A DNA stretch of 64,000 nt from an uncultured Latescibacterota bacterium (GTDB taxonomy: Bacteria; Latescibacterota; UBA2968), in assembly GCA_951812755.1 (NCBI GenBank), contig OX638329.1, positions 853,339-917,338 of the forward strand, in the 5' to 3' direction. Every line of letters starts with the position of its first letter. The first letter of the stretch is position 1. A program made the translations under genes and the position numbers. A model generated the notes under the pieces. It ran no database searches. It saw only the letters and a list, made by a program, of their open reading frames with translations, and had not been told where the DNA came from. Of this stretch, positions 1 through 64,000 are shown piece after piece.

Positions 1-1
1 C

Positions 2-379
2 GATTTGCTGGGGTGGGATCTGCAGAAGCGATGGACTCACGAGGGTGCCCTGGGTTGGCCCCCGCTCGAGTCGCCTTTGGCTCGGCAGAGCAGTACGGGC
101 GAGATTTCGGTTGGAGACGTCAGGCTGATTTGTGGAAGACAGCCCGCATGGCTTTTTGCATGTTCTCAGACCGACCGCTATGTGGCGGCTTTTTATGGGG
201 TGGAGCCAGAATCTTTGACGCTGACGGTGCCCGAAGGCGAGGTGCATGTCGAGGCGATGGGGACGGGTACGGTGATTTGGGATAAGGGCGATGTTACCAT
301 TGAAGCGGTTCAGTGCGCGGGCGTTGAGATTACGGGCGGGCGTATGGTTTCTTGTATTACAGCGGAGGAGGTCGCGTGA
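2..379 (+). CDS. 3' end of an unrecognised gene, truncated by the window edge
   Basis: The frame is open from the first complete codon and ends at a TGA at 377-379, so about 125 C-terminal residues are visible and the start lies outside the window. The visible part is rich in Val, Gly and Glu in short alternating strands, which suggests a beta-sandwich or beta-helix end rather than an enzyme core. I see no signal peptide, catalytic motif or cysteine pattern that names a family. Its stop overlaps the GTG start of the next gene (GTGA), so it is probably translationally coupled to pcp and in the same operon. Function unknown. Confidence 0.6.
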   Translation, partial: DLLGWDLQKRWTHEGALGWPPLESPLARQSSTGEISVGDVRLICGRQPAWLFACSQTDRYVAAFYGVEPESLTLTVPEGEVHVEAMGTGTVIWDKGDVTIEAVQCAGVEITGGRMVSCITAEEVA

Positions 380-975
380 AGATTTTACTGACGGGTTTTG
401 AACCCTGGGCAGAGTGGTCGTCCAATCCATCAGGTGCTGTGGCGGAGTCTCTGGATGGGAATTCGATTGGTGGATGCGAGGTTGTTTCGGCTGTGTTACC
501 GGTGGTTCACGGTGCGGATATTGATAAGGTCGCCCAGCTTATTGCAGAACACGAGCCAGTGGCGGTGGTGTGTTTGGGGTTGCACGGTTCTGCGTCTGCG
601 CTGCATGTCGAGCGCGTTGGGATTAATTTGAAGGTGATAGATGGGGTCGATTATCCGATTGTTGAAGGGGGTCCGGATGCCTATTTTTCCACGTTGCCGA
701 CCCGGGCTATGGTTCAGCGGATGGAGGATGTTGAGGTGCCAGCGAGGCTGACGTATTCGGCGGGTACGTTTTTGTGTAATCACATTATGTATTCTGTGTT
801 GTATCTGGTCGCTGAGGATGATCTGCCTGCGGGGTTTATTCACGTGCCGCCTACGCCAGAGCTTGTTGCGGAACTGGGCAGGTCGCAGCCGAGTATGGCG
901 TTGGAGACGATTCGAAAAGGTGTGGTTGCGGGGGTTACGGCTGTGGTGGAAAATATAAAGGTCAGGAGGGTGTGA
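376..975 (+). CDS. pcp: pyroglutamyl-peptidase I (pyrrolidone-carboxylate peptidase)
   Basis: Cytosolic cysteine peptidase (family C15) that removes N-terminal pyroglutamate from peptides. The 199-residue product has the expected length. It starts with the family signature TGFEPW near residue 6. The catalytic triad is recognisable: Glu in the ERVGIN segment, Cys in SAGTFLCNH and His in GFIHVP. I chose GTG at 376 because it sits just after a GGAGGAG ribosome site (364-370) and the conserved N-terminus begins directly there; an upstream ATG at 352 would add eight residues of no family character. It overlaps the preceding stop by two bases and its own TGA overlaps the next ATG, so it is the middle gene of a tightly coupled operon. 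Confidence 0.93.
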   Translation: MKILLTGFEPWAEWSSNPSGAVAESLDGNSIGGCEVVSAVLPVVHGADIDKVAQLIAEHEPVAVVCLGLHGSASALHVERVGINLKVIDGVDYPIVEGGPDAYFSTLPTRAMVQRMEDVEVPARLTYSAGTFLCNHIMYSVLYLVAEDDLPAGFIHVPPTPELVAELGRSQPSMALETIRKGVVAGVTAVVENIKVRRV

Positions 976-2057
976 TGTCGAAGATCAAAATGGGGGTTAT
1001 TGGTTGCGGCGCGATTGCACAGGTGCAGCATATGCCAAATCTGGGGATTTTGCACGCGCTTTATGAGGTGACGTGGGTGTGCGATATTTCGCCGGGGTTG
1101 GCGCGGTGGCTGGCAGAGGTTTTTGGTGTGCCGAATTTTACGACTGATCCGCATGAGTTGTTACAGGCGCGGGATGTGGATGCGGTGATTTTGTGTCATG
1201 CGGATCCGAAGACGGAGCTGGCGGTGGCGGCATTTGCGGCGGGTAAGCATGTGTTTATTGAGAAGCCGATGTGTTATTCGCTCGAGGAAGTTGATGCGAT
1301 ATGTGCTGCGAGGGAGGAAGCGGGTACGGTGGGGCAGGTGGGCTATATGAAGGTTTATGATCCGGCGTATGAGTTGGCACGGGAGGAGGTGGGGGATGCG
1401 GGCGATGTGCGTTTTGTGCAGGTGAATCATTTGCATCCGAATAATAATTTGCATTTGAAGCAGTTTGAGTTGACCTATTTTGACGATTTGCCGCCCGAAG
1501 CCGCAGCCGCGAGGAATGAAGCGCGGCGGGTTGCTTTGAATCAGGCGGTGGGCGATGTGTCAGATGATGCTGCGCGGGCGTTTTTTACGCTGTCGGGGAG
1601 TATGATTCACGATTTGTACGGTTTGCGTCTGATGCTGGGCAATCCAACGCGGGTGGTGAGTACCGAGGTGTGGCAAGGCGGGCGGGCGATGACGACGATT
1701 TTGCAATATGCATCGGGGGCGCGGTGTGTGGCGACATGGATCGATTTGCCCGATTTGTGGCATTTTAAGGAGACGCTCGAGGTTCACAAGGACGATAAGC
1801 GCGTTATTTTGTCGTATCCCACGGGCTTTGCACGGGGGATTTTGTCAACGCTCGATGTGCTGGAGATCCACGCCAATGGGTCTCACGGTACGCGCAGTCC
1901 CGAGATTGATTGGGAGAGTCCGTTTGTGCGAGAGCTTCGGCATTTTTACGCGTGTATTACAGATGGTGAGCCGTGCCGCACACCCGTGGAAGATGCGCGG
2001 TATGATATCGCGTTGATTATCGATATTACAAGGGGGTATGTGGATGGGGGTGGATAA
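975..2057 (+). CDS. Gfo/Idh/MocA-family NAD(P)-dependent oxidoreductase
   Basis: Predicted cytosolic dehydrogenase of about 360 residues acting on a sugar or cyclitol-type substrate. The N-terminus carries a Rossmann dinucleotide site (GVIGCGAIAQ), and the EKPMCYS segment contains the family's EKP motif with the catalytic-region lysine. The C-terminal half is the alpha/beta substrate domain. ATG at 975 is preferred over GTG at 972 because AGGAGG (964-969) is then five bases away, and the ATG overlaps the pcp stop as TGATG. Substrate cannot be told from sequence alone. A strong hairpin follows about 30 bases after the stop. Confidence 0.9.
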   Translation: MSKIKMGVIGCGAIAQVQHMPNLGILHALYEVTWVCDISPGLARWLAEVFGVPNFTTDPHELLQARDVDAVILCHADPKTELAVAAFAAGKHVFIEKPMCYSLEEVDAICAAREEAGTVGQVGYMKVYDPAYELAREEVGDAGDVRFVQVNHLHPNNNLHLKQFELTYFDDLPPEAAAARNEARRVALNQAVGDVSDDAARAFFTLSGSMIHDLYGLRLMLGNPTRVVSTEVWQGGRAMTTILQYASGARCVATWIDLPDLWHFKETLEVHKDDKRVILSYPTGFARGILSTLDVLEIHANGSHGTRSPEIDWESPFVRELRHFYACITDGEPCRTPVEDARYDIALIIDITRGYVDGGG

Positions 2058-2087
2058 GTAAAAATCACATCTTCAATTACAAAAATC

Positions 2088-2117
2088 AGCCCGTCAATCA
2101 ATGAGTATTGACGGGCT
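2088..2117. terminator. bidirectional hairpin terminator between convergent genes
   Basis: Perfect 11-bp inverted repeat (2088-2098 with 2107-2117, loop of 8). Read on the minus strand the stem is followed by GATTTTTG, a good U-tract, so it best serves the minus-strand protease gene. The plus-strand side has only a short T run. Confidence 0.8.
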
Positions 2118-2140
2118 TTGTGATGTTGACCGCGCGACAG

Positions 2141-4717
2141 CTATCCAGTGACCGTTTTGCCAAAGGAATCCACAAAGATGAGGAAGTCGGAAATGCCAAT
2201 GGTTCCATTGCCGTCGAGGTCGTATATTGGATCGAAGTTTTCCTGTCCGCTCTGGGTTCCAAACACTTCGACAAATAGCAGAAAGTCTGAGATATCGACC
2301 TGTCCACTGCCATCAAAGTCGGCAGTGGCAAGGGGAGTGTCCGTTACCTCAAAGCGGATGATTTCAGTGAAGTTCACCCGAAGGATATTCCGTGCCTTGT
2401 CCCCTACCGTCATTTGAGCAAGTCCCCAGGTTCCGGGGATACTGCCGACGGGCAAGATGATCGTTTTATAGTAGGTTTCATAGACAGCAGGATCGCGTGT
2501 AAAATAGACTTTGTAAAAATCCGAATCGTAATGTCTAAAGAAGTGCATTACACCATTGGGGTCGCGTAAATACATGCTTGTCAAACGATATCCACTGATG
2601 TTGTCCTTAACTCTAAAGCTAATATCGACCTGTGTTTCGCCATTTGGTTCTTTCGGATTGGTCGGTTCTGCCTCAATAGTGATCTGGTTCAAATCAAGCA
2701 CGGGTGGGGTATCGTCCGGGTTTGGTGTTTGAACGTCAATAGTGACGGGTGCTTCATCTATTACGACATCTTCGTTTTTTAATCCATACCCTGGATCGGT
2801 GAAATACACGCCTCGCCGGTTTCGCGCAATATCCTGCATAAAAAGGTAGTTGATTTCGTACCTCCCGTGTGAGAAGTAATCCGGGATTATAAGGTCAACT
2901 TTCGCTTCCCCAGTCTGCGGATCATATTTCCCCTGGTCCTCCGAGTGTCGAGAATAGGTTTCGGCATTTGCATCGTTTAGCTGTGCAAAGATTGTTTTTA
3001 CACCGATTTCTTCAAAAATCCTCCAGCGTGCGGTGAGAATTTGCACGGATTTGCCTTCTGCCGTGCTTTGTGACAATGAGAGTTGCATTGTATCTTTGAC
3101 ATAAGCTGGCGGTTCATAATCGGCAAGCGGGTTGTTGAGATAGAGCTTCCATCCGAAATCGACTTGAGATTCGTGGCGTTCATTGCCCTGGGCATCCCTT
3201 AGGCTAATTTGATCTGGGCCCCAATAACCGTACGCTGCGTGTTTTGATAGTGTCTTGTGCCCTCGCAAAACGTGGCCTGCATTGATGTGCTGTCCATCAG
3301 AGCTTACAGGATAAAGCCAGAGGTCAAAGGAGGTGCCTTTTGTGCTGTGAATTTTCAGGTTTGATGCCTGGGCAGTGTCAAAGTCATTTTCCCGGTGAAG
3401 CTCAAGCTCTATTGTTATGTCCTTATCCTCTTCTGGTTCACCCACAACCTGTATGTCAACCCGTATGATCCGACCGGGATACACCACATCGGGATACAGA
3501 TTATAGACCTGAAATGTCAGGTCTTCGCGTATCCGAGATATGTAGCGCGTGCCGTGCATGATTCTATCTCGAATAAATTCGTATTTGGCAGGGGAACGAG
3601 AGCGCAATTTGTCGGGATCCACGATATAATAACTGATCGTTTCTGCCATGTCCTCATTCGGATTTCTCTGGTGTGCATAAGCGGATACAAACTCGACCTG
3701 TTTGGTCGTTGACCAGCCATCTTTGTCGTCCGGGTTTACATACCAGCCGCCGAGTTCAATCCAGTCCTGTTTGAGCTGGTCGTCAAAGAGATGTTCCCAT
3801 AAGAAGTGCGCTTTTTCATGGAGAATTAAGCGGTGGATGTAGTCGAGGCCCTGTCCCTTAAAAGCGGATTCCATGAACTCAATATAGCCCGAGGTCGTCC
3901 AGGCTACAGCAGGAGCAGTAGGATAAAGTGGATGGGGTGTTCCGTCCAGTCGCCGCACCAGATATTGCAGGCCTGGCGTCGTGAGCATGCCCTGTGGGTA
4001 TTCTTCAAACATACTCACGAGAGTTATCAATTCTTCGTTTTTAAACTCTCCGAAACGGCCTGCCTGTTCCTTCGTTGTTCTTCGTGTCAATTCGGTATAG
4101 TCCGGCACATCTAAACTCACGCCGTAACGTTTTTCTAATATCTGCTTCAGCGCATCTCTGTCTCTGCCATCGTCGGTTACATAGCGAACGACGGCATGAT
4201 GTAGTCTTTTGGAGAAGAAACGACCTCTCACACCCTCTATTTCTGCCAGCAATGGGTCGGCATAAGTAAAAACCTCCCGGGACAGGGTGACGATTTTTTG
4301 TCCGTCCTGGATACGGATCTCTATGTCATTTTGAATATGCTGGTCTGTCAATTGCCATAATGAGGATGATACTTCGGGCGTTTCATCGGAAAAGTTGTTT
4401 CTCTCTTGTGGGATGGACTCAAAGGTCTGGAGCAGTCGGTAAGCATGTCCGTCACTCCATTCGGTGCCGAGTAATACCGAATAGTGTTGCATGAGACGCA
4501 GTGATGAGCTATGCGGCACGACCTGTATCGGCTCATCTAAGAACATGACCTGCACGGGTTGGACGAGGGTTGCCGATTCTACCCCTTCGTAGGTCTGATC
4601 GGTTTTCCATTGATAGGCGAATTGGGCAAAAGCAGGTCCGCTGAAGATGAGTGTCAGCAGGAGGATCATGTTCAGGGACGCAAATTTAGAGATGAGGTGA
4701 GATGTTTTGAGGGTCAT
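2141..4717 (-). CDS. secreted HExxH metalloprotease-like protein with C-terminal dockerin/EF-hand-like repeats, copy 1
   Basis: Product of 858 residues. A signal peptide is clear: basic N-terminus, a hydrophobic stretch at about residues 17-28 and a probable cut after AFA (29-31). Residues 300-304 read HEKAH, a zincin HExxH site, and about 50 residues later NEDMAE (354-359) supplies a plausible third, glutamate, zinc ligand, as in gluzincin-type peptidases such as the lethal-factor-like group. From about 400 to 790 follow beta-rich modules. The last 60 residues hold two calcium-loop repeats (DFDGSGQVDISDF and DLDGNGTIGISDF) spaced like a type I dockerin pair. ATG at 4717 is chosen over the longer frame because AAGGA lies 7 bases upstream and the signal peptide begins there. 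It is the leftmost of three tandem paralogues, mostly near-identical by eye. Protease activity is inferred, not shown. Confidence 0.8.
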   Translation of the reverse strand: MTLKTSHLISKFASLNMILLLTLIFSGPAFAQFAYQWKTDQTYEGVESATLVQPVQVMFLDEPIQVVPHSSSLRLMQHYSVLLGTEWSDGHAYRLLQTFESIPQERNNFSDETPEVSSSLWQLTDQHIQNDIEIRIQDGQKIVTLSREVFTYADPLLAEIEGVRGRFFSKRLHHAVVRYVTDDGRDRDALKQILEKRYGVSLDVPDYTELTRRTTKEQAGRFGEFKNEELITLVSMFEEYPQGMLTTPGLQYLVRRLDGTPHPLYPTAPAVAWTTSGYIEFMESAFKGQGLDYIHRLILHEKAHFLWEHLFDDQLKQDWIELGGWYVNPDDKDGWSTTKQVEFVSAYAHQRNPNEDMAETISYYIVDPDKLRSRSPAKYEFIRDRIMHGTRYISRIREDLTFQVYNLYPDVVYPGRIIRVDIQVVGEPEEDKDITIELELHRENDFDTAQASNLKIHSTKGTSFDLWLYPVSSDGQHINAGHVLRGHKTLSKHAAYGYWGPDQISLRDAQGNERHESQVDFGWKLYLNNPLADYEPPAYVKDTMQLSLSQSTAEGKSVQILTARWRIFEEIGVKTIFAQLNDANAETYSRHSEDQGKYDPQTGEAKVDLIIPDYFSHGRYEINYLFMQDIARNRRGVYFTDPGYGLKNEDVVIDEAPVTIDVQTPNPDDTPPVLDLNQITIEAEPTNPKEPNGETQVDISFRVKDNISGYRLTSMYLRDPNGVMHFFRHYDSDFYKVYFTRDPAVYETYYKTIILPVGSIPGTWGLAQMTVGDKARNILRVNFTEIIRFEVTDTPLATADFDGSGQVDISDFLLFVEVFGTQSGQENFDPIYDLDGNGTIGISDFLIFVDSFGKTVTG

Positions 4718-4799
4718 TTTGTTATCCTTTCTGTTGCAGGAGGACGCACGGGGGCGTACCGAAATTTGGAGACCGTTTAGAAAAAGGAAATCTGAATTT

Positions 4800-4828
4800 A
4801 ATTTACATACATGCAAAAATCGTGCCAA
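4800..4828 (-). promoter_or_regulatory. sigma-70-type promoter for protease copy 1
   Basis: On the minus strand TTGGCA (4823-4828), 17-base spacer, TAAATT (4800-4805), about 80 bases before the chosen start. The other two paralogues have a related promoter at a similar place, which supports it. Confidence 0.6.
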
Positions 4829-4882
4829 TATGAGCGTTGTCCAGAGATATATATTCGTAACATGTTGTTTTACATAAAGAAA

Positions 4883-4934
4883 AAGAGCTAATCTGACTAT
4901 ATCATATCGTCGCAGAATAGTCGGATTGGCTCTT
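4883..4934 (-). terminator. orphan hairpin, terminator-like on the minus strand
   Basis: An 18-bp stem with two wobble pairs (4883-4900 with 4917-4934, loop of 16). On the minus strand the stem is followed by TTTTTCTTT. No minus-strand gene now ends here, so it may be a remnant terminator of a lost gene or an insulator before the copy 1 promoter. The 4829-5097 stretch around it shows no gene that I can support. Confidence 0.5.
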
Positions 4935-5097
4935 AAAAAAAGACTGTATATGGTCTAAAAGACGTAATATGGTCTCAATGGTCCCGCAACCGTCGAAGTC
5001 TTCTTCACCCCAGGCTGTGATAGTATTTCTGCTTTATACCACACAACTTGAGTTAGATAATACACTGTTAGGGAACAGGTAAGTTTAACCAAAAGAA

Positions 5098-5126
5098 TTG
5101 ACATATTATAACTAATTAGCTATAAT
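5098..5126 (+). promoter_or_regulatory. consensus promoter and overlapping palindromic operator of higBA
   Basis: TTGACA (5098-5103), spacer of exactly 17, TATAAT (5121-5126): a perfect sigma-70 consensus. A 22-base palindrome, 5105-5126, with 20 of 22 positions symmetric (centre CTAATTAG), covers the spacer and the -10 box and is the obvious operator for the HigA repressor. The higB ATG is at 5133, only six bases after the -10 box, so the transcript should be leaderless or nearly so. Confidence 0.85.
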
Positions 5127-5132
5127 CAAAGC

Positions 5133-5508
5133 ATGGAACGTGAAGGGGTATTCCTCAGAAATGTCCGGTGGGTTGGAGATTCGAGAGCGCAATTACAGCG
5201 TTTTCCCAGCCAGGTCCGCAAAGATATTGGACATTTGCTCTAATCTTGTGCAGACTGGACAAACGCCGCCCTCTGCCAAGCCGATGAGAGGTATTGAGTC
5301 CGGCGTATTTGAGATTGTCAGTGATTATGTTACAAATACCTATCGCGCTGTTTACACGGTCAAGATTGGCAGAAGTCTTTATGTGCTTCATGTATTTCAG
5401 AAGAAATCAAAAAGAGGAATCGCCATCCCTAAGAGAGATATCGACTTAATTAAAAGACGATTGAGACGAGCTAAGGAGTTGGCTGAACAGGAGGAAAACC
5501 ATGGGTGA
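5133..5508 (+). pseudogene. higB: HigB-type (phage Gp49-like, RelE superfamily) toxin gene broken by a one-base insertion
   Basis: Reading from ATG 5133 gives 36 residues typical of the family's N-terminus (for example VRWVGDSRAQLQRFPSQVRK) and then TAA at 5241-5243. The next frame over, from 5244 on, gives the rest of the same protein: QTGQTPPSAKP, then GVFEIV, TYRAVYTVKIG, VLHVFQKKSKRGI and IDLIKRRL, ending at 5508. Removing one A from TAAT at 5241-5244 restores a continuous product of 124 residues, the normal length. The alternative GTG start at 5140 only reads the conserved N-terminus out of frame. So the toxin is probably inactive, unless this is a sequencing error or a +1 frameshift at CTC-TAA. 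The antitoxin gene overlaps its 3' end. Confidence 0.85.
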
Positions 5509-5827
5509 GGATATTAAAATTGAAGAGAGTAGTGGCAATATCTTTTTAGATTTGGGCTTTGGTGAAGAGGAGGCGAGAGAAGAGTTGCTCAAAGCCCAAC
5601 TCGGTGCGGAGATTTTTCGCATTCTCGAACACCGCAAGCTGACTCAGACAAAGGCCGTGAGGATTCTGGAAGTTAAGCAACCAGAAATTTCTCGGCTTAA
5701 GAGCGGTAAGTTTTCCTATTACAGCGTTGAACGGTTGATGCGGTTTCTCAATCGGCTCAATTGCAAGGTGAGTATTCATATTGCCTGGCCGGAGAGTGAA
5801 GGGGCCAAAAGGGTTATTACGGTATAG
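5501..5827 (+). CDS. higA: HigA-type antitoxin, XRE-family HTH
   Basis: A 108-residue DNA-binding antitoxin that should neutralise HigB and repress the operon. The N-terminal segment IEESSGNIFLDLG is typical of this antitoxin family; the helix-turn-helix is at about residues 45-72 (LTQTKAVRILEVKQPEISRL). Start ATG 5501 follows an AGGAGG site and overlaps the end of higB by eight bases, the usual translational coupling. The gene is intact, while its toxin partner carries a frameshift. Its 3' third is duplicated near 9.9 kb. Confidence 0.9.
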   Translation: MGEDIKIEESSGNIFLDLGFGEEEAREELLKAQLGAEIFRILEHRKLTQTKAVRILEVKQPEISRLKSGKFSYYSVERLMRFLNRLNCKVSIHIAWPESEGAKRVITV

Positions 5828-5846
5828 TTTATCGAGTTGAATCAAT

Positions 5847-5888
5847 AAAGAAGCACCCGATCAATTTCATCTGATCAGGTGCTTCTTT
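5847..5888. terminator. bidirectional terminator between higA and protease copy 2
   Basis: Stem of 17 bp with one mismatch (5847-5863 with 5872-5888), A-run on one side and T-run on the other, so it can work in both directions. The stem core (GCACC, GATCA) recurs at 9.98 and 12.75 kb. Confidence 0.85.
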
Positions 5889-5915
5889 TTATTTTAAACT
5901 ATGTCCGCGCGACAG

Positions 5916-8495
5916 CTATCCAGTGACCGTTTTGCCAAAGGAATCCACAAAGATGAGGAAGTCGGAAATGTCAATGGTTCCATTGCCGTCGAGGTCGTAT
6001 TTTGAATCGAAGTTTTCCTGTCCACTCTGGGTTCCAAACACTTCGACAAAAAGTAAAAAGTCTGCAATATCGACCTGTCCACTACCATCAAAGTCGGCAG
6101 AGGTAAGGGGGGTCCCTTCTACCTCAAAGCGGATGATTTCAGTGAAGTTTGCCCGAAGGAGGTTATATGCTTTATCAAATACTTTCATTTCAGCAAGTCC
6201 CCATGTTCCGGGAATACTGCCAACGGGCAAGATGACCGTTTCATAATGTGTTTCATAGACAGTGGGATCGCGTGTAAAATAGACTTTTTCAAAATCCGAA
6301 TCGTAATGTCTAAAGTGGTGCATCACACCATTGGGATCGCGTAAATACAGGTCTGTCGAACGATATCCACTGATGTTGTCCTTGATTCTAAAGGTAATAT
6401 CGATCTTTGTTTCGCCATTTGGTGCTTCTGGATTGGTGGGTTCTGCCTGTATGGTAATCTGATTCAAGTCGAGCACGGGTGGGGTGTCATCCGGATTTGT
6501 CGTTTGAACGTCAATAGTGGCAGGTGCTTCATCGATTATTACCTCTTCATCTCTTAATCCATGTCCCGGATCGGTAAAGTACACGCCCCGCGCGTTTAAC
6601 GCGCTATCCTGCATCTTGATGAATTGGAGTTTGTACGTGCCATTCTGGAAGTAATCCGGAATCACAAGTTCAACACTCGCTTTATCGGTCTGCGGATCAT
6701 AATTTCCATGTCCCGTTGAGCGACGAGAGTATGTTTCAGCATTTGCATCGTTTAGTTGTGCATAGACTTCCCGTACATTGAATTCTTCAAAAAGCCGCCA
6801 ACGTGCGGTGAGAATTTGCAGGGACCTGCCTTCTGCCGTGCTCTGTGACAATGAGAGTTGCATTGAATTGTTGACGTAGGCAGGCGGTTCATAATCGGCA
6901 AGCGGATTGTTGAGATAGAGTTTCCATCCGAAATCGACCTGAGATTCGTGACGTTCATTGCCCTGGGCATCCTTGAGGGTAATTTGATCTGGTCCCCAAT
7001 AACCGTACGCTGCGTGTTTTGATAGTGTCTTGTGCCCTCGCAAAACGTGGCCTGCATTGATGCGCCTGCCATCGGAGCTTACAGGAGAAAGCCAGATGTC
7101 AAAGAAGGTGCCTTTTGTGCTGTGAATTCTCAGGTGTGATGCCTGGGCAGTGTCAAAGTCATTTTCCCGGTGAAGCTCAAGCTCTATTGTTATGTCCTTA
7201 TCCTCTTCTGGTTCACCCACAACCTGTATGTCAACCCGGATGATTCGTCCGGGATACACGACATCGGGATACAGATTATAGACCTGAAATGTCAGGTCTT
7301 CGCGTATCCGAGATATATATCTCGTGCCGTGCATGATTCGATCTCGAATAAATTCGTATTTGGCAGGAGAACGCGAGCGCAACTTGTCGGGATTCACGAT
7401 GTAATAACTGATCGTTTCTGCCATGTCTTCATTCGGGTTTTTAGCGTGTGCATAAGCAGATACAAACTCGACCTGTTTGGTCGTTGACCAGCCATCTCCA
7501 TCGTCCGGGTTTACATACCAGCCGCCGAGTTCAATCCAGTCCTGTTTGAGTTGGTCGTCAAAGAGATGTTCCCATAAGAAGTGTGCTTTTTCATGGAGAA
7601 TTAAGCGGTGGATGTAGTCGAGGCCCTGTCCCTTAAACGCAGATTCCATGAACTCAATATAGCCCGAGCGAGTCCAGGCTATAGCAGGAGCCTGCGGATT
7701 AATCGGGTGGGGTGTTCCATCTAATCGCCGCACCAGATATTGCAGGCCTGGCGTCGTGAGCATGCCCTGTGGGTATTCTTCAAGCATACTCACAAGAGTT
7801 ATCAATTCTTCATTTTTGAATTCTCCGAACCGGCCTGCATGTTCTCCCGTGGTGTTTCGCGTGAGTTCGGTATAGTCCGGCACATCTATGCTTACGCCGT
7901 AGCGGTTCTCCAAAATTCGCTTGAGAGCATCTCTGTCTCTGCCACCATCGGTTACATAGCGAACTATGGCATGGTGGAGTTTTTTGGAGAAGAAACGGCC
8001 TCTCACGCCCTCTATTTCAGCCAGCAATGGGTCGGCATAGGTGAAGGCTTCCCGGGACAGGGTGACGATTTTCTGTCCGTCCTGAATACGGATCTCGATG
8101 TCATTTTGGATATGCTGGTCTGTCAATTGCCATAACGAAGATGGCACTTCGAGTGTCTCTTTGTACGGGTCGTTACTCAATTGTGGGATGGATTCAAAGG
8201 TCTGGAGCAGTCGGTAAGCCTGACCATCACTCCATTCGGTGCCGAGTAATACGGAATATTGTTGCATGAGGCGCAGTGATGCGCTGTGGGGTACAACCTG
8301 TATCGGCTCATCTAAGAATATGACCTGCACGGGTTGCACGAGGATTGCCGATTCTGTTCCTTCGTAGGTTGTATCGGTTTTCCAGGTATAGGTGTATTGT
8401 GCAAGAGCGTGTCCGCTGAAGATGAGTGTCAGCAGGAGGATCATGCTGCTCAGGTAGGCAAATTTGGAGATGCGTTGAGATGTTTTTGCTGCCAT
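5916..8495 (-). CDS. secreted HExxH metalloprotease-like protein with dockerin-like repeats, copy 2
   Basis: Paralogue of the 2.1-4.7 kb gene, 859 residues, with the same order: signal peptide (cut probably after ALA near residue 32), HEKAH near residue 301, NEDMAE about 50 residues on, beta modules, and a terminal pair of calcium loops (DFDGSGQVDIADF and DLDGNGTIDISDF). By eye residues 130-470 differ from copy 1 at only scattered positions, while the stretch after about 600 and the N-terminus differ more. ATG 8495 is preferred over TTG 8513 because AAAGGA lies just upstream and the signal peptide starts there. Catalytic and zinc-ligand positions are intact, so this is not an obvious pseudogene. 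It converges with higA across a shared terminator. Confidence 0.8.
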   Translation of the reverse strand: MAAKTSQRISKFAYLSSMILLLTLIFSGHALAQYTYTWKTDTTYEGTESAILVQPVQVIFLDEPIQVVPHSASLRLMQQYSVLLGTEWSDGQAYRLLQTFESIPQLSNDPYKETLEVPSSLWQLTDQHIQNDIEIRIQDGQKIVTLSREAFTYADPLLAEIEGVRGRFFSKKLHHAIVRYVTDGGRDRDALKRILENRYGVSIDVPDYTELTRNTTGEHAGRFGEFKNEELITLVSMLEEYPQGMLTTPGLQYLVRRLDGTPHPINPQAPAIAWTRSGYIEFMESAFKGQGLDYIHRLILHEKAHFLWEHLFDDQLKQDWIELGGWYVNPDDGDGWSTTKQVEFVSAYAHAKNPNEDMAETISYYIVNPDKLRSRSPAKYEFIRDRIMHGTRYISRIREDLTFQVYNLYPDVVYPGRIIRVDIQVVGEPEEDKDITIELELHRENDFDTAQASHLRIHSTKGTFFDIWLSPVSSDGRRINAGHVLRGHKTLSKHAAYGYWGPDQITLKDAQGNERHESQVDFGWKLYLNNPLADYEPPAYVNNSMQLSLSQSTAEGRSLQILTARWRLFEEFNVREVYAQLNDANAETYSRRSTGHGNYDPQTDKASVELVIPDYFQNGTYKLQFIKMQDSALNARGVYFTDPGHGLRDEEVIIDEAPATIDVQTTNPDDTPPVLDLNQITIQAEPTNPEAPNGETKIDITFRIKDNISGYRSTDLYLRDPNGVMHHFRHYDSDFEKVYFTRDPTVYETHYETVILPVGSIPGTWGLAEMKVFDKAYNLLRANFTEIIRFEVEGTPLTSADFDGSGQVDIADFLLFVEVFGTQSGQENFDSKYDLDGNGTIDISDFLIFVDSFGKTVTG

Positions 8496-8549
8496 TGGGG
8501 TTGTTCCTTTCAAGTATATCTACATGAGGTTCTTACATACGTTTGTGTT

Positions 8550-8577
8550 AATATAAAAAATATAGTTTGCGAGTCAA
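8550..8577 (-). promoter_or_regulatory. sigma-70-type promoter for protease copy 2
   Basis: Minus strand TTGACT (8572-8577), 16-base spacer, TATATT (8550-8555). The surrounding 50 bases match the region upstream of copy 3 closely, so the promoter was duplicated along with the gene. Confidence 0.6.
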
Positions 8578-8882
8578 TAGGTAATACGCGGTCAGCGAAT
8601 TTGAGCGTTTTACACTGCGGTAGAGCGGTACATATCTTTCACATGACCACGCATTTATGGCTCAAAATGTACCCTTTCACCTTCATCTGTGCCCATCTGC
8701 GGCCATAAATTCAGATTGTAAACAAGTGTGTAAAACATCATATTTAAAGTATTTAGACATCTGCCAACGCAAAATATCGCTCATTTTGTGGAGGATTACC
8801 ATCTTTTGGCTTGATATTTGCTTTGTGTCTGACTGTTGCGCGTGTCCCACGCGCTCACCCCACCAGACGCGAGGCATCTCAC
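8578..8882. other. intergenic stretch without a supported gene
   Basis: Divergent spacer between protease copy 2 and the Rpn gene. I see no convincing plus-strand promoter and no coding pattern. A segment near 8679-8712 (CATCTGTGCCCATCTGCGG) resembles short dispersed intergenic repeats known from other bacterial genomes, but only one copy is in this window. Confidence 0.4.
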
Positions 8883-9824
8883 ATGGCCGAATATGACTCT
8901 GTCTCCAAAGATCTGATCCAGACCTATCCAAAAGACTTCATCCGCCTCACACTTGAACAGGACGATGTAGAAGTCCTGGACATACTCGGTACGGAGCAAA
9001 ACACGGTTGATACACGACATACCGATAGCCTCATCCGCGTCCATATCGCAGGCAAGGAGGCATTGATCCATCACGAGTTTCAAACCACTGACGATCCCTC
9101 TATGCCGCTCCGCATGGCTGGCTATATGATACGTGCGATAGAGCAGCACGGTCTGCCGATTCATTCCAGCGTGATCTATTTACGGCGAAGTGCGGGTCGG
9201 CGCGATCCGGGGTATTATATCCAGGATTTTCTCGGCCGTCGCGTTTTGATAGAATACACAGTGATTCGGCTGAGTGAGATAGAGGGACAGGATATTATTG
9301 ATGGCGGGCCTTCGGGCTTGTTTCCATTTGCGCCGTTGATGAAACGTCCTGATAAGATAGATTCAGAGACGTGGTTGCGTCACTGTGTTGACGCCGCGAA
9401 TGCGTTGCCGGTTGATGAATCAATAAAAGTTGACATTTTGGGCAAGTTGATGATATTAGGTGGATTAGAGTATGATCCAATACTAATCAATCGTATTCTA
9501 TTACAGGAGGGTCTTATGGATGCCATTATGCGCGAATCATCGTTTGCACAATACATTAAGCAACAAGGTATTGAGCAAGGTATTGAGCAAGGCAGAGAGC
9601 AAGGCATTGAGGAAGGCAGAGAGGAAGGCAGAGAGCAGGGGGGCAGGCAACGCGCCATTGAAGATATTCTCGACGTGTTGGAAATTCGATTTGACCTGAG
9701 TGAAGCGCATCCCCTATCCACACGCATTGCCGCGATTGACGATTTGCAACATCTCAAGCAGTTGCACCGTGCGGCGATACAGGTGCCCAATCTCGAGGCA
9801 TTTGAGCGCGTGTTAGATGCGTAA
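8883..9824 (+). CDS. Rpn-family PD-(D/E)XK nuclease / putative transposase-like protein
   Basis: A 313-residue protein of the recombination-promoting nuclease family. The nuclease core is visible as D48 in HTDSLIRV and E65-x-Q67 in HHEFQT, the D...ExQ variant of the PD-(D/E)XK fold usual in this family, followed by a conserved YMIRAIEQH helix. The C-terminus has a run of EQG/EEG-type tetrapeptides (about residues 227-256), a known hypervariable feature encoded by a 12-base-period microsatellite. ATG 8883 is chosen because the family N-terminus (YDSVSKDLI) begins there; GAGG lies about 10 bases upstream. It sits between two protease copies and may have taken part in their duplication, which is inference. 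Confidence 0.85.
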   Translation: MAEYDSVSKDLIQTYPKDFIRLTLEQDDVEVLDILGTEQNTVDTRHTDSLIRVHIAGKEALIHHEFQTTDDPSMPLRMAGYMIRAIEQHGLPIHSSVIYLRRSAGRRDPGYYIQDFLGRRVLIEYTVIRLSEIEGQDIIDGGPSGLFPFAPLMKRPDKIDSETWLRHCVDAANALPVDESIKVDILGKLMILGGLEYDPILINRILLQEGLMDAIMRESSFAQYIKQQGIEQGIEQGREQGIEEGREEGREQGGRQRAIEDILDVLEIRFDLSEAHPLSTRIAAIDDLQHLKQLHRAAIQVPNLEAFERVLDA

Positions 9825-9833
9825 CCAAAAATA

Positions 9834-9961
9834 AAAGCGGCAAGTTTTCCTATTACAGCGTGGAACGGTTGATGCGGTTTCTCAATCGGCTCAATTGCAA
9901 GGTGAGTATTCATATTGCCTGGCCGGAGAGTGAAGGGGCCAAAAGGGTTATTGCGGTATAG
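9834..9961 (+). pseudogene. duplicated 3' fragment of the higA antitoxin gene
   Basis: Nearly base-for-base copy of 5702-5827: about 42 in-frame codons from KSGKFSYY to the stop, with only a few substitutions (the end reads RVIAV instead of RVITV). It has no start, no HTH and no toxin partner. It is followed, as in the original, by the GCACC/GATCA terminator and the 3' end of a protease gene, which marks it as the edge of a segmental duplication. Confidence 0.9.
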
Positions 9962-9980
9962 TTAATCAAATTAAATAAAC

Positions 9981-10020
9981 AAAGAAGCACCTGATCGCTC
10001 ATCAGATCAGGTGCTTCTTT
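9981..10020. terminator. bidirectional terminator before protease copy 3
   Basis: Perfect 16-bp stem (9981-9996 with 10005-10020), loop of 8, flanked by A-run and T-run. It is the duplicated counterpart of the hairpin at 5847-5888. Confidence 0.88.
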
Positions 10021-10043
10021 TTTAACCTATGTCCGCGCGACAG

Positions 10044-12620
10044 CTATCCACTGACTATTTTGCCAAAAGAATCCACAAAGATGAGGAAGTCGGAAAAGTC
10101 AACCACCCCATTGCTGTCCAGGTCGAATTTTGGATCGAAATTCTCCTGTCCGCTCTGGGTTCCAAACGCATCAACAAAAAACAAAAAGTCTTCGAATGCG
10201 ACCCGCCCATCGCCATCAAAGTCGGCAGAGATAAGAGGCGCATCAGTTACCTCAAAGCGGAGGATCTCAGTAAAGTTCGCCCGCAGGAGGTTATATGCTT
10301 TATCAAATACTTTCATTTCAGCGATTCCCCATGTTCCGGGGATGCTGCCGACGGGCAAGATGATCGTTTTATGGTAGGTTTGATAGACAGCAGGATCGCG
10401 TGTAAAATAGACTTTGTGATAATCCGGATCGAGATGCCTAAAGTAGTGCCGTACACCATTGGGGTCGCGTAAATACATTTCTGTCAAACTATATCCACTG
10501 ATGTCGTCCTTGACTTTAAATTCGATATCGACCCGGGTTTCTCCGTTTGGTGCTTCTGGATTGATCGGCTCTGCCTGAATGGTGATCTGATTCAAATCGA
10601 GCACGGGTAGAGTGTCATCCGGATTTGTCGTTTGAACGTCAATGGCGGCAGGTGTTTCATCTATTACGACATCTTCAATCCTTAACCCGTGTCCTGGATC
10701 GGTAAAGTACACGCCTTGTGCGTTTAACGCCATATCACGCATCTTGACATAGTTAACGATATATGTGCCATTCTGGAAGTAATCCGGAATTTTAAGTTGA
10801 ACACTCGCTTCACCGGTTTGTGGATTATAACTTCCATACTCCTGTGCACGACGAGAATAGGTTTCGGCATTCGCATCGTTTAGTTGTGCATAGAGTTTTC
10901 TTACACCGAATTCTTCAAAAAGCCGCCAACGTGCGGTGAGGATTTGCACGAGCCTGCCTTCTGCCGTGCCTTGTGACAATGAGAGTTGCATTGAATTTTT
11001 GACGTAAGCAGGTGGTGTATCATCTGCAAGCGGATTGTTGACGTAGAGTTTCCATCCGAAATCGACCTGGGATTCGTGGCGTTCATTGCCCTGGGCATCT
11101 CTGAGGCTAATTTGATCTGGTCCCCAGTAGCCATGTGCCGCGCGCTTTGATAGTGTGTAGTGCCCTCGCAAAATGTGACTTTCATTGACGCGCTGTCCAT
11201 TGGCATCTACAGGAAAAAGCTTGAGATAAAAAAACGTACCTTTTGAGTTGAAGATCCGGATATCTGTTGTTTGTGCTGTTTCGAAGCTATTATCCCGGTG
11301 AATTTCAAGCTCTACTGTTATCACCTTATCCTCTTCCGGTTCGCCCTCAACCTGTATGTCAACCCGTATGATCCGTCCGGGATACACCACATCGGGATAC
11401 AGATTATAGACCTGAAATGTCAGGTCTTCGCGTATCCGAGATATGTAGCGGGTGCCGTGCATGACTCGATCCCGGATAAATTCGTATTTGGCAGGGGAAC
11501 GCGAGCGCAACTTGTTGGGATCCACGATGTAATAGCTGATCGTTTCTGCCATATCCTCATTCGGGTTCTTACCGTGTGCATAAGCGGATACAAACTCGAC
11601 CTGTTTGGTCGTTGACCAGCCATCGTCGTCGTCCGGGTTTTCATACCAGCCGCCGAGTTCAATCCAGTCCTGTTTGAGCTGGTCGTCAAAGAGATGTTCC
11701 CATAAGAAGTGTGCTTTTTCATGGAGTATCAGGCGTTGGATGTAGCCGTAGTCTGTTCCCTTAAAAGCTCTTTCCATGAATTCAATATAGCCCTCGGTCG
11801 TCCATGCTATAGCAGGTGCAGTTGGTTTAAGTGGATTGGGTGTTCCATCTAATCGCCGCACCAGATATTGCAGGCCCGGCGTGCTGTGCAGGCCCTGTGG
11901 GTATTCTTCAAGCATACTCACAAGAGCCATCAATTCTTCGTTTTTGAACTCTCCAAAACGACCTGCATGTTCCTTTGTTGTTCTTTGCGTAAGTACGGTA
12001 TAGTCCGGCACATCTATACTTACGCCGTAACGTTTTTCTAAAATCTGCTTCAATGCGCGTCTGTCCCTGCCGTCGTCGGTTACATAGCGAACAACGGCAT
12101 GGTGGAGTCTTTTGGAGAAAAAACGGCCTCTCATACCCTCTATTTCTGCCAGCAATGGATCGGCATAAGTAAAAGCCTCTCGAGATAAGGTGACGATCTT
12201 CTGTCCGTCATGGATGCGAATTTCTATGTCATTTTGAATATGCTGGTCTGTCAATTGCCATAACGAGGATGATACTCTGGGCGTTTTATCGGAAAAGTAG
12301 TTTCTCAATTGCGGGATAGAATCAAAGGTCTGGAGCAGTCGGTAAGCCTGACCGTCACTCCATTCGGTTCCGAGTAATACCGAGTATTCTTGCATGAGAC
12401 GCAGCGATGAGCTGTGGGGTACAACCCGTATTGGCTGTTGTAAGAACATGACCTGCACGGGTTGCACGAGGGTTGCCGATTCTGTCCCTTCGTAGGTGGT
12501 GTCGGTTTTCCATTGATAGGTGAATTGTGCAACAGCATGTCCGCTGAATATGAGTGTCAGCAGGAGGATCATGTTCAGGGACGCAAATCTCAAGATGCGG
12601 TGATTTGTTTTTTGTGCCAT
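10044..12620 (-). CDS. secreted HExxH metalloprotease-like protein with dockerin-like repeats, copy 3
   Basis: Third paralogue, 858 residues, same architecture: signal peptide ending near AVA-Q (residue 31), HEKAH near residue 300 (context TDYGYIQRLIL), NEDMAE, beta modules, and terminal calcium loops (DFDGDGRVAFEDF and DLDSNGVVDFSDF). The mid region (about 440-560) and the dockerin-like tail are the most diverged of the three, while the 350-430 segment is almost unchanged. ATG 12620 follows AAGGGG at good spacing; the longer frame would place lysines and arginines before the signal peptide. All predicted zinc ligands are kept. Transcribed from its own promoter after the secDF terminator. Confidence 0.8.
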   Translation of the reverse strand: MAQKTNHRILRFASLNMILLLTLIFSGHAVAQFTYQWKTDTTYEGTESATLVQPVQVMFLQQPIRVVPHSSSLRLMQEYSVLLGTEWSDGQAYRLLQTFDSIPQLRNYFSDKTPRVSSSLWQLTDQHIQNDIEIRIHDGQKIVTLSREAFTYADPLLAEIEGMRGRFFSKRLHHAVVRYVTDDGRDRRALKQILEKRYGVSIDVPDYTVLTQRTTKEHAGRFGEFKNEELMALVSMLEEYPQGLHSTPGLQYLVRRLDGTPNPLKPTAPAIAWTTEGYIEFMERAFKGTDYGYIQRLILHEKAHFLWEHLFDDQLKQDWIELGGWYENPDDDDGWSTTKQVEFVSAYAHGKNPNEDMAETISYYIVDPNKLRSRSPAKYEFIRDRVMHGTRYISRIREDLTFQVYNLYPDVVYPGRIIRVDIQVEGEPEEDKVITVELEIHRDNSFETAQTTDIRIFNSKGTFFYLKLFPVDANGQRVNESHILRGHYTLSKRAAHGYWGPDQISLRDAQGNERHESQVDFGWKLYVNNPLADDTPPAYVKNSMQLSLSQGTAEGRLVQILTARWRLFEEFGVRKLYAQLNDANAETYSRRAQEYGSYNPQTGEASVQLKIPDYFQNGTYIVNYVKMRDMALNAQGVYFTDPGHGLRIEDVVIDETPAAIDVQTTNPDDTLPVLDLNQITIQAEPINPEAPNGETRVDIEFKVKDDISGYSLTEMYLRDPNGVRHYFRHLDPDYHKVYFTRDPAVYQTYHKTIILPVGSIPGTWGIAEMKVFDKAYNLLRANFTEILRFEVTDAPLISADFDGDGRVAFEDFLFFVDAFGTQSGQENFDPKFDLDSNGVVDFSDFLIFVDSFGKIVSG

Positions 12621-12683
12621 TGTGTTGCCCCTTTTGCGTTTAGAAGTATTTTTTTGCATCAGGTTTTCACATACGATTGTATT

Positions 12684-12711
12684 AATTTAAAAATTATAGT
12701 TTACGTGTCAA
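12684..12711 (-). promoter_or_regulatory. sigma-70-type promoter for protease copy 3
   Basis: Minus strand TTGACA (12706-12711), 16-base spacer, TAAATT (12684-12689), about 65 bases before the ATG and equivalent to the promoter of copy 2. Confidence 0.65.
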
Positions 12712-12744
12712 TATTTATCGGCTTCCTTATCGACATGTAATATA

Positions 12745-12787
12745 AAAAAAAGCACCCGATCAATCTCATCTGATCAGGTGCTTTTTT
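12745..12787. terminator. terminator of the secDF operon
   Basis: Hairpin of the same GCACC...GATCA / TGATC...GGTGC family as those at 5.85 and 9.98 kb, flanked by eight A and six T, about 20 bases after the secDF stop on the minus strand. Confidence 0.85.
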
Positions 12788-12805
12788 CATTTCATTTAGC
12801 TCAAC

Positions 12806-15334
12806 CTACGCCGCACTCCGTCCCTGTCTCGCTTTTGCCTCCCGGCGGTTGTGCCATTCGACCACGATGGGCGATGCGACAAATGCCGAGGAGTAGGTTC
12901 CCACAATGACGCCGATGAGCAGGGCGAATGCAAAGTCGCGGATTACTTCTCCGCCCAGAAGGATGAGGGAGAGGACAACCAGCATGGTGGTGCCCGAGGT
13001 GAGTACCGTGCGGTTGAGACACTCGTTGATGGCGCGGTTGATTACGGTACTAAAGGTATCGCGGCGATACAATTTGATGTCTTCGCGGATGCGGTCATAG
13101 ACCACAATTGTATCGTTGAGGGAGTACCCCACAATGGTGAGCAAGGCCGCCACAATGGCCAGGGAGATCTCCCAATTTAGAACTGAAAAGATTCCCATGG
13201 TGATCATGACATCGTGGAAAAGGGCGATGACGGCTGCAATCCCAAACTCGATCTGCCTGAAGCGCCACCACACGTAAATGATAATGAGTATCATTGCGAC
13301 GAGGATGGCATATACGGCATTGGTCTTGAGTTCTTCGCCTATTTTGGGTCCGACGGCTTCCTGCCGCCGCAGCCACTCGGTCGCATCTTGAATATTGCCA
13401 GAGAAATCGGATTTGAGTCTGGTCTTTATGGCGTCTGCAATGGCTGTGCCTTCTGCCTCTTCTTCCACGCGTATGAGGATGTCGTTGACCGTGCCGAATT
13501 CTTTGATTTCGCTGTTGCGCAGGTCCATGCTTTGATCCCCAACGCGGACGTCGCCCAGAGATTGGCGGATGTCGCCGACAGAGGCCGGGGGATCAAAGTG
13601 CAATTCGAGCAATGTGCCCCCGGCAAAGTCGATGCCCAGGTTATAACCGCCTTTGGTGATGGTGGATCCCAGGCCGAGCAGGATGAGAACAGCCGACAAG
13701 ATGAAAGCGCCCCTTCGAACACCGAGAAAGTTGATGCTGGTATCGCCAAATACGCGCAGCCTGCCGATGCTGAGGCGGGGATTGGTCTGGCGCGAGACAA
13801 TGGTGTCGTAAACGGCGCGCGTGACAAAGATGGCGGTGAACATCGAGGAGATGATACCGATCATCAGGGTGAGTGCAAAACCCTTGATGGGACCGGTGCC
13901 GTATTGGTAGAGTACGATGGCGGTGATGATGGTGGTCACGTTGGCATCTACAATGGTCTGGACGGCGCGCGCATAACCATTTTCAATGGCTACTCGCACG
14001 GTTTTTTCCGCGCGCAATTCCTCGCGGATGCGTTCGAGAATCAGCACGTTGGCATCCACTGCCATACCAATGGTTAAGATAATACCCGCTATGCCGGGCA
14101 GGGTGAGCGTGCCTTGAAAAGCCGCGAGTATGGCCATGACAAAGACGAGGTTGAGCACGAGCGCGAGGTCTGCGACGAGGCCCGAGAAACCGTAGTAGAT
14201 GACCATGAAGATGATGACTATGACCAGGCCGATGAGGGCTGCATTTTTGCCCTGCTCTATAGAGTCGCGCCCAAGCGATGGCCCTACTGTGCGATCTTCA
14301 ACGATCTGGACATCGGCGGGTAGCGCACCTGCGCGCAGGACTATGGCGAGGTCTTTGGCTTCGTCAATGGTGCCCGTGCCTTCGATGATGCCCGATCCCT
14401 GGCTGATTTTGGAGCGGATTGTGGGCGCGGAATAGACCTGATCATCGAGAATGATGGCCATGCGTTCGCCCACGTTGGCGCCTGTGACCCGTCCAAAGAG
14501 GCGCACGCCCTGGCTGGTGGTGGTAAAATTGACTATGGGCTGGCCGGCGTTTTCAAAAGATTGTCCGGTTGTGACAGAGGCATCGGAGAGGATTTCACCC
14601 GTCATCTCCACGCGTCTTTTGAGATAATAAAGCGCGCGGTAGAACTGCCCATCGCCCATTTCTTCGACTTTGGAATTCCACAGGAATTGCGCGTCGGGTG
14701 GCAGGAGCTTTTGTATGTCCGGGCGATTCAGAAGTTCTCGCACGGTCAGTATATTGTCTTCTGTTACCACGAAGTCTCCCCGAGAAGAGAGCATATAGCC
14801 AGAGAGAGATGGGGTGTCTTTAGCTGTTTGTCCGAGGAGGGGGTCTTCGGCTTTCGCGGTATCAACAGGTGCTTGTGCCGCGAGGTGTCGGTCAATTTTT
14901 TCGATTATGCCAGCGCGCTCGTCGTTGGATTTGAGGATTTTAAATTCGAGGCGCGCGGTTTTGCCGATCAGGCCCTTGGCGCGTTCGATGTCTTGCACAC
15001 CCGGCAATTCGACCACGATGCGCCAATCGCCTTCGCGGTGAATGATGGGTTCAGAGACGCCAAATTGGTCGATGCGATTGCGGATAATTTCGAGGGCGCG
15101 CGCAACCACGTCTGTTTTTTCATCTTCTGAGAGATTGGATTGATCCACTTCGAGGACGAGGTGGATACCCCCTTGCAGGTCCAATCCCAGGTTGATGGCT
15201 TGCTGTTTTACGCGCTCTCGCTGGTCTAAATTTTCCGGAGGTGCGTAGTAAAATTGGTAGGTGGGATAGAGATAAAAAAGTGCGAGCACTATGGTCGCAC
15301 CTATAATTAACAAGCGCCAGTATTCTCGGGTCAT
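12806..15334 (-). CDS. secDF: protein translocase subunit SecDF (fused SecD and SecF)
   Basis: Inner-membrane RND-type protein that uses the proton gradient to help SecYEG complete export. The 842 residues join both halves. SecD shows a first membrane helix (about 7-25), LGLDLQGGIHLVLEV (49-63), a large periplasmic P1 region with an insertion near 150-240, and the helix motif GMAVDANVLILERIREE. The SecF half starts with INFLGVRRG, carries LGIDFAGGTLLELHF and ends with the YSLNDTIVVYDRIRE helix motif. Fused SecDF is known in several phyla, including Bacillus and Bacteroidetes. Last gene of a minus-strand run after the polyprenyl synthase (30-base gap), closed by a terminator. Confidence 0.95.
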   Translation of the reverse strand: MTREYWRLLIIGATIVLALFYLYPTYQFYYAPPENLDQRERVKQQAINLGLDLQGGIHLVLEVDQSNLSEDEKTDVVARALEIIRNRIDQFGVSEPIIHREGDWRIVVELPGVQDIERAKGLIGKTARLEFKILKSNDERAGIIEKIDRHLAAQAPVDTAKAEDPLLGQTAKDTPSLSGYMLSSRGDFVVTEDNILTVRELLNRPDIQKLLPPDAQFLWNSKVEEMGDGQFYRALYYLKRRVEMTGEILSDASVTTGQSFENAGQPIVNFTTTSQGVRLFGRVTGANVGERMAIILDDQVYSAPTIRSKISQGSGIIEGTGTIDEAKDLAIVLRAGALPADVQIVEDRTVGPSLGRDSIEQGKNAALIGLVIVIIFMVIYYGFSGLVADLALVLNLVFVMAILAAFQGTLTLPGIAGIILTIGMAVDANVLILERIREELRAEKTVRVAIENGYARAVQTIVDANVTTIITAIVLYQYGTGPIKGFALTLMIGIISSMFTAIFVTRAVYDTIVSRQTNPRLSIGRLRVFGDTSINFLGVRRGAFILSAVLILLGLGSTITKGGYNLGIDFAGGTLLELHFDPPASVGDIRQSLGDVRVGDQSMDLRNSEIKEFGTVNDILIRVEEEAEGTAIADAIKTRLKSDFSGNIQDATEWLRRQEAVGPKIGEELKTNAVYAILVAMILIIIYVWWRFRQIEFGIAAVIALFHDVMITMGIFSVLNWEISLAIVAALLTIVGYSLNDTIVVYDRIREDIKLYRRDTFSTVINRAINECLNRTVLTSGTTMLVVLSLILLGGEVIRDFAFALLIGVIVGTYSSAFVASPIVVEWHNRREAKARQGRSAA

Positions 15335-15364
15335 CGCAGGGAGTTACTCCGTTTATAGTGTGAT

Positions 15365-16333
15365 TTACTGGTCGCGTTCAACCACGTGTTGAACCGCCAG
15401 TGCGAGCGCGTCTCGCGCGCTGGAGGTGTGTAGCGCATTCAGGTTATTGAGAGCGGATTGGGCATAAGAACGCGCTTCTTCTCGCGCGGCTTCTACGCCC
15501 CGATAGCGCTGGACAAAGCGAATGACTTCTCGCCAGTCGCTGTCGGTTTCTACGCCATTGATTACTTTGTTGCGAATATGGGCAGCTTCGCCATTTTTGC
15601 AGTTTGCCAGTGCTCGAATTAGGGGCAAGGTCAATTTTTTTTCGCGAAGATCGTTTCCCGTGGGCTTGCCCATGTTATTTGCACTGCCCGTCAGGTCGAG
15701 GACGTCGTCGGTAATCTGGAAGGCGACGCCAATTTCGCTGCCGAAAGACGCCATACGCGCGATCTGGGTAGGCGATCCATTTCCCAAAATAGCACCCAAT
15801 TCGCAAGCCAGCGCGAGCAGAGATGCCGTTTTTTTGTTGATCATGCGAAAATAGAGCGATGCTTCACCCGAAGAAGATATTTCGCCTTCGAGAATTTCCC
15901 CTTCGACGACGCGCTGTATCGCGTGGGTCGTGGCGTCCATGACCGGTAGAGAGTTGAGGCCAACGAGCACTTGCATTGATTTGGCAAAGAGAAAATCGCC
16001 CATCAAAATGGCTGCGCGGTTGCCCCATTGCAGATGCAAGACATCGGCACCCCGGCGCGTTTCCGAGTTGTCGATCACGTCATCGTGAATGAGCGATGCC
16101 GTCTGTATGATTTCAACGCCCACAGCAGCATCGATCACCGCGTCTGAACACTCGCCTACGGCCTGCGCTGTTAAGAATGCAAGGGCAGGTCGAAAACGCC
16201 TGCCCCTGTTTTTAACAGCGTGATAGGCCATTTCTTGTATGCCTCCGACATCAGAGGCCGTCATAATTTCTTCGAGACGGGTTTCAAAACGTGCGATCTG
16301 ATATTGGATAGGCGCGAAAATTTGGTCTAACAT
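15365..16333 (-). CDS. all-trans polyprenyl diphosphate synthase (IspB/HepT type)
   Basis: Cytosolic prenyl-chain elongating enzyme of 322 residues that condenses IPP onto an allylic diphosphate to make the quinone side chain. Both aspartate-rich magnesium motifs are present: DDVIDNSETRRG (84-95) and DDVLD (209-213), together with the GRRFRPAL segment. Chain length cannot be read with confidence. ATG 16333 has no clear ribosome site. Sits between prmC and secDF in the same orientation. Confidence 0.92.
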   Translation of the reverse strand: MLDQIFAPIQYQIARFETRLEEIMTASDVGGIQEMAYHAVKNRGRRFRPALAFLTAQAVGECSDAVIDAAVGVEIIQTASLIHDDVIDNSETRRGADVLHLQWGNRAAILMGDFLFAKSMQVLVGLNSLPVMDATTHAIQRVVEGEILEGEISSSGEASLYFRMINKKTASLLALACELGAILGNGSPTQIARMASFGSEIGVAFQITDDVLDLTGSANNMGKPTGNDLREKKLTLPLIRALANCKNGEAAHIRNKVINGVETDSDWREVIRFVQRYRGVEAAREEARSYAQSALNNLNALHTSSARDALALAVQHVVERDQ

Positions 16334-16434
16334 GGCGCGTTTGTAAAGGGGTGAGACAAACGAATTTAAACCATCGACGAAGTGATGGGTTTAAGGCGTG
16401 AGAAATTAACAAAAAAGGTCGTAAAAGTCAATGA

Positions 16435-17307
16435 TTAGCAATTGGCGGTTGCCCGCGCGAGTACCGCGCGGGGATATCCCCCCAGGTCGGTGTGGGTAGC
16501 GATGTGGGCCAGACCAATTTGTCGCCCGAGCATTTGGGTGACGGCGCGAGCCTGGTCGTGGCCGATTTCCAAACCCAATAATCCGCCCGGCGCGAGCAAA
16601 GGGACGCTTGCGGGAATGATTTTGCGATAAAAATCGAGGCCGTCGCAGCCTCCGTCCAGAGCGAGGCGAGGATCACTGGCGCGGACTTCGGGTTGTAGCG
16701 CGTCAATTGCATTGCTGGGAATATAGGGCGGGTTGGAGAGGATGGCGTGGAAGCTCTGTGGCGTTGCAAAGGGGGTGAGGAGATCGGTTTGTAGAAAAGA
16801 AATGCGATCGGAAACGCCGTTGAGATGGGCGTTTTGACTGGCGAGGTAGAGTGCTTTGCGCGATATGTCTGTGGCGATTATATGCGATCTGGGGAGTGAT
16901 TTGCCCAGGGCAATGGCGATGATCCCCGATCCTGTGCCAATATCGAGGATGCGGGGGTTTGTGCAGTTTTTTAGTTGATTGAGGACAATTTCGACAAGGG
17001 TCTCTGTTTCCGGTCGGGGGATCAGGGCATCGGGCGAGGTGTGAAAGGGGAGGCCGTAAAATTCGGTGTTGCCCAAAAGGTGTTGCAGGGGTATGCGATC
17101 GGCGCGGCGGTGAATCAGGTTGCGAAAGGTGGCGTTTTGTGCAGGTGTGAGCGGCTGGCGCGCCCGCATAAACAGTTCTGAACGCGGGCATTCGAGCACA
17201 TGGGCAAGTGTCCATTCGGCATCTACCTGTGGACTGGGTACACCCGCTTTGGTGAGGATATCTCTGGCCCAGATGAGGAGATGGTGAATGGAGGTCGGAG
17301 AGGACAT
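16435..17307 (-). CDS. prmC: peptide chain release factor glutamine methyltransferase PrmC
   Basis: SAM-dependent enzyme that methylates the glutamine of the GGQ motif in release factors. The 290-residue product has the N-terminal helical recognition domain, the SAM site LDIGTGSGIIAIALG (121-135) and the catalytic NPPY (192-195). ATG 17307 lies four bases after the prfA stop; a longer frame reads into prfA and has no family character. Next to prfA, its substrate gene, as in many bacteria. Confidence 0.95.
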   Translation of the reverse strand: MSSPTSIHHLLIWARDILTKAGVPSPQVDAEWTLAHVLECPRSELFMRARQPLTPAQNATFRNLIHRRADRIPLQHLLGNTEFYGLPFHTSPDALIPRPETETLVEIVLNQLKNCTNPRILDIGTGSGIIAIALGKSLPRSHIIATDISRKALYLASQNAHLNGVSDRISFLQTDLLTPFATPQSFHAILSNPPYIPSNAIDALQPEVRASDPRLALDGGCDGLDFYRKIIPASVPLLAPGGLLGLEIGHDQARAVTQMLGRQIGLAHIATHTDLGGYPRAVLARATANC

Positions 17308-17311
17308 GGCG

Positions 17312-18388
17312 TTAGAAGACTTGTTCTTGCTGTTTGAGTTTTTCCGTTTGGTCAGAGAGGCGAAGGGCTTCGATGAGTTCTGCGATATTGCCGTCCAGAA
17401 TATCTTCAAGTCTGTGCAGGGTGAGTTTGATACGGTGGTCGGTTACGCGTCCCTGTGGGAAATTGTAGGTGCGAATTTTCGCGCTTCGGTCGCCGCTGCC
17501 AATTTGTGAGCGGCGGTCGGCGGCGGTTTTGGCCTGTTGTTCGCGGATGGCCTGATCGAGCAGGCGCGAGCGCAAGACTTTGAGTGCTTTGGCTCTGTTT
17601 TTGTGCTGGGATTTTTCGTCCTGACACGTAACGACAAGTCCCGATGGCATGTGGGTGATGCGCACCGCCGAGTCGGTGGTGTTGACGCTTTGACCTCCGG
17701 GACCTGATGAGCGAAAGACATCTATTTTGAGATCGTTGAGGTCGATGTCTATATCGACGTCTTCTGCGTCGGGGAGAACGGCTACGGTAGCTGTCGAGGT
17801 GTGGATGCGACCGCTGGATTCGGTTTCGGGAATGCGCTGGACCCGGTGTACGCCGCTTTCGTATTTCAACCTGCCATAGATGCCGTTGCCAACGACTAAG
17901 AAGATGATCTCTTTGTATCCACCAATTCCCGTGGGATTTGAGCTGAGGATTTCACAGCGTCCACCCGTGTTTTCTGCATAGCGCGAGTACATGCGGTGAA
18001 GATCGGCGGCAAAGAGGGCGGCTTCGTCTCCTCCCGCGCCTGCGCGTATTTCGACGACGGTGTCTTTGCTGTCGTTGGGGTCTTTGGGGATCAAGAGCAT
18101 TTTGAGCTTGTTGGACAGGTCTGATTCGCGCAGCGCGAGATCCTCTTTTTCCATCTGGGCCATATCGACAAGTTCGGCATCATCTGAAGTGCTGATGATG
18201 TCATTTACTTCGGCCAGATCTTCGCACACGTTATTGTAGTTGCGATAAGTTGTGACGATTTCTTCGAGGTCGCTATATTCTTTGCCGAGTTTGCGAATGC
18301 GGTTGGGGTCTGAGGCGACTTCGGGCCTGGCCATTTCTTCGCCGAGTTTGAAATAGCGGGTCTCAATGGTTTTGAGTTGTTCAAACAT
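17312..18388 (-). CDS. prfA: peptide chain release factor 1
   Basis: Recognises UAA and UAG stop codons and triggers peptide release on the ribosome. 358 residues, normal length. GGQ is at 231-233 in [10 protein letters not shown], and the codon-recognition tripeptide is PET (187-189, PxT type), which identifies RF1 rather than RF2 (SPF). ATG 18388 starts the standard MFEQLK N-terminus; the in-frame extension upstream is not family-like. First gene of the prfA-prmC-prenyl synthase-secDF run. Confidence 0.96.
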
Positions 18389-18474
18389 GGTGGTTCTTTC
18401 GGAAATGAGCGGGTGAGGGAGCCTCACACGGAGACACAAAGACACAAAGATACAAAAGGGGTTTTACTTACACA

Positions 18475-18517
18475 AAAAGGGCGAAACAGTCGCGGCAGGC
18501 GACTATTTCACCCTTTT
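18475..18517 (-). terminator. rpmE terminator
   Basis: Stem of 19 bp with two wobble-type positions (18475-18493 with 18499-18517, loop of 5), followed on the minus strand by TTTTTG. It lies just after the rpmE stop and before prfA, so prfA probably has its own promoter or relies on read-through. Confidence 0.85.
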
Positions 18518-18534
18518 GAATGTGGATCGCGTTG

Positions 18535-18813
18535 CTAACTGTCCGCGTTTTCTTCTTCCGGATTTTCAATACCATATCGGCGGCGATAGCGCTCGACCAT
18601 ACCGGCAGTGTCAACGAGCATCATCTTGCCTGTGAAGAAGGGATGGGTAGCCGAACTGATCTCGACTTTGATCAGTGGATAGGTGTTGTCGTCGTCCCAT
18701 TGGATGGTTTCTTCAGAGGTGCGCGTCGAACGCGTTTTGACCCGAAATGGGGGGTTGGCACTGACGTCTTCAAAGATCACGTCGCGGTATTCTGGGTGAA
18801 TATTAGATTTCAT
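18535..18813 (-). CDS. rpmE2: 50S ribosomal protein bL31, type B (zinc-free)
   Basis: 92-residue ribosomal protein starting MKSNIHPEY, with the type B central region ([15 protein letters not shown]) and no cysteine at all, so it is the C-minus form that does not bind zinc. Such forms often replace the zinc form under zinc limitation, but here it sits at the classical rho-rpmE-prfA place and may be the only copy. GAGGA ribosome site eight bases before ATG. Confidence 0.95.
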
Positions 18814-18914
18814 GCGATTATCCTCAAGTTGTTCAAGTGTTCATAAAGTAAAACAGGTTGCGGGACATCCACAGGCCGCAAAATATACCAAAATGCCCAA
18901 AAATAATCAAGTCC

Positions 18915-19149
18915 CGCTTCTTAGAGACTGTTTTAAAACTCATTTTGCCCCTTCTTGGCGATGCGCTATTGCGCTGTCATTCTGAGCGGAGCGCAGCGGA
19001 GTCGAAGGAGCGGGGTACAACTGGCCGCCTCTCAGGCCAGTTCATCTCTTACCAACTCAGGTGGAAAAGATGCTTCGGCTACGCTCAGCATGACAAAACG
19101 CCTGACATGCGTAACATCAGGTATTAATTTTAAAACAGCTTCTTAGAAG
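18915..19149. repeat. composite REP/MITE-like intergenic element
   Basis: Outer imperfect inverted repeats (about 18915-18940 and 19127-19149, core CTGTTTTAAAA) flank inner inverted repeats TGTCATTCTGAGCG (18975-18988) and the reverse of TGTCATGCTGAGCG (19082-19095), with a 20-base palindrome CTGGCC...GGCCAG at 19021-19040 in the centre. The TCTGAGCGGAGCGCAGCGGA type of motif is known as a dispersed intergenic repeat in many bacteria. The right end touches the rho stop codon. The central palindrome recurs near 33.6 kb. Confidence 0.75.
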
Positions 19150-20426
19150 ACGTGAATCGGTTCACTCATGGCATTGAGGAAGTCGTCGTTGGTTTTGTTT
19201 TCTTTGGTGCGTTCTGTGAAAAATTCCATCGCTTCCAGAGGTTGCATCTGGTTGAGTAGTTTTCGCAAGATCCAAACGCGGTTGAGTTCTTTTTCTTTTA
19301 GCAAGAGTTCTTCTTTGCGCGTGCTGGACATGGATACGTCAATGGCGGGGAAGACGCGGCGATTGGAGAGCCTGCGGTCCAGTTTGAGTTCCATGTTGCC
19401 CGTGCCCTTAAATTCTTCGAATATGACCTCATCCATACGGCTTCCGGTTTCGACGAGGGCGGTTGCCATGATGGTCAGGCTGCCGCCTTCTTCGATGTTG
19501 CGCGCTGCGCCAAAAAATCGCTTGGGCCACTGTATAGCCATCGAATCGAAACCCCCAGAGAGAATGCGCCCACTGTGGGGGGCAACGGTGTTATAGGCTC
19601 GAGCTAAGCGGGTAATGCTGTCGAGCAAGATGACGACATCCTGCTGATGCTCGACCAATCGCTTGGCTTTTTCAATGACCATGTCGGCGACCTGTACATG
19701 TCGGGTTGGGGGTTCGTCAAAGGTCGAACTGACAACTTCGCCCTCGACCGAACGGATCATGTCTGTGACTTCTTCGGGGCGCTCGTCGATGAGGAGGACA
19801 ATGAGCGTGATTTCGGGATGGTTTTTGGTAATGGCGTTGGCAATTTTTTGCAAGAGCATGGTTTTGCCCGTAAACGGGGGCGCGACAATCATGCCGCGTT
19901 GACCTTTGCCAATTGGCGTCAGGAGATTCATGATGCGCGTGGAAAGGTCCTGTGAATCGTACTCGAGGTCGATGCGTTCGTCCGGGTGCAGGGGCGTGAG
20001 ATTGTCAAATAGGATTTTTTGTTTTGCGATTTCCGGATCTTCAAAATTGACGGCCTCAACGCGAATGAGTGCGAAGTATTTTTCGTCGCCTCTCGGTGGA
20101 CGAATATGTCCCGATATGGTGTCTCCAGTTCGCAGGTTGAAGCGTTTGATTTGCGAGTGGCCCACATAAATGTCGTCGGGGCCGGGCAAATAATTGTACT
20201 TTGGCGATCTGAGGAAGCCAAATCCGTCTTCGAGGATGTCGAGAACACCCTGTGCGAAGATACGTCCGCTTTTTGCGGTTTGGCTCTGGAGAATAGCGAA
20301 GATAAGTTCTTGTCTTCGCAGACTGCTGTAGCCTTGAATATTGAGCGCTTGCGCGTGTTTGTTGAGTTCGGGAATGCTGAGTTCCTGCAACTCAAACATG
20401 TTCAATTTTTCTTCGGTCACTGCCAT
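19143..20426 (-). CDS. rho: transcription termination factor Rho
   Basis: Hexameric RNA helicase that ends untranslated transcripts. 427 residues: N-terminal Rho_N helix domain ([10 protein letters not shown]...[10 protein letters not shown]), RNA-binding cold-shock-like domain with GFGFLRSP (68-75), ATPase core with P-loop APPFTGKT (182-189) and Walker [17 protein letters not shown]. The P-loop reads PPFTGKT where PPKAGKT or PPRTGKT is usual. No large insertion in the N-terminal region. ATG 20426 has AGGA about 10 bases upstream and starts the folded region. Confidence 0.96.
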
Positions 20427-20646
20427 TTTTTGAGGTTCCTGATGGGTTGGAAAGGGGAGAAGTAATACATACCCGAACGACACCATGCTGTGTGGGGCGC
20501 AAAACAGACGCTGTACGAAATCATTGGATTACTGCGAAGCCTACGGAGAACAATGTTTTGGAAGCTTAAGGGGTAGGATGCGGAGCATTAGTGCGAGGGA
20601 ATGCATTTTGAAGTTGGCCTAAACGTAAAACAAACAATGTGACTTG

Positions 20647-23304
20647 TCAAGGATTTTCAATCGCGTGCGTCAGTTCATGGGTAATGTATTCGAGCAGTGC
20701 GGTATCTGTGATTTTATCGCCATTTTTACGCACGTAAAAGGCATCCACAGCGCGGTCTGCTTGTGTGCCAATGCGAGCGGTGTAGATGTCGAGGCCAAGG
20801 TCTGATAATGTGCGCGTGATGCGATACAGGAGGCCTGTTGCATCTTGTGCGAGAATGTCGATGACGGTAGAGCGCATGGAAACATTATTGTCGAATGTGA
20901 TTTCAGGAGAAATGGGAACTGTGGGTTGCCGCCTCAGGGACCATCTCTGACTGTAATTGGCGAACAGGTCTGAGACGCGCTCTTTTTTTTGAAAGACATC
21001 GGTCAGGGTTTGTTGAATTTTTTCTCGTAATGCGGCGTTATTTTCCGCGTTGGAAGTGACTTGAAAGATGTCGATGACTGTACCATCATTGCGCGTATAA
21101 GCATGTGCGCTGAAGATGTTGATGTCGTGGGTTGCCAGTACACCACAAATTTCAGATAGGCGAAAGGGCTGGTCGTGCGTACAGATGGTGATTTCCAGAA
21201 AGAGTTCGCCGGGTTGTACGCTAACGGCGACCAGGGAGGATCCCATTGCGTCGATGAGTTGCAGGTGCTGTGCAATTTCTTCTGGGCTATTTTGTTCGGG
21301 ATAGCGCGGGGGCATGTTGTTGAGATGTTCAACGAGGGTCTGATGTGGAATGCGCGGTTCCAGAGCAGCGAGGATTTTCCGAATGTCTTGTTGTTCGGGT
21401 TGCTCGCGGTTGGGCAGGGTGCTTTGTGTGAGGAGATAAAAGGTGTTTTCGTAGAGTTCTCGCAAGAGGTGACCTTTCCAGGCGGTCCAGGCAGTTTGGG
21501 TGACGGCAGATAGGTCGGCATAAGTGAGTACATAGAGCATACGCAAGACATCGGGGTGTGAAAAGGTGTTGGCAAATTCGGCGATCATGCGCTGATCTGA
21601 GAGGTCGCGGCGCTGGGCAATGCCGGACATGGCGAGATGGTGTCGCACGAGAAAGACAACGGTTTCTATCTGGTCGTCGGGCAATTGGAGGCGTTTGAGA
21701 AAGTCCTGTGTCATTTCTGCACCGACAATACTGTGATCTTTGCCGCGAACAGATTTTCCCACGTCGTGCATCAACAGCGCGAGATAGAGAAGCTCTTTTC
21801 TCGGGATTTCATTGTACACGCGTCTGAGGTGCTGCAAATCGTGGGGCAGAGAAGGAGATCGCGCGAGGTAATCGAGGCGCTCTACAGCGACCAGGGTGTG
21901 TTCGTCTGCTGTGTAGATGTGATAGCGATTGTATTGTACCAAACAGGTCAGGCTGCCGAATTCGGGTACATAAGTGCCCAAAATGTCGAGTTCGTGCATG
22001 GTGCGAAGGGTCGCGCCAATGCCAGCGGGCATGCGGAAGATGTCGAGAAAAATGCGACTGGCTCGCTCAGAAGACCTGAAGCTGTCGTCGATGAGATGGA
22101 GGTGGTCTTTGATTCCTTGTTTGGCCGCTTCATTGAGGGGAACGCCAAATCGCTGTGCATTGAGGAAAAGGGAGAAGAGGCGATGGGGTGTGTCAATAAA
22201 AAAATGGCGCCGCTTTTTGGGCAGGGCAATGTGCGTGTGGTGTAGTACGGAGCCGTCATCGAGTTGACGGCGCGTGAGCAATCCCACGGCTCGACCGGTG
22301 GAGGATTGACCTTTGAGGCGTTCACATATCAGGTCGCTGAGATGTTTAATAGCACGCGCATGGGTGTAGTAGTCTCGCATAAAGTGTTCCACGCCCAATT
22401 CATTGCCCCGGTCTTTGTAGCCCAGATTTTTGGCAATAGCAGGTTGAAGATCGTGCTCGAGCACGTCAAAGGGTTTGCCCGTGTGAAAGTGCAGTTCGCT
22501 GCGCGTGCGCAGCATGAAATCAAAGGCTTTGATATAGATCTCGTAATTTCTGCGGGTGAGTATATTTTGCAAGCCTTCGGGCGCGCGAATACCGCGGCGC
22601 GCCATCAAAAACCAGCCCGCTGTGTGAATATCTCGCAATCCCCCAGGGCTTTCTTTGACATTGGGTTCGAGGAGTTGGGTTGAAAATTTGAATTTGCTGT
22701 GTCGCTGGATGCGTTCCTGGGATTTTTTGTTGATAAAACCGCTCGCGCGCCGACCAAAAAACCGACGCGCAAGGGCGTCTTGCAGTTGGGTCTTCAGGGT
22801 GGGATCACCCGCGAGATGGCGCGTTTCGAGCATTGCAGTCATGGAATCGGTGTCGTCTTGCGCTGCAATAATGCAATCGGAAAGGGTGCGCGTGCCGTAT
22901 CCCACGTCAAATCGCAGGTCCCACAGGGTGTGGAGAATCGCGCGCGTTATGGGGTCGCCTTCATGGACTTTTTTGCGAAAGAGAAATAACAGGTCGATAT
23001 CCGAGTGGGGATTGAGCGCGCCCCGGCCATATCCCCCTTGCGCGATTACGGCAAATCCGGTTGGTTCTCCGTGTTCTTTAACTGCTTCGGCATACAGTGC
23101 CTGGATGAGTGTATCGACGCGCTGTGTGAGTGCTGCAACTATCGTGCTGCCCGATGCACCGTCTCGGTGCTGTGTATGAATCGTTTCCCAGGAGGTGTCG
23201 AGATAGGTTCGCAAGTGCGACAGGCGTTCGGTGGGCCAGGTGTCTGATCTTTTTTTTGCGTTGAGTAGATCGCGTTGAAGGTTATTGACGATTTCTTTAT
23301 TCAA
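20647..23304 (-). CDS. glnD: [protein-PII] uridylyltransferase / uridylyl-removing enzyme GlnD
   Basis: Bifunctional nitrogen sensor that adds or removes UMP on PII according to glutamine level. 885 residues in the full order: nucleotidyltransferase with GGYGRGALNPHSDIDLLFLF (90-109), helical middle region, HD domain (LLMHDVGKSVRGKDH) and two C-terminal ACT domains that bind glutamine. Start is a TTG at 23304 preceded by AAAGGA at seven bases; the gene overlaps the end of glgC by eight bases, so it is coupled to it. No PII gene is in the window. Confidence 0.94.
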   Translation of the reverse strand: MNKEIVNNLQRDLLNAKKRSDTWPTERLSHLRTYLDTSWETIHTQHRDGASGSTIVAALTQRVDTLIQALYAEAVKEHGEPTGFAVIAQGGYGRGALNPHSDIDLLFLFRKKVHEGDPITRAILHTLWDLRFDVGYGTRTLSDCIIAAQDDTDSMTAMLETRHLAGDPTLKTQLQDALARRFFGRRASGFINKKSQERIQRHSKFKFSTQLLEPNVKESPGGLRDIHTAGWFLMARRGIRAPEGLQNILTRRNYEIYIKAFDFMLRTRSELHFHTGKPFDVLEHDLQPAIAKNLGYKDRGNELGVEHFMRDYYTHARAIKHLSDLICERLKGQSSTGRAVGLLTRRQLDDGSVLHHTHIALPKKRRHFFIDTPHRLFSLFLNAQRFGVPLNEAAKQGIKDHLHLIDDSFRSSERASRIFLDIFRMPAGIGATLRTMHELDILGTYVPEFGSLTCLVQYNRYHIYTADEHTLVAVERLDYLARSPSLPHDLQHLRRVYNEIPRKELLYLALLMHDVGKSVRGKDHSIVGAEMTQDFLKRLQLPDDQIETVVFLVRHHLAMSGIAQRRDLSDQRMIAEFANTFSHPDVLRMLYVLTYADLSAVTQTAWTAWKGHLLRELYENTFYLLTQSTLPNREQPEQQDIRKILAALEPRIPHQTLVEHLNNMPPRYPEQNSPEEIAQHLQLIDAMGSSLVAVSVQPGELFLEITICTHDQPFRLSEICGVLATHDINIFSAHAYTRNDGTVIDIFQVTSNAENNAALREKIQQTLTDVFQKKERVSDLFANYSQRWSLRRQPTVPISPEITFDNNVSMRSTVIDILAQDATGLLYRITRTLSDLGLDIYTARIGTQADRAVDAFYVRKNGDKITDTALLEYITHELTHAIENP

Positions 23305-24505
23305 TGGGCAATCCTTTGGAAATGGCTACGACGCCGCCATCTGTTACGGTGAAACGCTGGCGGTCGTCTTCGCGGTTAATCCCAATTTGGGCACCATCTG
23401 GAATGATGACGCCTTCATCTGCTATGACGCGGTGGAGCCGGGCATTGGCACCGACTTTGACGCCTTCCATGAGCACTGAATCGGTAATTTGTGCGCCGGA
23501 GTCTATGTGAACACCTGCAGAGATGACTGAGCGCTCGACCCGCGCATTGGCAATAACACATCCCTGGGCGACTACGAGAAGAGAATTATTTTGCGGTTGA
23601 ATGTGCAGACGCGAAGGCGGATACGGGTGTGCGTGTGTGCGGATGGGCCAGTTCGGGTCGTAAAGGTCGAATTCGGGGGTTTCAGAAACGAGGTCCATGT
23701 TGGCTTCCCAATATGCGTCGAGGAGGCCGATATCGCGCCAGTAAACGGTCGAATTGCGATTGCCGTGCTTGAAGTTGTACGCAAAGACGCGTCCCGAATC
23801 GACCATTGAGGGGATGATGTTTTGACCAAAGTCGTGGGCTGTGTCGCGTTTGGCATCTTCAGAGAGCTGGCGCACGAGAACCTCTGTGCTGAAGATGTAG
23901 ATGCCCATTGAGGCCAGGGCGAGATTGGGATTGTGTGGTGTGGGTTTGGGGTGGTCGGGTTTTTCTTCAAAGCCGACAATGCGGGATTCATCGTCGATTG
24001 CCATGACGCCCAATTCGGTGGCGTTTTTGATGGGTACTTCAATGCAGGCTACTGTGAGGTCGGCATTCGCGTTGTTGTGAAAGGCGAGCATTTTGCTGTA
24101 ATCCATTTTGTACACGTGGTCGCCGCCCAGAATGAGGACGCGGTCGGGACGCTCGCGTTCGAGGATGTCGATATTTTGAAAAATGGCATCGGCTGTGCCG
24201 CGATACCAGTTTCCGGCAAGGCGAAATTGGGGCGGGACTTCAAAGATAAATTCGTCGAGTTCGGGATTGAAAATGGACCAGCCGCGTTGCAAATGCCGGT
24301 CGAGAGATGTTGACATGTATTGTGTGAGAACATAGATGCGGCGCAAGTTGGAGTTGAGGCAATTGGAGAGGGTAAAGTCAATGATGCGGTACATGCCGCC
24401 AAAAGGTACGGCGGGTTTGGCCTGATTGCGCGTGAGGGGATAAAGCCGCGATCCCTGGCCTCCGGCGAGGATCATGGTTAGTGTGTTTTGCAGTTCATCT
24501 GGCAT
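23297..24505 (-). CDS. glgC: glucose-1-phosphate adenylyltransferase
   Basis: Makes ADP-glucose for glycogen synthesis. 402 residues with the pyrophosphorylase signature AGGQGSRLYPLT, RAKPAVPFGG-type start (here QAKPAVPFGGMYRIIDF), the GTADAIFQN segment, substrate-site GGDHVYKMDY, and a C-terminal left-handed beta-helix. ATG 24505 has GAGG six bases upstream and follows the response-regulator stop by one base; GTG 24520 is possible but less likely. Being third in a kinase-regulator-glgC-glnD run suggests that carbon storage and nitrogen sensing are transcribed together. Confidence 0.93.
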   Translation of the reverse strand: MPDELQNTLTMILAGGQGSRLYPLTRNQAKPAVPFGGMYRIIDFTLSNCLNSNLRRIYVLTQYMSTSLDRHLQRGWSIFNPELDEFIFEVPPQFRLAGNWYRGTADAIFQNIDILERERPDRVLILGGDHVYKMDYSKMLAFHNNANADLTVACIEVPIKNATELGVMAIDDESRIVGFEEKPDHPKPTPHNPNLALASMGIYIFSTEVLVRQLSEDAKRDTAHDFGQNIIPSMVDSGRVFAYNFKHGNRNSTVYWRDIGLLDAYWEANMDLVSETPEFDLYDPNWPIRTHAHPYPPSRLHIQPQNNSLLVVAQGCVIANARVERSVISAGVHIDSGAQITDSVLMEGVKVGANARLHRVIADEGVIIPDGAQIGINREDDRQRFTVTDGGVVAISKGLPIE

Positions 24506-24506
24506 G

Positions 24507-24869
24507 TCAAACCTCTTCACCGGTCAGTACATCGTTTATAGCGGTTTTAAGTTTTGATAGGTCCGATGACTTGACCACATAAGCATTGGCCGACCAGGTG
24601 AGATAATTGTCTTTGTGATTGCTATAAGCGGTGTTGAGAATAACGGGTAACTGGTTGTTTATGCCCAGAATGTGGTTGAGGGCTTCAATGCCGTCCATGC
24701 CGGGCATTCGGATGTCGAGTATTAAGAGGTCCGGTGGGTTTTCTTTGACGCGCTCGATCGCGGTTTGCGCGTCGTGAACCACATCGACGCGATATCCTTC
24801 ATCGGTGAGTTCTTGTTCGTAGAGGAGTGCCAGATTTTGATCGTCGTCGGCGATGAGGATATTTTTCAT
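24507..24869 (-). CDS. single-domain (CheY-like) response regulator
   Basis: 120-residue receiver domain only: acidic pocket D8-D9, phospho-acceptor D52 in LLILDIRMPGMDG and the conserved lysine K100 in YVVKSSDL. No output domain, so it must act by protein contact or as a phosphorelay intermediate. Its ATG overlaps the kinase stop (ATGA), which makes the kinase its likely partner. Confidence 0.92.
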   Translation of the reverse strand: MKNILIADDDQNLALLYEQELTDEGYRVDVVHDAQTAIERVKENPPDLLILDIRMPGMDGIEALNHILGINNQLPVILNTAYSNHKDNYLTWSANAYVVKSSDLSKLKTAINDVLTGEEV

Positions 24870-26533
24870 AATGGTCTCCTTGAGGAGAGATCGGGCAGAT
24901 GGATGAAAATGGAGGCGCCAGAATCGCTGTGGCTTGCGAATGAGAGGGTTCCCTCGTGGCGTTCGACGATTTGTTTGCTGATGACCAATCCGAGACCCGT
25001 ACCGGTGGTTTTGGTGGTGAAATAGGGCTTGAAAATTTCGTCCTGGATTTCGGCGGGAATCCCCGGTCCCGTATCTCGTATTTCAATTTCGATATGTGGT
25101 TGATTCTCTTTTTTTCGAATATGGACGTGCAATTTGCCGCCGTTGGGCATTGCTTGAAATGCGTTTTTGAAGATATTGATGAGTACCTGCTTAAATTGTG
25201 CGGGATCTACGGGTGTTTCGGGCAGGTCAGATGGTGCGTTTTGTCGATAGGCGATGCCCCGGTCCTCAAGGCCCTCGCCAACTTGATGATAGACATCGGT
25301 GATGAGGTCCGGGAGATTGACGGGTTCGAGTTCGAGTTCGCGCGGTCGCGTGTAGTTGAGGATGTCGGTCAGGAGTTCTTCCAGGCGCGTGACTTCACAA
25401 GATATGATGCGCGCTGCCGTGTCGATGCGGTCGGGCGTTGGGGCGCGCTGAAGAGAGCGCGCAAAGCCGCCAATTGTCGCGAGTGGATTGCGAATCTCGT
25501 GTGCAATGCGCGCAGACATTTCGCCGATTACAGATAGGCGTTCCGATTGCACGAGTTCGTCCTGGAGTTCTCGCGTTTCCTGGAAGAGATGCGCGTTGTG
25601 GATGACCCATGCCAGTTGATCGGTCAAGACCGTCAGCGATTGCACATCGGTCCAATTAAAGCCATTTTTTTTGCGACTGAGCACATCGAGTGCGCCCAAT
25701 ACGCGGTCTGCTGTTTTGATCGGTACACAGAGTTCTGCGCGCGTGTTTTTTTCTTGTGGAAAGGCAATGATGCGCCTGGGGTCATTGCCCACGTCATTGG
25801 CCATGATGGGATTGCCAGACGCGACGACATGGCCTACGATGCCTTCGCCCACATTTTGGCGATATCCCTCGGGGAAGTGCTTTTCGTAAACACCGGCTCT
25901 GGCTTTCATGATCATCTGGTTAGAATGCGTTTCGACAAAATAAAGCGAGACATGCTGGTAATTGAAACTCTGCTGCACTTCGTGAACAATGCGCCTGAAA
26001 ATTTCATCTGGATCGAGGGTTGATAGAGCCATTTGTGCAATGCGATTGTTGGTGGTCAGGTGCGCGGCACGCTGTTTTTCCACTGCGAGGAGGCGGGCGA
26101 TTTCGATATTGCGCTGGCGCAGGTTTTGAGATTGGCTTTGCGCCAGGTTTCGATAACGCATTTCGTGGTAGTACGCCGATATGCGCAGCAAGATTTCGTC
26201 AAATATGGCTTCGGCATTGTGCGTAAAATTTTTCAGGCGTTTCAGGACTGTTTTCTTTAGGGCAATGAGCAATCGACAAGCTGCATCGGGGGAAAAAGCA
26301 TTGATTTCACCTGAAAAGATGCGCTGGCGGAGCAGGTGATATTCCTGTTTGGTGGTGATTTGTGTGACTATTAGATCGAAGAACTCTTCGAGTACGTCGT
26401 CGGGCGCGTGGCCGTCAAAATCTTCGCGCAGTTGCAAGACAGATGTATGGCGAACTCGCCTTTGCCATTCAGATAGCAGGCTTGCGCGTTGTGTGGTGAG
26501 CACATGATAGAGGTTTTGTTCTGTGTTTTTCAT
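24866..26533 (-). CDS. GAF-domain sensor histidine kinase
   Basis: Soluble-looking kinase of 555 residues without membrane helices. Order: N-terminal helical domain (1-125) resembling RsbRD/RsbR N-terminal sensors (LLSEWQRRV), coiled coil (125-160), GAF domain (165-315), dimerisation/phosphotransfer with H345 in HEIRNPLATIGG, and HATPase with NIFKNAFQAM (N box), DTGPGIP (G1) and FTTKTTGTGLGL. Probably senses a cytosolic ligand or redox state through GAF. First gene of the kinase-regulator-glgC-glnD operon and divergent from a PAS kinase. Confidence 0.92.
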   Translation of the reverse strand: MKNTEQNLYHVLTTQRASLLSEWQRRVRHTSVLQLREDFDGHAPDDVLEEFFDLIVTQITTKQEYHLLRQRIFSGEINAFSPDAACRLLIALKKTVLKRLKNFTHNAEAIFDEILLRISAYYHEMRYRNLAQSQSQNLRQRNIEIARLLAVEKQRAAHLTTNNRIAQMALSTLDPDEIFRRIVHEVQQSFNYQHVSLYFVETHSNQMIMKARAGVYEKHFPEGYRQNVGEGIVGHVVASGNPIMANDVGNDPRRIIAFPQEKNTRAELCVPIKTADRVLGALDVLSRKKNGFNWTDVQSLTVLTDQLAWVIHNAHLFQETRELQDELVQSERLSVIGEMSARIAHEIRNPLATIGGFARSLQRAPTPDRIDTAARIISCEVTRLEELLTDILNYTRPRELELEPVNLPDLITDVYHQVGEGLEDRGIAYRQNAPSDLPETPVDPAQFKQVLINIFKNAFQAMPNGGKLHVHIRKKENQPHIEIEIRDTGPGIPAEIQDEIFKPYFTTKTTGTGLGLVISKQIVERHEGTLSFASHSDSGASIFIHLPDLSSRRPL

Positions 26534-26568
26534 GAGATAAGAGGTGGGTTGTTAACCTATAACAGTTA

Positions 26569-26598
26569 ATAATATCACGCCAAATGTATAAGTGTCAA
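26569..26598 (-). promoter_or_regulatory. promoter of the kinase-regulator-glgC-glnD operon
   Basis: Minus strand TTGACA (26593-26598), 18-base spacer, TATTAT (26569-26574), about 35 bases before the kinase start. No equally good plus-strand promoter is visible in this 145-base divergent spacer. Confidence 0.65.
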
Positions 26599-26678
26599 GA
26601 TATTTGGGCTTGCGCTTTGGGTCAAAATATGGAAAATTAACGTTAGATGTCTTTTATAGTTGTATCGGGAGAACGCGC

Positions 26679-27734
26679 ATGGCTACGGATTATAGTGCTT
26701 CAATTCTGGAGGGGCTGGGGGAGGGTATCGTGGCTTTTGATAAGACACATCGGGCTGTGATGGCCAATGGACATCTGATTGCATTGATGGGGTGGGACAA
26801 ACAGGCTGTTTGTGGCGCGTCGCCAGAGGTGCTATTTGCCCAACGCCCCGAGTTGTTGCGGATTTTGAACGAGGGTATGAAAAACAAGGTGCTGGTGTCG
26901 GACATAGATCTGGTACACCACAATGCCGATGGTGGATTGCAACATCTGCGCGTGAGCACGTCGTTTTTGGATGCGGATACGCGGTGCGGACTGGTGCTGG
27001 CGGTGCGCGATGTGTCTGAGATAAAGCGGATGGAGTGGGAGATCTTTCAAGTTGAAAAAATGACGGCGTTGGGGCGTTTGGCCGCTTCAGTTGCCCATGA
27101 GGTGCGCAATCCTCTGGGGGCGATTGATATTCAATTGCAGTTGTTGGAAGAAGACCTCGACGAGTTGGCAAGTGCGTTAAAAGAGCGTCTTGTGGGGCGG
27201 CTCAATATTGCGCAGACAGAGATGAAGCGGCTCGATCGCCTTGTACATAATTTTTTGCGTTTTTCGCGCACGCCCAAACTCCATTTGCGGCAGGTGTCTC
27301 TCAACGATGTGGTTCGCCACGTTTTTGAGCTGGTCTCGCCCGAAGCACGCGAGCGCGCGGTTGTGTTGCGTCTGGAACTTTCCGACGGTCTGCCCGCGAT
27401 CAATGGAGATGAAGATCAACTCGGTCAAGCTGTGCTCAATATTGTGGTGAATGCCTTTCAGTCTATGGCCGCCGGTGGCGATTTGATTGCTCGAACACAA
27501 ACGGAGTCGGGGCAGGTGTGTTTGATGCTTACAGATACGGGATGCGGGATTCCCGAAGAAGAAGTGGATCGCATTTTCGAGTTTTATTATACGACCAAAG
27601 ATGAGGGTACCGGGTTGGGGCTATCTATTGCCCAGCGCATCATTTATCAGCACGGTGGACACATTGACGTTGAGAGCCGTCCCGAATGGGGAACGACCTT
27701 CCGGGTGTATTTGCCCGAGCATGAGATAAAATAA
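26679..27734 (+). CDS. PAS-domain sensor histidine kinase, NtrB-like
   Basis: Cytosolic kinase of 351 residues: N-terminal PAS domain (about 1-118), HisKA with H140 in VAHEVRNPLGAID, and HATPase with NIVVNAFQSM, DTGCGIP and FYYTTKDEGTGLGL. The arrangement and size match NtrB/AtoS-type kinases. ATG 26679 follows GGGAGA; the longer frame upstream has no domain content. 90 bases before an NtrC-type activator gene on the same strand, its likely partner. Confidence 0.92.
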   Translation: MATDYSASILEGLGEGIVAFDKTHRAVMANGHLIALMGWDKQAVCGASPEVLFAQRPELLRILNEGMKNKVLVSDIDLVHHNADGGLQHLRVSTSFLDADTRCGLVLAVRDVSEIKRMEWEIFQVEKMTALGRLAASVAHEVRNPLGAIDIQLQLLEEDLDELASALKERLVGRLNIAQTEMKRLDRLVHNFLRFSRTPKLHLRQVSLNDVVRHVFELVSPEARERAVVLRLELSDGLPAINGDEDQLGQAVLNIVVNAFQSMAAGGDLIARTQTESGQVCLMLTDTGCGIPEEEVDRIFEFYYTTKDEGTGLGLSIAQRIIYQHGGHIDVESRPEWGTTFRVYLPEHEIK

Positions 27735-27740
27735 TTTGAG

Positions 27741-27765
27741 GCAATCGCGGCAGGGATGCCGCTCC
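27741..27765 (+). repeat. short REP-like hairpin
   Basis: GCGGCA (27747-27752) and TGCCGC (27757-27762) around a four-base loop, in the gap between kinase and activator. It has no T-run, so it is more likely an mRNA hairpin or REP remnant than a terminator. Confidence 0.45.
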
Positions 27766-27824
27766 AACAGCAGGCGGATCGTAGGAGGGAAATCCTTTTC
27801 CCGACTTATAGATAGAGGCGACTT

Positions 27825-29183
27825 ATGGACGCGAGTGAGATTCGGATTTTAATTGCAGATGATGAGTACTATATCTGCGAAGGTCTGCGAGAGGCGATGG
27901 CCAAAGACGGTTATCGGGTTGATGTGGCTTATGATGGGAATCAGGCAAAAATACTGATGGAAGCCCATGAGTACGATGCCGCGATTTTTGATCTCAAGAT
28001 GCCGGGGCAGGATGGTCTATCACTTTTGAAGTGGGTGAGTGGTGCAAATCGCGAAATTGGCGTTATTGTGATTACGGCTTATGGCGAGGTGGAGACGGCT
28101 GTTGAAGCCATGCGGCGGGGGGCTTATGATTATTTGACCAAGCCGGTAGATCTGAAGCGATTGCGCCTGTCCTTAGAGCGATTGCTCGATCACCAGGCAC
28201 TGGTGGCGGAGAACCGCGTATTGCGGGCGCGTCTGGATTCCAATGGGGAAAATGGGGATATTGTGCATCGAAGTGCTGCGATGGAACACGTTTGTGATAC
28301 TGTAGCGCAGGCGGCAATGACCGATGTGCCGGTTTTGATTACTGGAGAAACGGGTACGGGGAAAGAACTCGTGGCGCGTGCGATTCATCAGGCGAGTGCG
28401 CGGCGGAATGCGCCCCTATTGGCGATGAACTGCGGGGCGTTTGCCGAGACATTATTTGGCAGTGAGTTGTTCGGTTATGTAAAAGGGGCGTTTACGGGGG
28501 CGACAGTGGATAAGGCGGGGTTTTTTGCGGCGGCTGAAGGCGGGACGCTCTTTTTTGATGAAGTGGGTGAAATCCCCTTGCCCAATCAAGTCGATTTGCT
28601 CCGGGTATTAGAAGAAAGAGCCTATCGACCAGTGGGCAGTACCAAAGCGGTGGCCGCAGATGTGCGAACCATTTTTGTCACCAATCGTGATCTCGAGCGA
28701 GAAGTGGCAGAAGGGCGATTTAGAGAAGATTTGTATTATCGCATCAATGTGGTGCCCATTCGCCTGCCACCGCTTCGCGAGCGCGTCGAAGATATTCCGC
28801 TTTTGATCGATGTGTTTTTTGACAATTTGTGTGTGTTGCACCACAAACCGCGCAAGGAATTAACGCCCGATGCGATGGATAGGGTTCTGGCTTATTTATG
28901 GCCCGGCAATGTGCGCGAGTTAAAAAATACTATTGAGCGTATTGTGGTAACCTGTGCAGATCAAAAGGTCGAGGTCGATCATTTGCCTTCTCGGGTGCGC
29001 GATGCCCAGAATGCAACAGATACGATAATGGTCGAACTCGGTTCGTCGCTTGAAGACGTAGAGCGCGCGCTTATCGAAAAAACACTTGCACATGTGACGG
29101 CAAATCGCAAAAAGGCCGCAGCTTTGCTGGGGATCAGTGTTCGCGCGTTGCAATACAAGATCAAGGCGTATAATTTGCGCTAA
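27825..29183 (+). CDS. NtrC-family sigma-54-dependent response regulator
   Basis: Bacterial enhancer-binding protein of 452 residues. Receiver domain with D56 in AAIFDLKMPG; AAA+ domain with Walker A GETGTGKE (174-181), the sigma-54 contact loop GAFTGA (221-226) and Walker B-like GGTLFFDEVGEI; C-terminal Fis-type HTH (about 425-450, RKKAAALLGISVRALQYKIK). ATG 27825 has GAGG upstream. Downstream lie a sigma-54 promoter and two palindromes in phase, so the next gene is its probable target. Sigma-54 itself is not in the window. Confidence 0.95.
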   Translation: MDASEIRILIADDEYYICEGLREAMAKDGYRVDVAYDGNQAKILMEAHEYDAAIFDLKMPGQDGLSLLKWVSGANREIGVIVITAYGEVETAVEAMRRGAYDYLTKPVDLKRLRLSLERLLDHQALVAENRVLRARLDSNGENGDIVHRSAAMEHVCDTVAQAAMTDVPVLITGETGTGKELVARAIHQASARRNAPLLAMNCGAFAETLFGSELFGYVKGAFTGATVDKAGFFAAAEGGTLFFDEVGEIPLPNQVDLLRVLEERAYRPVGSTKAVAADVRTIFVTNRDLEREVAEGRFREDLYYRINVVPIRLPPLRERVEDIPLLIDVFFDNLCVLHHKPRKELTPDAMDRVLAYLWPGNVRELKNTIERIVVTCADQKVEVDHLPSRVRDAQNATDTIMVELGSSLEDVERALIEKTLAHVTANRKKAAALLGISVRALQYKIKAYNLR

Positions 29184-29192
29184 TTTCCCAAA

Positions 29193-29237
29193 GCGCAATT
29201 TTTGCATTTTGGTTATAGATGGGGTGCAATTTTTGCA
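29193..29237 (+). promoter_or_regulatory. two palindromic upstream activator sites
   Basis: GCAATTTTTGC (29195-29205, extending to GCA) and TGCAATTTTTGCA (29225-29237) are two copies of a TGCAA-N3-TTGCA inverted repeat with centres 31 bases apart, about three helical turns. They lie about 120 and 150 bases before the predicted sigma-54 transcription start, the usual range for enhancer-binding proteins. Confidence 0.7.
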
Positions 29238-29325
29238 TACTAAATGAAAGAAAAAAGAACATGCAGATCGAATTTTATGATTTTTGTTCAATATAAACAA
29301 TAATTTATGAGTACGGGAAATTTTT

Positions 29326-29341
29326 TGGCACGGATATTGCT
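29326..29341 (+). promoter_or_regulatory. sigma-54 promoter
   Basis: TGGCAC-GGATA-TTGCT, with GG (29327-29328) and GC (29339-29340) exactly ten bases apart, matches the -24/-12 consensus at every key base. It points to the PTS IIA gene with a leader of about 135 bases. The remaining 29184-29489 spacer contains the two upstream palindromes and one downstream palindrome, and nothing coding. Confidence 0.88.
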
Positions 29342-29453
29342 GTTATATTAGGGTGCGTTTATCGCGGTTTTTGATGTTGGAGATTAACCTTATGTTTTTA
29401 TTGATGTTAATGTGTTATTCTCCTTTTCTAATAAATGTCTTATAGTTTGAAGG

Positions 29454-29466
29454 TGCAAATTCTGCA
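29454..29466 (+). promoter_or_regulatory. third TGCA-N5-TGCA palindrome, in the leader
   Basis: TGCAAATTCTGCA keeps the outer TGCA...TGCA of the two upstream sites but lies downstream of the sigma-54 promoter, just before the IIA start. It could be a repressor or feedback site for the same regulator. Confidence 0.45.
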
Positions 29467-29489
29467 TTTTTGTCGCGTGGGGGGGTCAG

Positions 29490-29993
29490 GTGAATCAAAC
29501 GACAATTTTACCGGAAGACGATGTTTTTCATTTTGATGTTTCGCTTCTTGTACCCGAGTTGCAATCCCAGGATCGCATGGGAGCGATCAAAGAACTGGTT
29601 GATCGGCTCTATGGGCGCAGGAAGGTGGTCGATAGTCTGAAGTTTTTGCAAACTATTCTGGATCGCGAAGATCAGATGAGTACTGTTTTGGGCCGGGGTG
29701 TTGCATTGCCCCATGCGCGGTGTCGTTCGGTTGCTCAGCCCGGTGTGGCATTGGGTATTTCTCAGACGGGTATTGCTTTTCCCCCAGATGCAGAACCCGT
29801 TCACATGATCTGCATGGTTGCAGTACCCGATGTGGCTCCTGTGCCTTATCTGTCGGTTTTGAGCAATTTGGCCCTGTTGTTTAAAAATTCAGATGTGCGA
29901 GCGGGTTTGATGGCCTGCGACACATCGATGAGTATGTATCAATTTATGACGGAACATCTCGCGCAAATTCGCAAGGTGTCGTCTCCCCTATAA
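29490..29993 (+). CDS. PTS IIA type-2 domain protein (PtsN/EIIA-Ntr-like)
   Basis: Stand-alone IIA domain of 167 residues with the phospho-accepting histidine H75 in RGVALPHARC and the following conserved segment GVALGISQTGIAF. Single IIA-2 proteins of this type are regulatory phosphocarriers, as in the nitrogen PTS, rather than sugar transporters. GTG 29490 follows a G-rich ribosome site. Expression from a sigma-54 promoter next to an NtrC-type gene fits the nitrogen-PTS idea; no HPr, EI or transporter components are nearby. Confidence 0.88.
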   Translation: MNQTTILPEDDVFHFDVSLLVPELQSQDRMGAIKELVDRLYGRRKVVDSLKFLQTILDREDQMSTVLGRGVALPHARCRSVAQPGVALGISQTGIAFPPDAEPVHMICMVAVPDVAPVPYLSVLSNLALLFKNSDVRAGLMACDTSMSMYQFMTEHLAQIRKVSSPL

Positions 29994-30000
29994 TGCGAAT

Positions 30001-30060
30001 TAAAAATTAAAAATTAAGAATTAGAAATTAAAACCTGAGCTGAACCGTCTCTAATTCTCA
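30001..30060 (+). other. AT-rich spacer with inverted repeat before the sigma factor
   Basis: Contains serial AAAATTA-type repeats and a 9-bp perfect inverted repeat AGAATTAGA (30017-30025) / TCTAATTCT (30050-30058). It could be a weak terminator for the IIA gene or an operator for the sigma gene; it lacks a clear T-run. Confidence 0.4.
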
Positions 30061-30115
30061 ATTGGTATTTTATAGCATATATATTAGCTCCCCATCCTTT
30101 TACAGGAGGTTCCCC

Positions 30116-30967
30116 TTGCCTGGAATTATGATTCAAGATAGTGAGTCTCTGGATTTGTATCTGCGAGACATTGCCTCGTCTGAACCCCTTTCGAGTGCGG
30201 AAGAGATTGACCTGGCAAAAAAGATTCATAAAGGTTGCCAGAGATCCAGAGATAAACTGGTTTCTGCCAATCTCCGTTTTGTGGTGAGTGTGGCGCGCGA
30301 ATATCAAAATCACGGGGTGCCTCTGGCCGACTTGATCAGCGCGGGCAATATGGGCCTGATGACGGCTGCCGAGCGCTTTGATGGCACGCGGGGCTTTAAG
30401 TTTATTTCCTATGCTGTCTGGTGGATCCGCCAGGCGATTCACCAGAGTCTGGCACAGGATTCGCGGGTTGTGCGGTTGCCTATTAACCGCATTGATTTGT
30501 TGCACAATATTTCAAAGGTGTCGCGCGAACTGAGGCAGTCAAGCGAGACCGAACCCGAACCGGAAACTGTGGCAAAAGAACTCGGCGTGTCGGTGGAGAT
30601 GGTTCAGGATACGTTGATGCGCGCACGCGATGTCTGGTCTCTGGATGCGTCTTTCCGCGAGGAGGATGACCACAGTTTGCTGCATGTGTTGCCGGACAAG
30701 ACGCAAAAGGCACCCGATGAGGAAGTTGTAGAAGATTCGGTGCGCGAACAGGTGAGAGATGTGCTCACATCTCTGGATGACCGCGAGACCGAGGTTTTGC
30801 GCCTGTATTTTGGTCTGGGCGGTGAGGAGCCGCTTACGCTTGAAGAGATCGGCGTTCGGTTCAATTTGACCCGAGAGCGCGTGCGGCAGATTAAGGAGAA
30901 AGCGCTTCGCAGATTGCGCCATCCGCGTCGTCGCTCGCGGCTTGAGCCGTTGCTGGAAGTGACTTGA
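30116..30967 (+). CDS. sigma-70 family RNA polymerase sigma factor (group 1/2, short N-terminus)
   Basis: 283 residues with regions 1.2 (SLDLYLRDI), 2 (LRFVVSVAREYQNHG...DLISAGNMGLMTAAERFD, then FISYAVWWIRQAI), 3 and 4 (LTLEEIGVRFNLTRERVRQIKEKAL). Region 1.1 is missing, so it may be either a lean primary sigma or a group 2 stress sigma. Start: TTG 30116 is six bases after GGAGG and fits better than ATG 30128, which would be 18 bases away; the longer frame from 30062 runs through the ribosome site. Confidence 0.9.
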   Translation: MPGIMIQDSESLDLYLRDIASSEPLSSAEEIDLAKKIHKGCQRSRDKLVSANLRFVVSVAREYQNHGVPLADLISAGNMGLMTAAERFDGTRGFKFISYAVWWIRQAIHQSLAQDSRVVRLPINRIDLLHNISKVSRELRQSSETEPEPETVAKELGVSVEMVQDTLMRARDVWSLDASFREEDDHSLLHVLPDKTQKAPDEEVVEDSVREQVRDVLTSLDDRETEVLRLYFGLGGEEPLTLEEIGVRFNLTRERVRQIKEKALRRLRHPRRRSRLEPLLEVT

Positions 30968-31020
30968 TACATGGACATGGACTGGTTTTGATTGTCATTA
31001 CGCCAGTAATCCAGTTTCAC

Positions 31021-31054
31021 AAGAAGAGTACCGTTGGGTGCTCTTCTTTTTTTT
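31021..31054 (+). terminator. sigma factor gene terminator
   Basis: 12-bp stem with one wobble (31021-31032 with 31037-31048), four-base loop, then eight or more T. Immediately precedes the next promoter. Confidence 0.93.
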
Positions 31055-31057
31055 GGC

Positions 31058-31086
31058 TTGACAGCACGCAAATCGAAAAATATACT
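31058..31086 (+). promoter_or_regulatory. sigma-70 promoter of the lipoprotein gene
   Basis: TTGACA (31058-31063), 17-base spacer, TATACT (31081-31086): near-perfect consensus, starting four bases after the terminator T-run. Confidence 0.85.
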
Positions 31087-31110
31087 GTAGCTGTTCATTT
31101 TTGTGACCTA

Positions 31111-31181
31111 CCCCCTAACCCCTTTCCTACAAGGAAGGGGGAATCAGGTCTCCCCGTGTCGGGGAGGGGCCGGGGGAGGGG
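31111..31181 (+). repeat. GC-rich double hairpin in the lipoprotein 5' leader
   Basis: CCCCTTTCC...GGAAGGGG and CTCCCCG-TGT-CGGGGAG make two adjacent hairpins between the promoter and the ribosome site. It resembles a known kind of dispersed intergenic repeat (CCCTAACCCC...GGGGAGGGG) and may also fold in the transcript. Confidence 0.55.
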
Positions 31182-31211
31182 TCAGTGCATTTAATTTGCA
31201 TGGAGGTCGAA

Positions 31212-31718
31212 ATGAAACGCCTGATGATATTCCTCCTGTCTGTGTTCGCAATGCAGGGATGTAGTGATCGTCTGTCAGATATGCAAACACAATTGGCGGG
31301 TACCTGGGTTTTGCAAAGTCGCGAATTGCAAGATGGTACTGTGTTGAGTGGCCCGCATATAAAAGGGTCGCTTTTGTGGGAGCCGATCAGTTCTCGAAAA
31401 GCACATGTTACGCTCAATCTTCTCGAAGATTTAAAAGATGGTACGCCCCGGCGATTTAATTATGCTGCCAGTACGTATGAAATTTCTACGTCGGCGATTA
31501 CGCGAGCCAGGCATGTGCTGGTTCGCCAGGGGTATCGCTCTTCTGCCGAATCACCGATGTCGATTTATCCCAAAGGCAAAAGTGTGAAGGGCAAAATTAC
31601 GGTTGAGGGCGATAAAATTGAGATTGCACACGATGAGCAGCAGTGGGTTTTTGAAGGCAATACGATGACGGCATCTTATGAGGGGGCATGGGTTGATACA
31701 TGGATGCGGATTCAGTAG
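31212..31718 (+). CDS. small lipoprotein of unknown function
   Basis: 168 residues beginning with a lipoprotein signal: MKRLMIFLLSVFAMQGC, with the lipid-accepting cysteine at 17. The mature part starts with a segment (LAGTWVLQSREL...) resembling lipocalin-like beta-barrel proteins, but the match is too weak to name a family. ATG 31212 has GGAGG five bases upstream. A monocistronic unit with its own promoter and terminator. Confidence 0.8.
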   Translation: MKRLMIFLLSVFAMQGCSDRLSDMQTQLAGTWVLQSRELQDGTVLSGPHIKGSLLWEPISSRKAHVTLNLLEDLKDGTPRRFNYAASTYEISTSAITRARHVLVRQGYRSSAESPMSIYPKGKSVKGKITVEGDKIEIAHDEQQWVFEGNTMTASYEGAWVDTWMRIQ

Positions 31719-31738
31719 GGTGTTGTGAAAAAAACGAG

Positions 31739-31764
31739 GCGCGGCTATGCCGCGCTTTTTTTTT
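31739..31764 (+). terminator. lipoprotein gene terminator
   Basis: Perfect 7-bp GC stem GCGCGGC/GCCGCGC (31739-31745 with 31749-31755) with a three-base loop and nine T. Confidence 0.95.
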
Positions 31765-31887
31765 GCCAGGTGCGACTATTCTTTTAATATTGGCGAAACA
31801 CTTATGAAACCTGCTCGAAATATATTAAGCGTAAGTTTTGGCTATTATTTCCGCGTTGTTTCACAGGTTAAAATACGGGATAGAACT

Positions 31888-33222
31888 ATGAATGATGGAA
31901 GCCGCGAATACGTGCTGAATGCCGCGTCAGAACACGGGGTCAAATTTATCAGGCTCTGGTTTACGGATATTTTGGGATTTCTAAAGAGTGTCGCCATTCC
32001 CGTTGAGCAACTCGATGGCGCTTTGACCGAGGGGATCGGTTTTGATGGGTCGGCAGTTGAGGGCTTTGCGCGCATTGACGAGAGCGATATGATCGCCATG
32101 CCCGATCCCAATACTTTTCAGGTGTTGCCTTTTCGCCCGCAAGAAGGCGGCACTGTTGCGCGTATGTTTTGCGATATTCTCCAGCCGGGGGGAAACCCAT
32201 ATCAGGGAGACCCTCGCTGGGTGCTGAAAGAAAATTTGAGACGCGCAGGCGATATGGGCTTTGCGTTTTACGTAAGTCCAGAGATGGAGTTTTTCTATTT
32301 TGAGAAACCCGAGGTTCCGCTCAAGGGTCTGGATGAGGGTGGGTATTTTGATCAGACGTCTCTGGATGTGGCGAGCGATTTGCGCCGGGATACGGTGTTG
32401 ACGCTGGAGAAGATGGGGATTGAGGTGGCGTCCAGTCATCACGAAGACGCGCCCAGTCAGCACGAGATCGATTTGCTTTATACCGATGCGCTGACGATGG
32501 CGGACAATGCGATGACTTACCGTTTGGTGGTGAAAGAGATTGCCGTGAAACACGGCGTTTGGGCGACGTTTATGCCCAAACCCATTTTTGGTGTCAATGG
32601 CAATGGTATGCATACGAATATGTCGCTGTTTAAGGGGGAAGACAACGCGTTTTACGACGCTGAAGATGAATACCATCTGTCGGCTACGGCGCGGTATTTT
32701 ATCGCGGGCTTGCTCAAACACGCCTGTGAGATGACGCTGGTGACCAATCAGTGGGTCAATTCGTATAAGCGGTTGGTGCCGGGTTACGAGGCGCCTTTGT
32801 ACACGACGTGGTCGGTGGTCAATCGATCGGATCTGGTGCGCGTGCCGGCCTATTCTCTGGATAAGGAGAGTACAACGCGCATCGAATACCGGTCGCCCGA
32901 TCCGGCCTGCAATCCCTATCTGGCATTTGCGATTATGCTATCTGCGGGATTAGAGGGTATTGAAAAACGCTGTGAAGTGCCGCCGCCTATGGAAAAAAAT
33001 GTCGCTGAGATGTCCAGTGCCGAACGGGAAAAAGCGGGAATTAAAACCCTGCCTCTGGATCTGTCACAGGCTATTGATCTGGCTGAGAGCAGCGATCTGC
33101 TTCGCAATGCTCTGGGCGATCACATTTTTGAGAAGTTTATTGCGAACAAGAAGATCGAATGGGCCAATTACAGGGCGCAGGTGACGGGTTACGAACTGGA
33201 TCAACATCTTAAAATTTTGTGA
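31888..33222 (+). CDS. glnA: glutamine synthetase type I (alpha-like, non-adenylylated)
   Basis: Cytosolic dodecameric enzyme making glutamine from glutamate, ammonia and ATP. 444 residues, the length of the Bacillus/alpha form. Motifs: GFDGSAVEGF (51-60), PEMEFFYF with metal glutamates, MPKPIFGVNGNGMHTNMSL (ATP site) and RIEYRSPDPACNPYLAFA. Where adenylylated enzymes have a tyrosine in KNLYDLP, this one reads KNVAEMS, so it should not be regulated by GlnE-type adenylylation. ATG 31888 starts the conserved N-terminus; ribosome site is weak. Confidence 0.95.
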   Translation: MNDGSREYVLNAASEHGVKFIRLWFTDILGFLKSVAIPVEQLDGALTEGIGFDGSAVEGFARIDESDMIAMPDPNTFQVLPFRPQEGGTVARMFCDILQPGGNPYQGDPRWVLKENLRRAGDMGFAFYVSPEMEFFYFEKPEVPLKGLDEGGYFDQTSLDVASDLRRDTVLTLEKMGIEVASSHHEDAPSQHEIDLLYTDALTMADNAMTYRLVVKEIAVKHGVWATFMPKPIFGVNGNGMHTNMSLFKGEDNAFYDAEDEYHLSATARYFIAGLLKHACEMTLVTNQWVNSYKRLVPGYEAPLYTTWSVVNRSDLVRVPAYSLDKESTTRIEYRSPDPACNPYLAFAIMLSAGLEGIEKRCEVPPPMEKNVAEMSSAEREKAGIKTLPLDLSQAIDLAESSDLLRNALGDHIFEKFIANKKIEWANYRAQVTGYELDQHLKIL

Positions 33223-33231
33223 GGTACAAAG

Positions 33232-33480
33232 ATGGGAAAAAAACGCAGGCCATGCCCCCGCGGGTTGTACGATGGATGCCCGATTCCACGAGAGTTGTGT
33301 AGCGAAGATTACGCGCGCACAGGTGAGTGGCATTGTTTGAAGTTTTTGCGCGAGTTTGAGTGGTTTGTGTTTGGAACCTCTGGGGAAGACGCGGCGCCAC
33401 AAGCTCTTGCCGGTGCTGGGGAAGAAATTGTATCGCTGGAGGATTTGATGCGGGTGCTGAAGGGGATGGATAATGGGTGA
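33232..33480 (+). CDS. small cysteine-containing hypothetical protein
   Basis: 82 residues, starting nine bases after glnA with GAGG before the ATG, so it is probably co-transcribed with it. Basic N-terminus, four cysteines (8, 16, 23, 35) in the first half that could bind a metal, aromatic EWFVFG, and an acidic C-terminal helix. No family recognised. The link to glutamine synthetase is only positional. Confidence 0.6.
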   Translation: MGKKRRPCPRGLYDGCPIPRELCSEDYARTGEWHCLKFLREFEWFVFGTSGEDAAPQALAGAGEEIVSLEDLMRVLKGMDNG

Positions 33481-33508
33481 ACGCGAATCAGCGAATCAGC
33501 GAATCAAC
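33481..33508 (+). repeat. triple short direct repeat
   Basis: GCGAATCA occurs three times in a row at about 33483-33506, just after the stop of the small protein. Tandem 8-base repeats like this can vary in number. Confidence 0.6.
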
Positions 33509-33514
33509 AAAGCC

Positions 33515-33624
33515 GTCATTGCGGCATGGTGTTAGCCGCCACGCCGAAGGCACAACGCCAGTAATCCAGAGGTTTTGGGTGATTGGGTGGGGTTCGTCTA
33601 TGAACTGGCCTGAGAGACGGCCAG
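33515..33624. repeat. composite REP-like element before hemE
   Basis: Starts GTCATTGCGGCATGGTGTTA-GCCGC (a small stem GCGGC/GCCGC), contains CGCCAGTAATCCAG, which also occurs at about 31000, and ends with the palindrome CTGGCC...GGCCAG (33605-33624). The last part is, with one change, the reverse complement of 19021-19040. No gene is supported here. Confidence 0.65.
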
Positions 33625-33671
33625 TTTTACACCACTTCGTCTATTCGTCTGTGCTGAAAAGGATATGTTGC

Positions 33672-34703
33672 ATGTCAGATCGTTTTTTAAAGGCGTGTCG
33701 TCGCGAATGTGTGGATGCGACGCCTGTTTGGTTTATGCGCCAGGCCGGGCGGTATATGAAGGCTTATTGGACGTATCGCGATCGCTACAGTTTTCTCGAT
33801 ATGGTGAAGACGCCCGAGATCTCTACGGCGATTACGATGCAACCTGTGAACGCATATCCTGTGGATGCTGCGATTATTTTTCAGGATTTGCTGCCGATTC
33901 TCGAGTCGATGGGGTTGGATCTGGACTATGTAAAGGGCGAGGGTCCGGTTATTCACAATCCGATTCGCACGGTGGCAGATATCGATGCGTTGATCTTGAG
34001 ACCCGCCGAAGAGGCTATGCCTTATGTGGGCGATGCCATTCGGATGGCCGCAGGAGAACTCAATGGTCGCGTTCCGTTGATCGGTTTTGCAGGTGCGCCT
34101 TTTACGCTGGTTTGTTATGCGGTGGAGGGCGGTTCGTCGCGCAATTACGAGATTGCCAAGGGGTTGATGTACGGCGAGCCAGCGCAATGGCATCGTTTGA
34201 TGGATATGATGGCGACGGCTATTGGCGATTATCTCATCGCGCAGGTTCGGGCGGGTGCTCGGGTATTGCAGGTGTTCGATAGCTGGGTCGGGGCGTTGAG
34301 TCCGGCTGATTATCGCGAATACGTGTTGCCGCATTCGCAGAAGGCGATTGCGATTGCGAAAGAAGCGGTGGATGTGCCGCTTATTCATTTTGGTACGGGT
34401 ACGGCGGGTATTCTCGAGTTGTTGAAGGAAGCGGGAGGCGATGTTATTGGCGTTGATTGGCGCATTGATATAGATGTGGCGTGGCGCCGTTTGGGCGATG
34501 ATGTGGGTGTGCAGGGCAATCTGGATCCCGTGGTGTTGTTCGCGCCTTTTGAGGAGATAGAGCGGCAGACAGGGCGCATATTGGATTCGGTGAGGGGTAA
34601 GCCGGGGCATATTTTTAATTTGGGTCATGGGATTTTACAGCGCACACCTGTGGAGAATGTGCGGAGATTGGTTGATTTTGTGCATGAATATACGGCGCGA
34701 TGA
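33672..34703 (+). CDS. hemE: uroporphyrinogen decarboxylase
   Basis: Converts uroporphyrinogen III to coproporphyrinogen III. 343 residues with the N-terminal signature TPVWFMRQAGRYM, the substrate-site GFAGAPFTL and the DSWVGALSP segment. ATG 33672 follows AAGGA at eight bases; the long upstream frame only reads repeat sequence. First gene of hemE-hemH-hemY; overlaps hemH by 20 bases. Confidence 0.96.
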   Translation: MSDRFLKACRRECVDATPVWFMRQAGRYMKAYWTYRDRYSFLDMVKTPEISTAITMQPVNAYPVDAAIIFQDLLPILESMGLDLDYVKGEGPVIHNPIRTVADIDALILRPAEEAMPYVGDAIRMAAGELNGRVPLIGFAGAPFTLVCYAVEGGSSRNYEIAKGLMYGEPAQWHRLMDMMATAIGDYLIAQVRAGARVLQVFDSWVGALSPADYREYVLPHSQKAIAIAKEAVDVPLIHFGTGTAGILELLKEAGGDVIGVDWRIDIDVAWRRLGDDVGVQGNLDPVVLFAPFEEIERQTGRILDSVRGKPGHIFNLGHGILQRTPVENVRRLVDFVHEYTAR

Positions 34704-35616
34704 GAAAATAGTGGGCGTGCTTTTAATGGCTTATGGCAGCCCCGATTCGCTGGACGATATGGCGGCTTATTTGAGCGATATTCGGGGTGGTAGGCCGATG
34801 TCGCCAGAATTTGTGGCGGAGTTTCGCAATCGCTACGCGCAGATCGGTGGCAAGTCGCCGCTGAATGAACGCACGTTTGAGCAAGCGGGATGTGTTGAGG
34901 CGGTGTTGAAGAAGCGCGGGCGGAATGTGAAGGCGTACACGGGGATGCGTCACTGGAAACCGCGGATTGTAGAGGCGGTGGCGAAGATGCGGGCGGATGG
35001 TGTTGAAAAGGCTGTGGGTATTGTGATGGCGCCGCATTATTCGCGGATGAGTATTGGCCTTTATCAACAGAAGGTCGAGGATGCGCAAAGAGAAGTGGGG
35101 AGTGCTATTGATTTTGTCTATGTCAATTCGTGGTGCGATCAGCCCCGGTTGATCAAAGCGCAGGCGGCAAAGGTGAGATTGGGGTTGGAAAAATTTCCGG
35201 AGGATGCGAGGCGGAAGGCAAAGGTGGTTTTTTCGGCGCATAGCTTGCCGGCCCGGTTGTTGAAGATGGGCGATCCCTATGACGATGAATTAAAATGCAA
35301 TGCTCAGGCGATTGTCGATCAGTTGGGTCCGGTAGATTGGATGTTTTCGTATCAGAGTGCCGCACATACGGGCGAACCCTGGTTGGGTCCGCAGATTGAA
35401 GATGTGATTCCCGCACTGGCTTCTGGCAATTATCGCGATGTTCTGGTCGCGCCAATTGGTTTTGTGTGCGATCATGTGGAGGTGCTTTACGATATTGATA
35501 TCGGTTGCCAGGAGATTGCAGAACAACACGGGATTCGCCTTGAGCGCACAGAGATGATGAATAGCGATCCCGTGTTTATCGAGGCGGTTGCAGATGCGGT
35601 GGAAGAGGCGATTTGA
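34684..35616 (+). CDS. hemH: ferrochelatase, coproporphyrin type
   Basis: Inserts ferrous iron into a porphyrin. 310 residues. Catalytic His186 (VVFSAHSLP) and Glu266 (CDHVEVLYD) are at nearly the same positions as in Bacillus HemH. The N-terminal segment reads LLMAYGSP, with the tyrosine that marks the Bacillus-type coproporphyrin ferrochelatase (CpfC), not the LLVNLGTP of protoporphyrin enzymes. ATG 34684 lies inside the end of hemE; a GTG at 34711 is an alternative start but would cut into the first strand. Confidence 0.93.
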   Translation: MNIRRDEKIVGVLLMAYGSPDSLDDMAAYLSDIRGGRPMSPEFVAEFRNRYAQIGGKSPLNERTFEQAGCVEAVLKKRGRNVKAYTGMRHWKPRIVEAVAKMRADGVEKAVGIVMAPHYSRMSIGLYQQKVEDAQREVGSAIDFVYVNSWCDQPRLIKAQAAKVRLGLEKFPEDARRKAKVVFSAHSLPARLLKMGDPYDDELKCNAQAIVDQLGPVDWMFSYQSAAHTGEPWLGPQIEDVIPALASGNYRDVLVAPIGFVCDHVEVLYDIDIGCQEIAEQHGIRLERTEMMNSDPVFIEAVADAVEEAI

Positions 35617-35637
35617 GAGGCGGGTGCTGATAGCGAT

Positions 35638-37035
35638 ATGCATATAACTATTATTGGCGGTGGCATAGCGGGTCTTGCGACCGCTTTTTATTTGGAAAAA
35701 AGAGCGAGAGAACTGGGGCGGGAGATCCAGTGTGTTTTGCTGGAGAGCAGTGACAGGTGGGGCGGGAAGATCGCGACGGAGTCGGTGGATGGTTTTTTGA
35801 TTGAGGGCGGTCCGGATTTGTTGCTGACGCAAAAACCCGCGGGTGTTCAGTTGTGTAAAGATCTGGGGTTGGCGGATCGGTTGATTTCGACGAATAATGA
35901 TCGGCAGCGGACGTTTTTGGTGCGGGATGGGAAGCTGGTGGCTTTTCCGGAGGATTTTTCGCTGGTGCCTTCAAAGTTCTGGCCCCTTGTGACTTCGCCT
36001 CTGTATTCGTTTTGCGGGAAGGTGAGGATGGGGCTGGAGGTGTTTGTTCCGCGGCGGAGGGACGAGGGCGATGAGAGTCTGGCGAGTTTTATTGGGCGGC
36101 GGTTGGGCGTGGAGGCTGTGAATATTGGCGGGGCGATGCTGGCGGGTATCCACAGTGCAGATGCAGAGCGTTTGAGTATGCGGTGTGCGTTTCCGATGTA
36201 TGTGGCTATGGAGCAGCGTTATGGCAGTTTGATTAAGGGGGTGCGGGCGATGAGGAGAACGCGCGCGAAATCCTCTGCGATGTTTCAGACGCTGATTGGC
36301 GGGATGGGGGAGTTGGTCGATGCTCTGGTCGCGCAGTTAGATGGGGATTTGCGCCGGGGGGTTGCGGTTGGGGCTGTGCGAAAGACGGATGGTGGATTTG
36401 AGGTGGTCGCAGGCGATGAGGTGATTGAGACAGATGCTGTGGTGATGGCGACGCCGGCTTATGTGTCCGCTGATCTGGTGGCGGATTTTGCGCCGGGTTT
36501 GAGTCTTTTGTTGCGCGGTATTCGCTATGTTTCTACGGCGACGGTTTCGCTGGCGTATCGGAAGAGAGATGTTGAGGGTCAACACGATTTTGAGGGCTTT
36601 GGTTTTTTGTCGCCGAAACACGAGGGGCGGCGGATTACGGCGTGTACATGGGTTTCGACAAAGCTGAATTTTCGCGCGCCGGACGATGGGGTTCTGGTGC
36701 GTACATTTGTGGGGGGAGCAGGGCGTGAAGATCTGGTGGATCTGGATGATGAGGCGCTGATTGCGCAGTCGCGCGAGGAATTGGAGGATTTGATGGGGTT
36801 GACGGCTGATCCTCTGTTTGCGCGCATTTTTCGCTGGCAAAGAGGACGCCCCCAGTTCGATGTGGGGCATCTGGATCGCGTGGCTGAAATGGAGCATCTC
36901 GCCGCGCAGGTGGGCGGGTTGTTTTTGACGGGGAGTGCGTATCGCGGGTCGGCGATTCCCGATTGTATTGTGCAGGCGGTGGATACGGTGGATCGGATTT
37001 TAGGGACTATCGATACAGGGTACCGCGTAGCATAA
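35638..37035 (+). CDS. hemY: FAD-dependent coproporphyrinogen/protoporphyrinogen oxidase
   Basis: Oxygen-dependent porphyrinogen oxidase of 465 residues. FAD-binding GGGIAGLATAFYL (residues 6-18), then GGKIATE and EGGPDLLLTQKP, and a C-terminal FAD segment GLFLTGSAYRGSAIPDC. Gene order hemE-hemH-hemY equals that of Bacillus, where HemY works as coproporphyrinogen oxidase (CgoX). The last 29 bases overlap the 3' end of the giant minus-strand gene. Confidence 0.93.
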   Translation: MHITIIGGGIAGLATAFYLEKRARELGREIQCVLLESSDRWGGKIATESVDGFLIEGGPDLLLTQKPAGVQLCKDLGLADRLISTNNDRQRTFLVRDGKLVAFPEDFSLVPSKFWPLVTSPLYSFCGKVRMGLEVFVPRRRDEGDESLASFIGRRLGVEAVNIGGAMLAGIHSADAERLSMRCAFPMYVAMEQRYGSLIKGVRAMRRTRAKSSAMFQTLIGGMGELVDALVAQLDGDLRRGVAVGAVRKTDGGFEVVAGDEVIETDAVVMATPAYVSADLVADFAPGLSLLLRGIRYVSTATVSLAYRKRDVEGQHDFEGFGFLSPKHEGRRITACTWVSTKLNFRAPDDGVLVRTFVGGAGREDLVDLDDEALIAQSREELEDLMGLTADPLFARIFRWQRGRPQFDVGHLDRVAEMEHLAAQVGGLFLTGSAYRGSAIPDCIVQAVDTVDRILGTIDTGYRVA

Positions 37036-40000
37036 ACCCGTGTACAGGTGGGGTCTCGGTGCGCTCGCGGCGGTAGCCCGTCATATCTACTCTGAAGGAT
37101 TGTCCCAGATTCAGGCGCCAGCCCAGGCCGTAGGCACGCATCCCTTTGTCCGATAATGCGAAATCAGCGTAAGGTGTCAAAAGACCGCGTCCGTCAAATG
37201 CATCCATGCCATAGCTCATTTCCGCATCAAAAACACCCGCTGGGCTGGCATAAGCGTTCTGCCCTGTGATGCGTTGCGAATAGAGGCGATTTATTCCATT
37301 GGAAGCATCACCCCAGGACGACCGCAACCTGAGTGATAGGCCCCGCTCCGAAGCACCCGGATCAAAATTGACCGAACCGCCCACACCCCATTCCCGATAG
37401 TTGCTGTCTTCGTGTGCGAGGAGTACCCGCACATTTGTCTCCATTGTCAGGCCCGAATTTGGGTCGGCATAGCGAAGACCGCCGCCCATCTCTGCACCCG
37501 TGCCCGTTTCTGCATCGCCGCCATCGTGCCGCACGCCAATCTCCAGAGAGGGCGCCAGCGCACGGCCTTGACCGAACACCACATTGCGAGTGCCTTCCAG
37601 CACGAGGCGCAACCTCCGCGCTTCTGCCTCTACCGACGGCAGGTCAGTATCTGCATCCGACTGCATCCGCACCATAAAGCCATCGGATTTCAGCGCGAGA
37701 TTAAAGCCTCCTGTCCCGGGCAGCAACACACCGCGCACGCCCAGGGCGCCCATTTTCATCCCGATACCTGCATCCCCTGCTGTCAGCGATAGATCGCCGC
37801 GCCCATAGCCTATCAGGCCCCAGGCCGACAGGCGTTCGTTTAAGGCGACGCGCAGATAGGGATATACACTCGTCAGAGGGCTTTCTACTTCGTCCTCGCG
37901 CGTCGGCAGATTCTCGCCCGGTCGCAGATCAAAATCACCGGATCCCATGCTATGCGACACTGCTATGCCGCCCAGCATTCGACCCCGTTCATAATCAATG
38001 CCCAGCGTGCCGGTTACAACGCCACTGTTGAGGGACAGATCGACCTCCTCTCCTCTGAACTGCGTTGTCGCGCCCCGGCCCCAGAAGGTCCACCGCGTCT
38101 GCGGAGACACGACAAAAGAACTCCTCATCAGGAAGTCGCGCAGGCTCATGCTGCGATAGTTATAGGGCATCTCCGCCTGTTCAGGCCCTGATGGGCCGGT
38201 GAGATACAGCCCTGGATCAATCCCTGTCGATAAGTTGCCGGATGAGTTTAGCCGCTGACCGCCCAGCGTCATATGTGAGGACCGACCGACTATTCCGCTC
38301 AACCGTTCGCCAACTACATCTACGATATGACTCGCTACGGTGCGGCCAAATCGCGCGAGATATGCCTGCACCACAGCGACATCGTCGTCGGTGATCGTGC
38401 CTGTGGCTTCGCCATCTACTACTGTGGCGTTTTCCGCATTGCTCAGTTGTAATGTGAATGTCTCATCCGCTTCGTCCAGTATGTCGTTGAGGACTACCAC
38501 GCGGATCGTTTTTTCTACTGCCATTGCCTCAAAGCGCAGTGTTCCGCTCGTTCTTTCGTAATCCTCACCCGCTATGGCCGTGCCATCCATTGTTGTCCAA
38601 TCTACTGTCACATCACGGGCACTGGCTACCCCCAGTGTTACGGTGAATACCATTTCGCCATCGCCTTCCACAGCACGGGCATCCGATATCGTCATTTCCG
38701 GTGCATTGTCGTCGTCCATAATCAGGACTGTTGCATGTGCAGGTTCAGATAGTTCATACGCCTCGTTTTCCGCGATAGCCACGCTCACCGCGCCGTCAGG
38801 TTCGTCGAGGTTATCGTTCTGTGTTGCCACCTGAAGCGTCGCCACTGCCGAACTTTCTTCGAATATCACCGTCGTTGGAGGTGTTTGGGAGAAGAACGCG
38901 CCTTCCTGGCTTACCTGTAGTGATATGCTCAGTGGCACTGTCAGAACACCTGCCCGCGTCAATGTGAATATCGCGGTACTACCTTCTGTCACTGTCGCTG
39001 CATCTGCCGCAATGCTCACCTGGGGCAGGTCGTTATCGGCAATCACCCCCATCGCCTCGCCATCTACTACTGTCGCGTTCACGGCATTGCTCAGTTGTAC
39101 TGTAAATGTCTCATTTGTCTCGTCCAGTATGTCTTCGAGTATGTGTACGCGGATCGTTTTTTCCACTGCCATTGCCTCAAAGTGCAGTGTCCCGCTCGTC
39201 CTTTCGTAATCCTCACCCGCTATGGCCGTGCCATCCACCGTGGTCCAATCTACTGTCACATCACGGGCACTGGCTACCCCCAGTGTTACGGTGAAGATCA
39301 TTTCGCCATTGCCTTCCACGGCGCGGGCATCCGATATCATCATTTCCGGTGCATTGTCGTTGTCCGTAATCAGGACTGTTGCATGTGCGGGTTCAGATAT
39401 CACATAATTATCGCTTTCTGCGATAGCCACGCTCACTGCGCCATCGGGTTCATCGAGTTCATCGTCCTGTGTTGCTATCAGGAGTGTCGCCACTGATGAA
39501 CCTTCCTCGAATATCACCATTTTTGGAGGCGTTTCGGAGAAGAACGCGCCTTCCCGGCTCACCTGCACTGGCACGCTCAGCGGCACCGTCACATCACCCT
39601 TCTGCGTCAACTTGAACACCGCTGTCCCGCCTTCCACCACCGTCGCCACATCCGTCGCAATGCTTACCTGGGGCAGATCATCATCGATAATCGTGCCCAC
39701 GGCCTCGCCATCTACCACCGTCGCATTCACCGCCCTTTTCAGCACTATCTTAAATGTTTCATTTGCTTCCAATACATCGTCATCTATAATCAGCACCGAG
39801 ATAGTCTTCTTCATCTCCATCGCCTCAAAGCGCAGAGTACCACTCGCCGCCTTGTAATCCTCACCCGCCTTCGCCGTCCCATCTTTTGTTGTCCACACCA
39901 GCGTCACTGGCTTGCTGCTCACCACGCTCAGCCGCACCGTGAATACCATCTCACCGACTTTCTCTATCTCTTCACCATCCCTATCCGTCACCTCACCGAT

Positions 40001-43000
40001 ATTCACTATCTTCTCACCGCCGTCAATCGATAATACTGGTATGGTGGTCTCTGTAATTCTCACCGCGACATCGGATGCGGACACGCCCTCGTAATTTCCC
40101 CCGTTCACCGCATGCGTCAGTATCGCTGTCTCATCCACCACTGCATCTTCATCCATACCCGCGCTTACCATCACCGTCTGCGCCTGATCCCAGTTCTCTG
40201 TTGTGAATACCAGTACTGTCTCATCTAAGGACACCTCTGCATGCTGCGGTACTCCCACTGTGATCCTCACATCGTCTGTCGGCTTTGTCTTGAGCACCAC
40301 TGTGTAACTCCCGCTGTCGCCTTCCCTCAACGCCAGCACCGTCGGCGTCACTGTCACTCCTGGCGTGTTCGCGTCGTCGTCGATAATCGTCCCAATCGCC
40401 TCGACGTCTCCCGGCATCGCGTTTTCCACACTACTCAGTACCATCCTGACCGTCTCATCTGTCTCTTCCACATCATCATCTAAAATCGGTACGCGAATCA
40501 TCCCCTCCATCTCTCCAGGCATGATTTCCACTATGCCTGTGGATGCCATATAGTCCTCGCTCATCGTCGCTGTCCCGTCTAATGTTCCGCATCTCGCCGT
40601 TACGACTTTGCTGCTCGCCATGTTCAGCCGCACCCTGAACAACATCTCACCGCTGCTCTCCATCACCGTTACATCGTCAATCATCAGCATCGGTATGCTG
40701 GTCTCGATAATGCTTACGATTATATCGCTCGCGTCCTCGCCCGCATAGTCTCCGCCGCTGACTGCATGCGTTAGCGTCACCCCACTGTCATCCATCGCGT
40801 CGTTGTCGTTCGCAGCACTCACCGTGACGGTCTGTGCGGTGTTATAGGTGTCCGTCGTGAAGGTCAGCGTCGTCTTATCTACCGATACATCCGTGTTCTG
40901 TGGAACTGTCACCACCACCGTCACATCATCGGTCGGCTGCGAGGTCAGAACTACTGTGTAGGTTTTGCTGCTCCCCTCATCTATTGTCAGAGTTGTCGGA
41001 TCTACTGTCACGCCGCGCACATCGTCGTCGGTGATCGTCACTGTGGCAGGCGTCACGGTCAGACCCGTTGCGCTTCCGCTTACTGCCACTGTCTCGCTAC
41101 CTTCCACGATCCCATCATCTACCGGTGAGAAATCGAATGTGCCTGTCCCGCTCGTCTGTCCGGCGGCGATGATCACTGTGAAGTTCGCCACTGCCGCAAA
41201 GTCCGACGCCGAGGCCGTGCCGACCCCAACCGATACCGCCACCTCTGTCGCTACTTTGTGCGGCTCAGTGTTCATCGTCGCCGTTACTGTCACTTCCGCG
41301 CCACTCGCTCCTACGTCCTCCGCCACTGTCGTCGGGCTGACCGTGAGTGTGACCCTCGTCGAGGCCGCCACGTGGTCATCCACAGTTACTGTCACCCCGG
41401 ACGCCGCCAGATTCGCATAGTCGCCCCCCAGCACCCGGTGGATCAATCCGACCCTCTCATCGTTCGCGTCCGCGTCCACGACCGCGCTGACTGTGACGGT
41501 CTGCGCTATATGCCAGTCGTCAGTGTCGAATTCCAGACTGACCGGATCAACAGTCACGCCGACAATCGAATTTTTATCTACGTTGACCGTCACTGTGGTC
41601 GTCGGCTCACTGTTCAACTCGATTGAGTAGGTCTTTGACGGGCCACCTTCGACGAGTGACAGTGAAGTTGGCGTCACCACCACCCCACGCGTGTCGTCGT
41701 CCTGAATCGTCCCGGTCCTGGCAAGCGTCGCTTCTCCACCGGTCAGTGTGGCGTTCACCGCATTGCTCAGCGTCACAGTGAAGGTCTCGTTTTCTTCATC
41801 TATGTCGTCATCCGCAATCGTCACGCTGATCGTCTGCGTCCTCGTGTTGGGCGCAAAGGTCAGGGTGCCGCTCGCTTCCGTGTAGTCCTTTCCGGCTTCT
41901 GCAGTTCCATCCTTTGTCTCATACGAGACCTTCACCGTCTGTGCGCTCGCCTTGTCCAGGGTTGCCTCGAAAGACATCGTGCCCGCGTCCTCCAACCCAC
42001 CAATACTACTCATCAATACCACTGGTATATCCTGCTGGACCACCGGGCGCGTCACGGTCACGGTCGCTTCGTTGGATTCTACCCCGTCCAGGGTTGCCGT
42101 GGCTTTGTTCACCACCTGCGATACATCCACGTCTGTCTGCACTACGGTGTATGAACCCGTACACGTCAGGCTCGTCCCGGAACCCAGACCACTGGCAGGA
42201 ACCGCAGGACAGGTGATGCCCGAAGCCGAGATCTTGTCGTCTGTGATTGCCAATGTGCCGGTCAAGGTCACTGTGCCGCTGTTGGTCACTTTGTAGCTGT
42301 AAGCGATCTGATCGCCGACACTGGCAAAGTTCGCCACTGCCGCCGTCTTGCCCAGGGTCAATGCCTTTTCCTGTGCCACTGTTGTCGTCTGGCTCGCTGT
42401 CTGGTCGCTGAGCCCTGTGGCGGTGGCGGTCGCCGTGTTGGTCACTTCGCCAGCATCTACGTCTGTCTGTGTCACTGTGTAGTTGCCGGTCAATTCGCAT
42501 TTTTCGTCCAGGTTGAGTGAGGCGCATGCCACTCCGGCACTGTTCACGAGCAGGTCGCTTATTGTTACATTTGTCAACGGTACGTTGCCGCTGTTTGTGG
42601 CTGTCGCCGTGTAGCTCAGGAGGTCTCCGAGGGTTATGTCGCCAGAATTATCGACGTCATTGTGGTTGGGTGCTTCAAATGTGAGGGTGAGTTCCGGCGT
42701 TGGTGTGTCGGTTTCGGTGATGGTGACCACGACGTTTGAGGCGGTCTCACCACTGTAGTCGCCGCCGCTGACTGTGTGTGTGATGGTTACGGCATCATCC
42801 GCTACTGCGTCGTTGTCTTCGGCTGCGCTGACGGTGACGGTTTGTGCTGTGTTATAGGTGTCTGCGGTGAAGGTTAGACTCGTTTGATCTACAGACACAT
42901 CCGTGTTCTGCGGTGCGTTCACTGTTACCGTCACGGTCGCTGTTGGCTGTGAGGTCAGAACCACTGTATAGGTGTCGTCGTCGCCCTCATCTATTGTCAG

Positions 43001-46000
43001 GGTGGTCGGACTGACCGTTACGCCGCGTGTGTCGTCGTCGGTGATCGTTCCAGTCGCCTCAAGCGTTGCTTCCCCGCCGGACAGGGTCGCGTTCTGCGCA
43101 TCGCTCAGGGTTATGGTGAAGGTCTCGTCCGCCTCGTCTATGTCGTCGTCGCTGATTGTGATGCTGATGGTCTGCGCGTCCGTGCTGTTTTCAGGGAAGG
43201 TCAGCGTGCCGTTGGCTGCGGTGTAATCCGTTCCTGCGGTCGCTGTGCCATCACTGGTTGCCCATGTCACGGTTATGGCATTGCTGCTGGCCGTACTCAG
43301 ATTTACCGTGAAGGTCACGCTGCCGGCGTCCTCAGTTGCGCTTGCATCACCTATGCTCAGTGTCGGCGTGTCGTTTTCCACTATCGTCACTTCGACGCTC
43401 GCTGGTTCAGCGTTGTAGTCGCCACCCGTGGCCGAGTGCGTCAGTGTTACCGCCGCATCTGCCAAAGCGTCGTTGTCTTCGGCTGCGCTGACTGTGACGG
43501 TCTGTGCTGTGTTATAGGTGTCTGCCGTGAAGGTCAGCGATGTCTTATCTACCGATACATCCGTGTTCTGCGGTACGTTCAAGCTCACGGTCACAGTCGC
43601 TGTTGGCTGTGAGGTCAGGACCGCCTCGTAGGTTGCGTTGCCACCTTCCGGCACGTTCAATTTTTCAGGTGTTACGGTCACGCCGCGTGTGTCGTTGTCG
43701 GTGATTGTTCCGGTGGCTGAGGCTGTGGCAATTGTCGCGTTTTGCGGGTTGCTCAGGGTTATGGTGAAGGTCTCGTTTTCTTCATCTATATTGTCGTCGG
43801 AGATTGTGATGCTGATGGTCTGGCTCAATGCACTCCCAGGGCTGAACGTCAGGGTGCCGTTGGCTGCTGTGTAGTCCGTTCCTGCGGTCGCTGTGCCGTC
43901 CGAGGTTGCCCATGTCGCTGTTACTTCATTGCTGCTGGGCACGCTCAGGGTCACTTTGAAGCTCACGCTGCCGTCGTCCTCATCTGCACTTGCATCGGCA
44001 ATGCTCAACGTCGGTGTGTCGGTCTCTGTGATGGTGACTACGACATTGGAGGCGGTCTCACTGTTGTAGTCACCCGTGCTGCTGACTGTATGGGTGAGCG
44101 TTACGTCCGCATCCACCACTGCGTCGTCGTCCTGTGCTGCGCTGACTGTGACGGTCTGTGCGGTGTTATAGGTGTCCGCGGTGAAGGTCAGCGATGTCTT
44201 ATCTATCGATACGTCCGTGTCCTGTGGGACCGTCACATCAACTGTTACATCATTGGTGGGCTGCGAGGTCAGAACTACTGTGTAGGTTTTGCTGCTCCCC
44301 TCATCTATTGTCAGGGTGGTCGGACTGACCGTCACGCCGCGTGTGTCGTCGTCGGTGATCGTACCCGTAGCAGAGGCGGTCGTGAGGGTCGCATTCTGTG
44401 GGTTGCTCAGGGTCACGGTGAAGGTTTCGTTTTCTTCATCTATGTCGTCATCGCTGACTGTTACGCTGATTGTCTGGTTCAGCGCATCTCCTGGGCTGAA
44501 TGTCAGCGTGCCGTTCGCTGCCGCATAGTCTTCCCCAGCGGTCGCTGTTCTATCACTGGTTGCCCACGCCACTGTCACTTCATTGCTGCTGGCTGTGTTC
44601 AAGCGCACTGTGAATACCACGCTCCCGTCACTTTCCCCGGCATTCGCATCGCCAATGCTCAGCGTCGGCGTGTCGGTCTCTGTCGGTGGGATGCTTTCCG
44701 TCGGTGTGTCGTTCTCCAAAATCGTTACTGCTACCGGGTCTGCTGTCACGCCGTTGTCGCCATAGTCTCCGCCGCTGACCGTGTGTGTGATTGTTACGGC
44801 TTCATCCTCTACCGTGTCGTTATCGTTCGCAGCACTCACCGTGACGGTCTGTGCGGTGTTATAGGTGTCCGTCGTGAAGGTCAGCGTCGTCTTATCTACC
44901 GATACATCCGTGTTCTGTGGAACTGTCACCACCACCGTCACATCATCGGTCGGCTGCGAGGTCAGAACTACTGTGTAGGTTTTGCTGCTCCCCTCATCTA
45001 TTGTCAGAGTTGTCGGACTGACCGTCACGCCGCGCACATCGTCGTCGGTGATCGTCACTGTGGCAGGCGTCACGGTCAGACCCGTTGCGCTTCCGCTTAC
45101 CGCCACTGTCTCGCTACCTTCCGCGATCCTATCATCTACCGGTGAGAAATCGAATGTGCCTGTCCCGCTCGTCTGTCCGGCCGTGATCGTCACCGTGAAG
45201 GCGCTCACCGCTCCGAAGTCCGTCCCCGATGTCGCTGTGCCGGATCCCACGCTCACGCTCACCACCGTATCTACCGTCCGTGCCGATCCCCCCAGCGATG
45301 CTGTCACTGTCACTGCCTGTGTTCCGCCGTCCTCTGTCACGCTGTCCGGACTCAGCCCCAACTGGATTCCCGTCGAAGTCTGGTCGTTGTCGGTGATCGT
45401 TCCGATCGCCTCAAGCGTCGATTGTCCGCCAGCCAGTGCCGCGTTCTGCGGGTTGCTCAGGGTTATGGTGAAGGTCTCGTTCGCTTCGTCTATATTGTCG
45501 TCGGAGATTGTGATGCTGATGGTCTGCGCGTCCGTGCTGTGCGCCGGGAACGTCAGCGTGCCGTTGGCTGCGGTGTAGTCCGAGCCAGCTTCTGCCGTGC
45601 CGTCCGAGGTTGCCCATGTCACGGTCACCGCGTTGCTACTCGCCACGCTCAGGGTTACGGTGAAGGTCACACTTCCGTCGTCCTCATCTGCGCTTGCATC
45701 ACCTATGCTCAGCGTTGGCGTGTCCTTTTCCACTATCGTCACTTCCACGCTCGCTGTCTCAGCGTTGTAGTCGCCACCCGTGGCCGAGTGCGTCAGTGTT
45801 ACCGCCGCATCTGCTATTGCGTCGTTGTCTTCGGCTGCGGTGACTGTGACGGTCTGTGCTGTGTTCCAGTTACCCGTTGTGAAGGTCAGTGATGTTTTAT
45901 CTGTTGATACGTCCGTGTTCTGTGGCACGCTGACCGTCACGGTCACATTTGCGGTTGGCTGTGAGGTCAGAACTACTGTGTAGGTGTCGTCGTCGCCCTC

Positions 46001-49000
46001 ATCTATCGTCAGTGTTGTCGGATCCACCTTCACGCTGCGTGTGTCGTTGTCGGTGATGGTTCCCGTAGCTGAGGCCGTGGCAATCGTCGCGTTCTGTGCA
46101 TTGCTCAGGGTTATGGCGAAGGTCTCGTTCGCCTCGTCTATGTCGTCGTCCTCTATTGTCACGCTGATGGTCTGCGCGTCCGTGCTGTTTTCAGGGAAGG
46201 TCAGGGTGCCGTTGGCTGCTGTGTAGTCCGAGCCAGCTTCCGCCGTGCCGTCCGAGGTTGCCCACGTCACGGTTATGGCATTGCTGCTGGCCACGCTCAA
46301 GGTCACTTTGAAGGTTACGCTTCCGTCGTCCTCATCTGCACTTGCATCGGCAATGCTCAACGTTGGTGTGTCGGTCTCTGTGATGGTGACTACGACATTG
46401 GAGGCGGTCTCGCCGGTGTAGTCCCCGCCGCTGACTGTGTGCGTGAGTGTCACGACATCATCTACTACCGCGTCGTTGTCTTCGGCTGCGGTGACTGTGA
46501 CGGTTTGTGCTGTGTTCCAGTTACCCGTCGAGAAGGTCAGTGATGTTTTATCTACCGATACGTCCGTGTTCTGTGGGACGCTGACTGTTACCGTCACATT
46601 TGCGGTGGGCTGTGAGGTCAGAACTACTGTGTAGGTGTCGTCGTCGCCTTCATCTATCGTCAGTGTTGTCGGATCCACCTCCACGCTGCGTTCATCGTCA
46701 TCGGTGATTGTTCCGGTCGCCTCAAGCGTCGCTTCCCCGCCGGACAGGGTTGCGTTTTGTGGGTTGCTCAGGGTTATGGTGAAGGTCTCGTTCGCTTCGT
46801 CTATATTGTCGTCGGAGATTGTGATGCTGATGGTCTGCGCGTCCGTGCTGTTTTCAGGGAAGGTCAGCGTGCCGTTGGCTGCTGTGTAATCCTCTCCTGC
46901 GGTCGCTGTGCCGTCCGAGGTTGCCCATGTCACGGTTATGGCATTGCTGCTGGCGGTACTCAGATTTACGGTGAAGGTCACGCTTCCGTCGGCCTCATTC
47001 GCATCGGCATTGTCTATGCTCAGCGTTGGCGTGTCCTTTTCCACTATCGTCACTTCGACGCTCGCTGGTTCAGCGTTGTAGTCCCCACCCGTGGCCGAGT
47101 GCGTCAGGGTTACCGCCGCATCTGCCACTGCGTCGTTGTCCTGGGCTGCGGTGACTGTGACTGTCTGTGCTGTGTTCCAGTCGTCCGCGGTGAAGGTCAG
47201 CGATGTCTTATCTACCGAGACATCCGTCCCTGTCGGCACGCTCACGCTCACGGTCACAGTCGCTGTTGGCTGTGAGGTCAGGACCGCCTCGTAGGTCGCG
47301 TTGCCACCTTCCGGCACGTTCAATTTTTCAGGTGTTACGCTCACGCTGCGTGTGTCGTTGTCGGTGATCGTTCCGGTGGCTGAGGCTGTGGTAATTGTCG
47401 CGTTCTGCGGGTTGCTCAGGGTTATGGTGAAGGTTTCGTTTTCTTCATCTATATTGTCGTCGGAGATTGTGATGCTGATGGTCTGGCTCAATGCACTCCC
47501 AGGGCTGAATGTCAGGGTGCCGTTGGCTGCTGTGTAGTCCGAGCCAGCTTCTGCCGTGCCGTCCGAGGTTGCCCACGTCACGGTTATGGCATTGCTGCTG
47601 GGCACGCTCAGGGTCACTTTGAAGGTTACGCTTCCGTCGTCCTCATCTGCACTTGCATCCGCAATGCTCAACGTTGGTGTGTCGGTCTCTGTGATGGTGA
47701 CTACGACATTGGAGGCGGTCTCACTGTTGTAGTCGCCCGTGCTGCTGACTGTATGGGTGAGCGTTACGTCCGCATCCACCGCTGCGTCGTCGTCCTGTGC
47801 TGCGGTGACTGTGACGGTTTGTGCTGTGTTCCAGTTACCCGTCGTGAAGGTCAGCGATGTCTTATCTGTTGATACGTCCGTGTTCTGTGGGACGTTCACC
47901 GCCACGGTCACGGTTGCCGTTGGCTGTGAGGTCAGGACGACGGTGTAGGTGTCGTTGTCGCCCTCTTCCACTGTCAGTGTTGTCGGATCCACCTCCACGC
48001 TGCGTTCATCGTCATCGGTGATCGTTCCGGTCGCCTCAAGCGTCGCCTCCCCGCCGGACAGGGTTGCGTTTTGTGGGTTGCTCAGGGTTATGGTGAAGGT
48101 CTCGTTTTCTTCATCTATATTGTCGTCGGAGATTGTGATGCTGATGGTCTGCGCGTCCGTGCTGTGCGCCGGGAACGTCAGGGTGCCGCTCGCTGCGGTG
48201 TAATCCGTTCCTGCGGTTGCTGTGCCATCACTGGTTGCCCACGTCACGGTTATGGCATTGCTGCTGGCCACGCTCAGGTTCACCGTGAAGGTCACGCTGC
48301 CGGCGTCCTCATCTGCGTTTGCATCACCTATGCTCAGCGTTGGCGTGTCCTTTTCCACTATCGTCACTTCGACGCTCGCTGGTTCAGCGTTGTAGTCCCC
48401 GCCCGTGGCTGAGTGCGTCAGGGTTACCGCCGCATCTGCTATTGCGTCGTTGTCTTCGGCTGCGGTGACTGTGACGGTCTGTGCTGTGTTCCAGTCGTCT
48501 GCCGTGAAGGTCAGCGATGTTTTATCTGTTGATACGTCCGTGTTCTGCGGTACGCTGACTGTTACCGTCACAGTCGCTGTCGGCTGTGAGGTCAGGACGA
48601 CTGTGTAGGTCTCGTCGTCGCCCTCATCTATCGTCAGTGTTGTCGGATCCACCTTCACGCTGCGTGTGTCGTTGTCGGTGATGGTCCCCGTAGCTGAGGC
48701 CGTGGCAATCGTCGCGTTTTGTGCATTGCTCAACGTCACGGCGAAGGTCTCGTTCGCTTCGTCTATGTCGTCGTCCTCTATTGTCACGCTGATGGTCTGC
48801 GCGTCCGTGCTGTTTTCAGGGAAGGTCAGGGTGCCGTTGGCTGCTGTGTAGTCCGAGCCAGCTTCCGCCGTGCCGTCCGAGGTTGCCCACGTCACGGTTA
48901 TGGCATTGCTGCTGGGCACGCTCAGGGTCACTTTGAAGCTCACGCTTCCGTCGTCCTCATCTGCACTTGCATCGGCAATGCTCAACGTTGGTGTGTCGGT

Positions 49001-52000
49001 CTCTGTGATGGTGACTACGACATTGGAGGCTGTCTCACTGTTGTAGTCGCCCGTGCTGCTGACTGTATGGGTGAGGGTTACGTCCGCATCCACCGCTGCG
49101 TCGTTGTCTTCGGCCGCGGTGACTGTGACGGTTTGTGCTGTGTTCCAGTCACCCGTAGTGAAGGTCAGCGATGTCTTATCTGTTGATACGTCCGTGTTCT
49201 GTGGGACGTTCACCGCCACGGTCACGGTCGCCGTTGGCTGTGAGGTCAGGACGACGGTGTAGGTGTCGTTGTCGCCCTCTTCCACTGTCAGTGTTGTCGG
49301 ATCCACCTCCACGCTGCGTTCATCGTCATCGGTGATCGTTCCGGTCGCCTCAAGCGTCGCCTCCCCGCCGGACAGGGTTGCGTTTTGTGGGTTGCTCAGG
49401 GTTATGGTGAAGGTCTCGTTCGCTTCATCTATATTGTCGTCGGAGATTGTGATGCTGATGGTCTGTGCGTCCGTGCTGTGCGCCGGGAACGTCAGGGTGC
49501 CGCTCGCTGCGGTGTAATCCGTTCCTGCGGTTGCTGTGCCATCACTGGTTGCCCACGTCACGGTTATGGCATTGCTGCTGGCCACGCTCAGGTTCACCGT
49601 GAAGGTTACGCTTCCGTCGTCCTCATTCGCATCGGCATTGTCTATGCTCAGCGTTGGCGTGTCCTTTTCCACTATCGTCACTTCGACGCTCGCTGGTTCA
49701 GCGTTGTAGTCCCCACCTGTAGCTGAGTGCGTCAGGGTTACCGCCGCATCTGCCAAAGCGTCGTTGTCTTCGGCTGCGCTGACGGTTACTGTTTGTGCTG
49801 TGTTCCAGTCGTCCGCTGTGAAGATCAGCGATGTCTTATCTACCGATACGTCCGTCCCTGTCGGCACGTTCACGCTTACGGTCACGGTTGCTGTTGGCTG
49901 TGAGGTCAGGACCGCCTCATAGGTTGCGTTGCCACCTTCCGGCACGTTCAATTTTTCAGGCGTTACGCTCACGCTGCGTGTGTCGTCATCCTGAATCGTT
50001 CCAGTTGCTGAGGCTGTGGCAATTGTCGCGTTTTGTGGGTTGCTCAGGGTTATGGTGAAGGTCTCGTTTTCTTCATCTATGTCGTCATTCGCTATCGTCA
50101 CGCTGAACGTCTGCGATGTCGTGTTGGGCGCAAAGGTCAGCGTGCCGCTCGCTGACGTGTAGTCCGAGCCGGCTTTCGCTGTGCCATCAGTGGTTTCGTA
50201 TGAGACCTGTACTGTCTGCTCGCTTGCCTTGTCCAGCGTCACCTCAAAAGAGAATGTGCCAGCATCTTCCGGTGCAGCAACGCCATTTATCGATACTGCT
50301 GGTTGCTCTTCATTCTTCCCTTGCCAAAATACCGTCACCGTCACCTCGTCCGATTCCACCCCGTCCAGGGTCGCCGTGGCTTTGTTCACCACCTGCGATA
50401 CATCCACGTCCGCCTGCACCACGGTGTATGAACCCGTACACGTCAGGCTCGTCCCGGAACCCAGACCACCGGCGGGAACCGCAGGACAGGTGATGCCCGA
50501 AGCCGGGATTTTGTCGTCTGTGATTGCCAATGTGCCGGTCAAGGTCACTGTGCCGCTGTTGGTCACCTTGTAGCTGTAAGCGATCTGATTCCCGACGCTA
50601 CTAAAACTCGTCGCCGTTGTCGTCTTGCCCAGGGTCAGTGCCTTTTCCTGCGCCACTGTTGTCGTCTGACTCGCCGTCTGGTCGCTGAGCCCTGTGGCAG
50701 TGGCGGTGACCGTGTTGGTCACTTCTCCGGCATCTACGTTGGCCTGTGTCACTGTGTAGTTGCCGCTCAGTTCGCATTTTTCGTCCAGGTTGAGTGAGGC
50801 GCATGCCACTCCGGCACTGTTCACGAGCAGGTCGCTTATTGTTACATTTGTCAACGGTACGTTGCCGCTGTTTATAGCTGTCGCCGTGTAGCTCAGGAGG
50901 TCTCCGAGTGTTATGTCGCCTGAATTATCGACGTCATTGTGGTTGGGTGCTTCAAATGTGAGGGTGAGTTCTGGCGTTGGTGTGTCGGTTTCGGTGATGG
51001 TGACCACGACGTTTGAGGCGGTTTCGCTGTTGTAGTCGCCGCCGCTGACTGTGTGTGTGATGGTTACGGCATCATCCGCTACTGCGTCGTTGTCTTCGGC
51101 TGCGGTGACTGTGACGGTCTGTGCTGTGTTCCAGTTACCCGTTGTGAAGGTCAGTGATGTCTTATCTACAGATACATCCGTGTTCTGTGGCACGCTGACC
51201 GTCACCGTCACATTTGCGGTGGGCTGTGAGGTCAGAACTACTGTGTAGGTGTCGTCGTCACCTTCATTTACTGTCAGGGTTGTCGGATCCACCGTCACGC
51301 TGCGCTCATCGTCGTCGGTGATGGTTCCGGTCGCCGCCAGCGTCGCCTCCCCGCCGGACAGGGTTGCGTTCTGTGGGTTGCTCAGGGTTATGGTGAAGGT
51401 CTCGTTCGCCTCGTCTATGTCGTCGTCCTCTATTGTCACGCTGATGGTCTGCGCGTCCGTGCTGTTTTCAGGGAAGGTCAGGGTGCCGTTGGCTGTGGTG
51501 TAGTCCGTTCCTGCGGTCGCTGTGCCATCACTGGTTGCCCACGTCACGGTCACGGCGTTGCTGCTGGCCGTACTCAGATTCACCGTGAAGGTCACGCTGC
51601 CGTCGTCCTCATTTGCATCGGCATTGTCTATGCTCAGCGTTGGCGTGTCCTTTTCCACTATCATCACCTCGACGCTCGCTGGTTCAGCGTTGTAGTCCCC
51701 GCCCGTGGCTGAGTGCGTCAGGGTTACCGCCGCATCTGCTATTGCGTCGTTGTCCTGGGCTGCGCTGACTGTGACGGTCTGTGCTGTGTTCCAGTCGTCT
51801 GCCGTGAAGGTCAGACTTGTTTGATCTACAGACACGTCTGTGTTCTGCGGTACGCTGACTGTTACCGTCACGGTCGCTGTTGGCTGTGAGGTCAGGACCG
51901 CCTCGTAGGTCGCGTTGCCACCCTCCGGCACGTTCAATTTTTCAGGTGTTACGCTCACGCCGCGTGTGTCGTCGTCGGTGATGGTTCCGGTCGCCTCAAG

Positions 52001-55000
52001 CGTCGCTTCCCCGCCGGACAGGGTTGCGTTCTGTGCATTGCTCAGGGTCGCGGTGAAGGTCTCGTTCGCTTCATCTATATCATCGTCGCTGATTGTGACG
52101 CTGATGGTCTGGCTCAAGGCGCCCCCAGAGCTGAAGGTCACGCTGCCATTGGTCATGGCTGTGTAGTCCGAGCCGGCCGTGGCTGTGCCGTCCGAGGTTG
52201 CCCATGTCGCTGTTACTTCATTGCTGCTGGGCACGTTCAGGGTTACGGTGAAGCTCACGCTTCCGTCGGCCTCATTCGCAGTGGCATCGGCAATGCTCAG
52301 CGTTGGTGTGTCGGTCTCTGTGATGGTGACTACGACGTTGGAGGCGGTCTCGCCGTTATAGTCACCTGTGCTGCTGATTGTATGGGTGAGCGTTACGTCC
52401 GTATCCACCACTGCATCGTTGTCTTCGGCTGCACTGACTGTGACGGTCTGCGCCGTGTTCCAGTCGTCCGCGGTGAAGGTCAGCGATGTCTTATCTACCG
52501 ATACGTCCGTGTTCTGTGGCACGCTCACTGTTACCGTCACGTTCGCGGTCGGCTGCGATTTCAGCACCACCTCGTAGGTCTCATCGTCGCCCTCCTCCAC
52601 TGTCAGGGACGTCGGCGTTACGTTCACGCCGCGTTCGTCGTCGTCGGTGATGGTCACTGTCGCGCTTTCCACTGTCAGGCCATCCGCGGTTCCAGATACT
52701 GTGACCGTCTCGTTTGTCTCCACTACCGCGTCATTCACCGGCGTCAGCGTGAAGGTCCCGCTGCCGCTTGTCTGTCCCGCGGCGATGGTTACAGTGAAGT
52801 TCGATACCGACGCGAAGTCCGACGCCGAGGCGGTGCCTGATCCTACCGATACGGTTACCTGCGTGGCCACGATGCGCGTCGCCTGATCCAGTGTCGCGGT
52901 CACTGTCACTTCTGCGCCACTCGCTCCGATATCCTCCGCCACTGTCATCGGGTTCACCGCCAGCGTGACCTTCGTCGAGGCTGTTTCGTCGTCATCTACC
53001 GTCACCGTCACCTTGGACGCCGCTATATGCATATAGTCGCCTCCCAGTACCCGATGTATCAGTTCGGCGCGCTCATTGTTTGCGTCCGTGTCCTCGACCG
53101 CGGTCACTGTCACTGTCTGTGCTATGTGCCAGTCGTCGGCGTCGAATTCCAGGCTGACCGGATCAACAGTCACGCCGACAATCGTACTTTTATCTACGTT
53201 GACCGTCACCGTAGCGGTCGGCTCGCTGTTCAACACGATCGAATACATCTTGGACGGGCCACCCTCGACAAGTGATAGCGAGGTCGGCGTCACCAGCACC
53301 CGATGCGTGTCGTCATCCTGAATCGTTCCAGTTGCTGAGGCTGTGGCAATCGTCGCGTTCTGTGGGTTGCTCAGGGTTACGGTGAAGGTTTCGTCATTTT
53401 CATCTATGTCGTCATTTTCTATGGTCACTCTGATGGTCTGCGATGTGGTGTTGGGCGCAAAGGTCAGTGTGCCGCTCGCTGCGGTGTAGTCCGAGCCGGC
53501 TTTCGCTGTGCCATCAGTGGTTTCGTATGAGACCTGCACTGTCTGCTCGCTTGCCTTGTTCAGTGTCACCTCGAAAGGGAATGTGCCTCCATCCTCCGGA
53601 CTAAGAACACCACTCATCGACATCGACGGAATGTCCGTTATAACCTGCGGGCGCGTCACCCTCACCGTCGCTTCGTTGGATTCCACCCCGTCCAGGGTCG
53701 CCGTGGCTTTGTTCACCACCTGCGATACATCCACGTCCGCCTGCACCACGGTGTATGAACCCGTACACGTCAGGCTCGTCCCGGAACCCAGACCACCGGC
53801 GGGAACCGCAGGACAGGTGATGCCCGAAGCCGGGATTTTGTCGTCTGTGATTGCCAATGTGCCGGTCAAGGTCACTGTGCCGCTGTTGGTCACCTTGTAG
53901 CTGTAAGCGATCTGATTCCCGACGCTACTAAAACTCGTCGCCGTTGTCGTCTTGCCCAGGGTCAGTGCCTTTTCCTGCGCCACTGTTGTCGTCTGACTCG
54001 CCGTCTGGTCGCTGAGCCCTGTGGCAGTGGCGGTGACCGTGTTGGTCACTTCGCCAGCATCTACGTTGGCCTGTGTCACTGTGTAGTTGCCGCTCAATTC
54101 GCATTTTTCGTCCAGGTTGAGTGAGGCGCATGCCACTCCGGCACTGTTCACGAGCAGGTCGCTTATTGTTACATTTGTCAACGGTACGTTGCCGCTGTTT
54201 GTGGCTGTCGCCGTGTAGCTGAGCAGGTCTCCGAGTGTTATGTCGCCAGAATTATCGACGTCATTGTGGTTGGGTGCTTCAAATGTGAGGGTGAGTTCTG
54301 GCGTTGATGTGTCGGTCTCTGTGATGGTGACCACGACGTTTGAGGCGGTTTCGCTGTTGTAGTCGCCGCCGCTGACTGTGTGTGTGATGGTTACGGCATC
54401 GTCCGCTACCGCGTCGTTGTCTTCGGCTGCGCTGACTGTGACGGTCTGTGCTGTGTTCCAGTTACCCGTTGTGAAGGTCAGCGATGTTTTATCTACCGAT
54501 ACGTCCGTGTTCTGTGGCACGCTGACCGTCACCGTCACGTTTGCGGTGGGCTGTGAGGTCAGAACTACTGTGTAGGTGTCGTCGTTGCCCTCATTTACTG
54601 TCAGGGTGGTCGGCGTCACTGTCACGTTGCGCTCATCGTCGTCGGTGATCGTTCCGGTCACCTCAAGCGTTTCTTCCCCGCCTGCCAGCGTCGCGTTCTG
54701 CGCATCGCTCAGGGTTATGGTGAAGGTCTCGTCCGCTTCGTCTATGTCGTCGTCGCTGATGGTTACGCTGATGGTCTGCGATGTGGTGCTGTGCGCCGGG
54801 AAGGTCAGCGTGCCCTCCCCTGACGTGTAATCCTCTCCCGCTATGGCTGTCCCATCATCGGTTATCCACATCACTGCTACGGCGTTGCTGCTGGCTACGC
54901 TCAGGGTCACGGTGAAGGTTATAGTCCCGGCGTCCTCATCTGCATCTACATTGTCTATGCTCAGCGTTGGTGTGTCCTTCTCCACTATCGTCACTTCGAC

Positions 55001-58000
55001 GCTCGCTGGTTCAGCGTTGTAGTCCCCGCCCGTGGCTGAGTGTGTCAGGGTTACCGCCGCATCTGCCAAAGCGTCGTTGTCCTGGGCTGCGCTGACTGTG
55101 ACGGTCTGTGCTGTGTTCCAGTCGTCCGCTGTGAAGGTCAGTGATGTCTTATCTACCGATACGTCCGTCTCTGTCGGCACGCTCACGCTCACGGTCACGG
55201 TTGCGGTCGGCTGTGAGGTCAGGACCGCCTCATAGGTTGCGTTGCCACCTTCCGGCACGTTCAATTTTTCAGGTGTTACGCTCACGCCGCGTGTGTCGTC
55301 GTCGGTGATCGTTCCGGTGGCCGAGGTCTCGGCAATCGTCGCGTTTTGCGGGTTGCTCAGGGTTATGGTGAAGGTCTCGTTCGCTTCGTCTATGTCATCG
55401 TCGCTGATTGTGACGCTGATGGTCTGGCTCAATGTGCCCTGTCTGAAGGTCAGGCTGCCATTGGTCACGGCTGTGTAGTCCGAGCCGGCCGTGGCTGTGC
55501 CGTCCGAGGTTGCCCATGTCGCTGTCACGGTCTGGCTACTCTCGATGTTCAAGCTCACCGTGAAGGTCACGCTGCTGTCGTCCTCATCTGCGCTTGCATC
55601 CGCAATGCTCAGCGTTGGTGTGTCGGTCTCTGTGATGGTGACTACGACGTTGGAGGCGGTCTCGCCACTGTAGTCGCCTGTGCTGCTGATTGTATGGGTG
55701 AGCGTTACGTCCGCATCTGCCACTGCGTCGTCGTCTTCGGCCGCACGCACCGTCACTATCTGCGCCATCCTCCAATTCGACGGCGTAAACGTCAGGCTTG
55801 TCTGATCTACCGATACGTCCGTGTTCTGTGGTACCACGCCCACGCTCACGGTCACGTTCGCCGTCGGCTGTGAGGTCAGAACGATTGTGTAGGTGTCGTC
55901 GTCGCCCTCTTCCACTGTCAGGGAGGTCGGCGTTACGTTCACGCCGCGGTCGTCGTCATCCAGGATCGACATCGTCGCGCTTTCCACTGTCAGGCCATCC
56001 GCGGTTCCCGACACTATGACCGTCTCGTTTGTCTCCTCCACTGCGTCGTTCACTGGCTTCAGCGTGAAGGTCCCGCTGCCACTCGTCTGTCCCGCGGCGA
56101 TGGTTACAGTGAAGTTCGCCACCGCCGCGAAGTCCGACGCCGAGGCCGTGCCAGCCCCTACCGATACGGTCACTTCTGTCGTCACCGTGCGCGTCGCCTG
56201 GTTCAGCATTGCGGTCACCGTCACCGCCTGCCCCCCCGTTCCCACATCCTCTGTCACCAGCGTCGGGCTGACCGCCAACGTCACCTTCATCGAAGCCGTC
56301 TCGTCGTCCTCCACTGCCACTGTCACGTCGTCCGCTTCCACGTTATTGGCTCCGTAGTCCCCGCCTCTGACCACATGCTCGATGGTCGCCGCGTCATTCT
56401 CTGCGTCGGTGTCCTGCTCTGCGCTGACCGTTACCGTCTGTGCCGTGCTCCAGTCGTTGGCCGTGAAGGTCAGACTCGCTGGCAAAATCTTCACATCGTC
56501 GTCCGAACCGGCTGCCTTCGTGATCCCCAGCGTTACGTCCGCCGTTGGCTGTGAGGTCAGAACCACTGTATAGGTGTCGTCGTCGCCCTCATCTATTGTC
56601 AGGGTTGTCGGACCGACCGTCACATCCCGCGTGTCGTCATCGGTGATCGTTCCGGTTACCGCAAGCGTCGATTGACCACCGGCCAGCACTGCATTCTGCA
56701 CATTGCCCAGCGTCACTGTGAAGGTCTCGTTCGCTTCGTCTATGTCATCGTCGTCGATGGTGATGCTGATGGTCTGCGCGTCCGTGCTGTGCGCCGGGAA
56801 CGTCAGGGTGCCGTTGGCTGCTGTGTAATCCTCTCCTGATGTGGCTGTCCCATCACTGGTCGTCCACGCCACGGTCACGGCATTGCTGCTGGCCGTGCTC
56901 AGGGTCACGGTGAATACCATTGAACCGGCATTCTCAGCAGCGCTTGCATCACCTGTGCTCAGCGTTGGTGTGTCCTTTTCCACAATCATCACCTCGACGC
57001 TCGCTGGTTCAGCGTTGTAGTCCCCGCCCGTGGCTGAGTGTGTCAGGGTTACCGCCGCATCTGCCAAAGCGTCGTTGTCCTGGGCTGCGGTGACGGTTAC
57101 TGTCTGTGCTGTGTTCCAGTCGTCCGAGGTGAAGGTCAGTGATGTCTTATCTACCGATACGTCCGTGTTCTGCGGTACGCTGACTGTTACCGTCACGGTC
57201 GCTGTCGGCTGTGAGGTCAGGACCGCCTCATAGGTTGCGTTGCCACCCTCCGGCACGTTCAATTTTTCAGGCGTTACGCTCACGCCGCGTGTGTCGTCGT
57301 CGGTGATCGTTCCGGTGGCTGAGGCTGTGGTAATTGTCGCGTTTTGCGGGTTGCTCAGGGTTATGGTGAAGGTTTCGTTCGCTTCGTCTATGTCGTCATC
57401 GCTGATTGTGACGCTGATGGTCTGGCTCAATGTGCCCTGGCTGAAGGTCACGCTGCCACTGGTCACGGCTGTGTAGTCCGAGCCGGCCGTGGCTGTGCCG
57501 TCCGAGGTTGCCCATGTTACGGTTACTTCATTGCTGCTGGGCACGTTCAGGGTTATGGTGAAGCTCACGCTGCCGTCGGCCTCATCTGCGCTTGCATCCG
57601 CAATGCTCAGTGTCGGTGTGTTGGTCTCTGTGATCGTCACTTCAACATCGGAGGCTGTCTCGCCGGTGTAGTCGCCCCCACCGACCGAATGCGTGATGGT
57701 TACGGCATCATCTACTGCCGCGTCGTCGTCCTGGGCTGCGCTGACTGTGACGGTTTGTGCTGTGTTCCAGTCGTCCGCGGTGAAGGTTAGATTCGTCTTA
57801 TTTACCGATACGTCCGTGCCCTGTGGTGCGCCCACGCTCACGGTCACGTCCTCTGTCGGCTGTGAGGTCAGAACTACTGTGTAGGTGTCGTCGTCGCCCT
57901 CATCTATTGTCAGGGTTGTCGGACTCACCGTTACGCCGCGTGTGTCGTTGTCGGTGATTGTTCCGGTTGCCTCAAGCGTCGCCTCACCGCCGGTCAGGGT

Positions 58001-61000
58001 TGCGTTTTGTGCATTGCTCAGGGTTACGGTGAAGGTCTCGTTCGCTTCGTCTATGTCGTCATCGCTGATTGTGACGCTGATGGTCTGGCTCAAGGCACCC
58101 CCAGAGCTGAAGGTCACGCTGCCATTGGTCACGGCTGTGTAGTCCGAGCCAGCTTCCGCTGTACCATCACTGGTTGCCCACGCCACGGTCACCGCGTTGC
58201 TACTCGCCACACTCAGGGTCACGGTGAAGGTCATACTTCCGTCGTCCTCATCCGCGTTGGCATTGTCAATGCTCAGCGTTGGTGTGTCCTTTTCCACTAT
58301 TCTCACTTCGACGCTGCTCGCTGGTTCAGCGTTGTAGTCCCCGCCCGTGGCTGAGTGCGTCAGGGTTACCGCCGCATCTGCCACTGCGTCGGGGTCCTGG
58401 GCTGCGGTGACTGTGACGGTTTGTGCTGTGTTCCAGTCGTCCGCGGTGAAGGTCAGCGATGTCTTATCTGTTGATACGTCCATATTCTGCGGTACGCTGA
58501 CTGTTACCGTCACGTTTGCGGTGGGCTGCGATTTCAGCACTACTTCGTAGGTGTCGTCGTCGCCCTCCTCTATTGTCAGGGTTGTCGGATCTACCTCCAC
58601 GCCGCGTGTGTCGTTGTCGGTGATCGTTCCGGTTGCTGAGGCTGTGGCAATTGTCGCGTTTTGCGGGTTGCTCAGGGTCGCGGTGAAGGTCTCGTTCGCT
58701 TCGTCTATGTCGTCATCCGCTATGGTCACGCTGATGGTCTGGCTCAATGCACTCCCAGGGCTGAACGTCAGGGTGCCGTTGGCTGCTGTGTAGTCCGAGC
58801 CAGCTTCTGCCGTGCCGTCCGAGGTTGCCCATGTTACGGTTACTTCATTGCTGCTGGGCACGTTCAGGGTTATGGTGAAGCTCACGCTGCCGTCGTCCTC
58901 ATCCGCGTTTGCATCCGCAATGCTCAGTGTCGGTGTATTGGTCTCAGTGATCGTCACTTCAACATCGGAGGCGGTTTCGCCGGTGTAGTCTCCGCCGCTG
59001 ACTGTATGTGTGATCGTCACGGCATTATCCATTACCGCGTTGTCGTCCCCGGCTGCGGTGACTGTGACTGTCTGTGCTGTGTTCCAGTCGTCCGCGGTGA
59101 AGGTCAGCGATGTCTGATCTACCGATACGTCCATGTCCTGTGGTACGTTCACGCTTACGGTCACGGTCGCTGTTGGCTGCGAGGTCAGAACGACTGTGTA
59201 GGTGTCGTCGTCGCCCTCCTCTATTGTCAGGGCTGTCGGATCTACCTCCACGCCGCGTGTGTCGTTGTCGGTGATCGTTCCGGTTGCTGAGGCTGTGGCA
59301 ATCGTCGCGTTTTGTGCATTGCTCAGGGTCGCGGTGAAGGTTTCGTCGGCTTCGTCTATGTCGTCATCCGCTATCGTCACGCTGATGGTCTGGCTTAATG
59401 TGCCCTGGCTGAAGGTCAGGCTGCGATTGGTCACGGCTGTGTAGTCCGAGCCGGCCGTGGCTGTGCCGTCCGAGGTTGCCCACGTCACGGTTATGGCATT
59501 GCTGCTGGCGGTACTCAGATTTACGGTGAAGGTCACGCTTCCGTCGGCCTCATCTGCGCTTGCATCTGCAATGCTCAGTGTCGGCCTGTCGATTTCGGTG
59601 ATGGTGACCACGACGTTGGAGGCGGTCTCGCCGGTGTAGTCGCCGCCGCTGACCGTATGTGTGATCGTCACGGCATCGTCTGCCAATGCGTCGTTGTCCT
59701 GGGTTGCGCTGACCGTTACGGTCTGCGCTGTGTTCCAGTCGTCCGCAGTGAAGGTCAGCGATGTCTTATCTACCGATACGTCCGGGTCCTGTGGTACGTT
59801 CACGCTTACGGTCACGGTCGCTGTTGGCTGCGAGGTCAGAACGACTGTGTAGGTCTCGTCGTCGCCCTCCTCTATTGCCAGGGATGTCGGATCCACCTCC
59901 ACGCCGCGTGTGTCGTCGTCGGTGATTGTCCCGGTCGCCTCAAGCGTCGCTTCCCCGCCAGCCAGGGTTGCGTTCTGTGCGTTGCTCAGGGTCACGGTGA
60001 AGGTCTCGTTCGCTTCGTCTATGTCATCGTCGCTGATTGTGATGCTGATGGTCTGCGCGTCCGTGTTGTTGACCGGAAACGTCAGCGTGTTGTTGGCTGC
60101 GGTGTAGTCCGATCCCGCGGTTGCGGTTCCATTGCCAGTTGCCCACGACACGGTCACTGCGTTGCTACTCGCCACGCTCAGGCGTACGGTGAAGCTCACG
60201 CTGCCGGCATCCTCATCCGCATTGGCATCATCTATGCTCAGCGTCGGTGTGTCGGTCTCTGTGATCATTACTTTTACGTCTGCGGCGGTCTCGCCGGTGT
60301 AGTCTCCGCCGCTGACCGTATGTGTGATGGTTACGGCATCGTCCACCACTGCGTCGTTGTCTTCGGCCGCACTGACGGTGACGGTCTGCGCCGTGTTCCA
60401 GTTGTCCGCAGTGAAGGTCAGCGATGTCTTATCTACCGATACGTCCGTGTTCTGCGGTACGCGCACTGTTACCGTCACGTTTGCGGTTGGCTGCGATTTC
60501 AGCACTACCGTGTAGGGGTTGCTGCCCCCTTCGCTCACCATCAGGGAGGTCGGCGTCACGGTCACGCTGCGCGTATCGTTATCGGTGATGGTCACTGTCG
60601 CGCTCTCCACTGTCAGGCCGCCCAATGTCCCGCTTACTGTCACCGTTTCGCTTTCCTCATCTACATCGTCATCCACTGGCTTCAGTGTGAATGTCTCGCT
60701 TCCGCTCATCTGTCCCGCGGCGATGGTCACTGCGAAGGGCGTTACCGCCGCGAAGTCCGACGACGAGGCCGTGCCGGCTCCTACCGATACGGTCACTTCT
60801 GTCGCCGCCGTGCGCGGCGCCTGATCCAGCGTCGCGGTGACCGTCACTTCTGCGCCGCTCGCCCCCACGTCCTCCGCCACTGTCATCGGGTTCACCGCCA
60901 GCGTGACCTTCGTGGAGGTTGTTTCGTCGTCGTCCACCACCACTGTCACGTCGTCCGCCTCCGCGTTATTGTCCCCGTAGTCCCCGCCGCTGACCGCGTG

Positions 61001-64000
61001 CTCAATGGTCGCCGCGTCATTCTCTGCGTCGGTGTCCTGCTCTGCGCTGACGGTTACGGTCTGTTCTATCGCCCAATTGCCCGTGGTGAACGTTAGACTC
61101 GTCGGGGAAATCCTCACATCGTCGTCCGAACCGGCTGTCTTTGCTACTCCCACCGTCACATTCTCAGTCGGTTGTGAGGTGAGCACTACCGTGTAGGTCT
61201 CGCTGCTTCCCTCGGCGAATGCCAGCGAGGTTTCAGACACCTCTACCCCGCGTTGGTCGTCATCGGCGATCGTCCCGATTGCCTCAAGCGTCGCCTCCCC
61301 TCCGGTCAGGGTTGCGTTTTGTGCATTGCTCAAGGTCACGGTGAAGGTCTCGTCCGCCTCGTCTATATCGTCGTCCGCAATCGCAATGCTGATGGTCTGC
61401 GCGTCCGTGCTGTGCGCCGGGAACGTCAGCGTGCCGTTGGCCGCGGTGTAGTCCGATCCAGCGGTTGCTGTGCCATTACTGGTTGCCCACGTCACGGTCA
61501 CGGCCTGGCTGCTGGCCGTGCTCAGGCTCACCGTGAAGGTTATTGAGCCGGCGTCTTCGTCCGCGCTGGCATCCCCTGTGCCCAGGGTCGGCGTGTCGTT
61601 CTCCGTGATCATTACTTTCACGTCTGCGGCGGTCTCGCTGTCGTAGTCCCCGCCGCTGATCGCGTGCGTGATCGTTACCGCCTCATCCGCTATCGCGTCG
61701 TTGTCTTCGGCCGCACTGACAGTGACGGTCTGCGCCGTGTTCCAGTTGTCCGCAGTGAAGGTCAGCGATGTCTTATCTACCGATACGTCCGGGTTCTGCG
61801 GCACGCTCACTGTCACCGTCACGTTTGCGGTGGGTTGGGATTTCAGCACCACCGTGTAGGGCGTGCTGCCCCCTTCGCTCACCATCAGGGAGGTCGGCGT
61901 CACCGTCACCCCGCGCGTATCGTTATCCGCGATCGTTCCGGTCGCCTCGAGCGTCGATTGATCGCTGTCCAGCGCCGCGTTCTGCGGGTTGCTCAGGGTT
62001 ATGGTGAAGGTCTCGTTCGCTTCGTCTATGTCGTCGTCCTCAATCGTGATGCTGATGGTCTGCGCGTCCGTGCTGTGCGCCGGGAACGTCAGCGTCCCGT
62101 TGTCTGCGGTGTAGTCCGATCCTGCGGTCGCGGTTCCATCGCCAGTTGCCCACGTCACGGTCACAGGCTGGGGGGTCGTCGGGCTCAGACTGACCGTGAA
62201 CACTATCGTCCCGTCATCCTCGTCCGCACTCGTATCTGCAATCGACAGCGTCGGTGTGTCGTTCTCCACGATCAGCACGCCCACGTCCGCAGCCGTCACG
62301 CCGTTCTCACCATAGTCCCCGCCGCTCACTGTATGGGTGATTGTCACCGGGGCATCCTGCACCACGTCTTCGTCCCGCGCCCCGCTGACAGTGACGGTCT
62401 GTGCCGTGTTCCAGTTGTCCGCGGTGAAGGTGAGTGTCGTTTTATCTACGGATACGTCCGTGCCCGACGGCACGTTCACCGTCACGGTCACATTTGCGGT
62501 CGGTTGCGAGGTCAAAACCACGGTGTAGGGTTTGCTCCTCCCCTCATTCATCCCTATCTTATCCGGTTCCACCGTCACGTTGCGCTCATCGTCGTCGGTG
62601 ATCGTTCCGGTGGCCTGAGCGGTCTTCAGCGCCGCGTTCTGCGGGTTGCTCAGGGTCACGGTGAAGGTTTCGTCCACTTCGTCCATCTGGTCGTTGTGCA
62701 AATCCACCCGAATGATCTTTTCCGTTTCCCCGCTCTCAAAGGTCAGGCTGCCGCTCTTTGCCACGTAGTCCGCACCCGTGGTCGCGGTGCCGTCCGCGGT
62801 GGCGTAGTCAACTGTGACCTCCCCGGAAGACATCCCGGTCAGCGTCACCTTGAACGCGATCTCGTAGTCGTAGGCTTCACTCGCGCTGGCATCGGCGATC
62901 GACAGTTTCGGCAGATCGTCGTCGATGATGGTCACGGTCGCCCCGGTCACGGTTAGTCCGGTCACCGTGCCTTCCACCGTCACTGTTTCGTCCAACTCAT
63001 CTGTGTCGTCATTCACCGGCGTCAGCGTCAGGGTCGCGGTGCTGCTCCTGTGCCCCGACGGAATGGTCAGGGTCGCCGTGCCCGCAGTGTAGTCATCGGT
63101 CTCCGTTGCCGTGCCCGCGCTCACCGACAGCACTGCCGTCGTGTCCGCGGCAAGCGTCGCTCCGTCCAGCGTCGCCGTCACCGTGAGATCCGTCGGGCCG
63201 GCCCCTTCGTTCACCTCCTCCGGCGACACCGACAGGGTTATGCCCGTGGACGCGGGGCGATCATTGTCGATCACCAGTACGGTAACGGTGGAGGGATCGC
63301 CGACCCCGTAGGGTGTGACTCTCCCATGCCTGGATTTACCGCTCTGGCTCTGCGCGGATTCAAAAGGGATGATTGAAAATGTCCACACCCGGTCGGGATA
63401 AACGCCACCATCATCTTCAGCAATCGTCCTTTCCACGTCATGAAATGTCAATCCCTCGTCTATGTCCTGGTACCATCGTTCTGCCGGGTGCTCTATTCCA
63501 TTCAGGTTACCTTGCACGGTGAAGTTGACGTTAGTTAAATACCCGGTCGGGCCGCTGCGGTGTATTCTCAGATCGAATTTACCCCCTTCGAGCACGACGG
63601 ATGGAAGCGCCTCGAGCGTCAGCACGGGCGGGCTGTCGTCGTACACGAAAACGGTAGCGCTCACGGGGTTGCCGAGTCGGTAGGTCAAGGGGTCGCGAAC
63701 GATTAGGGTCGCAGTCACGTTGCGCGACGACTGTCTCGCCTGGTCATTGGTGGTCGGAATGGTCACGGTGGTCTGCAACTCGCCCTCTCCGAACCGCGCC
63801 CCGGTGGGCAGTGCGCCAGCGGCGGCGGAGCCGGGATCGCTGACGTTTACGGTCACGTCCAGGGCAGCCGTGGGCCCGTTGGTGCGGGTCAGGGTAAAGA
63901 CCACGTCCTCCCCTTCTACCACGAATTCGGTGTTCCCCGCGATGGTCACCATGGCGAGGTCGTCGTCGTCGGTGACGGCGACCGTGGCGCGGCTGTGGTT
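37007..64000 (-). CDS. giant Calx-beta repeat autotransporter-like surface protein, 5' end outside the window
   Basis: One uninterrupted frame of 8,997 codons plus stop; it is still open at the right edge, so the start, signal peptide and true size are unseen. About thirty Calx-beta domains (core TLSIADASADEDDGS...WATSDGTA...ETFTITLSN...GTITDDD) alternate with a second beta-domain type (core DEGDDDTYTVVLTSQPT...SVDKTSLTFTADDWNTAQTV...THTVSGGDY). Six or so longer variants (VTLAVNPMTVAEDVG type) and three DUF11-like blocks are interspersed. A linker with YLARFGRTVASHIVD leads to a C-terminal outer-membrane barrel. The acidic loops predict calcium binding. Likely role: secreted or surface adhesin/matrix protein. 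The repeats carry no stops or frameshifts, which argues for selection to keep it whole. Confidence 0.9.
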   Translation of the reverse strand, partial: NHSRATVAVTDDDDLAMVTIAGNTEFVVEGEDVVFTLTRTNGPTAALDVTVNVSDPGSAAAGALPTGARFGEGELQTTVTIPTTNDQARQSSRNVTATLIVRDPLTYRLGNPVSATVFVYDDSPPVLTLEALPSVVLEGGKFDLRIHRSGPTGYLTNVNFTVQGNLNGIEHPAERWYQDIDEGLTFHDVERTIAEDDGGVYPDRVWTFSIIPFESAQSQSGKSRHGRVTPYGVGDPSTVTVLVIDNDRPASTGITLSVSPEEVNEGAGPTDLTVTATLDGATLAADTTAVLSVSAGTATETDDYTAGTATLTIPSGHRSSTATLTLTPVNDDTDELDETVTVEGTVTGLTVTGATVTIIDDDLPKLSIADASASEAYDYEIAFKVTLTGMSSGEVTVDYATADGTATTGADYVAKSGSLTFESGETEKIIRVDLHNDQMDEVDETFTVTLSNPQNAALKTAQATGTITDDDERNVTVEPDKIGMNEGRSKPYTVVLTSQPTANVTVTVNVPSGTDVSVDKTTLTFTADNWNTAQTVTVSGARDEDVVQDAPVTITHTVSGGDYGENGVTAADVGVLIVENDTPTLSIADTSADEDDGTIVFTVSLSPTTPQPVTVTWATGDGTATAGSDYTADNGTLTFPAHSTDAQTISITIEDDDIDEANETFTITLSNPQNAALDSDQSTLEATGTIADNDTRGVTVTPTSLMVSEGGSTPYTVVLKSQPTANVTVTVSVPQNPDVSVDKTSLTFTADNWNTAQTVTVSAAEDNDAIADEAVTITHAISGGDYDSETAADVKVMITENDTPTLGTGDASADEDAGSITFTVSLSTASSQAVTVTWATSNGTATAGSDYTAANGTLTFPAHSTDAQTISIAIADDDIDEADETFTVTLSNAQNATLTGGEATLEAIGTIADDDQRGVEVSETSLAFAEGSSETYTVVLTSQPTENVTVGVAKTAGSDDDVRISPTSLTFTTGNWAIEQTVTVSAEQDTDAENDAATIEHAVSGGDYGDNNAEADDVTVVVDDDETTSTKVTLAVNPMTVAEDVGASGAEVTVTATLDQAPRTAATEVTVSVGAGTASSSDFAAVTPFAVTIAAGQMSGSETFTLKPVDDDVDEESETVTVSGTLGGLTVESATVTITDNDTRSVTVTPTSLMVSEGGSNPYTVVLKSQPTANVTVTVRVPQNTDVSVDKTSLTFTADNWNTAQTVTVSAAEDNDAVVDDAVTITHTVSGGDYTGETAADVKVMITETDTPTLSIDDANADEDAGSVSFTVRLSVASSNAVTVSWATGNGTATAGSDYTAANNTLTFPVNNTDAQTISITISDDDIDEANETFTVTLSNAQNATLAGGEATLEATGTITDDDTRGVEVDPTSLAIEEGDDETYTVVLTSQPTATVTVSVNVPQDPDVSVDKTSLTFTADDWNTAQTVTVSATQDNDALADDAVTITHTVSGGDYTGETASNVVVTITEIDRPTLSIADASADEADGSVTFTVNLSTASSNAITVTWATSDGTATAGSDYTAVTNRSLTFSQGTLSQTISVTIADDDIDEADETFTATLSNAQNATIATASATGTITDNDTRGVEVDPTALTIEEGDDDTYTVVLTSQPTATVTVSVNVPQDMDVSVDQTSLTFTADDWNTAQTVTVTAAGDDNAVMDNAVTITHTVSGGDYTGETASDVEVTITETNTPTLSIADANADEDDGSVSFTITLNVPSSNEVTVTWATSDGTAEAGSDYTAANGTLTFSPGSALSQTISVTIADDDIDEANETFTATLSNPQNATIATASATGTITDNDTRGVEVDPTTLTIEEGDDDTYEVVLKSQPTANVTVTVSVPQNMDVSTDKTSLTFTADDWNTAQTVTVTAAQDPDAVADAAVTLTHSATGGDYNAEPASSVEVRIVEKDTPTLSIDNANADEDDGSMTFTVTLSVASSNAVTVAWATSDGTAEAGSDYTAVTNGSVTFSSGGALSQTISVTISDDDIDEANETFTVTLSNAQNATLTGGEATLEATGTITDNDTRGVTVSPTTLTIDEGDDDTYTVVLTSQPTEDVTVSVGAPQGTDVSVNKTNLTFTADDWNTAQTVTVSAAQDDDAAVDDAVTITHSVGGGDYTGETASDVEVTITETNTPTLSIADASADEADGSVSFTITLNVPSSNEVTVTWATSDGTATAGSDYTAVTSGSVTFSQGTLSQTISVTISDDDIDEANETFTITLSNPQNATITTASATGTITDDDTRGVSVTPEKLNVPEGGNATYEAVLTSQPTATVTVTVSVPQNTDVSVDKTSLTFTSDDWNTAQTVTVTAAQDNDALADAAVTLTHSATGGDYNAEPASVEVMIVEKDTPTLSTGDASAAENAGSMVFTVTLSTASSNAVTVAWTTSDGTATSGEDYTAANGTLTFPAHSTDAQTISITIDDDDIDEANETFTVTLGNVQNAVLAGGQSTLAVTGTITDDDTRDVTVGPTTLTIDEGDDDTYTVVLTSQPTADVTLGITKAAGSDDDVKILPASLTFTANDWSTAQTVTVSAEQDTDAENDAATIEHVVRGGDYGANNVEADDVTVAVEDDETASMKVTLAVSPTLVTEDVGTGGQAVTVTAMLNQATRTVTTEVTVSVGAGTASASDFAAVANFTVTIAAGQTSGSGTFTLKPVNDAVEETNETVIVSGTADGLTVESATMSILDDDDRGVNVTPTSLTVEEGDDDTYTIVLTSQPTANVTVSVGVVPQNTDVSVDQTSLTFTPSNWRMAQIVTVRAAEDDDAVADADVTLTHTISSTGDYSGETASNVVVTITETDTPTLSIADASADEDDSSVTFTVSLNIESSQTVTATWATSDGTATAGSDYTAVTNGSLTFRQGTLSQTISVTISDDDIDEANETFTITLSNPQNATIAETSATGTITDDDTRGVSVTPEKLNVPEGGNATYEAVLTSQPTATVTVSVSVPTETDVSVDKTSLTFTADDWNTAQTVTVSAAQDNDALADAAVTLTHSATGGDYNAEPASVEVTIVEKDTPTLSIDNVDADEDAGTITFTVTLSVASSNAVAVMWITDDGTAIAGEDYTSGEGTLTFPAHSTTSQTISVTISDDDIDEADETFTITLSDAQNATLAGGEETLEVTGTITDDDERNVTVTPTTLTVNEGNDDTYTVVLTSQPTANVTVTVSVPQNTDVSVDKTSLTFTTGNWNTAQTVTVSAAEDNDAVADDAVTITHTVSGGDYNSETASNVVVTITETDTSTPELTLTFEAPNHNDVDNSGDITLGDLLSYTATATNSGNVPLTNVTISDLLVNSAGVACASLNLDEKCELSGNYTVTQANVDAGEVTNTVTATATGLSDQTASQTTTVAQEKALTLGKTTTATSFSSVGNQIAYSYKVTNSGTVTLTGTLAITDDKIPASGITCPAVPAGGLGSGTSLTCTGSYTVVQADVDVSQVVNKATATLDGVESNEATVRVTRPQVITDIPSMSMSGVLSPEDGGTFPFEVTLNKASEQTVQVSYETTDGTAKAGSDYTAASGTLTFAPNTTSQTIRVTIENDDIDENDETFTVTLSNPQNATIATASATGTIQDDDTHRVLVTPTSLSLVEGGPSKMYSIVLNSEPTATVTVNVDKSTIVGVTVDPVSLEFDADDWHIAQTVTVTAVEDTDANNERAELIHRVLGGDYMHIAASKVTVTVDDDETASTKVTLAVNPMTVAEDIGASGAEVTVTATLDQATRIVATQVTVSVGSGTASASDFASVSNFTVTIAAGQTSGSGTFTLTPVNDAVVETNETVTVSGTADGLTVESATVTITDDDERGVNVTPTSLTVEEGDDETYEVVLKSQPTANVTVTVSVPQNTDVSVDKTSLTFTADDWNTAQTVTVSAAEDNDAVVDTDVTLTHTISSTGDYNGETASNVVVTITETDTPTLSIADATANEADGSVSFTVTLNVPSSNEVTATWATSDGTATAGSDYTAMTNGSVTFSSGGALSQTISVTISDDDIDEANETFTATLSNAQNATLSGGEATLEATGTITDDDTRGVSVTPEKLNVPEGGNATYEAVLTSQPTATVTVTVSVPQNTDVSVDQTSLTFTADDWNTAQTVTVSAAQDNDAIADAAVTLTHSATGGDYNAEPASVEVMIVEKDTPTLSIDNADANEDDGSVTFTVNLSTASSNAVTVTWATSDGTATAGTDYTTANGTLTFPENSTDAQTISVTIEDDDIDEANETFTITLSNPQNATLSGGEATLAATGTITDDDERSVTVDPTTLTVNEGDDDTYTVVLTSQPTANVTVTVSVPQNTDVSVDKTSLTFTTGNWNTAQTVTVTAAEDNDAVADDAVTITHTVSGGDYNSETASNVVVTITETDTPTPELTLTFEAPNHNDVDNSGDITLGDLLSYTATAINSGNVPLTNVTISDLLVNSAGVACASLNLDEKCELSGNYTVTQANVDAGEVTNTVTATATGLSDQTASQTTTVAQEKALTLGKTTTATSFSSVGNQIAYSYKVTNSGTVTLTGTLAITDDKIPASGITCPAVPAGGLGSGTSLTCTGSYTVVQADVDVSQVVNKATATLDGVESDEVTVTVFWQGKNEEQPAVSINGVAAPEDAGTFSFEVTLDKASEQTVQVSYETTDGTAKAGSDYTSASGTLTFAPNTTSQTFSVTIANDDIDEENETFTITLSNPQNATIATASATGTIQDDDTRSVSVTPEKLNVPEGGNATYEAVLTSQPTATVTVSVNVPTGTDVSVDKTSLIFTADDWNTAQTVTVSAAEDNDALADAAVTLTHSATGGDYNAEPASVEVTIVEKDTPTLSIDNADANEDDGSVTFTVNLSVASSNAITVTWATSDGTATAGTDYTAASGTLTFPAHSTDAQTISITISDDNIDEANETFTITLSNPQNATLSGGEATLEATGTITDDDERSVEVDPTTLTVEEGDNDTYTVVLTSQPTATVTVAVNVPQNTDVSTDKTSLTFTTGDWNTAQTVTVTAAEDNDAAVDADVTLTHTVSSTGDYNSETASNVVVTITETDTPTLSIADASADEDDGSVSFKVTLSVPSSNAITVTWATSDGTAEAGSDYTAANGTLTFPENSTDAQTISVTIEDDDIDEANETFAVTLSNAQNATIATASATGTITDNDTRSVKVDPTTLTIDEGDDETYTVVLTSQPTATVTVTVSVPQNTDVSTDKTSLTFTADDWNTAQTVTVTAAEDNDAIADAAVTLTHSATGGDYNAEPASVEVTIVEKDTPTLSIGDANADEDAGSVTFTVNLSVASSNAITVTWATSDGTATAGTDYTAASGTLTFPAHSTDAQTISITISDDNIDEENETFTITLSNPQNATLSGGEATLEATGTITDDDERSVEVDPTTLTVEEGDNDTYTVVLTSQPTATVTVAVNVPQNTDVSTDKTSLTFTTGNWNTAQTVTVTAAQDDDAAVDADVTLTHTVSSTGDYNSETASNVVVTITETDTPTLSIADASADEDDGSVTFKVTLSVPSSNAITVTWATSDGTAEAGSDYTAANGTLTFSPGSALSQTISITISDDNIDEENETFTITLSNPQNATITTASATGTITDNDTRSVSVTPEKLNVPEGGNATYEAVLTSQPTATVTVSVSVPTGTDVSVDKTSLTFTADDWNTAQTVTVTAAQDNDAVADAAVTLTHSATGGDYNAEPASVEVTIVEKDTPTLSIDNADANEADGSVTFTVNLSTASSNAITVTWATSDGTATAGEDYTAANGTLTFPENSTDAQTISITISDDNIDEANETFTITLSNPQNATLSGGEATLEATGTITDDDERSVEVDPTTLTIDEGDDDTYTVVLTSQPTANVTVTVSVPQNTDVSVDKTSLTFSTGNWNTAQTVTVTAAEDNDAVVDDVVTLTHTVSGGDYTGETASNVVVTITETDTPTLSIADASADEDDGSVTFKVTLSVASSNAITVTWATSDGTAEAGSDYTAANGTLTFPENSTDAQTISVTIEDDDIDEANETFAITLSNAQNATIATASATGTITDNDTRSVKVDPTTLTIDEGDDDTYTVVLTSQPTANVTVTVSVPQNTDVSTDKTSLTFTTGNWNTAQTVTVTAAEDNDAIADAAVTLTHSATGGDYNAETASVEVTIVEKDTPTLSIGDASADEDDGSVTFTVTLSVASSNAVTVTWATSDGTAEAGSDYTAANGTLTFPAHSTDAQTISITISDDNIDEANETFTITLSNPQNAALAGGQSTLEAIGTITDNDQTSTGIQLGLSPDSVTEDGGTQAVTVTASLGGSARTVDTVVSVSVGSGTATSGTDFGAVSAFTVTITAGQTSGTGTFDFSPVDDRIAEGSETVAVSGSATGLTVTPATVTITDDDVRGVTVSPTTLTIDEGSSKTYTVVLTSQPTDDVTVVVTVPQNTDVSVDKTTLTFTTDTYNTAQTVTVSAANDNDTVEDEAVTITHTVSGGDYGDNGVTADPVAVTILENDTPTESIPPTETDTPTLSIGDANAGESDGSVVFTVRLNTASSNEVTVAWATSDRTATAGEDYAAANGTLTFSPGDALNQTISVTVSDDDIDEENETFTVTLSNPQNATLTTASATGTITDDDTRGVTVSPTTLTIDEGSSKTYTVVLTSQPTNDVTVDVTVPQDTDVSIDKTSLTFTADTYNTAQTVTVSAAQDDDAVVDADVTLTHTVSSTGDYNSETASNVVVTITETDTPTLSIADASADEDDGSVSFKVTLSVPSSNEVTATWATSDGTATAGTDYTAANGTLTFSPGSALSQTISITISDDNIDEENETFTITLSNPQNATIATASATGTITDNDTRGVTVTPEKLNVPEGGNATYEAVLTSQPTATVTVSLNVPQNTDVSVDKTSLTFTADTYNTAQTVTVSAAEDNDALADAAVTLTHSATGGDYNAEPASVEVTIVENDTPTLSIGDASATEDAGSVTFTVNLSTASSNAITVTWATSDGTATAGTDYTAANGTLTFPENSTDAQTISITISDDDIDEADETFTITLSDAQNATLSGGEATLEATGTITDDDTRGVTVSPTTLTIDEGDDDTYTVVLTSQPTATVTVTVNAPQNTDVSVDQTSLTFTADTYNTAQTVTVSAAEDNDAVADDAVTITHTVSGGDYSGETASNVVVTITETDTPTPELTLTFEAPNHNDVDNSGDITLGDLLSYTATATNSGNVPLTNVTISDLLVNSAGVACASLNLDEKCELTGNYTVTQTDVDAGEVTNTATATATGLSDQTASQTTTVAQEKALTLGKTAAVANFASVGDQIAYSYKVTNSGTVTLTGTLAITDDKISASGITCPAVPASGLGSGTSLTCTGSYTVVQTDVDVSQVVNKATATLDGVESNEATVTVTRPVVQQDIPVVLMSSIGGLEDAGTMSFEATLDKASAQTVKVSYETKDGTAEAGKDYTEASGTLTFAPNTRTQTISVTIADDDIDEENETFTVTLSNAVNATLTGGEATLARTGTIQDDDTRGVVVTPTSLSLVEGGPSKTYSIELNSEPTTTVTVNVDKNSIVGVTVDPVSLEFDTDDWHIAQTVTVSAVVDADANDERVGLIHRVLGGDYANLAASGVTVTVDDHVAASTRVTLTVSPTTVAEDVGASGAEVTVTATMNTEPHKVATEVAVSVGVGTASASDFAAVANFTVIIAAGQTSGTGTFDFSPVDDGIVEGSETVAVSGSATGLTVTPATVTITDDDVRGVTVDPTTLTIDEGSSKTYTVVLTSQPTDDVTVVVTVPQNTDVSVDKTTLTFTTDTYNTAQTVTVSAANDNDAMDDSGVTLTHAVSGGDYAGEDASDIIVSIIETSIPMLMIDDVTVMESSGEMLFRVRLNMASSKVVTARCGTLDGTATMSEDYMASTGIVEIMPGEMEGMIRVPILDDDVEETDETVRMVLSSVENAMPGDVEAIGTIIDDDANTPGVTVTPTVLALREGDSGSYTVVLKTKPTDDVRITVGVPQHAEVSLDETVLVFTTENWDQAQTVMVSAGMDEDAVVDETAILTHAVNGGNYEGVSASDVAVRITETTIPVLSIDGGEKIVNIGEVTDRDGEEIEKVGEMVFTVRLSVVSSKPVTLVWTTKDGTAKAGEDYKAASGTLRFEAMEMKKTISVLIIDDDVLEANETFKIVLKRAVNATVVDGEAVGTIIDDDLPQVSIATDVATVVEGGTAVFKLTQKGDVTVPLSVPVQVSREGAFFSETPPKMVIFEEGSSVATLLIATQDDELDEPDGAVSVAIAESDNYVISEPAHATVLITDNDNAPEMMISDARAVEGNGEMIFTVTLGVASARDVTVDWTTVDGTAIAGEDYERTSGTLHFEAMAVEKTIRVHILEDILDETNETFTVQLSNAVNATVVDGEAMGVIADNDLPQVSIAADAATVTEGSTAIFTLTRAGVLTVPLSISLQVSQEGAFFSQTPPTTVIFEESSAVATLQVATQNDNLDEPDGAVSVAIAENEAYELSEPAHATVLIMDDDNAPEMTISDARAVEGDGEMVFTVTLGVASARDVTVDWTTMDGTAIAGEDYERTSGTLRFEAMAVEKTIRVVVLNDILDEADETFTLQLSNAENATVVDGEATGTITDDDVAVVQAYLARFGRTVASHIVDVVGERLSGIVGRSSHMTLGGQRLNSSGNLSTGIDPGLYLTGPSGPEQAEMPYNYRSMSLRDFLMRSSFVVSPQTRWTFWGRGATTQFRGEEVDLSLNSGVVTGTLGIDYERGRMLGGIAVSHSMGSGDFDLRPGENLPTREDEVESPLTSVYPYLRVALNERLSAWGLIGYGRGDLSLTAGDAGIGMKMGALGVRGVLLPGTGGFNLALKSDGFMVRMQSDADTDLPSVEAEARRLRLVLEGTRNVVFGQGRALAPSLEIGVRHDGGDAETGTGAEMGGGLRYADPNSGLTMETNVRVLLAHEDSNYREWGVGGSVNFDPGASERGLSLRLRSSWGDASNGINRLYSQRITGQNAYASPAGVFDAEMSYGMDAFDGRGLLTPYADFALSDKGMRAYGLGWRLNLGQSFRVDMTGYRRERTETPPVHGFMLRGTLYR
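37010..38160 (-). other. autotransporter-type beta-barrel region of the giant protein
   Basis: About 380 C-terminal residues of alternating hydrophobic strands starting near MSLRDFLMRSSF, with TRWTFWGRGATTQFRG at the first strand, repeated turns rich in Gly/Asp and aromatic strand ends, as in autotransporter translocator domains. The protein ends GTLYR, not with the usual terminal Phe or Trp, which is a little unusual for BAM recognition. Confidence 0.8.
38165..38370 (-). other. linker preceding the barrel
   Basis: Encodes YLARFGRTVASHIVDVVGER and a Gly/Ser-rich stretch. A similar [W/Y]LARFGRTVA helix is, from memory, common just before the barrel in other Calx-beta autotransporters and may form the helix that sits in the pore. 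Confidence 0.6.
42045..42700 (-). other. DUF11-like block 1 (nearest the barrel)
   Basis: About 218 residues: TLTFEAPNHNDVDNSGD followed by two DUF11-like beta domains (SYTATATNSGNVPLTNVTI and YSYKVTNSGTVTLTGTL). It contains two pairs of cysteines (CASLNLDEKC and CPAVP...LTC) that could form local disulfides. Slightly diverged from the two other blocks. Confidence 0.75.
46635..49900 (-). repeat. higher-order tandem repeat, period 1,314 bp
   Basis: Equivalent positions recur at 46635, 47949 and 49263, exactly 1,314 bases (438 codons) apart twice; other anchors (46757/48071/49385 and 47091/48405) give the same period. Each super-unit has four domains (two A+B pairs, with DERSVEVDP and DTRSV-type starts alternating). 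Confidence 0.85.
50335..50985 (-). other. DUF11-like block 2
   Basis: Same two-domain block with the same two cysteine pairs; almost identical to the block 3,327 bases to the right. Confidence 0.75.
53660..54312 (-). other. DUF11-like block 3
   Basis: Third copy of the block, followed on the C-terminal side by a short proline-containing junction and a variant Calx-beta domain with YETTDGTAKAG in place of WATSDGTA, as in the other two copies. Confidence 0.75.

Follow-up and report, generated by a model that had tools for sequence, protein, structure and literature searches.

What does a sigma-54 switch control when it stands directly before the gene for a PTS IIA protein in an uncultured bacterium of the Latescibacterota? 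The locus lies in a window of 64,000 nucleotides (the whole stretch of DNA analyzed here), where the switch follows genes for a histidine kinase and an NtrC-type activator. Two questions arise: which gene does the switch serve, and does the adjoining activator work through the palindromes found there?

The regulatory region and adjoining genes

The promoter is a sigma-54 -24/-12 element (TGGCACGGATATTGCT, 29326-29341, plus strand), with the GG at 29327-29328 and the GC at 29339-29340. This spacing is canonical and the element is a textbook one; an earlier, sequence-only reading had called the promoter perfect. Given the position of the -12 GC, a predicted transcription start near 29352 on the plus strand, about 12 nt after that GC, is reasonable. 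Two palindromes lie upstream, at 29194-29206 (CGCAATTTTTGCA) and 29225-29237 (TGCAATTTTTGCA), the second beginning 101 bp upstream of the -24 element. They are 31 bp apart, which is about three helical turns. They had been read as two phased copies of TGCAA-N3-TTGCA; both sites are present at that distance, but one is exact and the other is a near copy with one mismatch. A third palindrome is present in the leader, as had been claimed (TGCAAATTCTGCA, 29454-29466), 23 nt upstream of the start codon of the IIA gene; it too departs from TGCAA-N3-TTGCA by one mismatch. Thus, only the middle palindrome of the three is exact. None of these palindromes is assigned a strand.

Upstream of the switch, on the plus strand, is a gene for a sensor histidine kinase (26592-27734), probably the first gene of the module, with Pfam matches to HATPase_c (3.1e-26), HisKA (3.5e-12) and PAS_4 (5.2e-5). 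Orthologs of this kinase are encoded upstream of the activator at all loci with enough flanking sequence. The response regulator that follows (27825-29183, plus strand) is a sigma-54 activator with a receiver domain, an AAA+ domain that includes GAFTGA in the translation (Sigma54_activat, 2.4e-66) and a Fis-type HTH (HTH_8, 1e-11); its identification as NtrC-type therefore holds. The best NCBIfam match is AtoC (NF008469), at 427.7 bits versus a cut-off of 714, and the score against the NtrC equivalog TIGR01818 is also below the cut-off (385.8 vs 558.6 bits). A single Sigma54_DBD match, indicating rpoN, was identified in each of the five genomes checked. Also present, divergently oriented beside the kinase-activator pair and near glnD, are genes for a second GAF-domain histidine kinase and a single-domain response regulator (24507-26533, minus strand).

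The first gene after the promoter (29490-29993, plus strand) encodes a PTS EIIA type 2 protein of 167 aa, with the phospho-acceptor His in the sequence GVALPHAR. The domain is PTS_EIIA_2 (PF00359; E = 3.4e-28, 98.9 bits vs a cut-off of 27). The score against the PtsN equivalog TIGR01419 is well below its cut-off (38.6 vs 138.7 bits), so the label "PtsN-like" is loose. PHAR with the phospho-acceptor His occurs in 33/33 of the IIA proteins from the class. Genes for EI and HPr are adjacent in the genome from which the window comes, and one of each is encoded in each of the five genomes checked.

Next is a gene for an RpoD/RpoS-type alternative sigma-70 factor that starts at 30116 (TTG) or 30128 (ATG) and ends at 30967 (plus strand). 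The TTG start is preceded by GGAGG. Pfam identifies sigma-70 regions 1.2, 2, 3 and 4, and the score against the RpoS equivalog TIGR02394 is below the cut-off (263.4 vs 378.7 bits). The gap between the IIA and sigma genes (29994-30115) has AATTAAAA-like repeats in an AT-rich run. A simple scan of 29180-30140, which cannot exclude either element, found no terminator or sigma-70 promoter. After the sigma gene, the window has an ORF of 177 aa (31185-31718) that recurs in many loci of the same genus and has no match in Pfam or NCBIfam.

Rarity and conservation of the arrangement

The palindrome alone is not rare; the rarity lies in the arrangement. Allowing one mismatch, there are five matches in the window where 2.9 are expected, which is within the range of shuffled sequence. 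Two of the near-matches in the window are identical (TGCACGGGTTGCA, 8326-8338 and 12454-12466) and about 4.1 kb apart, possibly as parts of one repeated stretch. Statements about whole genomes rest on pattern searches. The 6.53 Mb genome contains 18 exact TGCAA-N3-TTGCA sites, one of them at this locus. The other 17 each overlap an ORF of at least 118 aa, and a search within 400 bp of them found no full sigma-54 element. We also rejected glnA as a target of the switch, as no exact or one-mismatch palindrome occurs near this gene within the window. Five genomes were searched for the double-site pattern (two palindromes, then TGGC-N8-TGC at 75-105 bp), and each has it at exactly one place. We rejected a regulon beyond the module's own operon on the basis of this result and of the 17 other exact sites.

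The comparison drew on 47 genomes of one class within the Latescibacterota, in which the region was readable at 41 loci and the upstream sequence at 40. These 41 loci are not independent, yet they cover three families, and the identity of IIA falls as low as 39%. All 41 have the -24/-12 element and at least one leader palindrome. An upstream palindrome starts either 100-102 or 111-114 bp before the TGGC in 40/40 loci, two distances that differ by about one helical turn. With the loose core [TC]GCA-N5-TGC[AG], an upstream palindrome at an allowed spacing is found in 40/40 regions versus 0.0035 per dinucleotide-shuffled region (0.35%), and a leader palindrome in 40/40 versus 0.0325 (3.25%). The number of sites differs among families: there are two upstream and one leader site in families f1 and f2, and one upstream and two leader sites in most of f4. 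One genome (G020) has two tandem copies of the promoter, with the upstream palindrome 113 bp from the first copy. By eye, transposase-like ORF fragments separate the activator gene from the switch at one locus (L037 of genome G008, 3242-4534), where the regulatory sites stayed beside the IIA and sigma genes.

The target of the switch

The IIA and sigma genes likely form an operon, judging from gene order and spacing. At every locus with an IIA gene and a contig that reaches far enough, the sigma gene comes immediately after IIA; the gap is 1-60 nt at most loci and up to about 200 nt at a few. In the window the gap is at least 122 nt and exceeds that of most sister species by about 80-90 bp.

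No IIA gene was detected in eight of the genomes (G027, G034, G037, G040, G041, G042, G044 and G046), where the switch is directly before the sigma gene. The IIA gene is dispensable, as it is absent from these switch-bearing genomes, and because the switch is retained before the sigma gene in all eight, the constant target is probably the alternative sigma factor. Thus, of the chain that had been read from the sequence, the kinase, activator and sigma-54 promoter stand, but the chain appears to end at the sigma gene and not at the IIA gene.

It could instead be argued that the switch serves mainly the IIA gene and that the sigma gene is a mere neighbor with its own promoter. The IIA gene is the first after the promoter at 33/41 loci, and the long gap in the window, at more than 120 nt, would leave room for such an arrangement. 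We consider this improbable in view of the loci with the switch and no IIA gene, the gap of 60 nt or less at most other loci, and the stronger conservation of the sigma gene, for example 80% versus 47% for IIA in G011.

Several sigma paralogs are encoded in the genome, and the operon sigma is distinct from the likely primary clade. The primary sigma factor is likely the short-branched group with G000:192293, an assignment made by branch lengths and not by function. In the sigma tree there is moderate support (87/74) for a grouping of the operon sigmas apart from a duplicated pair. The sigmas of the three IIA-less genomes that were included nest among IIA-bearing relatives, so it is simpler to assume that IIA was lost. 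A second sigma copy of the operon type was identified in two genomes (G037:C1:2269175 and G046:C1:4739576, loci L079 and L080), with no activator, IIA or glnA gene beside it in the stretches read.

Proposed pairing of activator and palindromes

The sequence-only reading had proposed that the palindrome is specific to this regulator, and the distribution of the two across the class agrees. The palindromes occur in class members with an ortholog of the activator (at least 47% identity in switch-bearing genomes) and are missing from the five that have none (G012, G019, G021, G023 and G038; best full-length activator match 43%). The recognition helix is nearly invariant: its sequence is S[VL]R[AST]L[QH]YK in 39/39 of the orthologs read, and it differs in the listed paralogs. 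This co-occurrence of helix and switch, seen at the level of sequence, is the best evidence here for pairing the activator with the palindrome. Relatives from the same phylum outside the class have activators at 39-51% identity; at the six such activator loci read, the recognition helices are different, and there is no adjoining IIA or sigma gene.

A different regulator, either a repressor or a co-regulator, might bind the palindromes while the activator functions independently of enhancers. The leader palindromes are operator-like in position, and there is a precedent in Borrelia, where Rrp2 reportedly activates rpoS independently of enhancers (Blevins 2009, in the reference list of PMC11109971). 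Such a division of labor seems unlikely to us: the upstream palindrome is found at either of two spacings that differ by about one helical turn, the motif co-occurs with an activator ortholog whose recognition helix is conserved, and no other DNA-binding gene was seen to be consistently linked. The adjoining activator is the more probable partner of the palindromes.

The leader palindrome

Across loci the leader palindrome lies anywhere from 66 to 284 bp from the promoter. By eye, helical phasing with the upstream palindromes looked promising, and it was rejected because the signal did not reach significance (R about 0.3 at 10.5 bp). We would guess that the activator uses the palindrome as a brake or for looping, and we rate an extra enhancer as about equally likely. 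A role in the RNA, where the palindrome would form a hairpin close to the ribosome site, is improbable: a predicted hairpin does cover the palindrome in the window, but the upstream DNA sites have the same consensus, the whole leader shows no better folding than shuffled sequences (z -0.69), and in the IIA-less loci the palindrome is about 130 nt from the start codon.

Proposed mechanism

We suggest, with a probability of roughly 0.8, that the switch region controls a cascade of sigma factors, which leads from a kinase and an NtrC-type activator, via sigma-54, to an alternative sigma-70 factor, usually with IIA in between. The PAS histidine kinase would phosphorylate the activator, which would bind the TGCAA-N3-TTGCA palindromes about 100-113 bp upstream of the -24/-12 promoter and open the sigma-54 polymerase complex using ATP. 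The resulting transcript would carry both the PTS IIA gene and the alternative sigma-70-family gene, and the sigma factor would then redirect polymerase to its own regulon. The same activator probably also acts on the operon through the leader palindrome or palindromes, in a feedback that works either as a brake or by looping.

The IIA protein, phosphorylated by EI and HPr, would most likely tune how active or how stable the sigma factor is. We draw this connection because of the gene order and because of a precedent in Azotobacter, where unphosphorylated EIIA-Ntr promotes degradation of RpoS by ClpAP (PMC12923157). Together these suggest a second, post-translational layer of control, exerted via IIA on the sigma factor. 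The fullest version of the scheme, in which one operon encodes the sigma factor along with the PTS phospho-protein that gates it, with feedback in the leader and the cascade operating class-wide, is tentative, and we would sooner expect some part of it to fail than the whole to hold. If true, transcriptional control by a two-component system and metabolic control by PTS phosphorylation converge on a single sigma factor.

Comparison with known systems

In Borrelia, rpoS is under sigma-54 control in the Rrp2-RpoN-RpoS pathway (PMC11109971). There, as proposed here, an NtrC-type activator and sigma-54 act on a gene for an alternative sigma factor of the sigma-70 family. The two systems differ in that a PTS IIA gene is usually part of the operon in the bacteria studied here, and the kinase and activator genes adjoin their target. 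To our knowledge, hk2-rrp2 of Borrelia is not adjacent to rpoS. In addition, the class has conserved palindromes at fixed spacing, whereas Rrp2 is said to be enhancer-independent. Conserved putative enhancers and a linked PTS IIA gene thus set the locus apart from the Borrelia cascade.

AtoS-AtoC of Escherichia coli provides the best NCBIfam matches of the kinase and activator, both below cut-off. The AtoC sites (GCTATGCAGAAATTTGCACA and GCTATGCAGAAAATTGCGCA) are two in number and upstream of the promoter (PMC3118216), as are the two upstream sites here, and TGC half-sites are common to both. However, the spacer between TGCA half-sites is 6 bp in the AtoC sites and 5 bp here, and the E. coli target is an operon for short-chain fatty acids rather than a sigma factor. 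The NtrB-NtrC/glnA system likewise has a kinase, an activator, paired upstream sites and a -24/-12 promoter, but its palindrome is different and the activator here scores below the cut-off of the NtrC model. In the window glnA is nearby, but no exact or one-mismatch palindrome was found close to it.

In Azotobacter vinelandii, a PTS IIA protein (PtsN, or EIIA-Ntr) acts on an RpoS-type sigma factor (PMC12923157, PMC4314083). In the Latescibacterota locus the IIA and sigma genes are neighbors behind one promoter and an interaction of their products is our proposal, and this IIA is well below the cut-off of the PtsN model.

Almost all papers describing a cascade from sigma-54 to a sigma factor, in the literature searched, concern Borrelia, and the search found no paper joining Latescibacteria and sigma-54. 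The genomes described here point to the same cascade logic in an uncultured class, with an enhancer arrangement that is conserved across about 40 species. With one target per genome where searched, the switch is an unusually clean case for the study of enhancer spacing and of site recognition by an activator. The recurrent pairing of IIA and sigma genes also opens to direct testing a connection that has had little explanation, that of PTS phosphorylation with stress-type sigma factors.
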